Virus record (IMG/VR): IMGVR_UViG_3300002514_000053
Coordinates: 1-44,010 of that record
Source: a virus
Direction: 5' to 3' (one strand)
Length of the DNA stretch: 44,010 nt
This document shows positions 1 through 44,010 of the stretch, one piece after another. Positions within the stretch are counted from its first letter, which is position 1. The number at the start of each line of letters is the position of its first letter. A program made the position numbers and the translations under genes. Below the pieces are notes generated by a model. That model saw only the letters and a list, made by a program, of their open reading frames with translations. It made no database searches and was not told the origin of the DNA.

Positions 1-3
1 TTT

Positions 4-350
4 TGGTGGAGGTGTCGGGAGTCGAACCCGAGTCCTAAATATTTCCAATATAACGTCATTCACAAGGTTAGTCAGTTTGCGAACTCTGACAAACTCACAC
101 CGCGCACTATCAAGTTTGTCCTATGGGTCCTACTTGAAAAAACCACTTGACCGTCTACCCTCCGAAGAGGACCATCAACGGAACAGTCTTTGGATAACAA
201 GGCTCTCATTATTCCCCGTGATTATGCCGCTAGGGCGTAATCAAAAGTAACGTTATCGTTAGCAATTAAAGTTTTGAATGTTTTTACTGTGCCACTCACA
301 CACCCTTGCACGTTATATTTTTAATACTCAGTCGATACCAGTTCACCCCC
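4..350 (-). ncRNA. ssrA: tmRNA (ssrA), one-piece, tag ANDNVTFDYALAA
   Basis: Transfer-messenger RNA that rescues stalled ribosomes and adds a degradation tag. Read on the minus strand it begins GGGGGTGAACTGG and ends CTCCCGACACCTCCACCA. The 5' GGGGGTG pairs with CACCTCC over 7 bp and includes a G-U at the third pair, the alanine identity element. The T arm is TCGGG-TTCGACT-CCCGA and CCA is encoded (4-6). A 10-bp P2 helix joins 310-319 with 47-56 and extends by a further AT-rich helix. A UUCG-capped hairpin lies at 159-170 and a pseudoknot is readable at 71-94. The resume codon GCT is at 261-263 and the tag stop TAA at 222-224. The 5' and 3' halves are in normal order, so this is not the two-piece form known from alphaproteobacteria and some cyanobacteria. 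The 5' end overlaps the primase stop codon, and a shared transcript with primase is likely. Recognition is firm; activity is inferred. Confidence 0.95.
222..263 (-). other. tmRNA tag reading frame
   Basis: Fourteen codons from GCT to TAA encode A-N-D-N-V-T-F-D-Y-A-L-A-A. The AND start and the YALAA end match the general bacterial tag pattern; the C-terminal ALAA is the type recognised by ClpXP in well-studied bacteria. The middle NVTFD makes the tag 13 residues, longer than the 10-11 of many bacteria. An A-rich stretch precedes the resume codon, as is usual. Confidence 0.93.
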
Positions 351-1287
351 GTAAGTTAATTATTTCATCTATTAAATAGTCATAAGATTTTATAAATTTT
401 GCTTCTTTCTTGCGCTTTAGAAAGGCTGCATTAGACATGCCTCCTACATCTTCATAAGGAGAAATATCAATCTGATGTATTTCTATATCATATTCTAATA
501 GAGACTTAATTATTTTTAAAGCTTTTGTCTGCGCATCTAAATCCAAAGCAATATAAATTGGTGTGTCATTTTTAGCAATCTCTTGAAATAATTTTGAATC
601 TTCCCTCAAAGTAGATCCCAATAATGGAACGGCGTTTTCTCCTGCCTTAATGGCATCGAACACACCCTCGACCAAAATCATATCCTCATCAAAATCTAGA
701 TATAACTCATTGAAAATAATGTCTTTTGATACTTTCGGATTTTGATATTTCTTCCAATCTCCTGAATAACTTCTTGCTATGAAATAATTTGCTTTTCCCG
801 TCATTCCGAATGAGGGAATAATGATACGTCCTTCATATTCTCCATCCAAACAATAACCCATTTTCCATTTAATAATGTCTCGCTTTGTATAGCCTCGACT
901 TTCCAAATAATTTAGAGGGTAGAGAGAGGTCTTAGGAAGCTTTCTGTTGGCAAGAGATATGAACTCTTTTGGTAACTCAAGTACTTGTTCTGGTTCTATT
1001 TCTTCTTTCCCAAACAAAGCTTCAGATAACGACTTTGTTTCAATCTCCTGTGTAAGTGACGCCCACTCTCTTCGTTGCTCAAATGTTCCATAACGACGAA
1101 TAAGTCGATAAATGGAACGACCAGCATATTCACAAACCCAACATTTAAATACATCTTTATCAATATTAATTGAAAGCTTGTTTTTATGATGTTGACACTT
1201 GGGGCATTCAAATAGAAGCTCATTACCAGAACGATGAGAATAACCTAAAGCACTACTTAAAATCTTTAGCTTTTTTCCACTTGACAT
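343..1287 (-). CDS. DNA primase, CHC2 zinc finger plus TOPRIM
   Basis: Primase that lays RNA primers at the replication fork. The N-terminus (about residues 25-55) has a zinc finger with cysteines C28, C31, C49 and C52 (CPKC and CWVC), as in DnaG/T7-type CHC2 domains. The TOPRIM domain follows (about 200-275), with E207 in ILVEGVFDA and the DxD pair D249/D251 in IALDLDA, the metal-binding residues of the family. At 314 residues it is shorter than bacterial DnaG and has no fused helicase; a separate helicase is presumably elsewhere in the genome. The start overlaps the end of the RuvC-like gene by 22 bases, so the two are probably translated together. The UGA stop (343-345) lies in the acceptor stem of the tmRNA. 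Confident of family. Confidence 0.93.
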   Translation of the reverse strand: MSSGKKLKILSSALGYSHRSGNELLFECPKCQHHKNKLSINIDKDVFKCWVCEYAGRSIYRLIRRYGTFEQRREWASLTQEIETKSLSEALFGKEEIEPEQVLELPKEFISLANRKLPKTSLYPLNYLESRGYTKRDIIKWKMGYCLDGEYEGRIIIPSFGMTGKANYFIARSYSGDWKKYQNPKVSKDIIFNELYLDFDEDMILVEGVFDAIKAGENAVPLLGSTLREDSKLFQEIAKNDTPIYIALDLDAQTKALKIIKSLLEYDIEIHQIDISPYEDVGGMSNAAFLKRKKEAKFIKSYDYLIDEIINLRG

Positions 1288-1787
1288 AAATACCCTGCAT
1301 TTGCGATAACCCAGCTATCTGCTTTGTCGAAGCATTCAGGGCGCGGATTACCGTGCTTGGTATATACTATATCAACATCTGGCACATTGTCAAGCACAAA
1401 TTTTATAACTTCTTGCTTTGCTTTGGTACCTTTCGGAATTTTAATCCCACATTTCTTGCGAGCAGATGTTGCAGCAATATATTCAGGCTCAATATTAAAA
1501 AAACTATAACACATCCAAGAAACAACGCCATTAAATTTAGAGAGTGTTGAAAGAGTCTTGGCAGAGGAAAAACCGGAGCGAAATGATTGGAGTGATTGTT
1601 CGATATAGATATGCGTTAACTTGTATTTATATACCATATCCTCAAGCTTTCCATGTATGACGCAGGCTTTTTTGAAAAAGTTCTTATATTTTCTAGTATC
1701 CCAAGCCTCATTATAAATTATATTACCATCATTATCAATAATGGTCGCACCTGTTATGCTGGTGCTTATATCTAAGCCTAGAATCAT
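1266..1787 (-). CDS. RuvC-like Holliday junction resolvase / RNase H-fold nuclease
   Basis: Likely structure-specific endonuclease that resolves branched DNA before packaging. The first strand carries ILGLDIST with the catalytic Asp, the middle carries IYIEQS with the catalytic Glu, and the end carries FDKADSWVIA with the last acidic residues, the order seen in RuvC. I chose the ATG at 1785-1787 (173 residues). The reading frame stays open to a TTG at 1811, but that would add eight residues before the first beta strand and overlap the upstream stop. No strong ribosome binding site is visible at either. The gene lies between virion genes and primase and overlaps primase by 22 bases. Phage RuvC-like resolvases of this length are known; exact substrate is inferred. 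Confidence 0.85.
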   Translation of the reverse strand: MILGLDISTSITGATIIDNDGNIIYNEAWDTRKYKNFFKKACVIHGKLEDMVYKYKLTHIYIEQSLQSFRSGFSSAKTLSTLSKFNGVVSWMCYSFFNIEPEYIAATSARKKCGIKIPKGTKAKQEVIKFVLDNVPDVDIVYTKHGNPRPECFDKADSWVIANAGYLCQVEKS

Positions 1788-1800
1788 AACAAATATTCTA

Positions 1801-3012
1801 TCATATATCAAGCTTAAGTTTAAAAGTTAAATCTCGATTCTCTGTTTTCTTTACGGGACGTGCAAGATTAGCAATTCCAATTAAATTATCATTATCATCA
1901 TAGATGCCTATTTTTGTTATAAAAGTTTGTTTCTTAAAAGGTTCACCATAACACTGAAATGATGAAGAAACGGTATTTTTAACTTTATTATTTTCAACCT
2001 CATAAAATTGTGTGGAAGACGTTACATATTGGTGATGTTTGGCATCCACAACACCAGCGGACGAACTAGTATTGAACTCAATATAAGTAGGATTGTGACT
2101 ATAGTTAAGTTCACCAGCTGGAGCGTGGCACATCATTGTCATGACAGATGTATTTTGAGAACCACTAAAATTGATTGAATAAGAAGATGATGGTGTTGAA
2201 TCTGTTGAACGGCCAAAAGCATCCCATTGTGTCGGAATTGGAGAACCATCTTCAATATAATCTTCTTCGTGTGCTGAGAGGGGCCACGAGCCTGTCAACA
2301 ACATTATTCCTTCTGGATATAACACAACACCACCGACCTTACCGTCATTGGTAGAAAGAGCACCCGATACTTGGTATAGGGCACCATCTCTATCTTTATC
2401 AACTAACTGTCCTATCGATGAACCTGATACAAAAAATTCTAATTTAACAGTCCCCTTTTTAATTTTAGACCCATAAAATATCGAAGGAATATTCAGCAAC
2501 GTCATGCTTTGGTTGTTTTTGTCCCAATGAAAATCACCATAAGATGCAGAATAAGCATAATGAGGTGTCAAATATACTTTATCATTAAGTATATTTTTAA
2601 GTGCTTGGAGCTGTAAAGTGCCGGTAAGATTAGCTTGATCTGTCAACCCCCATCCAGGAAAAGAGGTAGTAATGCTAGCTGTCATGGGATACGAACCATT
2701 AATTTCCGTACCATAATCGTCTTTCATATAATCCGTAAATTGCTGCTCTACGGGAGTATCACTAGTATAATCATATTTAAAAGAAGTCAACGTCGAATCT
2801 TTCAGCATAAAAGGATAAATTAAATTATCCGGTGCCCGATTGACATTCAATTCATATAGATTAGCATATCCCGTGGGATTATTGGAATTGACTAAGGTTT
2901 GATCTTGATTTTGATAATATACTTTGGTACCATATATATAAAAACTTACTTCCGGATAAGTGGTTATGGTGTTTCGAAATAAATCATTTTTACCAAATTT
3001 ATAATACGGCAT
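1801..3012 (-). CDS. Virion structural protein, paralogue of the next gene upstream (403 aa)
   Basis: Probably a tail or baseplate-associated structural protein. It is rich in Ser, Thr, Gly and Asn with many short beta-type stretches, typical of phage fibre and decoration proteins. From about residue 180 on it resembles the 356-residue product of the upstream gene: KKGTVKLEFFVSG against KKGSVNIELGVTG, VGGVVLYPEGIMLLTGS against KGGVVFYQAGIAAITAS, GELNYSHNPTY against NEFNYSSNPTY, and the ending KIGIYDDNDNLIGIANLARP against TVGLYSAKNELLAVAKVSEP. The N-terminal halves are different, which suggests a common C-terminal module with divergent N-terminal parts. No enzyme motif seen. The start is 10 bases from the upstream stop. 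Confidence 0.8.
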   Translation of the reverse strand: MPYYKFGKNDLFRNTITTYPEVSFYIYGTKVYYQNQDQTLVNSNNPTGYANLYELNVNRAPDNLIYPFMLKDSTLTSFKYDYTSDTPVEQQFTDYMKDDYGTEINGSYPMTASITTSFPGWGLTDQANLTGTLQLQALKNILNDKVYLTPHYAYSASYGDFHWDKNNQSMTLLNIPSIFYGSKIKKGTVKLEFFVSGSSIGQLVDKDRDGALYQVSGALSTNDGKVGGVVLYPEGIMLLTGSWPLSAHEEDYIEDGSPIPTQWDAFGRSTDSTPSSSYSINFSGSQNTSVMTMMCHAPAGELNYSHNPTYIEFNTSSSAGVVDAKHHQYVTSSTQFYEVENNKVKNTVSSSFQCYGEPFKKQTFITKIGIYDDNDNLIGIANLARPVKKTENRDLTFKLKLDI

Positions 3013-3022
3013 TCCATAACAC

Positions 3023-4093
3023 CTAGTAGTCCAATCGTACTCTTAAAGTTAACTCTGTATCAGGGCTCTTCTTCAAAGGTTCGGAAACTTTAGCAACGGC
3101 TAAAAGTTCATTCTTTGCCGAATACAAACCAACTGTAGTCATATAACTAACCGGTAGATCATTTGCAACATCTTTAACGACAATCTGGCTGGCAGATGTA
3201 TAAGTAGGATTGGAACTATAGTTAAATTCATTATTGTTAAGACGACAAAAATAAACAGTTGAGTTTAGTTCAGTGGTATTAGTATATTGAATATTATAAA
3301 TTCGGTGTCGTATTTCATTACAAATTGCGAGAGTACTCGAACCGGTCAATATAGCATCGATAGTTGAACCAGTAAAGTTCATCTCTGCGCTAGAGGAGAG
3401 AAGTGAACCAAATACAGAAGCCGTAATTGCTGCAATACCTGCTTGATAAAATACCACTCCACCTTTTGCATCACCATCAGATCCGCTCAAAGGTTCCCCA
3501 GCGGTATTTGTACAATAAAGGGTACCATATTGACCAATCGCACCATTAACAAAATATCCATTGGAACCCAATTTATCGGTTAACTTAATTCGATCAAGAA
3601 ATGGAGTAGCGTATGCCCCAGTAACACCTAATTCAATATTAACAGATCCTTTTTTAATTTCATCCTTGGTCAATAATCTAGCAAAATTAACAAAAATAAC
3701 CTCATTCATTTTGTTAGCAGAATCTACCAAAATTCCATCGCTATCAAATCTTTCAATATTGCTGTTTACATCATAGCCCATCAAGACCTGTGCCATTTGA
3801 TTATACATGTTAATTTTGTTTTTTCTATCTGTATTGTTTTGTGGGGTTGAGCCCGATAAGCTAGAAGTTGAATGATAACCAGCAGTTAAATCAAATATAT
3901 GATTGGCTGATGAACTCAAATAAGGATAATCGTACACAGATTGAAACATTCCATGAGAATAATTCTTAATATTATCACCAGAAGAATAAGTTCCTGAAAC
4001 TAATGAACCGGTAATTGGAATCGATTCATATAGAAGCGATCTGACGGTTGTTTTATCTCCGGGAAGAAGTGCTTTAAAAAAATCTTTTGCCAT
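3023..4093 (-). CDS. Virion structural protein, paralogue of the next gene downstream (356 aa)
   Basis: Structural protein of the same family as the 403-residue product that follows. The shared C-terminal module covers roughly residues 160-356 and ends in LTLRVRLDY (the paralogue ends in LTFKLKLDI). The N-terminus, MAKDFFKALLPGDKTTVRSLL, is more compact than that of the paralogue and could hold the attachment to the particle. A ribosome binding site AGGAT lies a few bases before the ATG. No catalytic motif is seen. The tandem arrangement points to a duplication followed by divergence. Role in the tail or baseplate is inferred from position in the virion gene run. Confidence 0.8.
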   Translation of the reverse strand: MAKDFFKALLPGDKTTVRSLLYESIPITGSLVSGTYSSGDNIKNYSHGMFQSVYDYPYLSSSANHIFDLTAGYHSTSSLSGSTPQNNTDRKNKINMYNQMAQVLMGYDVNSNIERFDSDGILVDSANKMNEVIFVNFARLLTKDEIKKGSVNIELGVTGAYATPFLDRIKLTDKLGSNGYFVNGAIGQYGTLYCTNTAGEPLSGSDGDAKGGVVFYQAGIAAITASVFGSLLSSSAEMNFTGSTIDAILTGSSTLAICNEIRHRIYNIQYTNTTELNSTVYFCRLNNNEFNYSSNPTYTSASQIVVKDVANDLPVSYMTTVGLYSAKNELLAVAKVSEPLKKSPDTELTLRVRLDY

Positions 4094-4107
4094 TTTATAA
4101 TCCTATT

Positions 4108-5100
4108 TTAAACTTTCTTGATATATCTAATGGGTATATCCAAGCGATACCCAGTTGTAACGCCTGTTACCCTAGCAATTGAATCAATAATCTTGAATGT
4201 AAACGCGCTATAGTCCTCGCCGCTTAATGATAAATCAGTTTTTGTACTACCTAATTTATCAAAAAGTGTAGTGGAGGTTGCTATATTAGTTGATGCTCGA
4301 ATTGCAAACATTAGGCGTGTGCCAAGAGGACCCAAAATAGCAGACTTTGTTGCTGTTGGATTTTGAGTAGAAGCAGGAGCAATCTTCGTCACATATTGCG
4401 AACCATGAACATAATAATTTGCAATTCTATCATCATCAACAAAATTTACCGGTGCTAGTGTTTGGGTAGTCTTAGACGGAGCTGTCTGAAGTTGTCCTAA
4501 CCTATCATCTAATTGGATAAGGTATTGAGTTTCTGTTAAATCAGCATCCAATGGAGTACTTTGTGGAATTTTAATCGTATCCAACCCTTGATCAATGACA
4601 ATCATCGAGGTATTTTTAGGAGCATCAGTAGTACCATCACCGCGTATAACGCCGGGACGGATGTAAAGCTGACGAACACTAGTATTTGTTGCAGAAGCTG
4701 CTGCTAATGTTTTTGAGGTATCTAAATCAGCAGTTACATATATTACATTATCGGTACTCAAAACGGCACTTGTCGAAGTAACCAATTTGCTATTAACAGT
4801 ACCATTAACTAATTTTAAAATTGGTAAAAATAGAAGATCATTTCTAGCAATCGTAACTAATTTGGATCTAATTTGTGCACCGTTATCAGTAAAAGCTTCC
4901 AGAACAGGTGTCTTGAGAATATCTATATCTCTTAGAGAGGTTACTTTACTAAGATCATATTTGCCATAATCAATTTCATCGTCGCCTACAGTGAACTTTG
5001 CAATCCTAAAAGAACCGTCACCTCTTGCCATCCTTTCGCGTCCTAAATCAGTCAGAACGGCGTCTAAAATTATATCGCCGGAATTATCTAAAAAACCCAT
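4108..5100 (-). CDS. Virion structural protein with an N-terminal 'LTxxG...GDDE..Y' module (330 aa)
   Basis: Likely baseplate or tail structural protein. The first 50 residues hold VLTDLGRERMARGDGSFRIA followed by a conserved-looking GDDEIDYGKYD. A similar arrangement opens the 418-residue protein encoded at 12776-14032, so the two probably share an N-terminal domain that docks on the same structure. The rest is Thr/Ser/Ala-rich beta-type sequence ending in a basic LDIPIRYIKKV. A ribosome binding site GGAG lies 7 bases before the ATG, and the largest gap of the window (5101-5208) precedes it, so this gene may begin a separate transcript or follow an RNA processing point. No enzyme motif. Confidence 0.78.
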   Translation of the reverse strand: MGFLDNSGDIILDAVLTDLGRERMARGDGSFRIAKFTVGDDEIDYGKYDLSKVTSLRDIDILKTPVLEAFTDNGAQIRSKLVTIARNDLLFLPILKLVNGTVNSKLVTSTSAVLSTDNVIYVTADLDTSKTLAAASATNTSVRQLYIRPGVIRGDGTTDAPKNTSMIVIDQGLDTIKIPQSTPLDADLTETQYLIQLDDRLGQLQTAPSKTTQTLAPVNFVDDDRIANYYVHGSQYVTKIAPASTQNPTATKSAILGPLGTRLMFAIRASTNIATSTTLFDKLGSTKTDLSLSGEDYSAFTFKIIDSIARVTGVTTGYRLDIPIRYIKKV

Positions 5101-5208
5101 TTGAGTACTCCATTATGTACAGATTTTAATATAAATAGTGTTTACTATTTAAATAGTTACAAGTTACATTTGTTTTGTTTGGTATGTTGGATGTAAAAAA
5201 TTTGTCGG
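5101..5208. other. Longest intergenic gap, with AT-rich hairpin
   Basis: This 108-base stretch separates the 1402- and 330-residue genes. It holds an 8-bp inverted repeat, TAAATAGT-GTTT-ACTATTTA at 5132-5151, and an overlapping perfect palindrome ACTATTTAAATAGT, so two alternative foldings are possible. No run of U follows on the minus strand, so it is not a standard terminator. I see no clear -35/-10 pair and no exact TATAAATA late-promoter octamer. The ribosome binding site of the next gene (GGAG, 5108-5111) lies at its end. Confidence 0.6.
5132..5151. repeat. Inverted repeat, 8-bp arms with 4-base loop
   Basis: Arms 5132-5139 and 5144-5151 are perfect complements around a 4-base loop. The stem is all A/T except for one G-C pair, so it is weak as RNA. 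It could be a processing site, a weak attenuator or a protein-binding palindrome. In an AT-rich genome chance is also possible. Confidence 0.5.
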
Positions 5209-8200
5209 TCAATCGTTTGAGTCCCCCGGTACCGGAACAAATATCTTCGGCGTGGCTTGTAATAATTTCGCGGTGGCAGAGGCTTCGGGAGTATAGTCGG
5301 TCATAACTCCGGTGATTTTTTTGCATTCGGCTGGATCAAGCGTTTTAGTATTATCAACATATGCTGGCTTCTGGACTCCCAATATAATATCTACTTTTTT
5401 GCCGGTATGTTTGGACTTGATTCTTATTCTAAAACGACCGTGGCTTCCGTAAGATACTGCTCCCTCAGTAGTATAGGGCGTTGTCCACATGGAGGATTTT
5501 TTAATCCCCAACATGGTATTTAAATAAGTAATGCCGGGATAATCGAGGGGAGTTTCACCTTGGGTACCCAGTAAAAAATCTTTAATAGAATGATAAGCAG
5601 CATTGCCAGTTGAATCATCCCAATAATCAAGTCCCCCATTTGTTGCAGTGTTGATATCCACAACGGTTTGTTCCAACGTTGGTCTTATCATTAGGTATTT
5701 TTTAAATGATTTTGTGGGAATGTGATCTTTTATCCGTTGTTGAGTTTTGAAATATTCTTTTGGCTGGACTTCCATGTCTAGATAAACATTATCTCTACTT
5801 TTAATCAATTTAACACGGTATACATCAGTGGGATTGGACCAGCCACGGTGGTACCCGGCGAAAGAACCGGCTGGGAACAACGACGCGTCGTTGCTTGGTG
5901 AATAGACAGGTGCGTCCAGTGCTCTGAAGATATAATAATAGTTAATATTTGGCTTAACATCATCGACAAGAATAGTCTCACAACTACGATCTAAAGTAAC
6001 TTTTCTGGCTAAAGCAGGATTACCAAAATCAAAATAATTACGTGGACCAAATGGCATATCTTCTTCTGAAATCCTATAAATCTCAAAATGGGTAACATCG
6101 TTATATTCACTCTTAAACAGAATTTTAGCGGGGGCCAAAGAAGTCTTATTGGGGTCGATAAGCCATGCAGTTGAATCTACATCGTGGGAATATTGAGCAT
6201 CCTGATATACAGTATTTTGTTCGTTGCGAGTCACACCTTGTGGCCAATCGTAATATTCGTCTGCAGCTGCTTGCAAAGCAATATATAATTTATTTGGTAC
6301 AGCCCGATAAGGAACAATATTTACACCAGGAGTAACTGGAGGAGCATCAATAATGGTTACGGCGTGTTCTGCAGCTGGCGGTGGTGGAGGCTCTTGCGGA
6401 AGCTCTTCAGCGATTTCGGGATCGGGGGAGGGTGGCGGCGGGGTGTCGTCGCCTGTGGGGGCAGCGCCTCCCACAGCGGACCCAAGTCTAACCGGAATTC
6501 TTGCTAATTTCTGGGAAGGAATTAAATGTACATCCAGTCGAATCTCTGCATTGCCTTTGGTATAATAAACCCAGTCTTCCTTCGCCTCACCCGTTGGAGA
6601 CGTGATTCCTCTTTGAGTTCCAGTAGCGCCGGGGCGGGCTTCACACCCTTCATCCATCTCATCAGTACAAACTCCCCCGCCTTCAGTATCACCTTCCACT
6701 CCACCAATCGTCTTGTCGGCATTTTTATCATAGAGTTGATGCTTGTCGCTCCAATCAAAATTTATATCTGAGATTTCATAATAATATCTATTACCTAGCA
6801 CAAATTGATATGCAAAAATTTCATAAACATATGTATGTCCTGGTAATACTTGTGTATCGATAAAATTAATTTCATTCTGTGTAGAAGGCGAAGAAGCATC
6901 GGGATCTGTTGTTATTGGAAGAAGAAAATTTTGTAGATGAATTTTCTGACCACTGACTGTCTTAAATTTCTTAATTTCATAATAAACTATCTCAGAGTAA
7001 CACATATTTCCATGCACTATGTCAGTAAAATTCCTCATCTTCAATGCATTTAATCCAGACAATCCTGATTGATAGGCTTCAGAATCGCCCGTTGAGTATA
7101 GATATAGCATTGCTTCGCCACCACTAACTGAATATATGTAAGTAGATAGATCTAAGCTAGGATGAGCATCGGGAAGATCTGCATTAAAATAATCAACATT
7201 ATACATGACCATCCAAAAATCTTGATAAGCCTGGACTTGAATTTTTTCGTTTATATATTGAGTAAAAGGTAGGGAAATTACAGGAGTGGTGGAGTCCCAG
7301 TTATTTGGCGTAGTATTGAAGGAATCGCCATCACTATAATTCTCAAACGCAGATTTATTAGCGGTGACGCTCTGTCCGCCCCACGTAGAGTTCGCGTTGA
7401 TTTTCTTATGAGAATTAATCACAAATGCTTCTGTATAATGGGTATCTTGAAGTAAATTTGAAAACTCACTCTTATAATTTCCTACTGGGGTGGTGATATT
7501 GATTTGTACATAATTCGGAAAATATTCCTTAAGTTCATTAATATCAGATTTATTTCTTAAAGCCTCTGGAGATAAAGTAATTACTTTATTCTTCTTGGCT
7601 GCCATGGCCAATTCAGCATCACCAATAACATTATCAAAATCACCATTAAAAGTATTCGCCCATTGTTCGAAATATGTGTTAAGCCCGCTGGGAGCATTAT
7701 CGTCAGCAATAGGAGATGGAAGTGTCGACCCCATGGTGGATCTTAATAAATTGTCTATATTGTTATCCAATGTTGAGTGTATAAATTCAATTTTCCTATA
7801 TTGAATAACTGAGTCTGGCAAGTAGGGTGTCGATGACTCCTCTACTATAAAGTGAAAATTAGGCATATATAGTTCAAATGGAATATCAGTATTTGGGCTA
7901 GTTGTATATTTACCATATATGCCAAGAATCATAGCAGTCCAATCGTTTAAAACAGGCATGCCCCCAATATTCTTATTCGTAGTCGTAGAAATATTATAAA
8001 TTGCTTGCGTCTCGATAGCATCTTCAGAAGTAGTATCTAATATAACATCTAAGGGACTGAAATAATGATCTACATAAGAAACTTTATAAGGATCATTTGT
8101 GGGATTATTTACTGTATCTAAATTAAAACCCAACTTTTGTGGCGTAAATTGAGTAAAAGCATCGGTATTCGGAGCTAGGTTGGGGACGATTGCTATGTCA

Positions 8201-9417
8201 TAATCTATTGGCCAATTGACGCCACTTCCAACAGAGTAATTCTCGAACTCTTCCGGTGCGAACCCGGTTGGGGCTCCACACTTCCCCGTAAAGAAATCTG
8301 GACCCTCTATCTGATACGCGGCAATACCCGCGTATCCTATTTCTTCTTTAAGTCCAGGGTGATAACTACCTACAACCTCATTATTGAATAAATAATTTAA
8401 AACCCAATTTCGAAATGCATCTGGATCACCGACCATATATGGAATACCAAGTTCTTCTGCTTCCTCGTGGGGTTGGTCACCTTTGTAAGACCACCCATTT
8501 AATTGATTTTCAGTAAAATAACCCTTGCAGTGACTTATAAGCAAAGAATCATAATAAGGAAATACATCTGAAGATCCAAAGCCAGCTGGGCTTGGCACAT
8601 CGCCTGTGGATGAAACGTTGTCATTGAGGTCTTTCACCGTTGGGTAATTCCACTGAAAAAGTTCACTTAACAAATCTTCACTAAAAAATAAGCGAAAAGT
8701 TTGAACCCAGCCATCATTACCTTCCGGCTGAAGAGTACCCATCTTGGGCACCATTTTAAAGGGAGGTTGCACCCATATATTATCTGCCAGGGGTACCGGG
8801 TCCATACTTGAAGCAAAACTATACTTATCATTAAGCCAAATATTTTCGCCAACGCCGTCGCCAAAGACTGGGTTGTTCCAAATATTTATAACATCTACAT
8901 ATTCCGGTTGTGTGGTCGCAGTTGAGGGTATCAGACTTTTGAAATTTATAGTGTAGGGATCAAAAAGATAGAATCCAAGATGATATCTAAATAAATCAAA
9001 ACCTCCATAAAAAAGACTTTTCATAAACTCTTTGTTATTGACACCGGTTTGGAAATTAGGAATAGAAAATATATATCCTGCGGAGTCCGTCGAGCCGCCG
9101 AATGTACCACTTGCATCATACCAGCTGGCATATGCCTGACCTATCGAAACATTATTATATAATTTATCCCAATAATCATTGTGTGGGGAATTTGGTTGGA
9201 GCAGATCGACCGCTATAGTACTCAGAAGATAGGGAATATACTGAGTCGTATACAAATCCACATATTTTGTAGATGATGTAGATGTTTGCTCAAACGTTGA
9301 TCCCAAGGAAATCTCGTCGAGTCCATAAATATCTTCTTCGGACGACGCGGTACCGGCACCTTTTGAAGATGTTGCATCGCCTTTTTGAGTGCCTGTGTCT
9401 ATAAAATCTAATGGCAT
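5209..9417 (-). CDS. Large virion structural protein with Fn3-like segments and a proline-rich linker (1402 aa)
   Basis: Probably a large tail, baseplate-periphery or fibre protein. The N-terminal two thirds are aromatic- and Asn-rich with no domain I can name. Two segments look like fibronectin type III or similar beta sandwiches: about residues 805-930 (YYEIKKF..., then HTYVYEIFAYQ) and about 1100-1210 (THFEIYRISEE..., then NINYYYIFRALD). Between them, about residues 970-1025, is a low-complexity linker with runs of Pro and Glu, encoded by a locally GC-rich patch. Upstream the reading frame meets an AGGAGG sequence (9430-9435) 12 bases before the ATG; it lies inside the last codons of the preceding gene. 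No catalytic motif seen. Function inferred from context and composition. Confidence 0.78.
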   Translation of the reverse strand: MPLDFIDTGTQKGDATSSKGAGTASSEEDIYGLDEISLGSTFEQTSTSSTKYVDLYTTQYIPYLLSTIAVDLLQPNSPHNDYWDKLYNNVSIGQAYASWYDASGTFGGSTDSAGYIFSIPNFQTGVNNKEFMKSLFYGGFDLFRYHLGFYLFDPYTINFKSLIPSTATTQPEYVDVINIWNNPVFGDGVGENIWLNDKYSFASSMDPVPLADNIWVQPPFKMVPKMGTLQPEGNDGWVQTFRLFFSEDLLSELFQWNYPTVKDLNDNVSSTGDVPSPAGFGSSDVFPYYDSLLISHCKGYFTENQLNGWSYKGDQPHEEAEELGIPYMVGDPDAFRNWVLNYLFNNEVVGSYHPGLKEEIGYAGIAAYQIEGPDFFTGKCGAPTGFAPEEFENYSVGSGVNWPIDYDIAIVPNLAPNTDAFTQFTPQKLGFNLDTVNNPTNDPYKVSYVDHYFSPLDVILDTTSEDAIETQAIYNISTTTNKNIGGMPVLNDWTAMILGIYGKYTTSPNTDIPFELYMPNFHFIVEESSTPYLPDSVIQYRKIEFIHSTLDNNIDNLLRSTMGSTLPSPIADDNAPSGLNTYFEQWANTFNGDFDNVIGDAELAMAAKKNKVITLSPEALRNKSDINELKEYFPNYVQINITTPVGNYKSEFSNLLQDTHYTEAFVINSHKKINANSTWGGQSVTANKSAFENYSDGDSFNTTPNNWDSTTPVISLPFTQYINEKIQVQAYQDFWMVMYNVDYFNADLPDAHPSLDLSTYIYSVSGGEAMLYLYSTGDSEAYQSGLSGLNALKMRNFTDIVHGNMCYSEIVYYEIKKFKTVSGQKIHLQNFLLPITTDPDASSPSTQNEINFIDTQVLPGHTYVYEIFAYQFVLGNRYYYEISDINFDWSDKHQLYDKNADKTIGGVEGDTEGGGVCTDEMDEGCEARPGATGTQRGITSPTGEAKEDWVYYTKGNAEIRLDVHLIPSQKLARIPVRLGSAVGGAAPTGDDTPPPPSPDPEIAEELPQEPPPPPAAEHAVTIIDAPPVTPGVNIVPYRAVPNKLYIALQAAADEYYDWPQGVTRNEQNTVYQDAQYSHDVDSTAWLIDPNKTSLAPAKILFKSEYNDVTHFEIYRISEEDMPFGPRNYFDFGNPALARKVTLDRSCETILVDDVKPNINYYYIFRALDAPVYSPSNDASLFPAGSFAGYHRGWSNPTDVYRVKLIKSRDNVYLDMEVQPKEYFKTQQRIKDHIPTKSFKKYLMIRPTLEQTVVDINTATNGGLDYWDDSTGNAAYHSIKDFLLGTQGETPLDYPGITYLNTMLGIKKSSMWTTPYTTEGAVSYGSHGRFRIRIKSKHTGKKVDIILGVQKPAYVDNTKTLDPAECKKITGVMTDYTPEASATAKLLQATPKIFVPVPGDSND
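6353..6480. other. GC-rich low-complexity patch encoding a Pro/Glu-rich linker
   Basis: In contrast to the surrounding AT-rich coding sequence, this stretch is dominated by G on the plus strand (C in the sense strand) and encodes runs such as PPPPSP and EPPPPPAAEH. It acts as a flexible spacer between two beta-sandwich-like parts of the 1402-residue protein. Confidence 0.7.
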
Positions 9418-9422
9418 AATTT

Positions 9423-12400
9423 CTAATATCCTCCTGGCATCTTGGTCGTTGGAGAGGAAGTTTTTTGTGCAGAAGCTTTAGTTTTTAAAGAGGTTTTTTT
9501 ATTTGCTATTATTAACCTATTTGGATTTTTTTCTATAAAGACATTTAATGCATATTTTGTTTTTTTCATAGTAAAATTAGTTTTGGGGGGCGGGCCCATA
9601 ATTTTTTCGACACTAGGCTTGATGAATTTATAAAAATCTTGCGAATATTTTTGAGTTATATCCGTTATTTTATAAAGTTTTTTCTGGGACGGAGATTTTG
9701 TATTCATAAACCCAGGTGGTAAAATTCTATTAACTGAATTGGAAGGCTGAATTATGAAATATTTATCAATAATAGGTAAATCAATATATTCATTGCGTAT
9801 TTGGTTAATCTTCGAATCGTATCTGCGTACAAGACGACAAAATAAAGCGCTGCCGGCTGCCATAAGATTCTCATATGCTTCATTTCGTAATGGTAACCAC
9901 TCATCTCCATTTAAGGAACTATATTTAGCTAAAAACTGTACTTCTACCATATTATCATAATTAAAATAATAGATACCATAATCACTCAATTGTTGAACAT
10001 TCCAATTCCTCAAATTAAAATCATTTTTTCTCATTGCTTTAATAAGTGCCGTATTGTTTGTACCTTTCTTAGTCGAACTAGAAGCTAAATTTGTATCAAA
10101 AGCCAACAATGCATTTATTATTTGAAGCGGTGTGTTTCTACCATATGTTAATCTCTGTCGTTGAGAAGCGTTTCTTGCTGAAGAAAATATAGCGGGTAAA
10201 GGTGTTTTTTTCCCAAGTACTTTACTATTCAAAATACCTCTAATTATAGAACTATTAGACATATTATTATTTTGAGCTAGTGATGCTTTATAATCATCCA
10301 GAGAAGTTATTCTATCCATTTGAGCGCCCTGTTCGATCTCCAAGGTGTTCCATGGCTTTTCTTGCGGTGGGCAAGATCGCTCCTCAAGAGAACCCACATC
10401 AACCAATGGTTCCTTAGTTGTCTGTGTTAAAATAGTATTATCTTCCACAGTGATAGAAGTTAGGTTGTCTACCATTCTCATATTCTGGATGTTTATATTA
10501 TCAGTGGTTTCACGTACCTGCTGGAAATACAATACATCGAGCAAAGTCCGATATTGGTATTCTTTTGTATCATCATCGATGGAAAATGGTAACACACCCC
10601 TTTTGCCACCTAGATTGACCGACATGGGGGTCCAATATCTAGTTTGATTTTTCTTTATGGCAATCGAAGTATCGGGGATGTCTTTCAATGAATTCAAATC
10701 AAAAAACTTTCCAACTTCCCTGCTGCAGCGCAAAGAAAAATCTGGTTCGCTTATCATTTTAAAACTACCCGGTGAAGGTCTGCTAGCATCAATATATCCA
10801 TAACCACCGCCATGAGGATTTGTAATCTCTGATTCTAAATTTTGTGAAAACTGAATAATAGTAGTTTGCATTGGACCAGAAGCATCATGAAAAATAGTTT
10901 GCTTCTCCACAAAATCTCTTCCATCAGCAGGGGTAACTTTTTTAAGGACTATAGCGCCATCTTCATTTACCTTATATTGCATTACTTGTTTGGTAGTTAA
11001 ATTCAAATCCGTCATACGTCTCAAAGATGATAAGAGATCGTCGGCGGTCTTTTTTAGAAATTCAATTCCTTGCAGATTTCCGGTAGTAGAACTAGTTCTC
11101 ATAAAAAGAGAAGCCTTTATAGCACTATAATTCAAAGGTTTCGAAGAGAAAAATACCAAAGCTTTAATCATGGCTTCCAAGAGGGGTTCCAAAATTGAAT
11201 TATCAAAATTCTTCTTCGAGGAAAAAGTAGATCTTCCCTTCGCAGAATGAGTCCAATTGGTGAAAATAGAATATTTCTCCATAAAATTAAAAACAAGTTT
11301 TCTTCCATATAACACAGCACCATCTCTCACTCTTACTTTTACACTATAACGATATTTTGAATTATATGTCTTGTCTGCTGAAATTTCTTCTTTGAAAGAA
11401 ATGATCTTCAACAGAGTACTTTCGGTATTTTTCTGGAATGAAAAATTTTTAATTTCTTTTAAATTCTCAGGATAAAGAGTAAAAATACTTTCTAGTGGTA
11501 CCTCGCCAACCGCATTGGCGGCATCATTGGTTAAAATATAAGGTATTTCGCCAGGTTCAGTAGTGAGTTCGGGTGTGAGAGGGTTGGACAACCAATTATT
11601 ATTCAAAATTTTATGACGAGTAACTTCTATAGATTCAAATTTGGTAAGGGCAAAGATCTCGGCAATTGCTGATGTGGGACCTTCACTAAGATTTCTTACC
11701 GCGTCGGAAAGCGAAGAATAGGTTTTCAGAAGATTCATTATATCTAATATCAATAAAGTATTAAAATTAAATTGGTCATCCATTGTCGTGAAGTCTGAAC
11801 AGATAGGAGCAGTGGGGGACGCCGATATTTTTAATACAGAGCTACTTCTTTTATTATTAATCGCTTCTTGCAACAAGCCTATTTCTTCTTGAAAGGCGTA
11901 TACGTCACCAAAATATTTCCAATTATCTGCATAGGTTTTCGTATTATCTTGTATTTTACCGTAGGGTATCGAAATTTCTCTCAATGATACATCCCGGTTT
12001 TCGGGTAGGATTCTAGAATCTCCGTGGTAGCGTCCTGGCATATATATATCACCCGGCATCCAGTGTGTAGCGCCAGTCCAAATACTCCCATCTGGGAGCG
12101 CCCACAAACTTCCATTTAAAATGGCTTTTCCTCTACTATATGCAATTGCAAAATCATAAGAATAATAATCATATAATAAGCATTTTTCTGGGTTCTTTGG
12201 ATCCACATAATTTGCAATATTTAATTTTCTCTTCGAGCTACCAGCGTTTATTAATTTTATCGTTGAGTTGGTATACTGTCTACGTTCCAATTGTGTATTT
12301 TCTGTAATATTTTTGTAGGCCATGGCTAAAAAAGAAACAGAATGGGGCTTCTCCTTGGTGCTAATAAATTCAATAGAAGGTACCTTGAGTGTCCATATTT

Positions 12401-12785
12401 TTGGACCATTTTGGGGAGTCACGACTCTCACTTCGGTCTTACCCAATAGTTCATTGAAGGAAAAAATTTGTATTACTGAATCCGGACCACTTGGGTCAGT
12501 TTGCAAAATTAAATCACTAGCTATAGGACGAAAATTAACTGCTTGAAAAGCATTAAGCATATTAAGCAATTCTTTTTCATTCTTTCTGATGTCGAACATC
12601 ATAATAGCAATATTAAAATTTGATTGTTTTATCTTCGTTGAACCGGTCAGGGTTCCTTGAATTTCTACATCGACACTATATTTAAAATTGCTATTGTCAC
12701 TATCGATAGTAACTTTGGTTATTATTGGGTTTGGAAGTAGAAATGAATTCAGAGCTGCGCCGGTATTTAAAGTTTTCAATCGCAC
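9423..12785 (-). CDS. Large virion structural protein (1120 aa), unknown family
   Basis: I do not recognise a named domain. The protein opens with a beta-type region (about residues 20-80) that includes YSVDVEIQGTLTGSTKI, goes through long mixed helix/strand sequence with no membrane segment, and ends in a basic Lys/Ser/Thr-rich tail (about the last 40 residues) closing with KMPGGY. A similar closing, KPGGNY, ends the 2974-residue protein. The stop codon TAG lies 5 bases before the ATG of the 1402-residue gene, and the codons for the final PGGY carry that gene's AGGAGG ribosome binding site. The start overlaps the 418-residue gene by 10 bases. Position among baseplate and tail genes suggests a tail or baseplate component. 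Confidence 0.75.
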   Translation of the reverse strand: MRLKTLNTGAALNSFLLPNPIITKVTIDSDNSNFKYSVDVEIQGTLTGSTKIKQSNFNIAIMMFDIRKNEKELLNMLNAFQAVNFRPIASDLILQTDPSGPDSVIQIFSFNELLGKTEVRVVTPQNGPKIWTLKVPSIEFISTKEKPHSVSFLAMAYKNITENTQLERRQYTNSTIKLINAGSSKRKLNIANYVDPKNPEKCLLYDYYSYDFAIAYSRGKAILNGSLWALPDGSIWTGATHWMPGDIYMPGRYHGDSRILPENRDVSLREISIPYGKIQDNTKTYADNWKYFGDVYAFQEEIGLLQEAINNKRSSSVLKISASPTAPICSDFTTMDDQFNFNTLLILDIMNLLKTYSSLSDAVRNLSEGPTSAIAEIFALTKFESIEVTRHKILNNNWLSNPLTPELTTEPGEIPYILTNDAANAVGEVPLESIFTLYPENLKEIKNFSFQKNTESTLLKIISFKEEISADKTYNSKYRYSVKVRVRDGAVLYGRKLVFNFMEKYSIFTNWTHSAKGRSTFSSKKNFDNSILEPLLEAMIKALVFFSSKPLNYSAIKASLFMRTSSTTGNLQGIEFLKKTADDLLSSLRRMTDLNLTTKQVMQYKVNEDGAIVLKKVTPADGRDFVEKQTIFHDASGPMQTTIIQFSQNLESEITNPHGGGYGYIDASRPSPGSFKMISEPDFSLRCSREVGKFFDLNSLKDIPDTSIAIKKNQTRYWTPMSVNLGGKRGVLPFSIDDDTKEYQYRTLLDVLYFQQVRETTDNINIQNMRMVDNLTSITVEDNTILTQTTKEPLVDVGSLEERSCPPQEKPWNTLEIEQGAQMDRITSLDDYKASLAQNNNMSNSSIIRGILNSKVLGKKTPLPAIFSSARNASQRQRLTYGRNTPLQIINALLAFDTNLASSSTKKGTNNTALIKAMRKNDFNLRNWNVQQLSDYGIYYFNYDNMVEVQFLAKYSSLNGDEWLPLRNEAYENLMAAGSALFCRLVRRYDSKINQIRNEYIDLPIIDKYFIIQPSNSVNRILPPGFMNTKSPSQKKLYKITDITQKYSQDFYKFIKPSVEKIMGPPPKTNFTMKKTKYALNVFIEKNPNRLIIANKKTSLKTKASAQKTSSPTTKMPGGY

Positions 12786-14032
12786 GCCTCCGTGGGTTCA
12801 TCCGGCATATCATATGGATCCCTGTCAGGAGAAAGTTCTATATTTTTACAATCAAACATTTGTTTGTCTAAATAACTAAATGTTGTCTCATCTTTACTCA
12901 TTGCTTTGCAAAAAATTTCATCCGGTATACTTTCATCTACCAATACATCAAAAAAGTATTCTACAAATCTTTTACCGTAAACTTCGCCATAATCAGCGAT
13001 TCCCTCGGCGTCTTCATCACCCATTTTCGAGGCATAATCAGCTCCAAGCCAATCCTCGCTCTTTTCTTCTCCAAAGGGAAAATCTTGTGGATTATCGCCA
13101 CTCAGCACCGCATCCATTGGAATTTTTGTATTATCAAAAAATAATCTCTTTTCTTGAGGGTTAAAAGAAGGATCCACCCATGGGGTCGAATTGGGCACAG
13201 CTAACATGTCATCAATACGGTAAACTTCTATTTCAAAATTTTCTTTAAAAAATCGAGTATTTTCTTCTTCTATTCTCAAAAAAAGATAATCATCAATAAC
13301 TTGTATATATGTCCCATCTAAGCTTACAGTCGATGTATTTAGGTCCTCCATAGAAGTACCCACTTCTTCAATGGATATAGAGCCCAAAGGATCGTTGAGA
13401 TCATAATCAGCTTCTACCGCATCAAGTGTAGTTGTTTTTTCAATATTAATTTTGTATTCTAAATCTACATCCAGTTGATATATATCTTCCCCCATCGATC
13501 CAGTTACTGCGGTGGAGCCTGTGAGGGGAGCCTTTAAAAATTTTATATCCCATCTAGGAAGCGCATCCCCAGTATTAAAACCCATATTTCCAAGTGGACC
13601 ATAGAGTGTGTACGTTCTATTTATTGGAACTTGGCTTAAAATAGGAGCTGATGTCGGTGATAGACCAAGCATATCATCAAAAAAATCTGAATCTGCAAAT
13701 AATTGTGACGCCCCCAGAAAGGAAAGATAGCTCCAAGCTTGGAATATATCATAATGAGCCATAGGATCAGCAGTTCCATATGCATCCCTGTGAATCATGT
13801 CCTCGACAGAATATTTTACTCTTCTTGCTTGTAGGCGTGGGACATCTTGAATTCGAGCTTCAATTTCGTTTTGTGTTTCTCCATTAATACCAGCCCACCT
13901 ACCATCATAAAGAACATCATCATCAAAGAAACAATATCGTGATGGTTTAAACGCACCAAGTTGCAGTAATCTGGTACCAGTTGGTGTTAACTGAATATCA
14001 ATAACTTCTTCTTTTTGATCTAAAAATCTCAT
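12776..14032 (-). CDS. Virion structural protein with an N-terminal 'LTxxG...FDDD..Y' module (418 aa)
   Basis: Probably a baseplate or tail structural component. The first 45 residues (IDIQLTPTGTRLLQLGAFKP then YCFFDDDVLYDGR) match in pattern the start of the 330-residue protein encoded at 4108-5100. A segment at about residues 50-70 (NEIEARIQDVPRLQ) is predicted helical. The C-terminal third is strongly acidic, with many Asp and Glu, and ends in EPTEACD. No enzyme motif or membrane segment is seen. It lies 2 bases after the stop of the 2974-residue gene and overlaps the 1120-residue gene by 10 bases, so the three are presumably one translational unit. Exact role unknown. Confidence 0.78.
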   Translation of the reverse strand: MRFLDQKEEVIDIQLTPTGTRLLQLGAFKPSRYCFFDDDVLYDGRWAGINGETQNEIEARIQDVPRLQARRVKYSVEDMIHRDAYGTADPMAHYDIFQAWSYLSFLGASQLFADSDFFDDMLGLSPTSAPILSQVPINRTYTLYGPLGNMGFNTGDALPRWDIKFLKAPLTGSTAVTGSMGEDIYQLDVDLEYKINIEKTTTLDAVEADYDLNDPLGSISIEEVGTSMEDLNTSTVSLDGTYIQVIDDYLFLRIEEENTRFFKENFEIEVYRIDDMLAVPNSTPWVDPSFNPQEKRLFFDNTKIPMDAVLSGDNPQDFPFGEEKSEDWLGADYASKMGDEDAEGIADYGEVYGKRFVEYFFDVLVDESIPDEIFCKAMSKDETTFSYLDKQMFDCKNIELSPDRDPYDMPDEPTEACD

Positions 14033-14034
14033 TT

Positions 14035-17000
14035 TTAATAATTACCGCCAGGTTTAGATGTTGGTGGAATTGGTAATGTCGAAGGAGGTGCACCTATCTT
14101 GGACAGATCGTTACCAACTGTCAAGTTGGCTAATTCCACCAAAGAACAATAATCATAAGGCCAATTATAAGAATAAGGTAGATCTTTTCCCAGTTCTCCC
14201 TGTTTGGAGAGTAATCTTTGATCATCACTTAAATCTTCAGTAATTGCAGTGTAATTATTTCTAGCGCGTTTTTTCACTTTAAACACCATCCATTTTAAGT
14301 TATTGAATGTATTAGTAATTATGTTATTACTTGAAATATTGCCCGCACAGTGCTTTAAGAATTCAGATAATAATTCGTTTGTTTTGGTGGGAATATTTAA
14401 TGAAGAGTTTTGTTTAGTAACTTCTCTTGCACACGACGGCATCAGTCCTTGCCAAATATCTTGCAAATTCTCTCGCGTTAACTTTTGCTCAAATTCAAAA
14501 ACAAACATTACGTAAGGTTGTGCTGTAGCATTATTGACAAAATCCATCTTAGGTGGAAAAACATATTTATGCATCTTATCTTTAAGGTCCTTTACACTCT
14601 TACCACTCTCTTCTCCAGTTTCGAATATTTTGAAAAAGTACCTTTTAGAGTCTGATCCTAGAGGAGATCCTATTACATAATCCATAATTTTCTTTGAGGG
14701 TTTTATATCCATAAAAGGAATGGCAACGATTGCTTCTGAAATCGTTTTCTCGTAATCCATGGGAAGCTTACCAATTTTCTTGCCCCCTGAGCTGTCCTCT
14801 ACGCCGCTGGAGCCAAACATTAGATTTTTTAAATCTTCAACTCCGTCAGTAGCCATTTCTTTATCACTGGGTCCACTTAATTTCATTACCAAACCCTCTG
14901 AGGGCTTGGGAATGACTCCATAGTTATTCCACATGCCTCGCGGTTTGTATTCGTTGTCGTAAGTCTTAAATTCTAAAACAGGACACTCATATTTTGTTGA
15001 AATAACCATTTGTTCAAATTGTGAAATATCTTCGGCGTCTTCCATACCAACCAAATTACCATCTTTATCATATTGGGATTTCTCTAAAATCCTCTTCCCA
15101 AATAAGCTAACCGATGCGCTTATTTGCATCTTGTTTGCAATTGCTGGTGAAGTATTGTCAATATACGAACGAAAGGAAATGCTACCACTAGTAAAATTGG
15201 GAATATTTGTGTCCAAAGATGAGCTATATGAAGCCGTAATCGCATTAATAACCATATCTAAGGTGGGTGCTGTAGTGTCGTCGACTGTATTTGTATATTC
15301 CAAAATAGCGGTGGCTTTTCCATAATAATAAGGGGGAGTGTAAGGGGCATATGCCGGATCGCATTGATCGAAGCCTCCAAATCCACCGGTACCCAGGGTG
15401 CCGCTCCCCGTTAACTCTACACCAGCGGCAGAGAACTGAAAAGGTGGTCCAAAGACGCGTCCGTGGGAAGATGAAATTGGAGCGAGGGAAGACATGAAGT
15501 TCGTTTTTGATCCCTGTGACATTACGGATCCGGATAACTGTTCCAATTCTACTTTCATGCGGTATGTCTTGCCTGTCTCAAAGCTCACCTCTTTCATTGG
15601 TTTAGAAATAAAACTTGTTAATTTCCCATCTTTAAGAAAGAGATTAACTGATTCTGCCAAGAAATTATTTATTGCTAGTCGATATAGGTTGTTTTCAGTG
15701 CCGCCATCATACACACAATAATCATTAATTATAGAATTAGAGACACCATACATCCTTTCATTAACAGGCATTTTAGTAAAATCATGTATTGCATCAAATT
15801 GCAGACGATAATTATTAGAAAGCGAAATCCGTGGATATGCGCCAGGAATTCCGGATCCGAACGAGCTTTGGGGAGTAGAGCCAGTAAACATCGGCCAATC
15901 AACAGCAATACCCGATTTAATCGTATTATATAATATACCAGGCGCGAACAAAGGCTGTAAAAAACTTTGTAGTGCGGCTTCCGCCGAATGAGTCACAAAA
16001 TCGCTATTGCCGCCTTTTATCGGATAATTAGTAGGAGCGGTAGATACGCCGGTTAAATGGGTTCCATAAGATTGAGAAAGCAGAGAAGCTATCTGGACAG
16101 TCCTTGTTACAGGATAAAATCCGTTATAAGGAAGCAACTTTTTATAACCTTCACATTTTAAAGTAATTGAAGATATATCTGTAAAAGATTTATGATCATT
16201 TAAAATAACATCAAAATCCTTAAGAAAATCACTAGTACTATATTCTTTAAAAAATTTCGTATTAAAAACATCTTGAATTTGGCTTGATGTAATACTAGCC
16301 CCATCTAAGTTCAAGAAATTTTTTGGAAGTGGCGCGTTAAAATCTTCTTTCTTATCAATAAGATAATAGGATAATAAATTAGAAATATTAAATTCTGGTA
16401 TAATAGTAGAATTTTTAGCCACATATCTAAGATCTTCGGAATAAGATTCATAAGAATTATACCATGGGTTGATGCCTCGATCTGCTGCAGCTGTCCAGTT
16501 AACTTCATTACTCCCATATGTAGAAGCAATTGCTACGAAATCATCCGTACCGTGAAAACGAGGAAAAGCCTTGTAGCAATTAAACACTCCGGTGCTGACG
16601 ACACCCGTAGAGTAGATGAAGCACTTGGAATGTATGGGACCCTTGTGGAGAACACCCCGAGAGCCCGTATTCCATACTCTGCTCGAACCATCGGTTTTCG
16701 CAATCTGGGGTCCATCCAATGGCCATACGCTGATCCCATCATTTTTCCAAACATAAAGAGAGTGGATCGCATTATTAAGGCAGATGTTATTAAAAATATC
16801 TGTTACCGGGACCTGACTGGCATCATTAGTAGCGTAAGTAAGATACGTTCGCAGGCGATCAGTCAGGCTATCCTTCCAAAACGTTCGTATATCGCTGCGC
16901 CCTAACCCATTGGTACTCATATTATCTACATCGGATGATTTCAATTCTGCATAATTGATTCTTCCTTTTGTTCCGGACAGAAATGTATTTTGTGTACGAG

Positions 17001-20000
17001 GATATATTTTGCGACTATATTTGACACTATTAAAAGAAACTCCAGGTGCAGTAAGGTAAAGATCAATAACGGTTCTATAATCTGCTGTTGCTAAATCATA
17101 AGAAGTTAGGTTAGACAGATTATCATCATTAAAATTGGCTATATAATTGACATCGTTATTAGCAAATGTTTGTACATTGTTGCAATAAGGTACGCTCAAG
17201 GTAATTTTCTGTGCACCATTGGGAGATAAGTCAGTCAAAGTAAATAGTAAACTCTTGTTGGCATCAATAGCAACCGGGTCGACAATATTCGCAATTTGCA
17301 ATTCCCCTTTACGAAGATTGGAGGCAGGACCAATTGCCAATGCTTCTAAATTCTTATAAGATTCTCGCGTTATAACTGATAGTACACTATGTCTTTTTTG
17401 CCATCCTAAAACAGCTTGTGTCGACCATCCAGCATGACAAGCTAATTGTCTCCAAGTTGGATAACCATATACAAAACCAGCTTTTAGAAATCTTAGATTA
17501 ATACCAGCGGCAACTTGGGAACTAATTAAACCAGATGGCGCTGATTGAGCTATTTTAACGGTATTGGTACTAAAATCAATTGGAATATAATATGTATTAT
17601 TCATGCCAACAAAATCTTGATACATTCCATCGACACTGGCTTGTGATTTAGTTATAAACGTAGCACTTGATGTATTCAAAATAAAGCCAAGTAATGGGCT
17701 ATTCTCTTCTAAAGAAGCTGTAATCCATGCATATTGCCTATCACTTTGCGGAATCTGATGTTGAACAAACCCATTGTCATAGAAAGATTGGGTTACTATT
17801 GTGGAGCCACTATAAACCATTCGACGGCGAGTATTTCTTTGTATTTTATGAAAAGAAGGTGCGCCAGTAAGTGCGTCATAACCACCCCACGAAGTATGGT
17901 CCCTCATTAATGCATTTAAAGGTTGAGTAGTTTGTAAAGTGCGAAATTCGTTATGAACATAACTTTGTGTCGATGTAAATTGGGTACCATTTGTTATTAA
18001 GCGAACTAAAGCATTCCGATAATTAAGATTATTGTATACCGAAAGCGATAACGAGAAAGGATCTAAATAACCATCCGACAATACTTGGGCAGAGCCGGGT
18101 GCAGAAAATCTACCGACAAAAGTAGATTGTGCCAACGCAGAACCAGTTCTTACTTGTATATTATAATCAAGATTTCCTGTTAAAAATAATACTTCCGCTG
18201 TCGTTTGTGTAAAGTTGACGCCGCCTTCATAATTATCCCGAAGCCACCCTTTTTGTGCAATTGCAGTTGTCGCTTGAACTATTTCATAATCTTTATTGTA
18301 ATTTCCAAGAACACCAAAAGTTTGCTGGACTCCTCCAACAAAAGAAGATGTCTGAGATTTGATATTTTTGAATACAAAAGGACGTTTGGAAATTTCATCT
18401 CTATAATAGTTAGATCCAACCTGGGTAAGATCTCTTCTAGAAAGCGTCAAGGTACCAGTACCAACGGACATATTGTATAATTCACTTCTTTGTGATACAT
18501 CTCCGAGAATATTATTATTATAAAGAGGTGTGTTGTGTCTATACGGATTTCCTCCGACATGGGTAGAAGCAAAAGGGCCCTGCAATGGCTGCTGAGTTTC
18601 TCTTCTGTAGAGATCAAGAAATTTCCTGTTTAATTCTGCTCCTGGAAAATAAGAATTTAAAGCAGTTTTGTATCCACTTTGTGCAGAAGAGGAATATATT
18701 CCAAAAGGTAGTAAACCTTCTCCAACACGATACGGACTCGTATTTGAATCATATGTAACTCCTATTCCAAAACGTCGTGTTGGTCCGTCAAAGAGATTTG
18801 GATCTTTATTACTTCTAGGATCGATGGCAAAATAATCAACTCTAGCGCTTCCGGAATCAACTACCACAGTTAAAGCTTGGGTGCCGTTACTGCCAGGGGC
18901 TCCGCGCTTAAGAGCAGAGCCAACAAAGCCAATATCATAATTGGAGAGACGTCCAATTGTTTCTATTCTACCAGCGGAAAAAGCAGAATATGCTCTTCCC
19001 ATAGTAGGAGTTTGCAAAACATCTCCCCCTTCAACAAATTTATCCCAAATTGAAGCAGAATGTTGGTTTCTAAATGCTGCACGGAGTGCTTCCCTGTGAT
19101 TGTCAATCACGCCACCATTATCAACAGAAATTACAGGATTGGTGGCTTCAGCTTGGAACTGCCAATACAGAGGATTATATTTTTGACCTTCTTGTGGATT
19201 TGCAATTTGGTTTGCAGAACCCAATATAGAAGTTGGGCTGCTAATAAAAATCCCGTCATTGCTCAAAAAATTAGCCAAATCTACTATTTTTGCTGGTTGT
19301 TGTGCAACTGCGGTACCCTGATCAAAATTTCTCATTGCCGTGCTCTGGGCGGTCTTAGCCCGATGTACTGCTACCTTCTTGGTCCAAGTGGCAGGAACGC
19401 TAGCATTTATTATCAATTTGTTTTCAATGGTTGGAAATTTACTCTGATATTTATTTCTTTCTAGAACATGGCTCTCTATTACATCGCGAGTTTTTTCAGC
19501 AAAAGGGGCTGATGCTGGTACTAGATTGTTCAACATATTAGAAATGCTATTATCAATCCATTTATAAAATTCTAAAAATTTATCTAAATCGGGAGTATTA
19601 GAAACCCTTTGGAAAAAAAGTTGTCTTATTTTTTCCATATTTTTATATCTGGTACGATATCTATTAACCGGTTCGCCAATAAGACGATGAAAATCTTGTA
19701 GCGTTGCAAAAAGATTAAGCATATCCTCCGATATCGATCGATACATACTTTTCTCAAAAGCATAAAAATATTCTATAGGCCGTGATTCTCTAGTGAAAAT
19801 CTCTCCTTCAAAATCGACAATATCTACTTGATCATCAGAATAAATTATATCTGGTAATTCTTGTCTATAAGCATAAATATTTTTACGTTCAACTACATCC
19901 GTGCTGGAGGCTGCAAAATTAATAGCTTTACCAACATATTGCTGAGAGAGAACACCCGATAATTGTGAATATGAGCTTCCACCAGTACCATAAGAAAAAT

Positions 20001-22959
20001 CTGGAACAGTAAATTCTCCACTAGCATTGCTTCCAGTTATTGTATCAAAATTCCAATTAAGAGCTAACGTAGCCATTTGTGGAACTTGGACTGATTCTGC
20101 TGTTTTGGCATAAACTGGTTCTCCACCTCCATCTCCTCCTTTTTCGAACAAAAATGAATTTTGATATGGATGGATTGTACCGTAATTTTGATCGTCAATA
20201 GCATGAGCTAGAAGCTCTTGTCTTGTCAAATCTTTTAACCAATACCTCAAAGAAGAAATATAAACATCGGAAGGATAGTTTACAGTAGCATCGGTAAAAT
20301 TCTGTCGATTGGCACCAATATATAATCTTTTGGGATCAGCAAGGAAAGCAAGATTATTTGAATTAACCGGGTCGGTCCAAGAAGATGTAACCGTAAATTC
20401 ATTAATAACCTGATTCTCTATTGTGTTGATTCCTTGAAATTCGACATTTAAAGATAAAGGAATGTCAGTTGTACCAGACATAAAAGGAAAGAAAGGACTT
20501 TTTTCTGGTTTTACTTTGACAGCAAAACTCCATTTTGAATTTTGATAAACATCTTCAAAATAGCTACTTGTCAAACTACCGAAAGAACCGGTTAAAAGAA
20601 AGTAAGCATCGGGATTTGTTTCTGTAATATTATTTCGAATTACATATACCTGAAAACTACCACTACCTTCTGTCCTAATCGTAGCATCAGTGGATTGTTG
20701 ATCTAAATCTTCAGGTACATACGCACCAAATATTGAAGATGTATAATTTGGAAATTCTTTAGTGAAATTATTATCAATACCAATTTTTGGAGCATATTTC
20801 GGAAAAACAACTTCGGTTTCTATAGTAGCAGCTGCTGATTCTAGCCAATTAAATCCTTCACTTAGGTTCGGGGGATCCCAACTATTGAAGCCACCCGATA
20901 CAAAGCCAACTGAATACGGATTAGAAGAGTCATAATTAATATAGACGCTAGCGTTATTATTGTTGAAAAAATCAACATATTTTTGTTTTGAAGAAATTAC
21001 ACGATAATTCGTTCGAATATCTTGTTGATAACCATCAGAATAAATACTTAAACGAAGTATCTCTTCATCAATGCCCAGACATCTCAAAAGATTGCGAAAA
21101 GATTTGGCGCTTCCTTTTGTTTTATTGAGATAAGTTAAATTATTATAGATATTTTTATATATTTGGTTCTTGACATCATAAAGTTTTTTAGCAAACAGGA
21201 TTTTTTCATCTCTGTTGTTAGCATATGCAAATAAAGAATTATCAGTTAAAATTTCTTCTGTTTCAAAACCAAAATCACTCAATAATTTTTGATTAAAGAA
21301 AAATGGCTTTTCATTATCTTTAGCGTAGCGTACATCTTTTAATGTCGGAAGAGCTTCTGTTTGAAGATATAAGGTATCCAAATAGCTGGCAATAATTTGT
21401 ATCATATTGGCTAGATTTTCTGATCCCTCATTGACATCGTTTTCTATAATCCAAGCAGGAACGTTATTAATCAACGCATTCGCATTGACACTATCATAAA
21501 ACTCCGCTTTTTCCTGCAATGCTGCTAATTTCGCTACAACATCTGGGTGGAAATTGTATATAATGGGATCTTTGAATTCAAAGGGTGCGGCTGATGCCGA
21601 AACAATTGCAGATCCAACATTACGAAATCCAGATGCATAACCTATAAAATTGCCATTACTAATTCTTCCGGAATAATCTAAAATAGTAGAATCGACTGAA
21701 GCAGTTCCTGTAATTCCCTCATTAAACTTATAATAAACCCCCAAATCAGTATTTGCGGTATCCGTATTTGTACCACCAGCTACTTGATCGATATAAAATC
21801 TACCGATTTGTTTAGCATTTCTCTCTGTTTTCCAGTATCGAAACTCGTCAAAAGAAGTGCCAAACGAATTGGCCCAGCCAGCAGAACCGGTCATGGTTAC
21901 GTTATCCGCGACGGGGCCAGCATTTGCACCCAAAGCTGCAACTAAAGAACCGGTCACTTCTCCTATGGCACCGGAACCTGTGACATCTCCTACACATTTT
22001 CCATCCACGTAAAGTTTCATATAATTAAAACTACCCGAATTCCCATTAGAAATAGCATAGTGGTGCCACTTATTATCAGCTATAGTAGATAATCCCGTCG
22101 AAACACTATGGGTTAGAGCTGTACTACCTGATGCAATTCCAAGAAAAACATAAGGTCTATTGGCTGTTAAACTATCTACATAAATTCTAAAATCACCACG
22201 GTGCGTTCCAATATTCGAGCCGGTATTCAAAAGATGAAAAATCGTCTCCGTTACATTAGCGGCTGCGCTACCGAGGAACCCACTTTTCTTAAGCCAAAAT
22301 TCAACTGTAATACCGGAATTGGGATCAAATTTAAGATTGGATACCCGTTTTTCAGAAACATCATAATAATTTGCTTTAGATATTGCAGTTGTAGATTTTC
22401 CTGGCTCTTTTTCTATTTTAAAATTACCAAATGGATCCGGATTGGGACCTCCTTTAAAATATACATATTCAGGATTGCTGGAGCTAAAAAAATTAAACGG
22501 GGGTGCAGCAATTATCCCAGCGGCTCTGCGAGAACTTCCCACCGTAATATAACCAGTCGTTCGGGGGTATTCATTTTTAAAAATATATCTATCTAAATAA
22601 GAAGATGATAATTCCCATTGAACTGCCTCTTTCTTAGAACCATCATAGGGATAAAAATTATGAATGCGTACAAAAGCGTCTCCATAATACTTTTTTGCAG
22701 ATCCAAACTTTGCAAAATTCGAAGCCGTAGCAAAATTTATATGAGGAATAAACCTATCTTCTTTAGTATTAAGTACTTCGAGGTATTCTACAGATTCTGC
22801 ATCTGCTGTAATTGAATTTGGAGTACTACCACTAAAGATAGATTTTTGGCCGGGGAATTCAGCACTAGTGAGTGTCGAATCATACGCAGTGGTGTCTCCA
22901 CTCCCGGCTGCTCCGGGGTTTGGCTTGTATCCACCTATCGTTTTACTAAATTTAGCCAT
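14035..22959 (-). CDS. Giant baseplate/adhesin-type structural protein with LamG-like domains (2974 aa)
   Basis: Very large virion protein, probably at the baseplate periphery. A LamG/concanavalin-type jelly roll is readable at about residues 205-420: ITVEFWLKKSG, then DNKWHHYAIS, MKLYVDGKCVG and FDEFRYWKTER. A second, less clear one lies at about 805-925, with WSFAVKVKP, RLYIGANRQNFT and ISSLRYWLKDLTRQELLAHA. A helical block at about 1090-1160 (QLFFQRVSNTPDLDKFLEFY...) follows. The rest is long Ser/Thr/Asn-rich beta sequence. The tail ends in KPGGNY. It follows gp6 and the DNRLRE-like gene, overlapping the latter by 8 bases; in T4 the place after gp6 is taken by gp7, the largest wedge protein, so a gp7-like role with added sugar-binding domains is possible but not shown by homology. 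No frameshift interrupts the 8.9-kb frame. Confidence 0.8.
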   Translation of the reverse strand: MAKFSKTIGGYKPNPGAAGSGDTTAYDSTLTSAEFPGQKSIFSGSTPNSITADAESVEYLEVLNTKEDRFIPHINFATASNFAKFGSAKKYYGDAFVRIHNFYPYDGSKKEAVQWELSSSYLDRYIFKNEYPRTTGYITVGSSRRAAGIIAAPPFNFFSSSNPEYVYFKGGPNPDPFGNFKIEKEPGKSTTAISKANYYDVSEKRVSNLKFDPNSGITVEFWLKKSGFLGSAAANVTETIFHLLNTGSNIGTHRGDFRIYVDSLTANRPYVFLGIASGSTALTHSVSTGLSTIADNKWHHYAISNGNSGSFNYMKLYVDGKCVGDVTGSGAIGEVTGSLVAALGANAGPVADNVTMTGSAGWANSFGTSFDEFRYWKTERNAKQIGRFYIDQVAGGTNTDTANTDLGVYYKFNEGITGTASVDSTILDYSGRISNGNFIGYASGFRNVGSAIVSASAAPFEFKDPIIYNFHPDVVAKLAALQEKAEFYDSVNANALINNVPAWIIENDVNEGSENLANMIQIIASYLDTLYLQTEALPTLKDVRYAKDNEKPFFFNQKLLSDFGFETEEILTDNSLFAYANNRDEKILFAKKLYDVKNQIYKNIYNNLTYLNKTKGSAKSFRNLLRCLGIDEEILRLSIYSDGYQQDIRTNYRVISSKQKYVDFFNNNNASVYINYDSSNPYSVGFVSGGFNSWDPPNLSEGFNWLESAAATIETEVVFPKYAPKIGIDNNFTKEFPNYTSSIFGAYVPEDLDQQSTDATIRTEGSGSFQVYVIRNNITETNPDAYFLLTGSFGSLTSSYFEDVYQNSKWSFAVKVKPEKSPFFPFMSGTTDIPLSLNVEFQGINTIENQVINEFTVTSSWTDPVNSNNLAFLADPKRLYIGANRQNFTDATVNYPSDVYISSLRYWLKDLTRQELLAHAIDDQNYGTIHPYQNSFLFEKGGDGGGEPVYAKTAESVQVPQMATLALNWNFDTITGSNASGEFTVPDFSYGTGGSSYSQLSGVLSQQYVGKAINFAASSTDVVERKNIYAYRQELPDIIYSDDQVDIVDFEGEIFTRESRPIEYFYAFEKSMYRSISEDMLNLFATLQDFHRLIGEPVNRYRTRYKNMEKIRQLFFQRVSNTPDLDKFLEFYKWIDNSISNMLNNLVPASAPFAEKTRDVIESHVLERNKYQSKFPTIENKLIINASVPATWTKKVAVHRAKTAQSTAMRNFDQGTAVAQQPAKIVDLANFLSNDGIFISSPTSILGSANQIANPQEGQKYNPLYWQFQAEATNPVISVDNGGVIDNHREALRAAFRNQHSASIWDKFVEGGDVLQTPTMGRAYSAFSAGRIETIGRLSNYDIGFVGSALKRGAPGSNGTQALTVVVDSGSARVDYFAIDPRSNKDPNLFDGPTRRFGIGVTYDSNTSPYRVGEGLLPFGIYSSSAQSGYKTALNSYFPGAELNRKFLDLYRRETQQPLQGPFASTHVGGNPYRHNTPLYNNNILGDVSQRSELYNMSVGTGTLTLSRRDLTQVGSNYYRDEISKRPFVFKNIKSQTSSFVGGVQQTFGVLGNYNKDYEIVQATTAIAQKGWLRDNYEGGVNFTQTTAEVLFLTGNLDYNIQVRTGSALAQSTFVGRFSAPGSAQVLSDGYLDPFSLSLSVYNNLNYRNALVRLITNGTQFTSTQSYVHNEFRTLQTTQPLNALMRDHTSWGGYDALTGAPSFHKIQRNTRRRMVYSGSTIVTQSFYDNGFVQHQIPQSDRQYAWITASLEENSPLLGFILNTSSATFITKSQASVDGMYQDFVGMNNTYYIPIDFSTNTVKIAQSAPSGLISSQVAAGINLRFLKAGFVYGYPTWRQLACHAGWSTQAVLGWQKRHSVLSVITRESYKNLEALAIGPASNLRKGELQIANIVDPVAIDANKSLLFTLTDLSPNGAQKITLSVPYCNNVQTFANNDVNYIANFNDDNLSNLTSYDLATADYRTVIDLYLTAPGVSFNSVKYSRKIYPRTQNTFLSGTKGRINYAELKSSDVDNMSTNGLGRSDIRTFWKDSLTDRLRTYLTYATNDASQVPVTDIFNNICLNNAIHSLYVWKNDGISVWPLDGPQIAKTDGSSRVWNTGSRGVLHKGPIHSKCFIYSTGVVSTGVFNCYKAFPRFHGTDDFVAIASTYGSNEVNWTAAADRGINPWYNSYESYSEDLRYVAKNSTIIPEFNISNLLSYYLIDKKEDFNAPLPKNFLNLDGASITSSQIQDVFNTKFFKEYSTSDFLKDFDVILNDHKSFTDISSITLKCEGYKKLLPYNGFYPVTRTVQIASLLSQSYGTHLTGVSTAPTNYPIKGGNSDFVTHSAEAALQSFLQPLFAPGILYNTIKSGIAVDWPMFTGSTPQSSFGSGIPGAYPRISLSNNYRLQFDAIHDFTKMPVNERMYGVSNSIINDYCVYDGGTENNLYRLAINNFLAESVNLFLKDGKLTSFISKPMKEVSFETGKTYRMKVELEQLSGSVMSQGSKTNFMSSLAPISSSHGRVFGPPFQFSAAGVELTGSGTLGTGGFGGFDQCDPAYAPYTPPYYYGKATAILEYTNTVDDTTAPTLDMVINAITASYSSSLDTNIPNFTSGSISFRSYIDNTSPAIANKMQISASVSLFGKRILEKSQYDKDGNLVGMEDAEDISQFEQMVISTKYECPVLEFKTYDNEYKPRGMWNNYGVIPKPSEGLVMKLSGPSDKEMATDGVEDLKNLMFGSSGVEDSSGGKKIGKLPMDYEKTISEAIVAIPFMDIKPSKKIMDYVIGSPLGSDSKRYFFKIFETGEESGKSVKDLKDKMHKYVFPPKMDFVNNATAQPYVMFVFEFEQKLTRENLQDIWQGLMPSCAREVTKQNSSLNIPTKTNELLSEFLKHCAGNISSNNIITNTFNNLKWMVFKVKKRARNNYTAITEDLSDDQRLLSKQGELGKDLPYSYNWPYDYCSLVELANLTVGNDLSKIGAPPSTLPIPPTSKPGGNY

Positions 22960-24610
22960 CTAAATCTTCCTCGACTCTAAATTTAAACTCGTCTCTTACA
23001 TTTGCATAGTTATTGTTATTAAAATAAACAAATTCTAGCTTATAGCCATATCCAGGCTCAAGAAGTGACATATCTAAATCGAAATAAGAGCCAGAGGCGT
23101 CATAAGATAATCTTGTATATGAACCAGCAGAACCATTACTCTGCGGAGTGGAGCTTCCAGTACCAAAGGATATTGCCAGTGTACCATCAATTATTCTCGT
23201 AACTCTATAATAAATATCTTCCAAAATAAAATTCTGTGGATCTGCATTAGCTACAGTGTAGATTGATGGATTCCAATCCTTTCGTCTTGCAAAAAGTTCA
23301 AAGCGTGCTTTTTCATTGTTCAAATATGAATCTTTAAGATTAGTTATATTAAAGACATATTCAGGCTGTGTGGAAACACTAGATAACCCATAAGTTGATG
23401 GAGCGAAAGAACCCGTGTAAATGACTGTTCCTGGTACTCCGGACTCATTTAGGTACCAGACATCAAATATTCGTGTAAGTGCCGGAGAAGACGCCGTAAT
23501 GGCGAATGACGCCGAATATATACCCATAGTATCAGGCAATGATTGTTTATTAGCTAATACAAAACCACCACTAATTACAGTTGGGGTATCCTCAGAAACA
23601 TTTGAAACACTCGTAACAACGTTTAATGCAGAACCAGACGGTTTCGTATTATCAGTAGAGCCGGAAAATAATTGAACAAAAACAGGCGGTACCATAGCAC
23701 CTTGTTTATATCCCCATGGATCACCAAAAGTTTTAAGTTGCCCATTGACATAATTATACACGAAGAATTTATTAAGATTATCCGTCGCTGGAAGAAGGCT
23801 ACTACTATAAAAAGTCTTTGCCCGGTCATCTTTAAGAGAAGAATCCCACCTTGCTTCGACTACAGGACGTTTAAAGAAAAATTGTGTTTTACGTGCAAAG
23901 AATTTCTTAGTATAGTAAGATCTTTTAGCTCCATCTGGATTTTGAATCGAAGAACTTAAATCAACACCAAGAGAACTGGAAAAAAACGCTTCTTGACTTG
24001 ATGTTAAATGGATCCCAAGTCCATAATTTGAAAAGCCGCCGCCGCTTGAGCCAGTAATCCATTTTTCAACAATATCGGTGATATCTAATTCAATATCTTG
24101 ATTAGCTTTCGTTAAGGTCTGAGTCTTTTCATATGCATTTAAATAATCACCGCCAATATTTGTCCAACTAGTAGTCCCCGCACTTTTTATCCAATTTGCG
24201 CCCACGCCATCCTTAGTTAAATCCGTGTAATCATCTATATCCATCCCATAGCCTTCTTCCCAAGTGCGGCTTAGCGGAGTAACAACATATTTGGGATCTT
24301 CAGGAGTTGTTTGACCATGTTTGGCATTAAAAAGACGTAAATAAAATTTTACACTGCCGGATTCCGGAAGCACGGTGGTTCTATCAGTTCTCATTTGGGC
24401 ACTATCAAATTGAACCAAAATCCTAGATAATTCTTGTGTCTTAGAAAAACCGATAGTGGAACCAGAAGAAATCATCTGCCCATATATGGAAAAAACCTCC
24501 ATCACATCAGAAGCTCCCATGTTGGCTCCAGTCGCCCTAGTCCGGAGATTTGGATCAAAAGCATTTGTTATGGTGGTATCTTTAGTTGCTATATATTTTT
24601 TTATTGCCAT
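22952..24610 (-). CDS. Structural protein with DNRLRE-like beta domain (552 aa)
   Basis: The first 250 residues have the layout of DNRLRE-type carbohydrate-binding-like domains: DTTITNAFDPNLRTRATG, SRILVQFDSAQM, SGSVKFYLRLFNA, PLSRTWEEGYGMD and DIELDITDIVEKWITG. These are found in extracellular and fibre-like proteins. The remaining residues are Ser/Thr-rich beta sequence ending in FKFRVEEDLDG. It lies directly after gp6 (TAATG stop-start overlap) and overlaps the giant downstream gene by 8 bases, so it is probably a baseplate-attached protein, perhaps connecting a fibre or the LamG protein to the wedge. No enzyme motif. Family assignment is by pattern only. Confidence 0.75.
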   Translation of the reverse strand: MAIKKYIATKDTTITNAFDPNLRTRATGANMGASDVMEVFSIYGQMISSGSTIGFSKTQELSRILVQFDSAQMRTDRTTVLPESGSVKFYLRLFNAKHGQTTPEDPKYVVTPLSRTWEEGYGMDIDDYTDLTKDGVGANWIKSAGTTSWTNIGGDYLNAYEKTQTLTKANQDIELDITDIVEKWITGSSGGGFSNYGLGIHLTSSQEAFFSSSLGVDLSSSIQNPDGAKRSYYTKKFFARKTQFFFKRPVVEARWDSSLKDDRAKTFYSSSLLPATDNLNKFFVYNYVNGQLKTFGDPWGYKQGAMVPPVFVQLFSGSTDNTKPSGSALNVVTSVSNVSEDTPTVISGGFVLANKQSLPDTMGIYSASFAITASSPALTRIFDVWYLNESGVPGTVIYTGSFAPSTYGLSSVSTQPEYVFNITNLKDSYLNNEKARFELFARRKDWNPSIYTVANADPQNFILEDIYYRVTRIIDGTLAISFGTGSSTPQSNGSAGSYTRLSYDASGSYFDLDMSLLEPGYGYKLEFVYFNNNNYANVRDEFKFRVEEDLDG

Positions 24611-26415
24611 TATAAAACAACGCCCTTGAAATCTGAATTTGGAAATTTAAATTCATACACTGCGTCAATGGGTAATTTTAGATACCTTTTATCTGCCGAA
24701 ATATTGCTCGCGATATCATATGCAGAACTAGAATAATTTGTTCCCAATTTACGCACTATCTTAACATCGGTAGTATCTGCTACACCAACCACTGCATTAA
24801 GCTTTTTATATATTGTGGTTATGACTAAGTGTTCACCCATACTTGCTTTGGTGGAGAATAAATCTTGTAATGCAGAATAACATCGCTGTAAGACAGTATA
24901 ATTATTAACGTTATTTTCACTTAAAACTTCAAACTCTACCCCAAAATTAATAATTCGTCCATTTAATATATCAATAGAATCATTTATCATTCTATATTTA
25001 TTTAACCAGAATTTTAAATTTTGTTTAATAGTCTGATTAGATGTAGTGAAATCACCATTCTTATCTTTAGATAAAATAAATAAATTTAAATTTCTCTTAA
25101 AAGAATCATTATCTCTCACTATTGAGCATCGTGATATACTGCCAAATCTTTCCGGCATTGAATAAATCAACGTCTTGTAATCTTGCTTAGTAACAGCTCT
25201 ATTTTGATTATGAAATGCACCGTAAGCTCGTTGTTTAACTTCTTCCGAAGTTATATTAACATTATCTCCTACCAAAGAATCTTCATTCAAACATTCCAAA
25301 CTACTTTCAGTACTAGAAATTAGCGATGTATTTAGATTAAAACGATTTTGAAACTCTATTCTTGGATCGATAATTTGGGTTATAGTCCCAACAGGTGCAT
25401 TCAACGTCTGGGCCGTGCTCTTTCGATAAATAACTGTCAGGGTTGTGTTAGCAGGAGAAACTCCCAATTTATCACTACTAATAAGATTAGAGGGATCAAA
25501 AGTTAAATCAGTGGTAAAATCTCTACCATGTAAATTTAAAATAGTTTTACTTGGTTCAGCTATTGGATCTGTTTTTATTTCTGATTCGCTGCCATGACCA
25601 AATTGTAAAAATAGTTGATTAGGGGTTCTATCGACCACAAATCGACGAGGTACCGCAGCGGGTTTAAATATTGAGGGTGCTAAATCCGAAGATGTCGTAT
25701 TTGGATTTCTTATCTCTTTATAGATAACATCTTGTGACAAATAATCTACTTCAAAATATTGGTTACCATTCGAATCATGGACAGAAATAATTTCTGATAT
25801 TATACGCCCACCCGGTACTTCCACCCTCAAAAACTTCTCGTAAATTCCAATTGTTGTTTCATACGCATCTAATTCACCAGAAATAACTCTACCAGTTTGT
25901 TTGATAGCATAAGTTAATGGAATTCCTGTACTATTATCAACTGTACCGACAACAATATTTGTACTAGATGCAAAATTGACATCTTGTGCCAAGGTAAAAA
26001 CTGAGCCCCCCGGTGCACCTACTATCGATCCTCTTTTTAAAACTGGGCAATATCTAGTATCGGGACCGCTGCCCACAGAATTAGCTGGTACCAATATAAA
26101 AAAGGATACTTCTCCATGAGATGTAGGAACACCATTGTAATTATATCCCATCTGCTTGGCAATCTTGACGATATTATCAAATTCTAAAGCCGTTCGAAGA
26201 AAAGATTCATTTGCTTGGTAATCAAGATAAAAAGATAACATATCTCCCACATAAGAAACAAGATCGAGCATCATTGAACCAAAGGAAGCTTCATTAAAAT
26301 CTTTATACGAATCTGCGTAATATCTTTTGACATAGCTTGTTAATTCGTTTCTAATCGACGTAAAGTCTCTTGCAGTATAGTCGATTGCTAGTTCTTCGGT
26401 TTTTTTGACTGCCAT
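24610..26415 (-). CDS. 6: Baseplate wedge protein gp6-like (gpJ family)
   Basis: Core baseplate wedge subunit; in T4, gp6 dimers form the inner ring around the hub. The N-terminus is characteristic: IDYTARDFTSIRNELTSYVK, then a segment with FGSMMLDLVSYVGDMLSFYLD and NESFLRTALEF, then IAKQMGYN (about residues 10-95). Later LNAPVGTIT and EEVKQRAYGAFHNQNRAVTKQDY are typical of the gp6/gpJ fold. Length of 601 residues is close to T4 gp6 (660). It follows gp25 by 22 bases, with a GAGG ribosome binding site 8 bases before the ATG, and its stop overlaps the next start as TAATG. The gp25-gp6 pairing is common across contractile systems. High confidence. Confidence 0.93.
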   Translation of the reverse strand: MAVKKTEELAIDYTARDFTSIRNELTSYVKRYYADSYKDFNEASFGSMMLDLVSYVGDMLSFYLDYQANESFLRTALEFDNIVKIAKQMGYNYNGVPTSHGEVSFFILVPANSVGSGPDTRYCPVLKRGSIVGAPGGSVFTLAQDVNFASSTNIVVGTVDNSTGIPLTYAIKQTGRVISGELDAYETTIGIYEKFLRVEVPGGRIISEIISVHDSNGNQYFEVDYLSQDVIYKEIRNPNTTSSDLAPSIFKPAAVPRRFVVDRTPNQLFLQFGHGSESEIKTDPIAEPSKTILNLHGRDFTTDLTFDPSNLISSDKLGVSPANTTLTVIYRKSTAQTLNAPVGTITQIIDPRIEFQNRFNLNTSLISSTESSLECLNEDSLVGDNVNITSEEVKQRAYGAFHNQNRAVTKQDYKTLIYSMPERFGSISRCSIVRDNDSFKRNLNLFILSKDKNGDFTTSNQTIKQNLKFWLNKYRMINDSIDILNGRIINFGVEFEVLSENNVNNYTVLQRCYSALQDLFSTKASMGEHLVITTIYKKLNAVVGVADTTDVKIVRKLGTNYSSSAYDIASNISADKRYLKLPIDAVYEFKFPNSDFKGVVL

Positions 26416-26437
26416 GTTAATACCTCAACAATATTAA

Positions 26438-26818
26438 TTAGTTATTTTCAGCGAAATCCAATCTCAATGTATCACTCTTTCCAAGATTGGGAATTCGATA
26501 AACAATTGCAATACCTAATAAGTTTTCATAGTCATTTGAATCAAAACGTATATCATTTATCACAATAAATGGTATATACTTCCCCACTTGGCTTAAAATT
26601 CGGGATTCAATTCTTCCTTCTGTTTGGGATACCATCTGCTCAAACAGAAAATTTCTTATACCAACACCAAAATCAATATCCATTATTCTTTCGCCAGGAC
26701 TTGTCATTATAAGATGAAATAGATTTTGTTTTATTTCGTCGACTAATGTTTTTATTAAAACGAAATGTCCATCAACATTATCAACTGATAGTGGTAATTT
26801 AGCACCAATCCCATACAT
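26438..26818 (-). CDS. 25: Baseplate wedge protein gp25-like
   Basis: Small baseplate wedge protein that contacts the sheath and helps start its assembly; homologous to T4 gp25, and to TssE of type VI secretion. The family signature is SPGERIMDIDFGVGIRNFLFE at about residues 45-65, followed by the helix with RIESRILSQVGKYIPFI and the strand VINDIRF. Length of 126 residues fits the family (T4 gp25 has 132). The ATG has an AGGAG ribosome binding site. A 75-base AT-rich gap precedes it. gp6 follows at once, as expected for wedge genes. High confidence. Confidence 0.94.
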   Translation of the reverse strand: MYGIGAKLPLSVDNVDGHFVLIKTLVDEIKQNLFHLIMTSPGERIMDIDFGVGIRNFLFEQMVSQTEGRIESRILSQVGKYIPFIVINDIRFDSNDYENLLGIAIVYRIPNLGKSDTLRLDFAENN

Positions 26819-26893
26819 TTCTAATCTCCTAAATAGTAATTACTTATTCTAAATAAATTTTAACCTTTAAATTTAACCATTACGCTTTTATAA
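26819..26893. other. 75-base AT-rich gap before gp25
   Basis: Gap between the 3131-residue gene and gp25. It holds the ribosome binding site of gp25 (AGGAGA) and short direct repeats of the type TTTTAACC/TTTAACC. No good hairpin with a U-run and no exact T4 late-promoter octamer is seen. It may contain a weak promoter that I cannot prove. Confidence 0.45.
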
Positions 26894-29800
26894 TTAACTT
26901 TCGTCTGCCGAATCTTGTGGATCGTCGGATTCGCACACAGTCACATCGATACCAGTATCTGGAATGATGGGGTTGTTGGCATTGTGATTTTCGCTAAGAG
27001 GCTCCAGTGCACTCAGTCCTAAATAAACCATCCCAAAAGGTGTAATAGGGGCAGACGGATCGCCAAATGGAGGTGGTATAAGAGGAATGGGGCGAATAGC
27101 CGCCATAATTCCCGGTAAATATTTATCACTTACTCCCGTTAGACCCTGAATCTGAAAGGCTCGTTTCCATGCCGGATCTGTCGTCTGCACGAATCCTTTT
27201 AAAATTAATTTTGGTGTCAAATTTTGAAAAAAGGACACAATTGCATTATCTGCTTTCGAAGTTGATATTCTATCCAAAGCTGATTTATTGATACCAATAT
27301 TGCCTCCCTTTTGTTGAAAATCTGATGTTCCGTTATAAGAATAGTCATCTATATATTGACCAGCTGAATCTCCTAAATTATATAAAAGCTCTTTAGTGGA
27401 AACAAATAAATTATTCATCCCAACAGCAGGTTCAACGGGAAAGAAAATGGTGTGTAATAAGGCCAGATTTTTAATTACATCTTCAGAAAGAATATATTTA
27501 CTTAATAGCTTTCCTTTTTCGGTATTAAAAAGTTGTTCTGTCAAATACTCATCAAGAGTTCCTAGTTTAGTGTCGGCTCCTAACGAACTTGGCATAATCA
27601 TTTCTGTTATTTTGCAAAAATTATCAACAAATCCTGGGATTTGTTTCATTTTGATCATTGCTATTTTACCTAAACAATCTTTATAAAGGTCCTGCTGTTC
27701 CTGGGTTCCGTATGTCCCCGGAGGCGGTTCTTCAAGAAGTACTTCTAACACATCTTGTGTAACATAATCTTTACAGAGCTTTTCTAAAGCAACTTTATCT
27801 TGCAAACCTGTCCAAAAGGAGTAGGGCTTTTCGGGGGTAGCACCTGCCTCGATTTGGATTTTTTCAATTTCTCCTTGTTTTTCCGCGTAATATTTAACAA
27901 ACTGACCATAAGTTGTGTCGAGAAGCTCTTTGGCACTATATTCTGCAAAGCATCCTTTTATTGGTAAAGAATAAATCCTTTTTAGTCCAATATTACTTGT
28001 ATTGGGCTCTATAACCATCTCTTGCTGACGCAAATAGCGCGAGGAAAACATTTCTTCTTTTAGAGATTCCCCTGCGGTACCAAATTTGTAAGGATTTTCC
28101 GAGTCGCCACTATAGATACCTTCAGCTTCAGCTGTTAAATTCTTTCTTAAAATTTTAGCAAATGAGCCGGGATGATTCGGACCCATCTCGTAGGTCGTGT
28201 TTAAAATATCTGCCCCATTGCCTTGCGCATCAGATACAATTTGCCAACTTTCAAGGACTGCTTCTTGTTCATGAACCAAAGTATCTTCTGTCTCTAAAAT
28301 ATTAAAAAGTCCTTCAGATTCGACCAACACCGCAATTTCAGGAGGAAGTTGATCAAGAGGAGATTTCGTAACATCTAAATCATGGGGAAAAACATATACC
28401 AATCTTTGCCCAATAGTAATATCCTCAAACCAATCTGACAAAGGACGATTAGCGTATGTACCAGCTTTAACATGATCAAAAAAACCATAAGTAGGGTCGG
28501 CGCTCCACTCCGCGCACCACTCTGTCTCACTTTCATCGCCACCTGGGCCGCCGCCGCTGTTCGCTTCATCCGGAGGATTGATGATTCCAGTAATACATGG
28601 AGCCGTAATAAAATCACCGTATGCTGTTCCTAAAGTAGAATCGGTGATATTCTCCCCTGAAAGGTGGATCATTGAAAACAAAACACTATTAAGCATAGCA
28701 TAATCAAGTGCTTTGGTACTAAAATATGAATGGCCTTGGCTGTACCATACTTCATAATAATCTGATACTATTTGTGTAGCTCCGCTATTGAAAATTTCTT
28801 GAGATTGGGGTGATAAAAAAAGTGCACCTCCTTCAGCATTTGGATCCGCGAGCCCTTCTAATGATAGCACTGATTTAGCGGGATTAATATTATACTGGGT
28901 GCCGCCATCGAAGCCGAAATTAAAAGCCAATTTCCAATTAAGCCATGATTCATCTCCAGTTTCATCAGTAAAATGAAATAGAAATGTTTCTTTGTTTTTA
29001 TTTAATTTAAGCTTCAAATATCGCTGAATAACAAATCCACCATTTTTTGTGGCGGCTCCCAAAGGAGTTAATTTATTAGAGAATGCTTTATTATATCCCA
29101 ATAATTGTTCAATAAAATCATCACCGTCAGCGAATGATGGATCCGGATCCCCTATATTTTTAGCAAATAATACCCCACTGTTCTGCTCCCAAATCGCTGT
29201 GGGTATTTTTATTCCAGGGAGGGTTTCGTCGGGTGGAGGAAAATCATAGGGAGCCGCACCAAGAGAAGCTAAACCGAATGCTGCCACAAATGTCCCCCAA
29301 TCACCGAAATGATGATCCCTCCATTTGGTTAGCGATATCATACCTCCAACTCCTCCTGGACCCCAATCATTCTCTTCCAGCGGTTCTATTATACCCTCTG
29401 CAGCTGCAGTCTGGATAATGGGGTCAAGAAAAGTAGCTAACTGTGCCCACGTTATATAACTGTACTGGACGCCCGTTTCTGTCTGTGTGTCTTGGTTCCC
29501 TTGAACACTAGTAGCGGGGGGTTCTTTATAAAAATTTGATCGATTTTGTTTTCGTATAGAACTTCGAAATGCGCCAGCATTAATTTTATTATCACCAATT
29601 ATTAAATCCTCTTCCCAATTAATATTTAATTCTTCATAACGATCAAATAAGGAATCTAAAGCATCTATATTAATATCAACAGTAGAGCCTAGTTGATCTT
29701 GTTCGTCTATTTCTTCATTAACTTCATGGAGAAGAGGAAAAGTATGATAGAGTTTAGCGGGAAAATATGTATTTTCTTCCGTAGCTGGGTTCATAACATA

Positions 29801-32800
29801 TGGACCTGAAAACCCAGATTCACCGTCTTCTTCCCAAGGAACGCCAAAAAGCTCCTCTATATAGGTGGGGACATCGACATTATACTTGACTTCTTCATAA
29901 ACAAGATTATTCGGTTTATAAAAATCATAATCAATCAGATTCAAAGGTAAGTCAGAATACCAATAATCTTCTAATAATTTTCCATTAGTTTCTCGCTGCA
30001 TGCTCAATATTGCATTTTTAAGTTCGAGCTTTTCATAATCAATTCCTGAAATTTTTAAAATCTCTGATACAGGACCATCGATTTCTTCAATTTGTTGTTG
30101 TATAATGTATATAAGACAAGTTTCCTTTAATTCTGGAAGGTAATTTTTACCAACAGGGTCTTCCAACACCCACTGTAAATTATATTTCTTGTTAACTTTA
30201 ATATCTGTTTCATAATCATAGATATCGTTAATATCTTCAAATACTATAGTTTTATCTAATACGGTAATCGGTGTACTCCCAAACGAACACCCTATATCGA
30301 AGAGCACCATGTCTAAACATATATTAAGAATCTTCTCAAAATAGATATCTGAGTGTCTCATCGTACTGCTTTTAATGGAATAAACCATATATTTTAAAAA
30401 TATTAAATTATCTTTTAATAAATCTACAGGTCGTACCGCAGTAAAAATTAATAGTCCTCTGAGAATGTTTTCTAATAAAACCACACGGATATATGCCAGT
30501 ACTGCAATTCTCTCTAAAGCCTTTTCAAATGCGCCTTCGACACACTCTTGATCCCGTGTCATGAGGCGCGCTAAATCTTTAAGAGAATCAGTGTTTAGTA
30601 AATCACTTAAAGTAGGAGGAGTCGATGCGCTAGTACTAAATTCATTGCATATAATATCCTCCAGCTCTCTCAAAGATGCTTTACCAGACAAAATCAATCT
30701 ATCGAATACATCAATATTGAACATAGGCGAAGTGGACACTTGAGTTAAAATATTGGTAACTCCGTTTGTAAATGCTAAATCGTATATTTTCATACATGAT
30801 TTCATAAATTTTCTTCTGCGATTTATGGTCGAATCGCCAATATCATCAAATTCATGAATAAGGGATCCGAAAGAATCGGTAAACAAAGCAGAAAACAACC
30901 ATTGCTGATAACTGAGAATTTTTGCTGTGTCGATATCTGTTATATCCAGTACCCCTTCATCGCTACCCAATATTTCATCTCTAAGTTGGTCGGCGGCTTC
31001 AGTGAGATTAACTGTATTTTGATCGCCTGTGATATTTTCTAATGGTATCGAAAAAGTAGGATAATCTCCCGTATCATCGCTGCTTTGCGCTAATTGTGTG
31101 TTCAAATTAGTAAATTCAGACGAACGATCATATATACGCAATTCCATAATATCAATTGGGTAGTTGCTTATGCTAGTAGCAATTTCAAAAGGAATAGGAA
31201 GATCTGGAATTTTAGTAATAAAATCCTGTGCCTTGATTTGAATATACTTCGGATATGCAAACTCAATTAATTTAGCAGTAGACTTCGGAAATTTAGACTT
31301 AAATTGTTGAAGAGGAGCTAATGACGCAGAAGAAATTACCGGTACCACCACTTCATAACCATATCTCAAAAAAGACTCATTAAAAGTAGTAGAATTATCA
31401 TAATCATAACCAATAAAATCCATTATTGCTGTTGTCTCTGTCATGAACGCCTCCATCGACATAAATGCGTATGGGTCGGTGGATGAGATAACATTGAATC
31501 CAGCCGGGGTGTTATCTGTATACCACGTGATATCTTGTGATGTATACCACGCCTCATGCTCCTCCCAAGAAATAGAATGATAGCCAATAGCGGGAACTGT
31601 TTTATACCGGACAAACGGACTTTCCAACATTTTATGATAATTGATAATGGTGTAATGTTCTTTTGCTGGTACATTTGAAGCTTCCAAAGTTGTATTATGC
31701 TCATTCTCCTCAATACCATTAAAATGGTTCGGATATATATTCACCGGTCCATATCTTTGAATATTTGAATTATCTAATAATAAATTAAGTTTTAAAGATT
31801 CAGCAACTTTTCTTACAGTTATATCTCTCTGGGGCCATGTGGACGAATCCGTGATTTTATAGCCTTTACTGACCCAAGTATTATTATAATATTTCATAGC
31901 ATCCGGGTGGGATGTAGGTACATTTGAGTTGCAGTAGTTGTCCCCACACATAACTTGACCGTAGATGGCGGCCCAACTTTCGCCTATATAGTCCCGTCCC
32001 TCTTCTGGCATTCTCTTATGTTCTGGATCTGTATCGCCTCCTTCAATAAAAACTTCGTCGACAAAGATACCTTTTAATCCCCGAGATTCTAAATCAAATC
32101 GGGCGCGAGCCATGTCTAATAGAGAATCAGTTGCTTTATCAGTAATTTCTTGTACATAAGGAGGGGTTTCAGAAATGATACCTTTCCGCCCAAATGACGA
32201 AACGAGTGGAGGTATGCCAAGCAAATCCGTCATATCGGAAGCCATTAACAAATCTCCCAAATGTTCTAAGCGTTTTCTATCTCTATTGAGTTTACTAGCT
32301 AAAATCGATTTGCAATCCTCTTCGCTATAGCCTTTTTGTTTTAATTGTTCACAATACCAATCATCTTCCAGATTTCTTTCACAAGAACCTATAATAACTC
32401 CGATATTGGAGACAACACTCGAACAAAATGTCAAATCAATATAACTTCCTAATAAAAGAAAAAATGTCTTAACTTCAGTTGTATAATCGAATACTGTTCT
32501 CAAATTTGGATAAACATATCCGGATGGAGATACTCCATCCAAATCAGTAGCCTGTATAACTTTAAATATTAATTTGTAAATTACTTCATTTGCTTCACCC
32601 AGCATTATAGAACAAATTTCAGATGGTTTCAGAATTCTTGACAATTCGTCCAACAAATTTAGTGATTCACCCATCAATTCACTAGTAGGTAATTTGCCCA
32701 TTTTTTCAAGAATATTGAAGAATATCTCTCCGTCGATAGACGGATCACTTAGCAAGTCATATATATTTAATTCACCAGGGTGATTAGATTGCAAACCAGA

Positions 32801-35800
32801 AAGACTAGATGGGGCAGAACCAATTCGGTCAAAAATCTTCAATTTTTTAAGTTGCCATGGTGACATATCTAATGTCGATTCTGGTAGTGTGCCTAAGCCA
32901 GGTTTTATAGAATTTTCTATATTATCTTTCTCTGTAAGTGATTCTATCGCTGCAACAATATTCGCTCCCTCACATAATTTTAAAAATTCATCTATTACTG
33001 TTTTTACTAAACCACCTATGGTACTAGCAATTAATAAGAATGCTTGGTCAAGAGCCCGATCAAGTTGAGCCAGCGGATCATCATGCCCACGTGGAGCTTC
33101 TGGGATTTCGAAAGTGGGAGTATAATTTTCAATACGATGAATTGTTCCTTCCGGATCGAAAAGACGAATTTGTCCCAGAATATCATTTAAAAAATCTTCA
33201 GGATGAAGTAACTTTCTAATAAGAATAGCGGGAACAGGCGGTGACAAAATTGCTATTAATGTTTCTTCGAGTTCATCACGATACTTATCCAAAATCTTCA
33301 GTATACAATTTAAGACGCCTTCGTGATCTAATTTATCAACTAATCTTACATTTAATTCTTGCAAAAGTTTTTCTTGTTGTTTTGTTCTGAAATCAGCATC
33401 TTGCTTTGCAGCTGCATAAATATTTGCATTTTTTAAGTCGGCGGGAATATTATCTAATGATTCAATTGACTTAGAAAAATCCGGACCCAAAGCAGACTTT
33501 ATTTCTCCATTAGAATAGCAAAGATAATCATCCTCTATACTTTTTATAGCATCGTTTACTACCTCCATCAATCCTTTGGGCGCTGCAGCTTCTTCATCAT
33601 CCTCACTAACTTTAGTATCGGTTAACCCCGGTGGAGGAGTCCCTTCTTCTCCAAAATTAGCGGAAGCTGCGGTGGTGGTGTTAGGATCAACACCAAAGGG
33701 AATCAAGTTCGGGCACACTTCTTCCAAATACTTTTTCTCTGCAAGAATTTCTACAAAAGCTTTAAGATTTTCATAACCAATTGTTTTTAAAACATTTTTA
33801 CGAATAAGTGCCTTAAGATCGTTAACAGGCAATACTTTACCTAAGCATGTATAAGCAACAGAAATAAGATTTTTAATATCAATTATATTAAGGATGCGCT
33901 TATAATAACCTTTCGAATCAACAGCGCCATCGAATATCTTTTCCATCTCAGATAATGCAGTATCAAAATTATTTATTCTAACATCTTTCCTGCTATTATA
34001 GGTCTTCGCTCTTTTTGCGGGATTGATTAATTTTTTAGTTTCTTCTTTTAGCTCTTTTTCTGTTTTAATTGTTTTATCGCCACTTTTTGGCTTGTTATCA
34101 AATATGGTTTGTACTTTATCACTTATTTCTTCGGAGGATAGTCCTTCTTCTTGTTTTTTCGGTGCTGAAGGGAATAAGCTGATTTCTGGACCTATTGTAT
34201 ACTTCAATACAAGCTCTAAGCCAGGATATTTGTCAGACTCTACTGCTGATTGCATATCTTGTCCAAAACGCAAATAAGCAAGAGTACGTGGGGAGCAACC
34301 AGGATTTTTATTAGGATTACGAAAACAAGGAAGACTTATGCCCAAATAGCGCGATGGACCTTCTTGTGTTTTTTGTCGTCCACTTTTACTCTTCTTTTTC
34401 GACATTACAACAAGTTTCTTATTTGGTGGCTCATAATTTGTCTGCTGATATAACACCATTTTAAGCCTATGTCTGAAATCAAAACCAAATATCAAACCAT
34501 CCGCTCTATCGGTTTGCAATGTTGCATCATTAAGAAACATAAATTCTTTTAAGGCAGGAAGGAATTTTTTTAAGTTCTCCACTTCCATATTGACAATAAA
34601 TTTTGGATCTAATTGCGAATTAGCTTTAGAAAGTCGTTTTTTGAAATCTCTAGAAACAACTCTTATTGTATCATCGATCCATTTTTCTATCTTGTTTGTT
34701 TTAATCACCCACCAATAATCTATTTTCTTGTGTTCAGTGGATAGTTTCTCTAGGCTTGGATTATCAATACGATAAGGATTAACATCCAAAAATGGATGCT
34801 CAAAATAAGTTCGAGGAATTCCTATTAGAAATTTATAAGTTTTGTCTTTTCTAGAACTAGAAGATTCCTCAACTATTCTGGCGAATAGACCATTGTTAAG
34901 TTCAAGAAGTTTGTCAACAAATCCAGGAGATCTTTTTTTGTCGTAGTATGACAAGAGCCTGATAACTCCTTTCCTTCTAATCATCTCCTTGTCAGACGTA
35001 CCAGGAAGATTTTTGCCTCGATGTTCGTACATAATACAATATTCATTTGTCTTTTCATTCAGCCATGGTTCACAATCATCTTTCTGAGTCCAATCAGGTT
35101 CTATAAAATTAGGATCAGGTTCTGGTACTTCAATTTTTGGTATAGTTAAAAAGTCAAATTCTTCATTAGTCTTCTCCGAAACATTTCCAAATGGCATTAA
35201 AGTACGAGAGTCAATAAATTTAGGATATCCTGACTTTATAAAAGTATGTTCATGATTCTTTGGATAATACTTGAGTTTAAATTGAGAAAATAAAGCTCCT
35301 TTACCAAAACCCTCCCTTACTACTTGAACCTGTGCCCCATTTGGAAGACGACCTATTATGGGTGCGCCCTTAAAAATCGCATAATTTCCAGTACTAGCTT
35401 CGAAAATATCCTGTTTTTTCGTTATAGAGCTATTATTGTTGGTTGTTTTAATATAGCCAGTTCGCATTGTCGCATATTTATCATCTACATCTGGAGTACC
35501 GGGTGTGCCAAAATATACATAATGGGTAGCTTGGGATTTCTGAATAGGTTGCCAGCGCGAGACTTCTGATGGTTTGAATTCGTCGGACTCTACTGTTATT
35601 AAGGTAGTGCTGTTAGGTGGACCATCATTCTCCGTGAGCAATTGAAGGGCGTTTATCCTATCTTGCCCCAAAGTATATACGTGTGGATATTTCGAGATGA
35701 AAGCTACAAAATCCAAATGAGAGATTGTACGAGGTGCGGGGATGTCCGGTTCATCGATAGGCTCGAAATTCACTGAAATTGTTGAAATATCTATTTCAAA

Positions 35801-36289
35801 ACTTAGAGTTGCAGAAGATGCATCAGTTATAGATGTTGTTGTAAATTGTTCATATTTATCCCCCAATACGCTTTTTAAGACATTTTCCGTATTAAAGGGT
35901 ACACCCATATCGACTGTGGTACGTACCAAATAATAAAGTGTTAGAAATCCATTATTTTTGAAAGCAGGAGAGTGAGTAGCGGGATTTTTAAAAGCATCAT
36001 TATCATATAAAGACTCTTCAACGGTATGGTTGCCCTCCACGATACCCAAATATACATTAACTTTTCCTTCTTCATCTAATGGGATTGTTAGAGTAGAAAT
36101 CTCATTAAAATCTGCGGAATCACTAATTAGAAGTTGGCTGGTTTCTGGATTATAAGCATGTGCGCCAGCGCCATCTGGTGGCGGCCCGCTGATTTTCTGA
36201 AAAAGAGCTGCAGCTTTTGGCTGATCCCAAAAATCAAAAGCGTCAGAAGTCAGAAGCCCCTCATCTGTTAGTCCTATAATATCTGCCAT
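26894..36289 (-). CDS. Giant virion protein between spike and wedge genes (3131 aa)
   Basis: Largest gene of the window, one uninterrupted 9.4-kb frame. I recognise no family with certainty. The first 350 residues are beta-rich and include a segment at about 300-340 (GAPIIGRLPNGAQVQVVREG) that resembles a bacterial SH3 domain. Residues about 440-800 are mixed with a basic linker KKKSKSGRQK near 630. About 880-905 is an acidic/proline-rich linker. From about 900 to 1500 the sequence is largely helical (for example QEKLLQELNVRLVDKLDHEG and LDRALDQAFLLIASTIGGLV). Then come alternating aromatic-rich and helical parts. The end is acidic. Its position between the spike genes and gp25/gp6 suggests a hub, tape-measure or inner-wedge component. 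A tape measure is possible from size, but the low coiled-coil and many aromatic segments speak against a pure one. Confidence 0.75.
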   Translation of the reverse strand: MADIIGLTDEGLLTSDAFDFWDQPKAAALFQKISGPPPDGAGAHAYNPETSQLLISDSADFNEISTLTIPLDEEGKVNVYLGIVEGNHTVEESLYDNDAFKNPATHSPAFKNNGFLTLYYLVRTTVDMGVPFNTENVLKSVLGDKYEQFTTTSITDASSATLSFEIDISTISVNFEPIDEPDIPAPRTISHLDFVAFISKYPHVYTLGQDRINALQLLTENDGPPNSTTLITVESDEFKPSEVSRWQPIQKSQATHYVYFGTPGTPDVDDKYATMRTGYIKTTNNNSSITKKQDIFEASTGNYAIFKGAPIIGRLPNGAQVQVVREGFGKGALFSQFKLKYYPKNHEHTFIKSGYPKFIDSRTLMPFGNVSEKTNEEFDFLTIPKIEVPEPDPNFIEPDWTQKDDCEPWLNEKTNEYCIMYEHRGKNLPGTSDKEMIRRKGVIRLLSYYDKKRSPGFVDKLLELNNGLFARIVEESSSSRKDKTYKFLIGIPRTYFEHPFLDVNPYRIDNPSLEKLSTEHKKIDYWWVIKTNKIEKWIDDTIRVVSRDFKKRLSKANSQLDPKFIVNMEVENLKKFLPALKEFMFLNDATLQTDRADGLIFGFDFRHRLKMVLYQQTNYEPPNKKLVVMSKKKSKSGRQKTQEGPSRYLGISLPCFRNPNKNPGCSPRTLAYLRFGQDMQSAVESDKYPGLELVLKYTIGPEISLFPSAPKKQEEGLSSEEISDKVQTIFDNKPKSGDKTIKTEKELKEETKKLINPAKRAKTYNSRKDVRINNFDTALSEMEKIFDGAVDSKGYYKRILNIIDIKNLISVAYTCLGKVLPVNDLKALIRKNVLKTIGYENLKAFVEILAEKKYLEEVCPNLIPFGVDPNTTTAASANFGEEGTPPPGLTDTKVSEDDEEAAAPKGLMEVVNDAIKSIEDDYLCYSNGEIKSALGPDFSKSIESLDNIPADLKNANIYAAAKQDADFRTKQQEKLLQELNVRLVDKLDHEGVLNCILKILDKYRDELEETLIAILSPPVPAILIRKLLHPEDFLNDILGQIRLFDPEGTIHRIENYTPTFEIPEAPRGHDDPLAQLDRALDQAFLLIASTIGGLVKTVIDEFLKLCEGANIVAAIESLTEKDNIENSIKPGLGTLPESTLDMSPWQLKKLKIFDRIGSAPSSLSGLQSNHPGELNIYDLLSDPSIDGEIFFNILEKMGKLPTSELMGESLNLLDELSRILKPSEICSIMLGEANEVIYKLIFKVIQATDLDGVSPSGYVYPNLRTVFDYTTEVKTFFLLLGSYIDLTFCSSVVSNIGVIIGSCERNLEDDWYCEQLKQKGYSEEDCKSILASKLNRDRKRLEHLGDLLMASDMTDLLGIPPLVSSFGRKGIISETPPYVQEITDKATDSLLDMARARFDLESRGLKGIFVDEVFIEGGDTDPEHKRMPEEGRDYIGESWAAIYGQVMCGDNYCNSNVPTSHPDAMKYYNNTWVSKGYKITDSSTWPQRDITVRKVAESLKLNLLLDNSNIQRYGPVNIYPNHFNGIEENEHNTTLEASNVPAKEHYTIINYHKMLESPFVRYKTVPAIGYHSISWEEHEAWYTSQDITWYTDNTPAGFNVISSTDPYAFMSMEAFMTETTAIMDFIGYDYDNSTTFNESFLRYGYEVVVPVISSASLAPLQQFKSKFPKSTAKLIEFAYPKYIQIKAQDFITKIPDLPIPFEIATSISNYPIDIMELRIYDRSSEFTNLNTQLAQSSDDTGDYPTFSIPLENITGDQNTVNLTEAADQLRDEILGSDEGVLDITDIDTAKILSYQQWLFSALFTDSFGSLIHEFDDIGDSTINRRRKFMKSCMKIYDLAFTNGVTNILTQVSTSPMFNIDVFDRLILSGKASLRELEDIICNEFSTSASTPPTLSDLLNTDSLKDLARLMTRDQECVEGAFEKALERIAVLAYIRVVLLENILRGLLIFTAVRPVDLLKDNLIFLKYMVYSIKSSTMRHSDIYFEKILNICLDMVLFDIGCSFGSTPITVLDKTIVFEDINDIYDYETDIKVNKKYNLQWVLEDPVGKNYLPELKETCLIYIIQQQIEEIDGPVSEILKISGIDYEKLELKNAILSMQRETNGKLLEDYWYSDLPLNLIDYDFYKPNNLVYEEVKYNVDVPTYIEELFGVPWEEDGESGFSGPYVMNPATEENTYFPAKLYHTFPLLHEVNEEIDEQDQLGSTVDINIDALDSLFDRYEELNINWEEDLIIGDNKINAGAFRSSIRKQNRSNFYKEPPATSVQGNQDTQTETGVQYSYITWAQLATFLDPIIQTAAAEGIIEPLEENDWGPGGVGGMISLTKWRDHHFGDWGTFVAAFGLASLGAAPYDFPPPDETLPGIKIPTAIWEQNSGVLFAKNIGDPDPSFADGDDFIEQLLGYNKAFSNKLTPLGAATKNGGFVIQRYLKLKLNKNKETFLFHFTDETGDESWLNWKLAFNFGFDGGTQYNINPAKSVLSLEGLADPNAEGGALFLSPQSQEIFNSGATQIVSDYYEVWYSQGHSYFSTKALDYAMLNSVLFSMIHLSGENITDSTLGTAYGDFITAPCITGIINPPDEANSGGGPGGDESETEWCAEWSADPTYGFFDHVKAGTYANRPLSDWFEDITIGQRLVYVFPHDLDVTKSPLDQLPPEIAVLVESEGLFNILETEDTLVHEQEAVLESWQIVSDAQGNGADILNTTYEMGPNHPGSFAKILRKNLTAEAEGIYSGDSENPYKFGTAGESLKEEMFSSRYLRQQEMVIEPNTSNIGLKRIYSLPIKGCFAEYSAKELLDTTYGQFVKYYAEKQGEIEKIQIEAGATPEKPYSFWTGLQDKVALEKLCKDYVTQDVLEVLLEEPPPGTYGTQEQQDLYKDCLGKIAMIKMKQIPGFVDNFCKITEMIMPSSLGADTKLGTLDEYLTEQLFNTEKGKLLSKYILSEDVIKNLALLHTIFFPVEPAVGMNNLFVSTKELLYNLGDSAGQYIDDYSYNGTSDFQQKGGNIGINKSALDRISTSKADNAIVSFFQNLTPKLILKGFVQTTDPAWKRAFQIQGLTGVSDKYLPGIMAAIRPIPLIPPPFGDPSAPITPFGMVYLGLSALEPLSENHNANNPIIPDTGIDVTVCESDDPQDSADES

Positions 36290-36303
36290 AAAAATCTCTT
36301 TTG

Positions 36304-37227
36304 TTAATTTGTGCTATTATACCTAGAATTTATATATTTCTTACCTGTGAGTTTCAAGTAATTGTGTCCTAAAGTCTTTAAATTCATTTTGTGATTAACC
36401 AGAGCTGGAACTGAATTTGTGAGCATTTTTATTATCTGTCCCAATCCTTCTTGAGGCATAATATCTATATCCATGCTCGTAGGTATACCAAAAAATGGAC
36501 TATAATGATAATGATTCATAACAGAAAAGTTAAATCTAAGTTGATAATTAATAAAATTAATCAACGTTCCATCTAATTGGGATATTTTGGTTATTACCTC
36601 TTGCAAGCAATCGGTTAAATTATCACCTTTTACAAATGGTTGCATATCTTTATCGTTATTTCCAGCAATAAGGTCGATACCTCCCACTGACATTACCGAA
36701 CCACCTTGTGAATTCATAGGATCGGTGCCTGTGACCAATTTCATACCCTCGCGAGAAATAAGGCGTACATTATCTGCTTTTATAGCAATTGCAGATTTTG
36801 CAACTGCGTTTCCGACTAAACCATCAGCTAATTTAAAATACTCATCGATATCTGTCTTTTGTGATATAAAAATCCTTGCAGCATCGCGCCTTAAGTCAGG
36901 ATCCACAAATATTTTTTCATTATTTTCATTTACTTCTCTAACTTCTGAACCTATTCGACCGGCAACTATATCAATCATTCCAGATTGAGTATCTCCCAAA
37001 CCACCGTAACCACTATCCCTCGTTGAAGGTCTATCGCGACCCAAAATTATAAAAGTATTATTTTTTCCTTCGTATACTGTCTCACATTCAGCGGCTATGA
37101 AATTAGGGAGCGGCTCAACAAGGCTCGCGCATGCGATTCCACGTCCTTCCGTTGTATTGGCGGTCGCAGATAAAAATTTTATTTTGGATTTGCTTAATCC
37201 TTTTAACTGTACAGCTAACTTTCCCAT
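36304..37227 (-). CDS. Spike/hub-associated structural protein (307 aa)
   Basis: Probably part of the tail spike or hub. The middle (about residues 145-192) has strand-turn repeats, AIKADNVRLISREGMKLVTG and GGIDLIAGN, that resemble the beta-helix stalks of VgrG/gp5-type spikes. Around residue 197 a predicted helical section follows (PFVKGDNLTDCLQEVITKI). NHYHYSPFFG carries an HxH pair, H239 and H241. A short N-terminal part contains CETVYEGKNNTFIILGRDRP. It starts with a TAATG overlap on the stop of the spike gene, which supports co-assembly. No enzyme motif. It could equally be a hub protein; role is inferred from context and repeat type. Confidence 0.68.
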   Translation of the reverse strand: MGKLAVQLKGLSKSKIKFLSATANTTEGRGIACASLVEPLPNFIAAECETVYEGKNNTFIILGRDRPSTRDSGYGGLGDTQSGMIDIVAGRIGSEVREVNENNEKIFVDPDLRRDAARIFISQKTDIDEYFKLADGLVGNAVAKSAIAIKADNVRLISREGMKLVTGTDPMNSQGGSVMSVGGIDLIAGNNDKDMQPFVKGDNLTDCLQEVITKISQLDGTLINFINYQLRFNFSVMNHYHYSPFFGIPTSMDIDIMPQEGLGQIIKMLTNSVPALVNHKMNLKTLGHNYLKLTGKKYINSRYNSTN

Positions 37228-40091
37228 TATTCAAACAATGTCCCACGCCAAGCTTTATCGCTGGTTAATAAACCGGTTTTAGTACTTTTTTCACGAACAG
37301 TTACAGCATAATTTCCATCTGTTACAAAATCTTCTCCGGTATACCAAGCTTTTCTTGTCAATTGAACTTCCCAATGCCATGCTTCTTTTCTATAAGGAGC
37401 TATTCCAAATCTATGAGCATTCTTTTTTACCCATTTGTAAAATTGTGTTTGTTTCTGCTCCTTGTTAGTTTTTGATATTGCCCGAACCCAAACTTTTGTT
37501 GCCGCATCAAAATAATAAAAATCAAAGGCTAGCCCGGTTTCGTGAGGACCGGTCCAAGCTCTCCATTTTAACCCTTCTTTCACGCTCTTATACTCGTCTA
37601 TTAACATAAGATCCCACAAAGTTCGAAGTCTTCGTTCGCCTCGTTGTTTAGCTTCTTTAACCCTCGGAAATTTATCTCCCCAACTGTACAGAAGTTTTCT
37701 ATAACGCTTTTCAGGAGCGCTACCAAGTGCACATGACAAACTTGTAAAAGGTTTTCTTCCTGTTTCTTTGACCCACGCTTCATTCAACATAATAATTCTT
37801 TTAGCCGCCAATTTGTGTACCTTTCTATTATAACAATCAACTATAAGACTCGGATCTAAAGAGCCAATAGGGTAATTTCCCCACCTTACGCGATTGTTGT
37901 GAATCCATGGAGTAGCTGGAATAATGGAAACTTCTGTATTATCATATTGATAGGGGGGCAAGTCGCCAATACCAGAAGTTTGTGAAAGAGCTGCTCCGGA
38001 GCTTCCGCCGCCTGAATTTCTAGCGCATTTGCCGCCATATTGAGATGGCGCAGCAGAAGCAGCGGGAGGCTTAGCGCCTGCTGTATTAATCCTAATACCA
38101 TATTCCTTTTGAAGAGCCCTTAAAGTTTTTTCAGCTGCAATGAGCTTTTTCTGTGCTTGTTTAAGCTCGACGCGTTTAATCTTGGCTTCAGCTTGCGACG
38201 GACTCCCTTTTAAAGATGTACTCTCAAGTCCTTCAATTTGCCCATCCAATTCTTCAACTTTTGCTTTCTGAATTGCCACATCCTGATTTGCAGCATCTAA
38301 CGTTGCTTGTTGAGCTTTAGATAGCTTGGGTTTTGCATTTGGATCTTTTGCGACGTCAGCTTCTACTGATTTTTCTTTAACGGTTTTGGACGCGTCGGCA
38401 AGAACCCAATTAGAGTCTTGAGTGCCGTCAGCAGTACCCCCACCTTCGGATTTCTTTAAGTCAGAGGTTACTTTATCATTTTTAACAGTCTTCTCTTGGG
38501 TGGATGCATCCGATATTTTCTTCAGGGCTCCTCCTGTAGAAGTAGCTACCTCCGGAGTGGATTTTAAATATTCACTTATATTTGTAAATGTAGTCATCAA
38601 ATTCTGCGGCCATGCTGCAGGCTGCTTAACAGTCAGATTCACCCATTTCCAATATATAAATGCATCTGGATAAGAAATATATTTTTGAGCTGCGTCTCCC
38701 AACAGCCACCCAGTTCTCTTTATAACTTCCTCTGGAGGTTTTTTATTGCTATTGTATTGGGGATAGGCTGGTTTCCACTCTTTTCCATATAATCCACTCA
38801 TAGCTAGAATATTTTTGAAACCGACGTCATGATAAGATTTGAGTCCCCCCACCATTCTTTTTATACCATATTGGGGATATGCACGATATGATTGAGGAAT
38901 AGCAAAATCGGCAGGTGCCAATTCCGCAAAAGCAAAATTTTTGGCTGCCTGATATCCGGGAATCTCATAAGAAGTCACCCCATAGCACAGTTTCGTCATA
39001 TTCGCATATTCATTGCATTTATCAGTAAATTCACGTGTTTTTTGTCTCTTTTTCTGGATGGACCATGATCCAATCGATCCATAATTAATCATACCAGCTT
39101 CTGGATCCGATATAACACCAATACAACCTGCATCATTTGCTGTACCAAACATATAATTCACCCATTCATCAATTTTATCGAGACGGGGAAAACCCCACAA
39201 ATATACTCTTATACCGGCATTATGGTAAGCATCGACCATTTCTTTAACTTTTTCAAAAGGTGCCGTTTTGGTACCTTTCTTGTCGGATCCTTGCCACATT
39301 CCCAAAGTAGCAATCCAGTCTAATCCCATATCAACCGCTTTAGCAACTGGAAAATTTTTAAGATTTGCATACATATTCGTAAAAAGTCCCTTACCTAAAG
39401 GAAGTTCACCGCGATCTCTCATGGGATCAACCGGCGTTCTGTGATTTTTAAAATCAGGAAAATTAGCAACTATTCTAGCAACATCAGTAGATAACGAACC
39501 ACCTTTGCCCCCACTAGCCAATAATTTTCCACACGGGTGGAAACCAGCAGCACCTTTGCTGGATGCAGCACCTGGGTTGGGAGGTAATACTGTGTCCGTG
39601 GGGCCAGCGTAAATACCACCCTCTAGATTATCGACATTCTCAAAAGTAACCCATACAATGTCTCCCACTTTGGGTACTTGCATATTTGTGGTTTTAGCTG
39701 CGAAAGTAGGAAATTTGTCAATGGCGGAATCATCGGCACCTACACTATTTTCGTTACCTAAAGTGGTAGGAGAAGGTAATATCGAACCATGAATCTCCGG
39801 TATCATACCTTTAAATTTTACTATTTTTGACTCGGACGGTTCGGAATCAAAAAAATTAGTTAAATTATCCCAAAAACTTGGAGTAGAATCATCTTCCTCG
39901 ATTCTCAGCACGATTGCTTTAAATTGAGTAACACCCTTCACACTCTCAGCTGAAAAAGCAGAGCGCACATTTCCACGAAGGACATCGATAGGATCGATCA
40001 GATTATTATATATTAACTTATCTTTTTTACGCTCTACGGCATTTAATTGCCCATATGCAAATCCTTTTTGAGTGAGAATATTATCAGCCAT
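37227..40091 (-). CDS. gp5-like spike with OB-like, TIM-barrel-like and M15 peptidase domains (954 aa)
   Basis: Cell-puncturing spike of the baseplate. Residues about 52-165 look like the gp5-type OB domain: FKAIVLRIEEDDS, then FKGMIPEIHGSILPSP and KVGDIVWVTFENVDNLEGGIYAGP. Residues about 235-495 look like a TIM-barrel glycoside-hydrolase-like domain: MGLDWIATLGMWQG, HNAGIRVYLWGFPR, CIGVISDPEAGM (acidic D329/E331), and ILAMSGLYG. Residues about 588-665 form a Gln/Glu/Lys-rich coiled coil. The C-terminal part (about 740-910) is an M15 D,D-carboxypeptidase-like domain with zinc-site residues H850 and D857 in GPHETGLAFDF and E903-A-W-H906 in KEAWHWEVQ. T4 gp5 carries a lysozyme here; this protein seems to use a peptidase and perhaps a glycosidase instead. 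A good ribosome binding site (AGGAAAAG) precedes the ATG, and the start overlaps the previous gene by 8 bases. Confidence 0.9.
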   Translation of the reverse strand: MADNILTQKGFAYGQLNAVERKKDKLIYNNLIDPIDVLRGNVRSAFSAESVKGVTQFKAIVLRIEEDDSTPSFWDNLTNFFDSEPSESKIVKFKGMIPEIHGSILPSPTTLGNENSVGADDSAIDKFPTFAAKTTNMQVPKVGDIVWVTFENVDNLEGGIYAGPTDTVLPPNPGAASSKGAAGFHPCGKLLASGGKGGSLSTDVARIVANFPDFKNHRTPVDPMRDRGELPLGKGLFTNMYANLKNFPVAKAVDMGLDWIATLGMWQGSDKKGTKTAPFEKVKEMVDAYHNAGIRVYLWGFPRLDKIDEWVNYMFGTANDAGCIGVISDPEAGMINYGSIGSWSIQKKRQKTREFTDKCNEYANMTKLCYGVTSYEIPGYQAAKNFAFAELAPADFAIPQSYRAYPQYGIKRMVGGLKSYHDVGFKNILAMSGLYGKEWKPAYPQYNSNKKPPEEVIKRTGWLLGDAAQKYISYPDAFIYWKWVNLTVKQPAAWPQNLMTTFTNISEYLKSTPEVATSTGGALKKISDASTQEKTVKNDKVTSDLKKSEGGGTADGTQDSNWVLADASKTVKEKSVEADVAKDPNAKPKLSKAQQATLDAANQDVAIQKAKVEELDGQIEGLESTSLKGSPSQAEAKIKRVELKQAQKKLIAAEKTLRALQKEYGIRINTAGAKPPAASAAPSQYGGKCARNSGGGSSGAALSQTSGIGDLPPYQYDNTEVSIIPATPWIHNNRVRWGNYPIGSLDPSLIVDCYNRKVHKLAAKRIIMLNEAWVKETGRKPFTSLSCALGSAPEKRYRKLLYSWGDKFPRVKEAKQRGERRLRTLWDLMLIDEYKSVKEGLKWRAWTGPHETGLAFDFYYFDAATKVWVRAISKTNKEQKQTQFYKWVKKNAHRFGIAPYRKEAWHWEVQLTRKAWYTGEDFVTDGNYAVTVREKSTKTGLLTSDKAWRGTLFE

Positions 40092-40392
40092 CTTGTTCTT
40101 TTCCTATAATATCATAAATCTCATTTTTATCCATCTCTGATAAACCAGAAGACACAGAATTCTTTTTATGTAGAAGAGCACTTATTTTAACCATCTGTTC
40201 ATTTGAACGCTGCAGAGTCTCTAAATATTTTGCCGCTACCTGTCCCGTCAATTGATGTTGAAGTTTATCACCCTTGAGGTGTGCCATCAAATCAATCAAA
40301 AGAGTAGAAGCCATTGCCCGATCTTCTCTTATATTTTCTAATGATTCTTCTATAAGAGAATCAACATTTTTTATAGTTCGTCCTTTTCCCAT
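40084..40392 (-). CDS. Small helical protein of unknown function (102 aa)
   Basis: Short, mainly alpha-helical and charged protein with no membrane segment or zinc site. The centre (about residues 25-70) is an extended helical region, STLLIDLMAHLKGD then LTGQVAAKYLETLQRSNEQM. It overlaps the end of the late sigma gene by 22 bases and the start of the spike gene by 8. From place and size it could be a gp33-like late-transcription coactivator, a small terminase subunit or a tail chaperone; the sequence shows no diagnostic motif for any of these. Confidence 0.7.
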   Translation of the reverse strand: MGKGRTIKNVDSLIEESLENIREDRAMASTLLIDLMAHLKGDKLQHQLTGQVAAKYLETLQRSNEQMVKISALLHKKNSVSSGLSEMDKNEIYDIIGKEQDG

Positions 40393-41081
40393 CGATTTTT
40401 AAAAGCCCTATATTTAAGTCGAATCTTATTCAGGTTGTTAACAACTTGTTTAGTGTTTAAACCTGTAATTTCCCGAATGTATAAGTAAATAGCTTTTTTG
40501 TTAAAAATATCAATGTCATCTGCGGACTCAAATAATATCTTAATTGATTCTAATACTTTTCTTTCATTTTCTTTAAGATCAAATTCTTCCCATCTTTCTA
40601 TCTCTTGAAATAAAAAACCTAAAAATTCCGCTTGTTCTCTTCTCTCAAGATAATCATTCTCTACAACTAAGTTCTCGTTAGCACTATCGGCTTTAAAATC
40701 ATCTATGCAATATTCTCTTTGAAGTTTTTTAGAATTTTTCTTTACTTTGTGGATAAACCAGTTTTTTGTTATAACACTAAAATATGAAAAAGCTTTAGAT
40801 TTCCTATTGGGGTCGTACTTATCCAATATCGTTGTAAGCCAAATCTTGCAATCATCTTTCAAATAATCAATATTTGGAAGAGTAGTAAACTTATAAGTGT
40901 ATACAATTTTATCCACCATTTCATCAAAAGCCGGTCCAATAAAATTCACATAAAGATCTGTGCGAATTTTTCGAGAATCTGTTAAAGCATATTCTATTAT
41001 TGCTTCTTCATGAACTTTGGTGAAATATTGGTTTTTCTTGCGAGTCGTCGAGCGGCTCTTCTTGGTTTTCTGTTCTATCAT
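40371..41081 (-). CDS. 55: Late-transcription sigma factor, gp55-like
   Basis: Phage sigma factor that redirects host RNA polymerase to late promoters. A sigma region 2-like core is seen at KIWLTTILDKYDPNRKSKAF followed by SYFSVITKNWFIHKVKKNSKK, the same layout as T4 gp55 and its relatives. The C-terminal half is helical and charged, with LNTKQVVNNLNKIRLKYRAF as a likely DNA- or polymerase-contact helix. I chose the ATG at 41081 (236 residues): it has AGGAAG at 41091-41096 nine bases upstream. The ATG at 41087 is only three bases from it, and the longest frame (from 41150) would lie deep in the preceding gene with no conserved residues. It precedes the virion genes and probably activates them. 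It overlaps the membrane-protein gene by 74 bases in another frame. Confidence 0.88.
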   Translation of the reverse strand: MIEQKTKKSRSTTRKKNQYFTKVHEEAIIEYALTDSRKIRTDLYVNFIGPAFDEMVDKIVYTYKFTTLPNIDYLKDDCKIWLTTILDKYDPNRKSKAFSYFSVITKNWFIHKVKKNSKKLQREYCIDDFKADSANENLVVENDYLERREQAEFLGFLFQEIERWEEFDLKENERKVLESIKILFESADDIDIFNKKAIYLYIREITGLNTKQVVNNLNKIRLKYRAFKNRWEKDEL

Positions 41082-41445
41082 TATCATATTCTTCCTGGGG
41101 GTCTTCTGTTTCCGGAGTGTAGTGTTTATCCTCATGTTCATAAAAATCATTAACTAATTCTTTCGAATGAATAATAAGAGATTCCAATGTCTCATCTCCG
41201 TAAAACATCTCTAATTCGTAAATGCTCTTCACGTGGTCGAGAAAATTTTCACTCCTCAACAAAAGTGAAGAAAAATCATTTTGAACATTTATTCTCTCAT
41301 GTAGTAAAAAATACATATAAACTACACTAACGACATTGAATAACACAGACAAAAATAATAAAAAAGGAAGTAATCCAAACAAATAAATCAACAAAAAAGA
41401 ATTGAGTATTAAAGAACTAATCAGAAATATTTGTAATATCAACAT
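41008..41445 (-). CDS. Small membrane protein with acidic C-terminal tail (145 aa)
   Basis: The first 50 residues are almost entirely hydrophobic (LILQIFLISSLILNSFLLIY then LFGLLPFLLFLSVLFNVVSV), enough for two transmembrane helices with a short turn near a Gly/Pro. The middle (about 55-100) is a helical cytoplasmic-type region, and the last 35 residues are very acidic with many Glu, Asp and Gln. No signal cleavage motif is evident. The role is unknown; holin, membrane-anchored replication or host-takeover functions are all possible. It overlaps the zinc-ribbon gene by 29 bases and the sigma gene by 74. No ribosome binding site is obvious close to the ATG, so translation may be coupled to the gene before it. 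Confidence 0.72.
   Translation of the reverse strand: MLILQIFLISSLILNSFLLIYLFGLLPFLLFLSVLFNVVSVVYMYFLLHERINVQNDFSSLLLRSENFLDHVKSIYELEMFYGDETLESLIIHSKELVNDFYEHEDKHYTPETEDPQEEYDNDRTENQEEPLDDSQEKPIFHQSS
41091..41096 (-). promoter_or_regulatory. Ribosome binding site AGGAAG deciding the sigma-factor start
   Basis: AGGAAG on the minus strand lies 9 bases from the ATG at 41081 and 3 bases from that at 41087. It is embedded in the coding sequence of the preceding membrane protein. Confidence 0.6.
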
Positions 41446-41707
41446 AATTTAAATTTTTCGTTTGCTCCTTTATATCCTTTAAAATTTCTTTATTATCTTC
41501 TATAGCTTCTTTAGTTAATTCACCAACTTTCTTAAAAGATGAATTTGTTTTCTCTGTCGGAGTCTTCTTAATATACACCATGTTGACCATCTTTGTTAAA
41601 TCGTCGCTACTTTCGCATTCGGGACAATTAGAGGGATTTTCTTGTATTCCATGGAAAATAACAAATTGATGATTGCAATTTTCACATTTATAAGAATACT
41701 TAGGCAT
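41417..41707 (-). CDS. FmdB-type zinc-ribbon protein (96 aa)
   Basis: Small regulator-like protein. The N-terminus is the FmdB/CxxC zinc ribbon: YSYKCENCNHQF (C8, C11), then a PSNCPECESSDDLTKMV half with the second CxxC. The rest is a Lys/Glu-rich helical tail. Such proteins are common in phages and bacteria and are thought to bind nucleic acid or protein partners; the function here is unknown. It overlaps the preceding gene by 8 bases and the following membrane-protein gene by 29 bases. Confidence 0.83.
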   Translation of the reverse strand: MPKYSYKCENCNHQFVIFHGIQENPSNCPECESSDDLTKMVNMVYIKKTPTEKTNSSFKKVGELTKEAIEDNKEILKDIKEQTKNLNYVDITNISD

Positions 41708-41909
41708 CCGATGAATCTTCTATCGAAGTCAGTGTATCATAATCATCATTATTCATCTTAACAAGAGGAGGATTCATGACCATAAGTTCTTCCTTTTCGT
41801 TGGCTTCAAACTTAAATCCCTTCAAGACGGGAACAATATCGCTTTGTTCCATAAGGGACTTCTGTAAGGCCATCATTATCGCACCAAGTGCTTCATCTGA
41901 TAATTTCAT
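41700..41909 (-). CDS. Small protein of unknown function (69 aa)
   Basis: No recognised domain. The N-terminal half is helical (KLSDEALGAIMMALQKSLME), followed by a hydrophobic strand-like part with VPVLKGFKFE and ELMVMNPP, and an acidic C-terminus rich in Asp and Ser. The ATG at 41907-41909 is chosen because it has AAAGGAG six bases before it. A more upstream ATG (41930) falls in the last codons of the preceding gene and has no such site. It lies between the sugar gene and the zinc-ribbon gene and overlaps the latter by 8 bases. Confidence 0.7.
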   Translation of the reverse strand: MKLSDEALGAIMMALQKSLMEQSDIVPVLKGFKFEANEKEELMVMNPPLVKMNNDDYDTLTSIEDSSDA

Positions 41910-41915
41910 TATATT

Positions 41916-41922
41916 CTCCTTT
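41916..41922 (-). promoter_or_regulatory. Ribosome binding site AAAGGAG deciding the start at 41909
   Basis: Perfect AAAGGAG on the minus strand, 6 bases before the ATG. It lies just after the stop of the sugar dehydratase gene. Confidence 0.75.
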
Positions 41923-41923
41923 C

Positions 41924-42874
41924 TTACCATATAAAATTATTCTTGTAATATTCTACAATATTCTTTATTTCTTTATCAAAATTCTTTTTTGGTTTCCAAC
42001 CAAGATTCTTTAATTTTCTATCATTTAAGGCATAGCGAATATCTTGTCCTTTGCGAAAAGTGTCAAAGTCCACATATTGTTCCCAATTGTCATCGGTACC
42101 ATAGTATGCCTCTATGATCTTTCTTACAGTTTCTGCGTTCGATTGCTCAAATCCTCCGGCTACATTATAAATTTGGTTAACATTGCCAGAATCAATAATA
42201 GAAATCACTGCTTCAGCCGTATCAGCTGCATGCAACCAATTGCGTGTAGGAATACCTCCATCGTGAAGCTTGATCTCTCTACCCCTAGTCAAATTCTTCA
42301 CTGCCAGAGGAATGAGTTTTTCTGGATATTGTCCAATACCATAATTATTCGTTGGGCGCAAAATAATATATTTAATACCATAAGTTCTAGCCCATGCATG
42401 AATAAGCATATCACCTCCCGCTTTTGCAGCCGAATAAGGATTACTAGGTTTCAAAATATCTGATTCCTTATGTGCACCTTTTGTAATATCACCATAAACT
42501 TCATCTGTACTGATATGAAACATTACTGGCTTCTCATTGCAATTAACAGGTTTAAATCTCGTCAAATCTAAAAGATTTTTAACCCCCAATATATTACTAT
42601 TAATAAACTCATCACTGTTGATAATACTATTACCTACATGTGATTCAGCGGCAAAATTTATAATATAGTCACAATCATAAAGACGTTTAACATTTTTAAT
42701 ATCGCGGCGTTCGAAATGAAAATTTTCATATTCATTAAATTCTGTTAAAAGATCGGGATTCGCAGCATACGTTAATTTATCAATTCCTCGCACTTGCCAT
42801 CCTAGTTTCAATGCTTTACGCGTCAAATAAGAACCCATAAATCCCAAACAACCTGTTATAATAACAATTTTCAT
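41924..42874 (-). CDS. rmlB: NDP-sugar 4,6-dehydratase (RmlB-like, extended SDR)
   Basis: NAD-dependent short-chain dehydrogenase-type enzyme that probably converts an NDP-glucose to the 4-keto-6-deoxy sugar. The Rossmann motif is TGCLGFMG (G8, G11, G14). The catalytic loop is STDEVYGD, with T123, D124 and E125, and the YxxxK pair is Y147/K151 in NPYSAAK. These are the residues expected in dTDP-glucose 4,6-dehydratase. At 316 residues it is slightly shorter than RmlB from bacteria (about 350). Its start overlaps the RfbH-like gene by one base (TAATG), and a 4-keto-6-deoxy sugar is precisely what RfbH/ColD enzymes act on, so the two form a pathway. The nucleotide (dTDP, CDP or GDP) cannot be read from the sequence. 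Confidence 0.87.
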   Translation of the reverse strand: MKIVIITGCLGFMGSYLTRKALKLGWQVRGIDKLTYAANPDLLTEFNEYENFHFERRDIKNVKRLYDCDYIINFAAESHVGNSIINSDEFINSNILGVKNLLDLTRFKPVNCNEKPVMFHISTDEVYGDITKGAHKESDILKPSNPYSAAKAGGDMLIHAWARTYGIKYIILRPTNNYGIGQYPEKLIPLAVKNLTRGREIKLHDGGIPTRNWLHAADTAEAVISIIDSGNVNQIYNVAGGFEQSNAETVRKIIEAYYGTDDNWEQYVDFDTFRKGQDIRYALNDRKLKNLGWKPKKNFDKEIKNIVEYYKNNFIW

Positions 42875-44010
42875 TAATACCTTCCGAAAAATCCTTTTAT
42901 TTTATTACATACGTAATCTACATCTTCCAGCGTCATACCATGGTGTGCTCCCAATAAAAACCCATCTCTCATAATGATATCAGAATTAGAAAACTCTTGT
43001 AGATATTCTCTATAAGCAGGATGACGGGTGATATTTCCAGCAAAAGTAACTCTTGTTTGAATATCGTTTTTCTCTAAAAATCTCAAAAGATCTAATCTAT
43101 TCTCCGTCTGAAGGGGGATTGCCAACCAATTCGGCTTAATACTATCATCCGGTAATACAATTTCTTCAATATCTTCCAAGTTATGCAAATATCTTTCTAT
43201 GTTTTCCCTTCTTATTTTACGGAATTTATCAAACTTTTTTAATTGAGCTAAACCAAATGCTGAATTCATTTCCGAAGATTTAAAATTATAGCCCACTACC
43301 CCGTATAGAAATTTGAAATCGTATAATATCCCATCAACTTGATGGTTGAAGCGCTCATCAATAAACTCAGAATTATTGCCAATACGTCCCCAATCTCTAA
43401 GCTGAAGTGCAATATCAAGCTGTTCCCCACTGTTGAACATAGCCATTCCGCCAGAGCCTCCAGCAGTGATTATATGGCTGGCATAAAAACTAGTCGTCGA
43501 TATGTCGGTTTCGCCAGTGAAAGTTATGGTATCACAAGAATCTTCAATTAAAACAATATCGGTTCTTCCAATGTTACCTAATTCCTGCTTAAGTCGGGCC
43601 CAATCGGGTTTATTACCCACCAAATTAGGAAGCATAATAACTCTGGTTTTGGAGGTGATCTTTTCCAATACACTTCGTACACTCGGTACATATTTATCAA
43701 GCTCAACATCGCAAAAGACAGGAACACAGCCCAATTGTAGTATAGGGGCAACGGTTGTAGAGAAGGTACACGCAGGAGTTACAACCTCACTGCCGCGTGG
43801 AAGAGCCAAGCTGCCGAGTGCTATTAAGTTAGCAGAAGATCCAGAATTCACAAAGACTCCATGCTTCTTGCCAAAAAGCTTGGCAACTTTTTCTTCAAAT
43901 TCTACGGTCCTCTTACCAAAGCCGGCGAGCCAGCCGTCCCTTAGACATTCTTCGACAGCCTTGATTTCTTCTTCGCCATATGCCTCGAAACCATTAGGGG
44001 CATACCAAAC
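42874..44010 (-). CDS. RfbH/ColD-type sugar 3-dehydratase of the DegT family (partial)
   Basis: PLP/PMP-dependent enzyme of the DegT/DnrJ/EryC1 fold, cut by the window edge: the frame is open to base 44010, so the true start is beyond it, and an internal GTG at 43851 is not the start. Recognisable parts are NSGSSANLIALGS (phosphate binding), a LIEDSCDT segment (Asp that contacts the PLP ring nitrogen), and SFYASHIITAGGSGG. In aminotransferases of this family the last has the Schiff-base Lys (as in PTKN); here there is a His in the same place, as in RfbH (E1) and ColD, which remove the 3-hydroxyl of 4-keto-6-deoxy sugars. EVVTPACTFSTTVAP and GCVPVFCDVELD also match this group. The product would be a 3,6-dideoxy sugar. 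It is linked to the RmlB-like gene by a one-base overlap. Confidence 0.88.
   Translation of the reverse strand, partial: VWYAPNGFEAYGEEEIKAVEECLRDGWLAGFGKRTVEFEEKVAKLFGKKHGVFVNSGSSANLIALGSLALPRGSEVVTPACTFSTTVAPILQLGCVPVFCDVELDKYVPSVRSVLEKITSKTRVIMLPNLVGNKPDWARLKQELGNIGRTDIVLIEDSCDTITFTGETDISTTSFYASHIITAGGSGGMAMFNSGEQLDIALQLRDWGRIGNNSEFIDERFNHQVDGILYDFKFLYGVVGYNFKSSEMNSAFGLAQLKKFDKFRKIRRENIERYLHNLEDIEEIVLPDDSIKPNWLAIPLQTENRLDLLRFLEKNDIQTRVTFAGNITRHPAYREYLQEFSNSDIIMRDGFLLGAHHGMTLEDVDYVCNKIKGFFGRY

What the first reader, a model, noticed from the sequence alone, without database searches (positions are those of the whole stretch)
4..350. Complete tmRNA gene in a T4-related phage
Seen: a full one-piece tmRNA with acceptor stem (G3-U), T arm, encoded CCA, P2 helix (310-319 with 47-56), UUCG-capped hairpin, 3' pseudoknot and tag frame. 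Known: phage tmRNAs are rare, with a few reported, for example in mycobacteriophages of the Bxz1 group. Inference: it may replace or outcompete host tmRNA in late infection, when mRNA is cleaved and nucleases free stalled ribosomes. Its presence beside a giant-protein genome makes ribosome rescue an appealing role.
Basis: partly seen in the sequence, partly recalled or inferred. Interest (0 to 1): 0.85.

Follow-up and report, generated by a model that had tools for sequence, protein, structure and literature searches.

The report
Phage-carried tmRNA overlapping its primase gene
A piece of an uncultured marine virus of bacteria carries its own complete copy of tmRNA, the RNA that rescues stuck ribosomes; such phage tmRNAs are already known, but this one belongs to a little-described marine phage clade in which the tmRNA often overlaps the end of the protein gene in front of it.

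Summary
Confirmed. ARAGORN and Rfam both find a full-length one-piece tmRNA at exactly 4-350 on the minus strand (tag ANDNVTFDYALAA; RF00023 120.6 bits, E 1e-46). It is a real phage gene: a relative (L002, primase 86% identical) carries it inside a 39.5-kb contig, differing by 3 of 347 bases, two of them a compensating pair in the UUCG hairpin. Thirteen full-length members share the tag type ANDNVxFDYALAA and show covariation above shuffled controls. Of 24 large contigs with this clade's primase, 11 carry a tmRNA; no SmpB was found in any contig checked, so host SmpB is probably used. "T4-related" holds only loosely. Phage tmRNAs are not new: 402 of 18,146 phage genomes have one (PMC9004378), including T4-like Melnitz, whose tmRNA is two-piece. 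Less expected: the primase stop codon is nucleotides 6-8 of the tmRNA in three contigs, so RNase P cutting would make the primase message nonstop; an unrelated 69-aa gene overlaps tmRNAs in the same way in dozens of marine contigs. A self-tagging switch is possible but untested. Best reading: a functional phage tmRNA that supplements host ribosome rescue, a new member of a known kind.

The parts
4..350 (-). one-piece tmRNA (ssrA), 347 nt, CCA encoded
   Evidence: ARAGORN, Rfam RF00023 120.6 bits, 12 full-length relatives aligned
344..350 (-). acceptor stem 5' strand GGGGGUG, pairs with 8-14; G3-U alanine identity pair
   Evidence: Rfam structure; G3-U kept in 13/13
8..14 (-). acceptor stem 3' strand CACCUCC, followed by encoded ACCA (4-7)
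15..31 (-). T arm (UCGGG UUCGACU CCCGA)
   Evidence: 2 of 5 pairs have changes on both sides in relatives
304..331 (-). P2 5' strand
   Evidence: helix 32-41/295-304 has 5 pairs with changes on both sides
35..67 (-). P2 3' strand
276..302 (-). pseudoknot PK1
   Evidence: two helices; UGUG/CACA invariant in 13/13; the second helix is misaligned by MAFFT in some rows
222..263 (-). tag reading frame GCT...TAA = ANDNVTFDYALAA*
   Evidence: tag conserved as ANDNV[TASDE][FL][DE]YALAA in 13 members
220..242 (-). hairpin over tag end and stop codon
151..181 (-). UUCG-capped hairpin (CCGUUGAUGGUCCUCUUCGGAGGGUAGACGG)
   Evidence: compensating changes in L002, L016, L019, L023
343..1287 (-). DNA primase (314 aa), last codons CGG GGG TGA; stop codon = tmRNA nt 6-8
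   Evidence: phrog_47 E 2.7e-38; overlap computed; same in L002 and L024/L064
343..350 (-). 8-nt overlap of primase ORF and tmRNA; expected RNase P cut between 351 and 350
   Evidence: sequence; cut position inferred from the mature tmRNA 5' end
371..380 (-). ACTATTTAAT, promoter-like motif inside the primase 3' end, about 20 nt before the tmRNA
   Evidence: ACTATTTA 32 times vs 8.5 in shuffles in clade loci, often just before gene starts; the codons also encode conserved D-Y-L, so a coding origin is not excluded
1266..1811 (-). RuvC-like Holliday junction resolvase, upstream in the same gene row
   Evidence: phrog_159

Best explanation
A functional phage-borne one-piece tmRNA. It is transcribed with the primase genes (and perhaps from its own late-type promoter), cut out by host RNase P, charged with alanine through G3-U, and carried by host SmpB and EF-Tu to ribosomes stalled on broken messages. 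There it adds ANDNVTFDYALAA, so the stub is degraded and the ribosome returns to phage translation. Shown: the gene, its structure, its conservation and its phage setting. Inferred: transcription, processing, charging, SmpB use and the benefit to the phage.
For: Full-length Rfam and ARAGORN match. Same gene inside an independent contig with only 3 differences, two of them compensating. In 13 members the Rfam-derived structure pairs in 94.3% of cells, 7 pairs have changes on both sides (shuffles 3.2 +/- 1.1) and the covariation score is 0.161 against 0.108 +/- 0.007; slid controls pair 38-50%. The tag frame, Ala resume codon, YALAA end and stop are kept while residues 6-8 vary. Most carriers share the window's primase or baseplate gene, and 11 of 24 large clade contigs have a tmRNA. 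No SmpB in the clade contigs. RNase P processing and alanylation are general tmRNA properties (PMC3985003).
Against: No expression, processing or charging data. Host unknown, so compatibility with host SmpB, AlaRS and proteases is untested. All contigs are fragments, so absence of smpB from them is not proof. Host tmRNA stays abundant in T4 infection (PMC9697503), so a phage copy need not be required.
Confidence: 0.75

Rival explanations
1. Self-tagging switch: the primase message and the tmRNA are alternative products of one transcript. RNase P cutting at the tmRNA 5' end removes the primase stop codon (C|GG GGG TGA), leaving a nonstop primase message whose product is tagged by the tmRNA just released, so tmRNA production shuts primase down.
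For: The primase stop is tmRNA nt 6-8 in the window, L002 and L024/L064 (primases 86% and 71% identical to the window's). A second, unrelated 69-aa ORF takes its stop from tmRNA nt 6-8 in 34 of 80 loci and overlaps by more in others. Control of a gene through a processed nonstop message and tmRNA is known for arfA (PMC3985003, PMC10107115).
Against: Four other close relatives (G015, G017, G022, L061) have the tmRNA after the primase but not overlapping it. Overlap lengths for the 69-aa ORF vary (8, 10, 13, 27, 40) and some pairs have a gap, which fits simple genome compaction. UGA at nt 6-8 is general in these tmRNAs, so a reading frame running into it ends there about one time in three.
Confidence: 0.15
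2. Competitor or decoy: the phage tmRNA mainly occupies host SmpB or replaces host tmRNA to alter which proteins are tagged, for example host proteins for amino-acid recycling.
For: No phage SmpB found, so both RNAs would draw on one pool. A tRNA-like-domain-only relative exists in phage DS6A and a similar molecule inhibits tmRNA (PMC4131195); L022 carries a comparable 140-nt form. Selective tagging was proposed for Melnitz (PMC9004378).
Against: The window's tmRNA keeps a full tag frame ending in YALAA and all domains, which a pure decoy would not need.
Confidence: 0.1
3. Host tmRNA captured at a prophage attachment site or joined to the phage by misassembly, without function in the phage.
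For: The gene sits at the very end of the contig (4-350), and integration at ssrA is known in prophages (PMC9004378).
Against: It is internal in L002 and L024 and in many other clade contigs; it overlaps the primase ORF; it is conserved with compensating changes; neither the exact tag nor a PK1-plus-tag pattern occurs in 84,980 cellular species genomes.
Confidence: 0.03

Closest known systems
Phage-encoded one-piece tmRNAs (Mycobacterium phage Bxz1 group, Bacillus phage G, Streptomyces BE2/Karimacvirus phages such as StarPlatinum)
   Same: complete one-piece tmRNA with its own tag in a phage genome; StarPlatinum is among the nearest INPHARED DNA matches
   Different: no INPHARED record matches over 80% of the gene; tag differs (ANSNVASAYALAA in Streptomyces phages); unrelated phages
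Methylophilales phage Melnitz and pelagimyophage tmRNA (PMC9004378)
   Same: marine, T4-like myophage with its own tmRNA, a frequent but not universal trait of its group
   Different: theirs is two-piece (circularly permuted) with a glutamine riboswitch; the window's is one-piece and the window has no other RNA family match
Bacterial one-piece ssrA (E. coli used as control)
   Same: same Rfam family, domains and G3-U
   Different: 120.6 vs 295.8 bits for E. coli; this tag was not found in any cellular species genome searched
arfA regulation by tmRNA in E. coli (PMC3985003)
   Same: a message made nonstop by RNase cutting, its product removed by trans-translation
   Different: there RNase III cuts and the target is a backup rescue factor; here the cut would be the maturation of the tmRNA itself and is only inferred

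Membership tests
tmRNA (RF00023) | tRNA-like domain: acceptor stem with G3-U, T arm, CCA | tested here: met
tmRNA (RF00023) | tag reading frame with Ala resume codon, degradation-type C terminus and stop | tested here: met
   GCT...TAA, ANDNVTFDYALAA
tmRNA (RF00023) | P2 and PK1, with support from covariation | tested here: met
   P2 covaries; PK1 present but its first helix never varies and the second is partly misaligned
tmRNA (RF00023) | downstream pseudoknots PK2-PK4 | tested here: inconclusive
   region variable; hairpins found, pseudoknots not tested
tmRNA (RF00023) | alanylation, SmpB binding and tagging activity | not testable with these tools
   needs experiment
two-piece (permuted) tmRNA (RF04321) | 3' part precedes 5' part in the gene | tested here: not met
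   gene order is one-piece; the 43.8-bit hit to the permuted model is the shared 5' half, also seen in E. coli at 34.3 bits
T4-type phages (Straboviridae) | core genes close to those of T4-like isolates | tested here: not met
   best named relatives of the three proteins searched are immuto, Mel-JY01, LR756508 and RM378 at low identity; a T4-type gp25 domain is present

The most novel reading that the evidence does not exclude
In this marine phage clade the tmRNA is wired into a protein gene: its maturation by RNase P removes the stop codon of the overlapping upstream gene (primase in the window; a 69-aa protein in dozens of relatives), so that gene's product is tagged by the same tmRNA, a built-in off switch.
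Probability: 0.15. Interest if true: 0.8.

Novelty: new member of a known kind. Interest (0 to 1): 0.45.

Why it matters
It adds a large, uncultured marine phage clade with frequent one-piece tmRNAs, a form reported as scarce in marine phages (PMC9004378: 2.5% of phage one-piece tmRNAs were marine). Selection has kept tag and structure with no phage SmpB in sight, which makes it a clean case for asking why phages carry ribosome rescue. The stop-codon overlap gives a specific, testable link between tmRNA maturation and expression of a replication gene.

Tried and rejected
Permuted tmRNA: Rfam RF04321 hits in L011, L015 and L019 looked at first like duplicated 3' halves, but the upstream sequence shows no CCA end and E. 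coli and Streptomyces phage controls give similar 34-36-bit hits, so this was dropped. Contig-end artefact: rejected by independent internal copies. Repeated CCACCA ends in L019 before ACTATTTAAT: inspected, they follow ordinary ORFs and no further tmRNA was found there. Own sigma-70 promoter for the tmRNA: no convincing one; in L002 a sigma-70-like site lies just after it, before a lysozyme-like gene, and site counts are near chance. Phage SmpB: none found. The 69-aa partner as an SmpB-like protein: the AlphaFold model (pLDDT 89) has a small beta-beta-alpha-beta-beta-beta fold with no significant PDB match and no family match to SmpB, so no support.

Full report
Observation. ARAGORN finds one gene in the 44,010-base window, a tmRNA at 4-350 on the minus strand with tag ANDNVTFDYALAA*. 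Rfam RF00023 matches the same bases end to end at 120.6 bits, E 9.8e-47, gathering score 47. Only the 3' pseudoknot is left open.

Phage setting. The window is a 44-kb IMG/VR virus fragment. The gene upstream on the same strand is a DNA primase (343-1287, phrog_47, E 2.7e-38), preceded by a RuvC-like resolvase. Further on come T4-type baseplate genes (gp25, PF04965; phrog_219) and a late sigma factor by a weak match. The nearest named phages are Flavobacterium phage immuto, Microcystis phage Mel-JY01, an uncultured 484-kb phage and Rhodothermus phage RM378, mostly at 26-36% protein identity. So 'T4-related' is right only in the broad sense. Two ORFs of 2,974 and 3,131 aa are present, but nothing ties them to the tmRNA.

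Relatives. L002 (39.5-kb contig, primase 86% identical) has the same tmRNA internally at contig 23,725-24,071. The two RNAs differ at 3 of 347 bases; two of these turn CCUC-UUCG-GAGG into CCUU-UUCG-AAGG, a compensating change. Pattern searches brought in eleven more full-length one-piece tmRNAs with tags of the type ANDNV[TASDE][FL][DE]YALAA. On the 13-sequence alignment the Rfam-derived structure pairs in 94.3% of cells, with 7 pairs changed on both sides (shuffled mean 3.2) and covariation 0.161 against 0.108 +/- 0.007; sliding the partners drops pairing to 38-50%. In the five sequences with the long form, all four pairs of the UUCG hairpin have changes on both sides. The window's primase or baseplate gene is found in most of these contigs.

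Spread. A profile of the primase finds 560 or more related viral stretches. All seven contigs with primase at least 71% identical to the window's, the window included (window, L002, L061, G015, G017, G021, G022), have a tmRNA at or within about 2 kb after the primase; in G017 only its 5' part is left before the contig ends. Of 24 larger contigs (74-196 kb) among the other relatives, 11 carry a tmRNA elsewhere in the genome. Other tag types occur there, such as ANNNLHFEQRLAA. No SmpB was found in the window, in 17 related contigs or in 25 more, while the control search rang in 10 bacteria. These are fragments, so this is good but not final evidence that host SmpB is used. Neither the exact tag nor a PK1-plus-tag pattern occurs in 84,980 cellular species genomes.

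The overlap. The primase ends ...TTA C|GG GGG TGA in L002 (CTT AC|GG GGG TGA region likewise in the window), where | is the expected RNase P cut; its stop codon is tmRNA nucleotides 6-8. The same 8-nt overlap is seen in the window, L002 and L024/L064. In other relatives the tmRNA usually starts 3-9 nt after the upstream stop, whatever that gene is. In part of the clade a different 69-aa ORF (MWKVYKWNGHYIQG...) lies directly before the tmRNA. A search with it kept 80 loci; ARAGORN finds a tmRNA within 61 nt in 68, overlapping in 51, by exactly 8 nt in 34, and 8 more show a tmRNA 5' end in short loci. Only L172, L205 and L231 lack one, and L223 is cut off. So ORF-tmRNA overlap arose at least twice. 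It may be mere packing. It also means that cutting out the tmRNA would leave a nonstop message, which tmRNA itself would clear, as known in principle for arfA (PMC3985003). This step is inference.

Promoter hint. ACTATTTA occurs 32 times in the clade loci against 8.5 in shuffles and often sits 4-48 nt before gene starts, including directly after tmRNA CCA ends and before the window's genes at 4108-5100 and 26438-26818. One copy lies in the primase 3' end about 20 nt before the tmRNA (window 371-380). The codons there encode conserved D-Y-L, so this is suggestive only.

What is known. Phage tmRNAs were listed for the Bxz1 group, Wildcat, Bacillus phage G and DS6A by 2014 (PMC4131195); 402 of 18,146 phage genomes have one, and T4-like marine Melnitz has a two-piece one (PMC9004378). 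Huge phages carry tmRNA and SmpB (PMC7162821). Host tmRNA stays stable in T4 infection, where it may keep ribosomes available (PMC9697503). The window's gene is a new member of a known kind, in a clade where I found no earlier description of it.

Noticed in passing
L153-L232 (e.g. L153:1001-1210), L141, L147-L150: A 69-aa protein family (MWKVYKWNGHYIQGDLVSKH...IWLDDENHxPxGVIVKKSRG) lies directly before, and often overlaps, a phage tmRNA in about 76 of 79 judgeable marine viral loci; no Pfam, PHROG, PDB or INPHARED match. AlphaFold model pLDDT 89, beta-beta-alpha-beta-beta-beta; one near-identical viral model (A0A516MBE9).
   Followed up: partly
L022:1594-1733 (minus): A 140-nt, mostly tRNA-like-domain-only tmRNA relative (38.7 bits, below cut-off) ending CCACCA then TTTTTT, without a clear tag; resembles the DS6A mini-tmRNA discussed as a possible SmpB decoy.
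   Followed up: partly
L013:1071-1172, L015, L020; also L171 and L182: A 33-aa cysteine-rich ORF (MKxLLHKLxNLFNxxHCCCCCGCCSCxxCSGKC) sits 5-9 nt before the tmRNA in three phages, and a Cys-rich reading frame lies between the 69-aa ORF and the tmRNA in two others.
   Followed up: no
L002:7871-8116, L016, L018, L023, L024, L025: Many otherwise different small ORFs near the tmRNA start with MKITKxQLxxIIKEEL...VLxE, which looks like a shared N-terminal sorting signal, perhaps for capsid targeting.
   Followed up: no
window 371-380, 5138, 5156, 26836 (minus) and clade loci: ACTATTTA(AT) is enriched (32 vs 8.5 in shuffles) just before gene starts: likely a promoter motif of this phage clade.
   Followed up: partly
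L002:7327-7836: A transglycosylase (SLT, PF01464) gene and a small MKITK ORF lie between the tmRNA and a fused SbcD/SbcC-like 1,050-aa nuclease; in L007-L009 the primase abuts the nuclease gene directly.
   Followed up: partly
L019:11699-12047 (minus): This tmRNA has a rewritten T arm (CGACG-UUCGAAU-CGUCG) that still pairs, a strong compensatory case.
   Followed up: no
LR756508.1 92434-92880 and 414804-414915: The 484-kb uncultured relative has two RF00023 matches over the cut-off, one 447 nt long (72 bits) and one of only 112 nt (58.2 bits).
   Followed up: no

Follow-up and report, generated by a model that had tools for sequence, protein, structure and literature searches.

In one survey, coding sequences overlapped tRNA and tmRNA genes in about 1 in 15,000 mRNAs (PMC4131195). 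The precedent for a message made non-stop by tmRNA maturation comes from Carsonella ruddii, where smpB runs into ssrA and processing of the tmRNA would leave the smpB mRNA non-stop (Hudson et al., 2014, PMC4131195, citing Mao et al., 2009); Hudson et al. described this as an interesting feedback situation, of which they found no other example. In Escherichia coli, non-stop arfA mRNA arises by RNase III cleavage or by termination inside the open reading frame (ORF), and its expression is repressed by trans-translation (PMC10107115). Mitochondrial mRNAs that abut tRNAs are released by RNase P (tRNA punctuation), and their stop codons are completed by poly(A) (PMC9674279). Phage-borne tmRNAs are also known, from Melnitz and other marine phages (PMC9004378) and from mycobacteriophages (PMC4131195). 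Within the open-licence literature, the passages on marine phage tmRNA (PMC9004378), on mycobacteriophages (PMC4131195) and in the tmRNA database paper (PMC11915505) contained no mention of a coding overlap with tmRNA.

Here we analysed a 44,010-base IMG/VR virus record (the window), which may be a fragment, and in which a tmRNA gene adjoins and overlaps the end of a primase gene. As in Carsonella, the upstream coding sequence enters the tmRNA gene and maturation should yield a non-stop mRNA; feedback was proposed there too, so the idea itself is not new (PMC4131195). The Carsonella case differs in the gene concerned (smpB), in its occurrence in half of the strains and in the much reduced genome of the endosymbiont (PMC4131195), whereas here the overlap is found in phages, involves a primase gene and an unrelated conserved gene of ~69 amino acids (aa), and recurs across many genomes. 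Like the arfA message, which trans-translation represses (PMC10107115), that of the primase is predicted to become non-stop through RNA processing; unlike arfA, which encodes a backup rescue factor and depends on RNase III or a terminator, the cut would be made here by RNase P and would release tmRNA itself. The predicted cut resembles mitochondrial tRNA punctuation in that RNase P would act at a tRNA-like 5' end abutting or truncating the upstream coding sequence, but polyadenylation cannot complete a stop codon on the primase end ...UUAC, where it would give CAA. The tmRNA of Melnitz is two-piece (PMC9004378), while that of the window is one-piece.

The tmRNA gene and its junction with the primase gene

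The one-piece tmRNA (ssrA) gene occupies positions 4–350 on the minus strand, with its 5' end at 350 and an encoded CCA, as found by ARAGORN and by Rfam RF00023 (120.6 bits, gathering cut-off 47, E = 9.8e-47, model positions 1–374, that is, full length). ARAGORN placed the tag reading frame, ANDNVTFDYALAA followed by a stop, at 222–263 (minus strand); the tag has a protease-type tail. The acceptor stem consists of seven pairs (GGGGGUG/CACCUCC), its 3' strand CACCUCC lying at 8–14 (minus strand) and followed by ACCA, and it contains the G3-U70 pair of the alanine-accepting type. The mature 5' end is G350, from which RNase P cleavage is expected between 351 and 350 (minus strand). A search of bacterial genomes for the exact tag ANDNVTFDYALAA gave no match. 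SmpB was not found in the phage records checked, and the tmRNA of the window would therefore need host SmpB. One 484-kb uncultured phage record (LR756508.1, W03) gave two tmRNA matches that exceeded the Rfam cut-off, at 92434-92880 and 414804-414915, one of which is only 112 nt long.

The gene upstream of the tmRNA, at 343–1287 on the minus strand, encodes a DnaG-like DNA primase of 314 aa. Its product matched the profile phrog_47 (DNA primase) over residues 11–300 (E = 2.7e-38), including the N-terminal zinc-finger and TOPRIM-like regions, and contains the conserved stretches CPKC, KCWVC, EGVFDA and ALDxD. The primase start in turn shares 22 nt with the 3' end of an ORF for a RuvC-like Holliday junction resolvase (1266–1811, minus strand). 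At its 3' end the primase gene reads ...AAC UUA CGG GGG UGA, and the final 8 nt (343–350, minus strand) are nt 1–8 of the tmRNA: the conserved GGGGGUGA supplies the stop together with the two preceding codons (Arg in part, and Gly). The stop codon itself (343–345, minus strand) coincides with tmRNA nt 6–8, where U6 and G7 form acceptor pairs with A and C, respectively, and A8 is the first base of the junction. The expected RNase P cut point directly precedes the last two primase codons, as far as these lie in the tmRNA. ARAGORN, Rfam and our own reading of the ORF thus agree with the preliminary description, which had placed the UGA at the acceptor-stem junction and assigned 343–350 to both genes. 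Its geometric argument also holds on the sequence: if RNase P cut a transcript that spans the entire primase gene, the primase mRNA left behind would end ...AAC UUA C, without a stop codon, and such a message is a substrate of tmRNA. Between the two genes there is neither a terminator-like site nor room for a terminator or an intergenic promoter.

How much weight the shared stop can bear depends on how expected it is. The tmRNA consensus begins GGGGguGA, including UGA at nt 6–8 (Rfam), and because the UGA belongs to this consensus, an upstream frame entering the tmRNA meets it with a 1-in-3 chance. Since the tmRNA itself fixes this UGA, no regulatory purpose is required to account for a gene stopping on it. 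Even so, the arrangement is not random, for it recurs in two relatives of the window (L002 and L032) and in the 69-aa family; in both relatives and in most clusters of the family, as in the window, a same-strand coding sequence has its stop inside the mature tmRNA. Of the tmRNAs from phages, 98 of 99 started with GGGGNTGA, as did 61 of 61 from bacteria; these counts are circular, the loci having been fetched with that pattern, and the Rfam consensus was used instead. Sets fetched by the tmRNA 5' pattern are biased toward UGA, a bias from which the 69-aa and primase sets are free; the UGA was present in 7 of 9 tmRNAs fetched without the 5' pattern. No upstream gene clearly ended on the UGA in the 61 usable bacterial ssrA loci, a set fetched by tmRNA 5' sequence and so selected for UGA. 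Short ORFs (65–121 aa) that enter the bacterial tmRNA elsewhere, in L440, L464, L476, L486 and L504, were treated as chance ORFs. Some 5' ends of phage tmRNAs, for example GGGGAUGCC and GGGGGCGC, depart from the consensus UGA at nt 6–8 (L576, L585, L591, L621, L624, L629, L634 and L638; L420 and L423).

Relatives of the primase and a promoter-like element

Protein searches with the primase yielded 9 and then 80 loci, in records that are mostly fragments of uncultured phages. Two of these relatives carry the overlap, whose absence from all relatives the preliminary description had named as evidence against its proposal. In L002, an independent contig that extends beyond the tmRNA, the primase is 86% identical and the 8-nt overlap is the same; in L032, a contig of 157.7 kb with a primase 71% identical, the overlap is present and the junction lies one codon earlier. 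The primases of the window and L002 read ...INL and that of L032 ...ELLM before the terminal RG and stop, which the tmRNA supplies in all three. A search of GenBank phages with the nucleotide sequence of the tmRNA-primase junction gave no match.

The closest relatives of L032, namely L023 (L337) and L026 (L338), as well as L336, have a primase stop of their own after ...EIINL or ...EILNL, with the tmRNA farther downstream. On the maximum likelihood tree of the primases the overlap state changes twice, corresponding to two gains or to one gain and a later loss. Since close relatives keep a normal stop, coupling of the primase to the tmRNA is dispensable, and loss of the last two primase residues should not matter, because these relatives lack both. 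Most other relatives of the primase have no adjoining tmRNA, and several of them, where longer records exist, have one elsewhere in the genome. In this phage group tmRNAs follow differing genes, with gaps of 3–7 nt in L021, L028, L030, L031, L035 and L336/L424, which points to tight packing as a habit of the group. Small paralogues starting MKITK.QL.QII.EEL are repeated around the tmRNA in L021, L023, L030, L032 and L035, as if the region collected duplicated small genes, and very short cysteine-rich ORFs (of the type CCCCCGCCSCVNCSGKC) stop a few bases upstream of the tmRNA in L026/L338, L418, L422, L562 and L577.

Comparing the window with L002, only 3 of 347 nt differ in the tmRNA (99% conserved), and two of these form a compensatory change from C-G to U-A in a hairpin. 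The primase gene differs at 183 of 937 nt, and most of these changes fall on the third base of a codon. Selection thus acts on both genes, and the pattern indicates that tmRNA function is conserved between the two phages.

The promoter-like element ACTATTTA (373–380, minus strand) is embedded in the terminal part of the primase coding sequence, 30 nt short of the first tmRNA nucleotide. It occurs in all three overlapping primases, at 30, 30 and 27 nt from tmRNA nt 1 in the window, L002 and L032, respectively. The element is strand-specific, enriched in intergenic DNA and situated mostly 11–60 nt before start codons; the genes that it precedes include those for the tail sheath, the baseplate wedge and the head-tail adaptor. 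From this position we infer that it drives transcription of structural (late-type) genes. Of 50 distinct relatives, 41 carry it where the primase gene ends, compared with 5 of 151 control sites elsewhere that have the same amino-acid motif; as the primases are related, the Fisher value for this comparison should not be taken as a genuine probability. It is probable that the tmRNA of the window also has a dedicated promoter, located within the primase coding sequence. A dedicated tmRNA promoter downstream of the primase coding region, which the preliminary description had held to be decisive against its view, was in effect half found: the element precedes the tmRNA closely, but it lies inside the coding region and not downstream of it.

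Most primases that bear ACTATTTA have no tmRNA behind them, so the element probably predates the arrival of the tmRNA; normally it would serve the gene after the primase. The simplest history has the tmRNA gene inserting immediately after a promoter that the primase 3' end already contained. A scan with the sigma-70 consensus gave eight weak sites, where 3.9 were expected, none of them positioned for the tmRNA, and the empirical motif was preferred. Written as ACTATTTAT, the motif (373–380 in the window; G036 and G021 records, L543–L560) is strand-specific and promoter-like in this phage group; it stands before structural genes and in some cases within the last part of the gene that comes before them.

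The ~69-aa gene upstream of phage tmRNAs

In a sample of phage tmRNAs, several were preceded by an ORF of 69 aa, unrelated to the primase, that ended on the tmRNA UGA. Searching with the 69-aa protein alone returned 80 loci (L561–L640, e.g., L630:2501-2707 and L564:2501-2707), and in 77 of the 79 that could be evaluated a tmRNA lay directly downstream, within 61 nt. Clustering at 90% identity gave 43 clusters: the stop falls on the UGA at nt 6–8 in 23 and deeper in the tmRNA (+10 to +41) in 10, while in the remaining clusters it lies at or before the tmRNA start (8) or no tmRNA was seen (2). Among the 41 clusters with a tmRNA, 33 therefore have their stop inside it, even though single changes could give an earlier one. 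The stop position varies, with offsets of +8, +10, +13, +27, +40, 0, -4, -10 and -60. Where a phage tmRNA lacks the consensus UGA at nt 6–8, the 69-aa frame upstream often extends deeper into the tmRNA.

Differences between the 69-aa genes are distributed over the three codon positions as 19/15/35 per 66 codons, mostly at the third, and the ORF is on that account a real protein gene. The protein follows the pattern MWKVYK..GDLISKHSSE..IWLD..P.GVI.KK.RG, and AlphaFold2 confidently predicted a b-b-a-b-b-b fold (pLDDT 92). Searches of Pfam, PHROGs, PDB sequences and PDB folds gave nothing convincing for it, and its one close fold match was an unnamed viral protein. Neither the 69-aa protein nor its junction with the tmRNA had a match in GenBank phages.

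Most of the 69-aa loci carry no ACTATTTA upstream, within up to 2.5 kb of flanking DNA. This makes a shared transcript a stronger scenario for the 69-aa family than for the primase: unless another type of promoter lies inside the gene, the tmRNA must derive from a transcript shared with it, and a harmless by-product may then not be the whole story in this family.

Readings of the overlap

Taken together, the locus is probably best read as genome compaction, in which the conserved UGA of the tmRNA is reused as the primase stop and a non-stop message is a tolerated by-product; we favour this over a circuit that was selected for. The tmRNA would be made mainly from the embedded ACTATTTA, with RNase P trimming a short leader. 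Longer transcripts that start upstream and carry the whole primase gene would also be tmRNA precursors, and only such read-through transcripts are expected to yield non-stop primase mRNA. Ribosomes that finish the primase before the tmRNA folds and is processed would terminate normally on the UGA. A ribosome at this stop would cover the acceptor region, so that termination and processing would compete on one molecule. Stranded ribosomes would be rescued by the tmRNA, which would tag the primase product as ...INL-ANDNVTFDYALAA. The overlap may be tolerated because the tmRNA clears its own by-product, any drop in primase output being a side effect.

A programmed circuit, in which tmRNA maturation deliberately destroys the primase mRNA and tags its product, so that tmRNA and primase output are inversely coupled, seems unlikely to us. 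It could draw on the geometry of the overlap, on its retention in L002 and recurrence in L032, and on the 69-aa family, where the stop stays in the tmRNA in most clusters with an earlier one a single change away and where most members have no promoter-like ACTATTTA upstream; the non-stop gene arfA, moreover, is known to be repressed by trans-translation (PMC10107115). Against this stand the promoter-like element embedded in the primase gene 30 nt from the tmRNA, the ordinary primase stops of sister phages, the UGA being forced by the tmRNA itself, and a stop position that wanders in the 69-aa family, unlike that of a tuned switch. Of the feedback put forward in the preliminary description, in which tmRNA maturation limits primase synthesis and rescues the ribosomes involved, the geometry stands; that a self-contained circuit limits the primase is disfavoured by the embedded ACTATTTA, the sisters with normal stops and the fixed UGA. 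We regard as similarly doubtful a broader view, according to which large tailed phages repeatedly built a cis-acting switch of the type 'RNA or protein, not both'. The tmRNA 5' end would there serve as the stop of the upstream gene (primase or ~69-aa), each tmRNA matured from the shared transcript would cut off that message, and the same tmRNA would clear its ribosomes, with the 69-aa protein as a dedicated tmRNA partner under such control.

It is more improbable still that the overlap is a pure accident, with full-length primase transcripts ending, being bound by ribosomes or being degraded before the tmRNA 3' end is reached, so that non-stop mRNA never accumulates. Completion of the acceptor stem needs about 340 more nt to be transcribed, which would give ribosomes time to finish, and the primase is probably required at an earlier stage than late-type transcripts. 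However, a terminator-like site and the space for one are both lacking between primase and tmRNA, and three phages share the overlap across two primase junctions, with a further gene family showing it as well. An artefact of annotation or assembly, with the primase ending elsewhere or the tmRNA a decayed remnant, might be suspected in a window that is a fragment beginning 3 nt beyond the tmRNA, but is already refuted by L002, an independent contig with the identical arrangement that continues past the tmRNA, and by L032; homology of the primase C-terminus reaches the junction, and the tmRNA is 99% conserved and shows a compensatory change in one pair.

As of 2014, overlap of smpB with ssrA was known only from some Carsonella strains, as far as that account goes, and genome reduction could explain it (PMC4131195). 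Here phages, too, show coding sequences that overlap tmRNA, namely the primase genes at two distinct junctions and a ~69-aa family beside the tmRNA in dozens of genomes, which raises the question of whether RNase P maturation of a tmRNA controls the gene in front of it. The conserved UGA of the tmRNA can double as an ordinary stop codon, and the survey of overlaps points to the ~69-aa protein as a candidate protein partner of phage tmRNAs.
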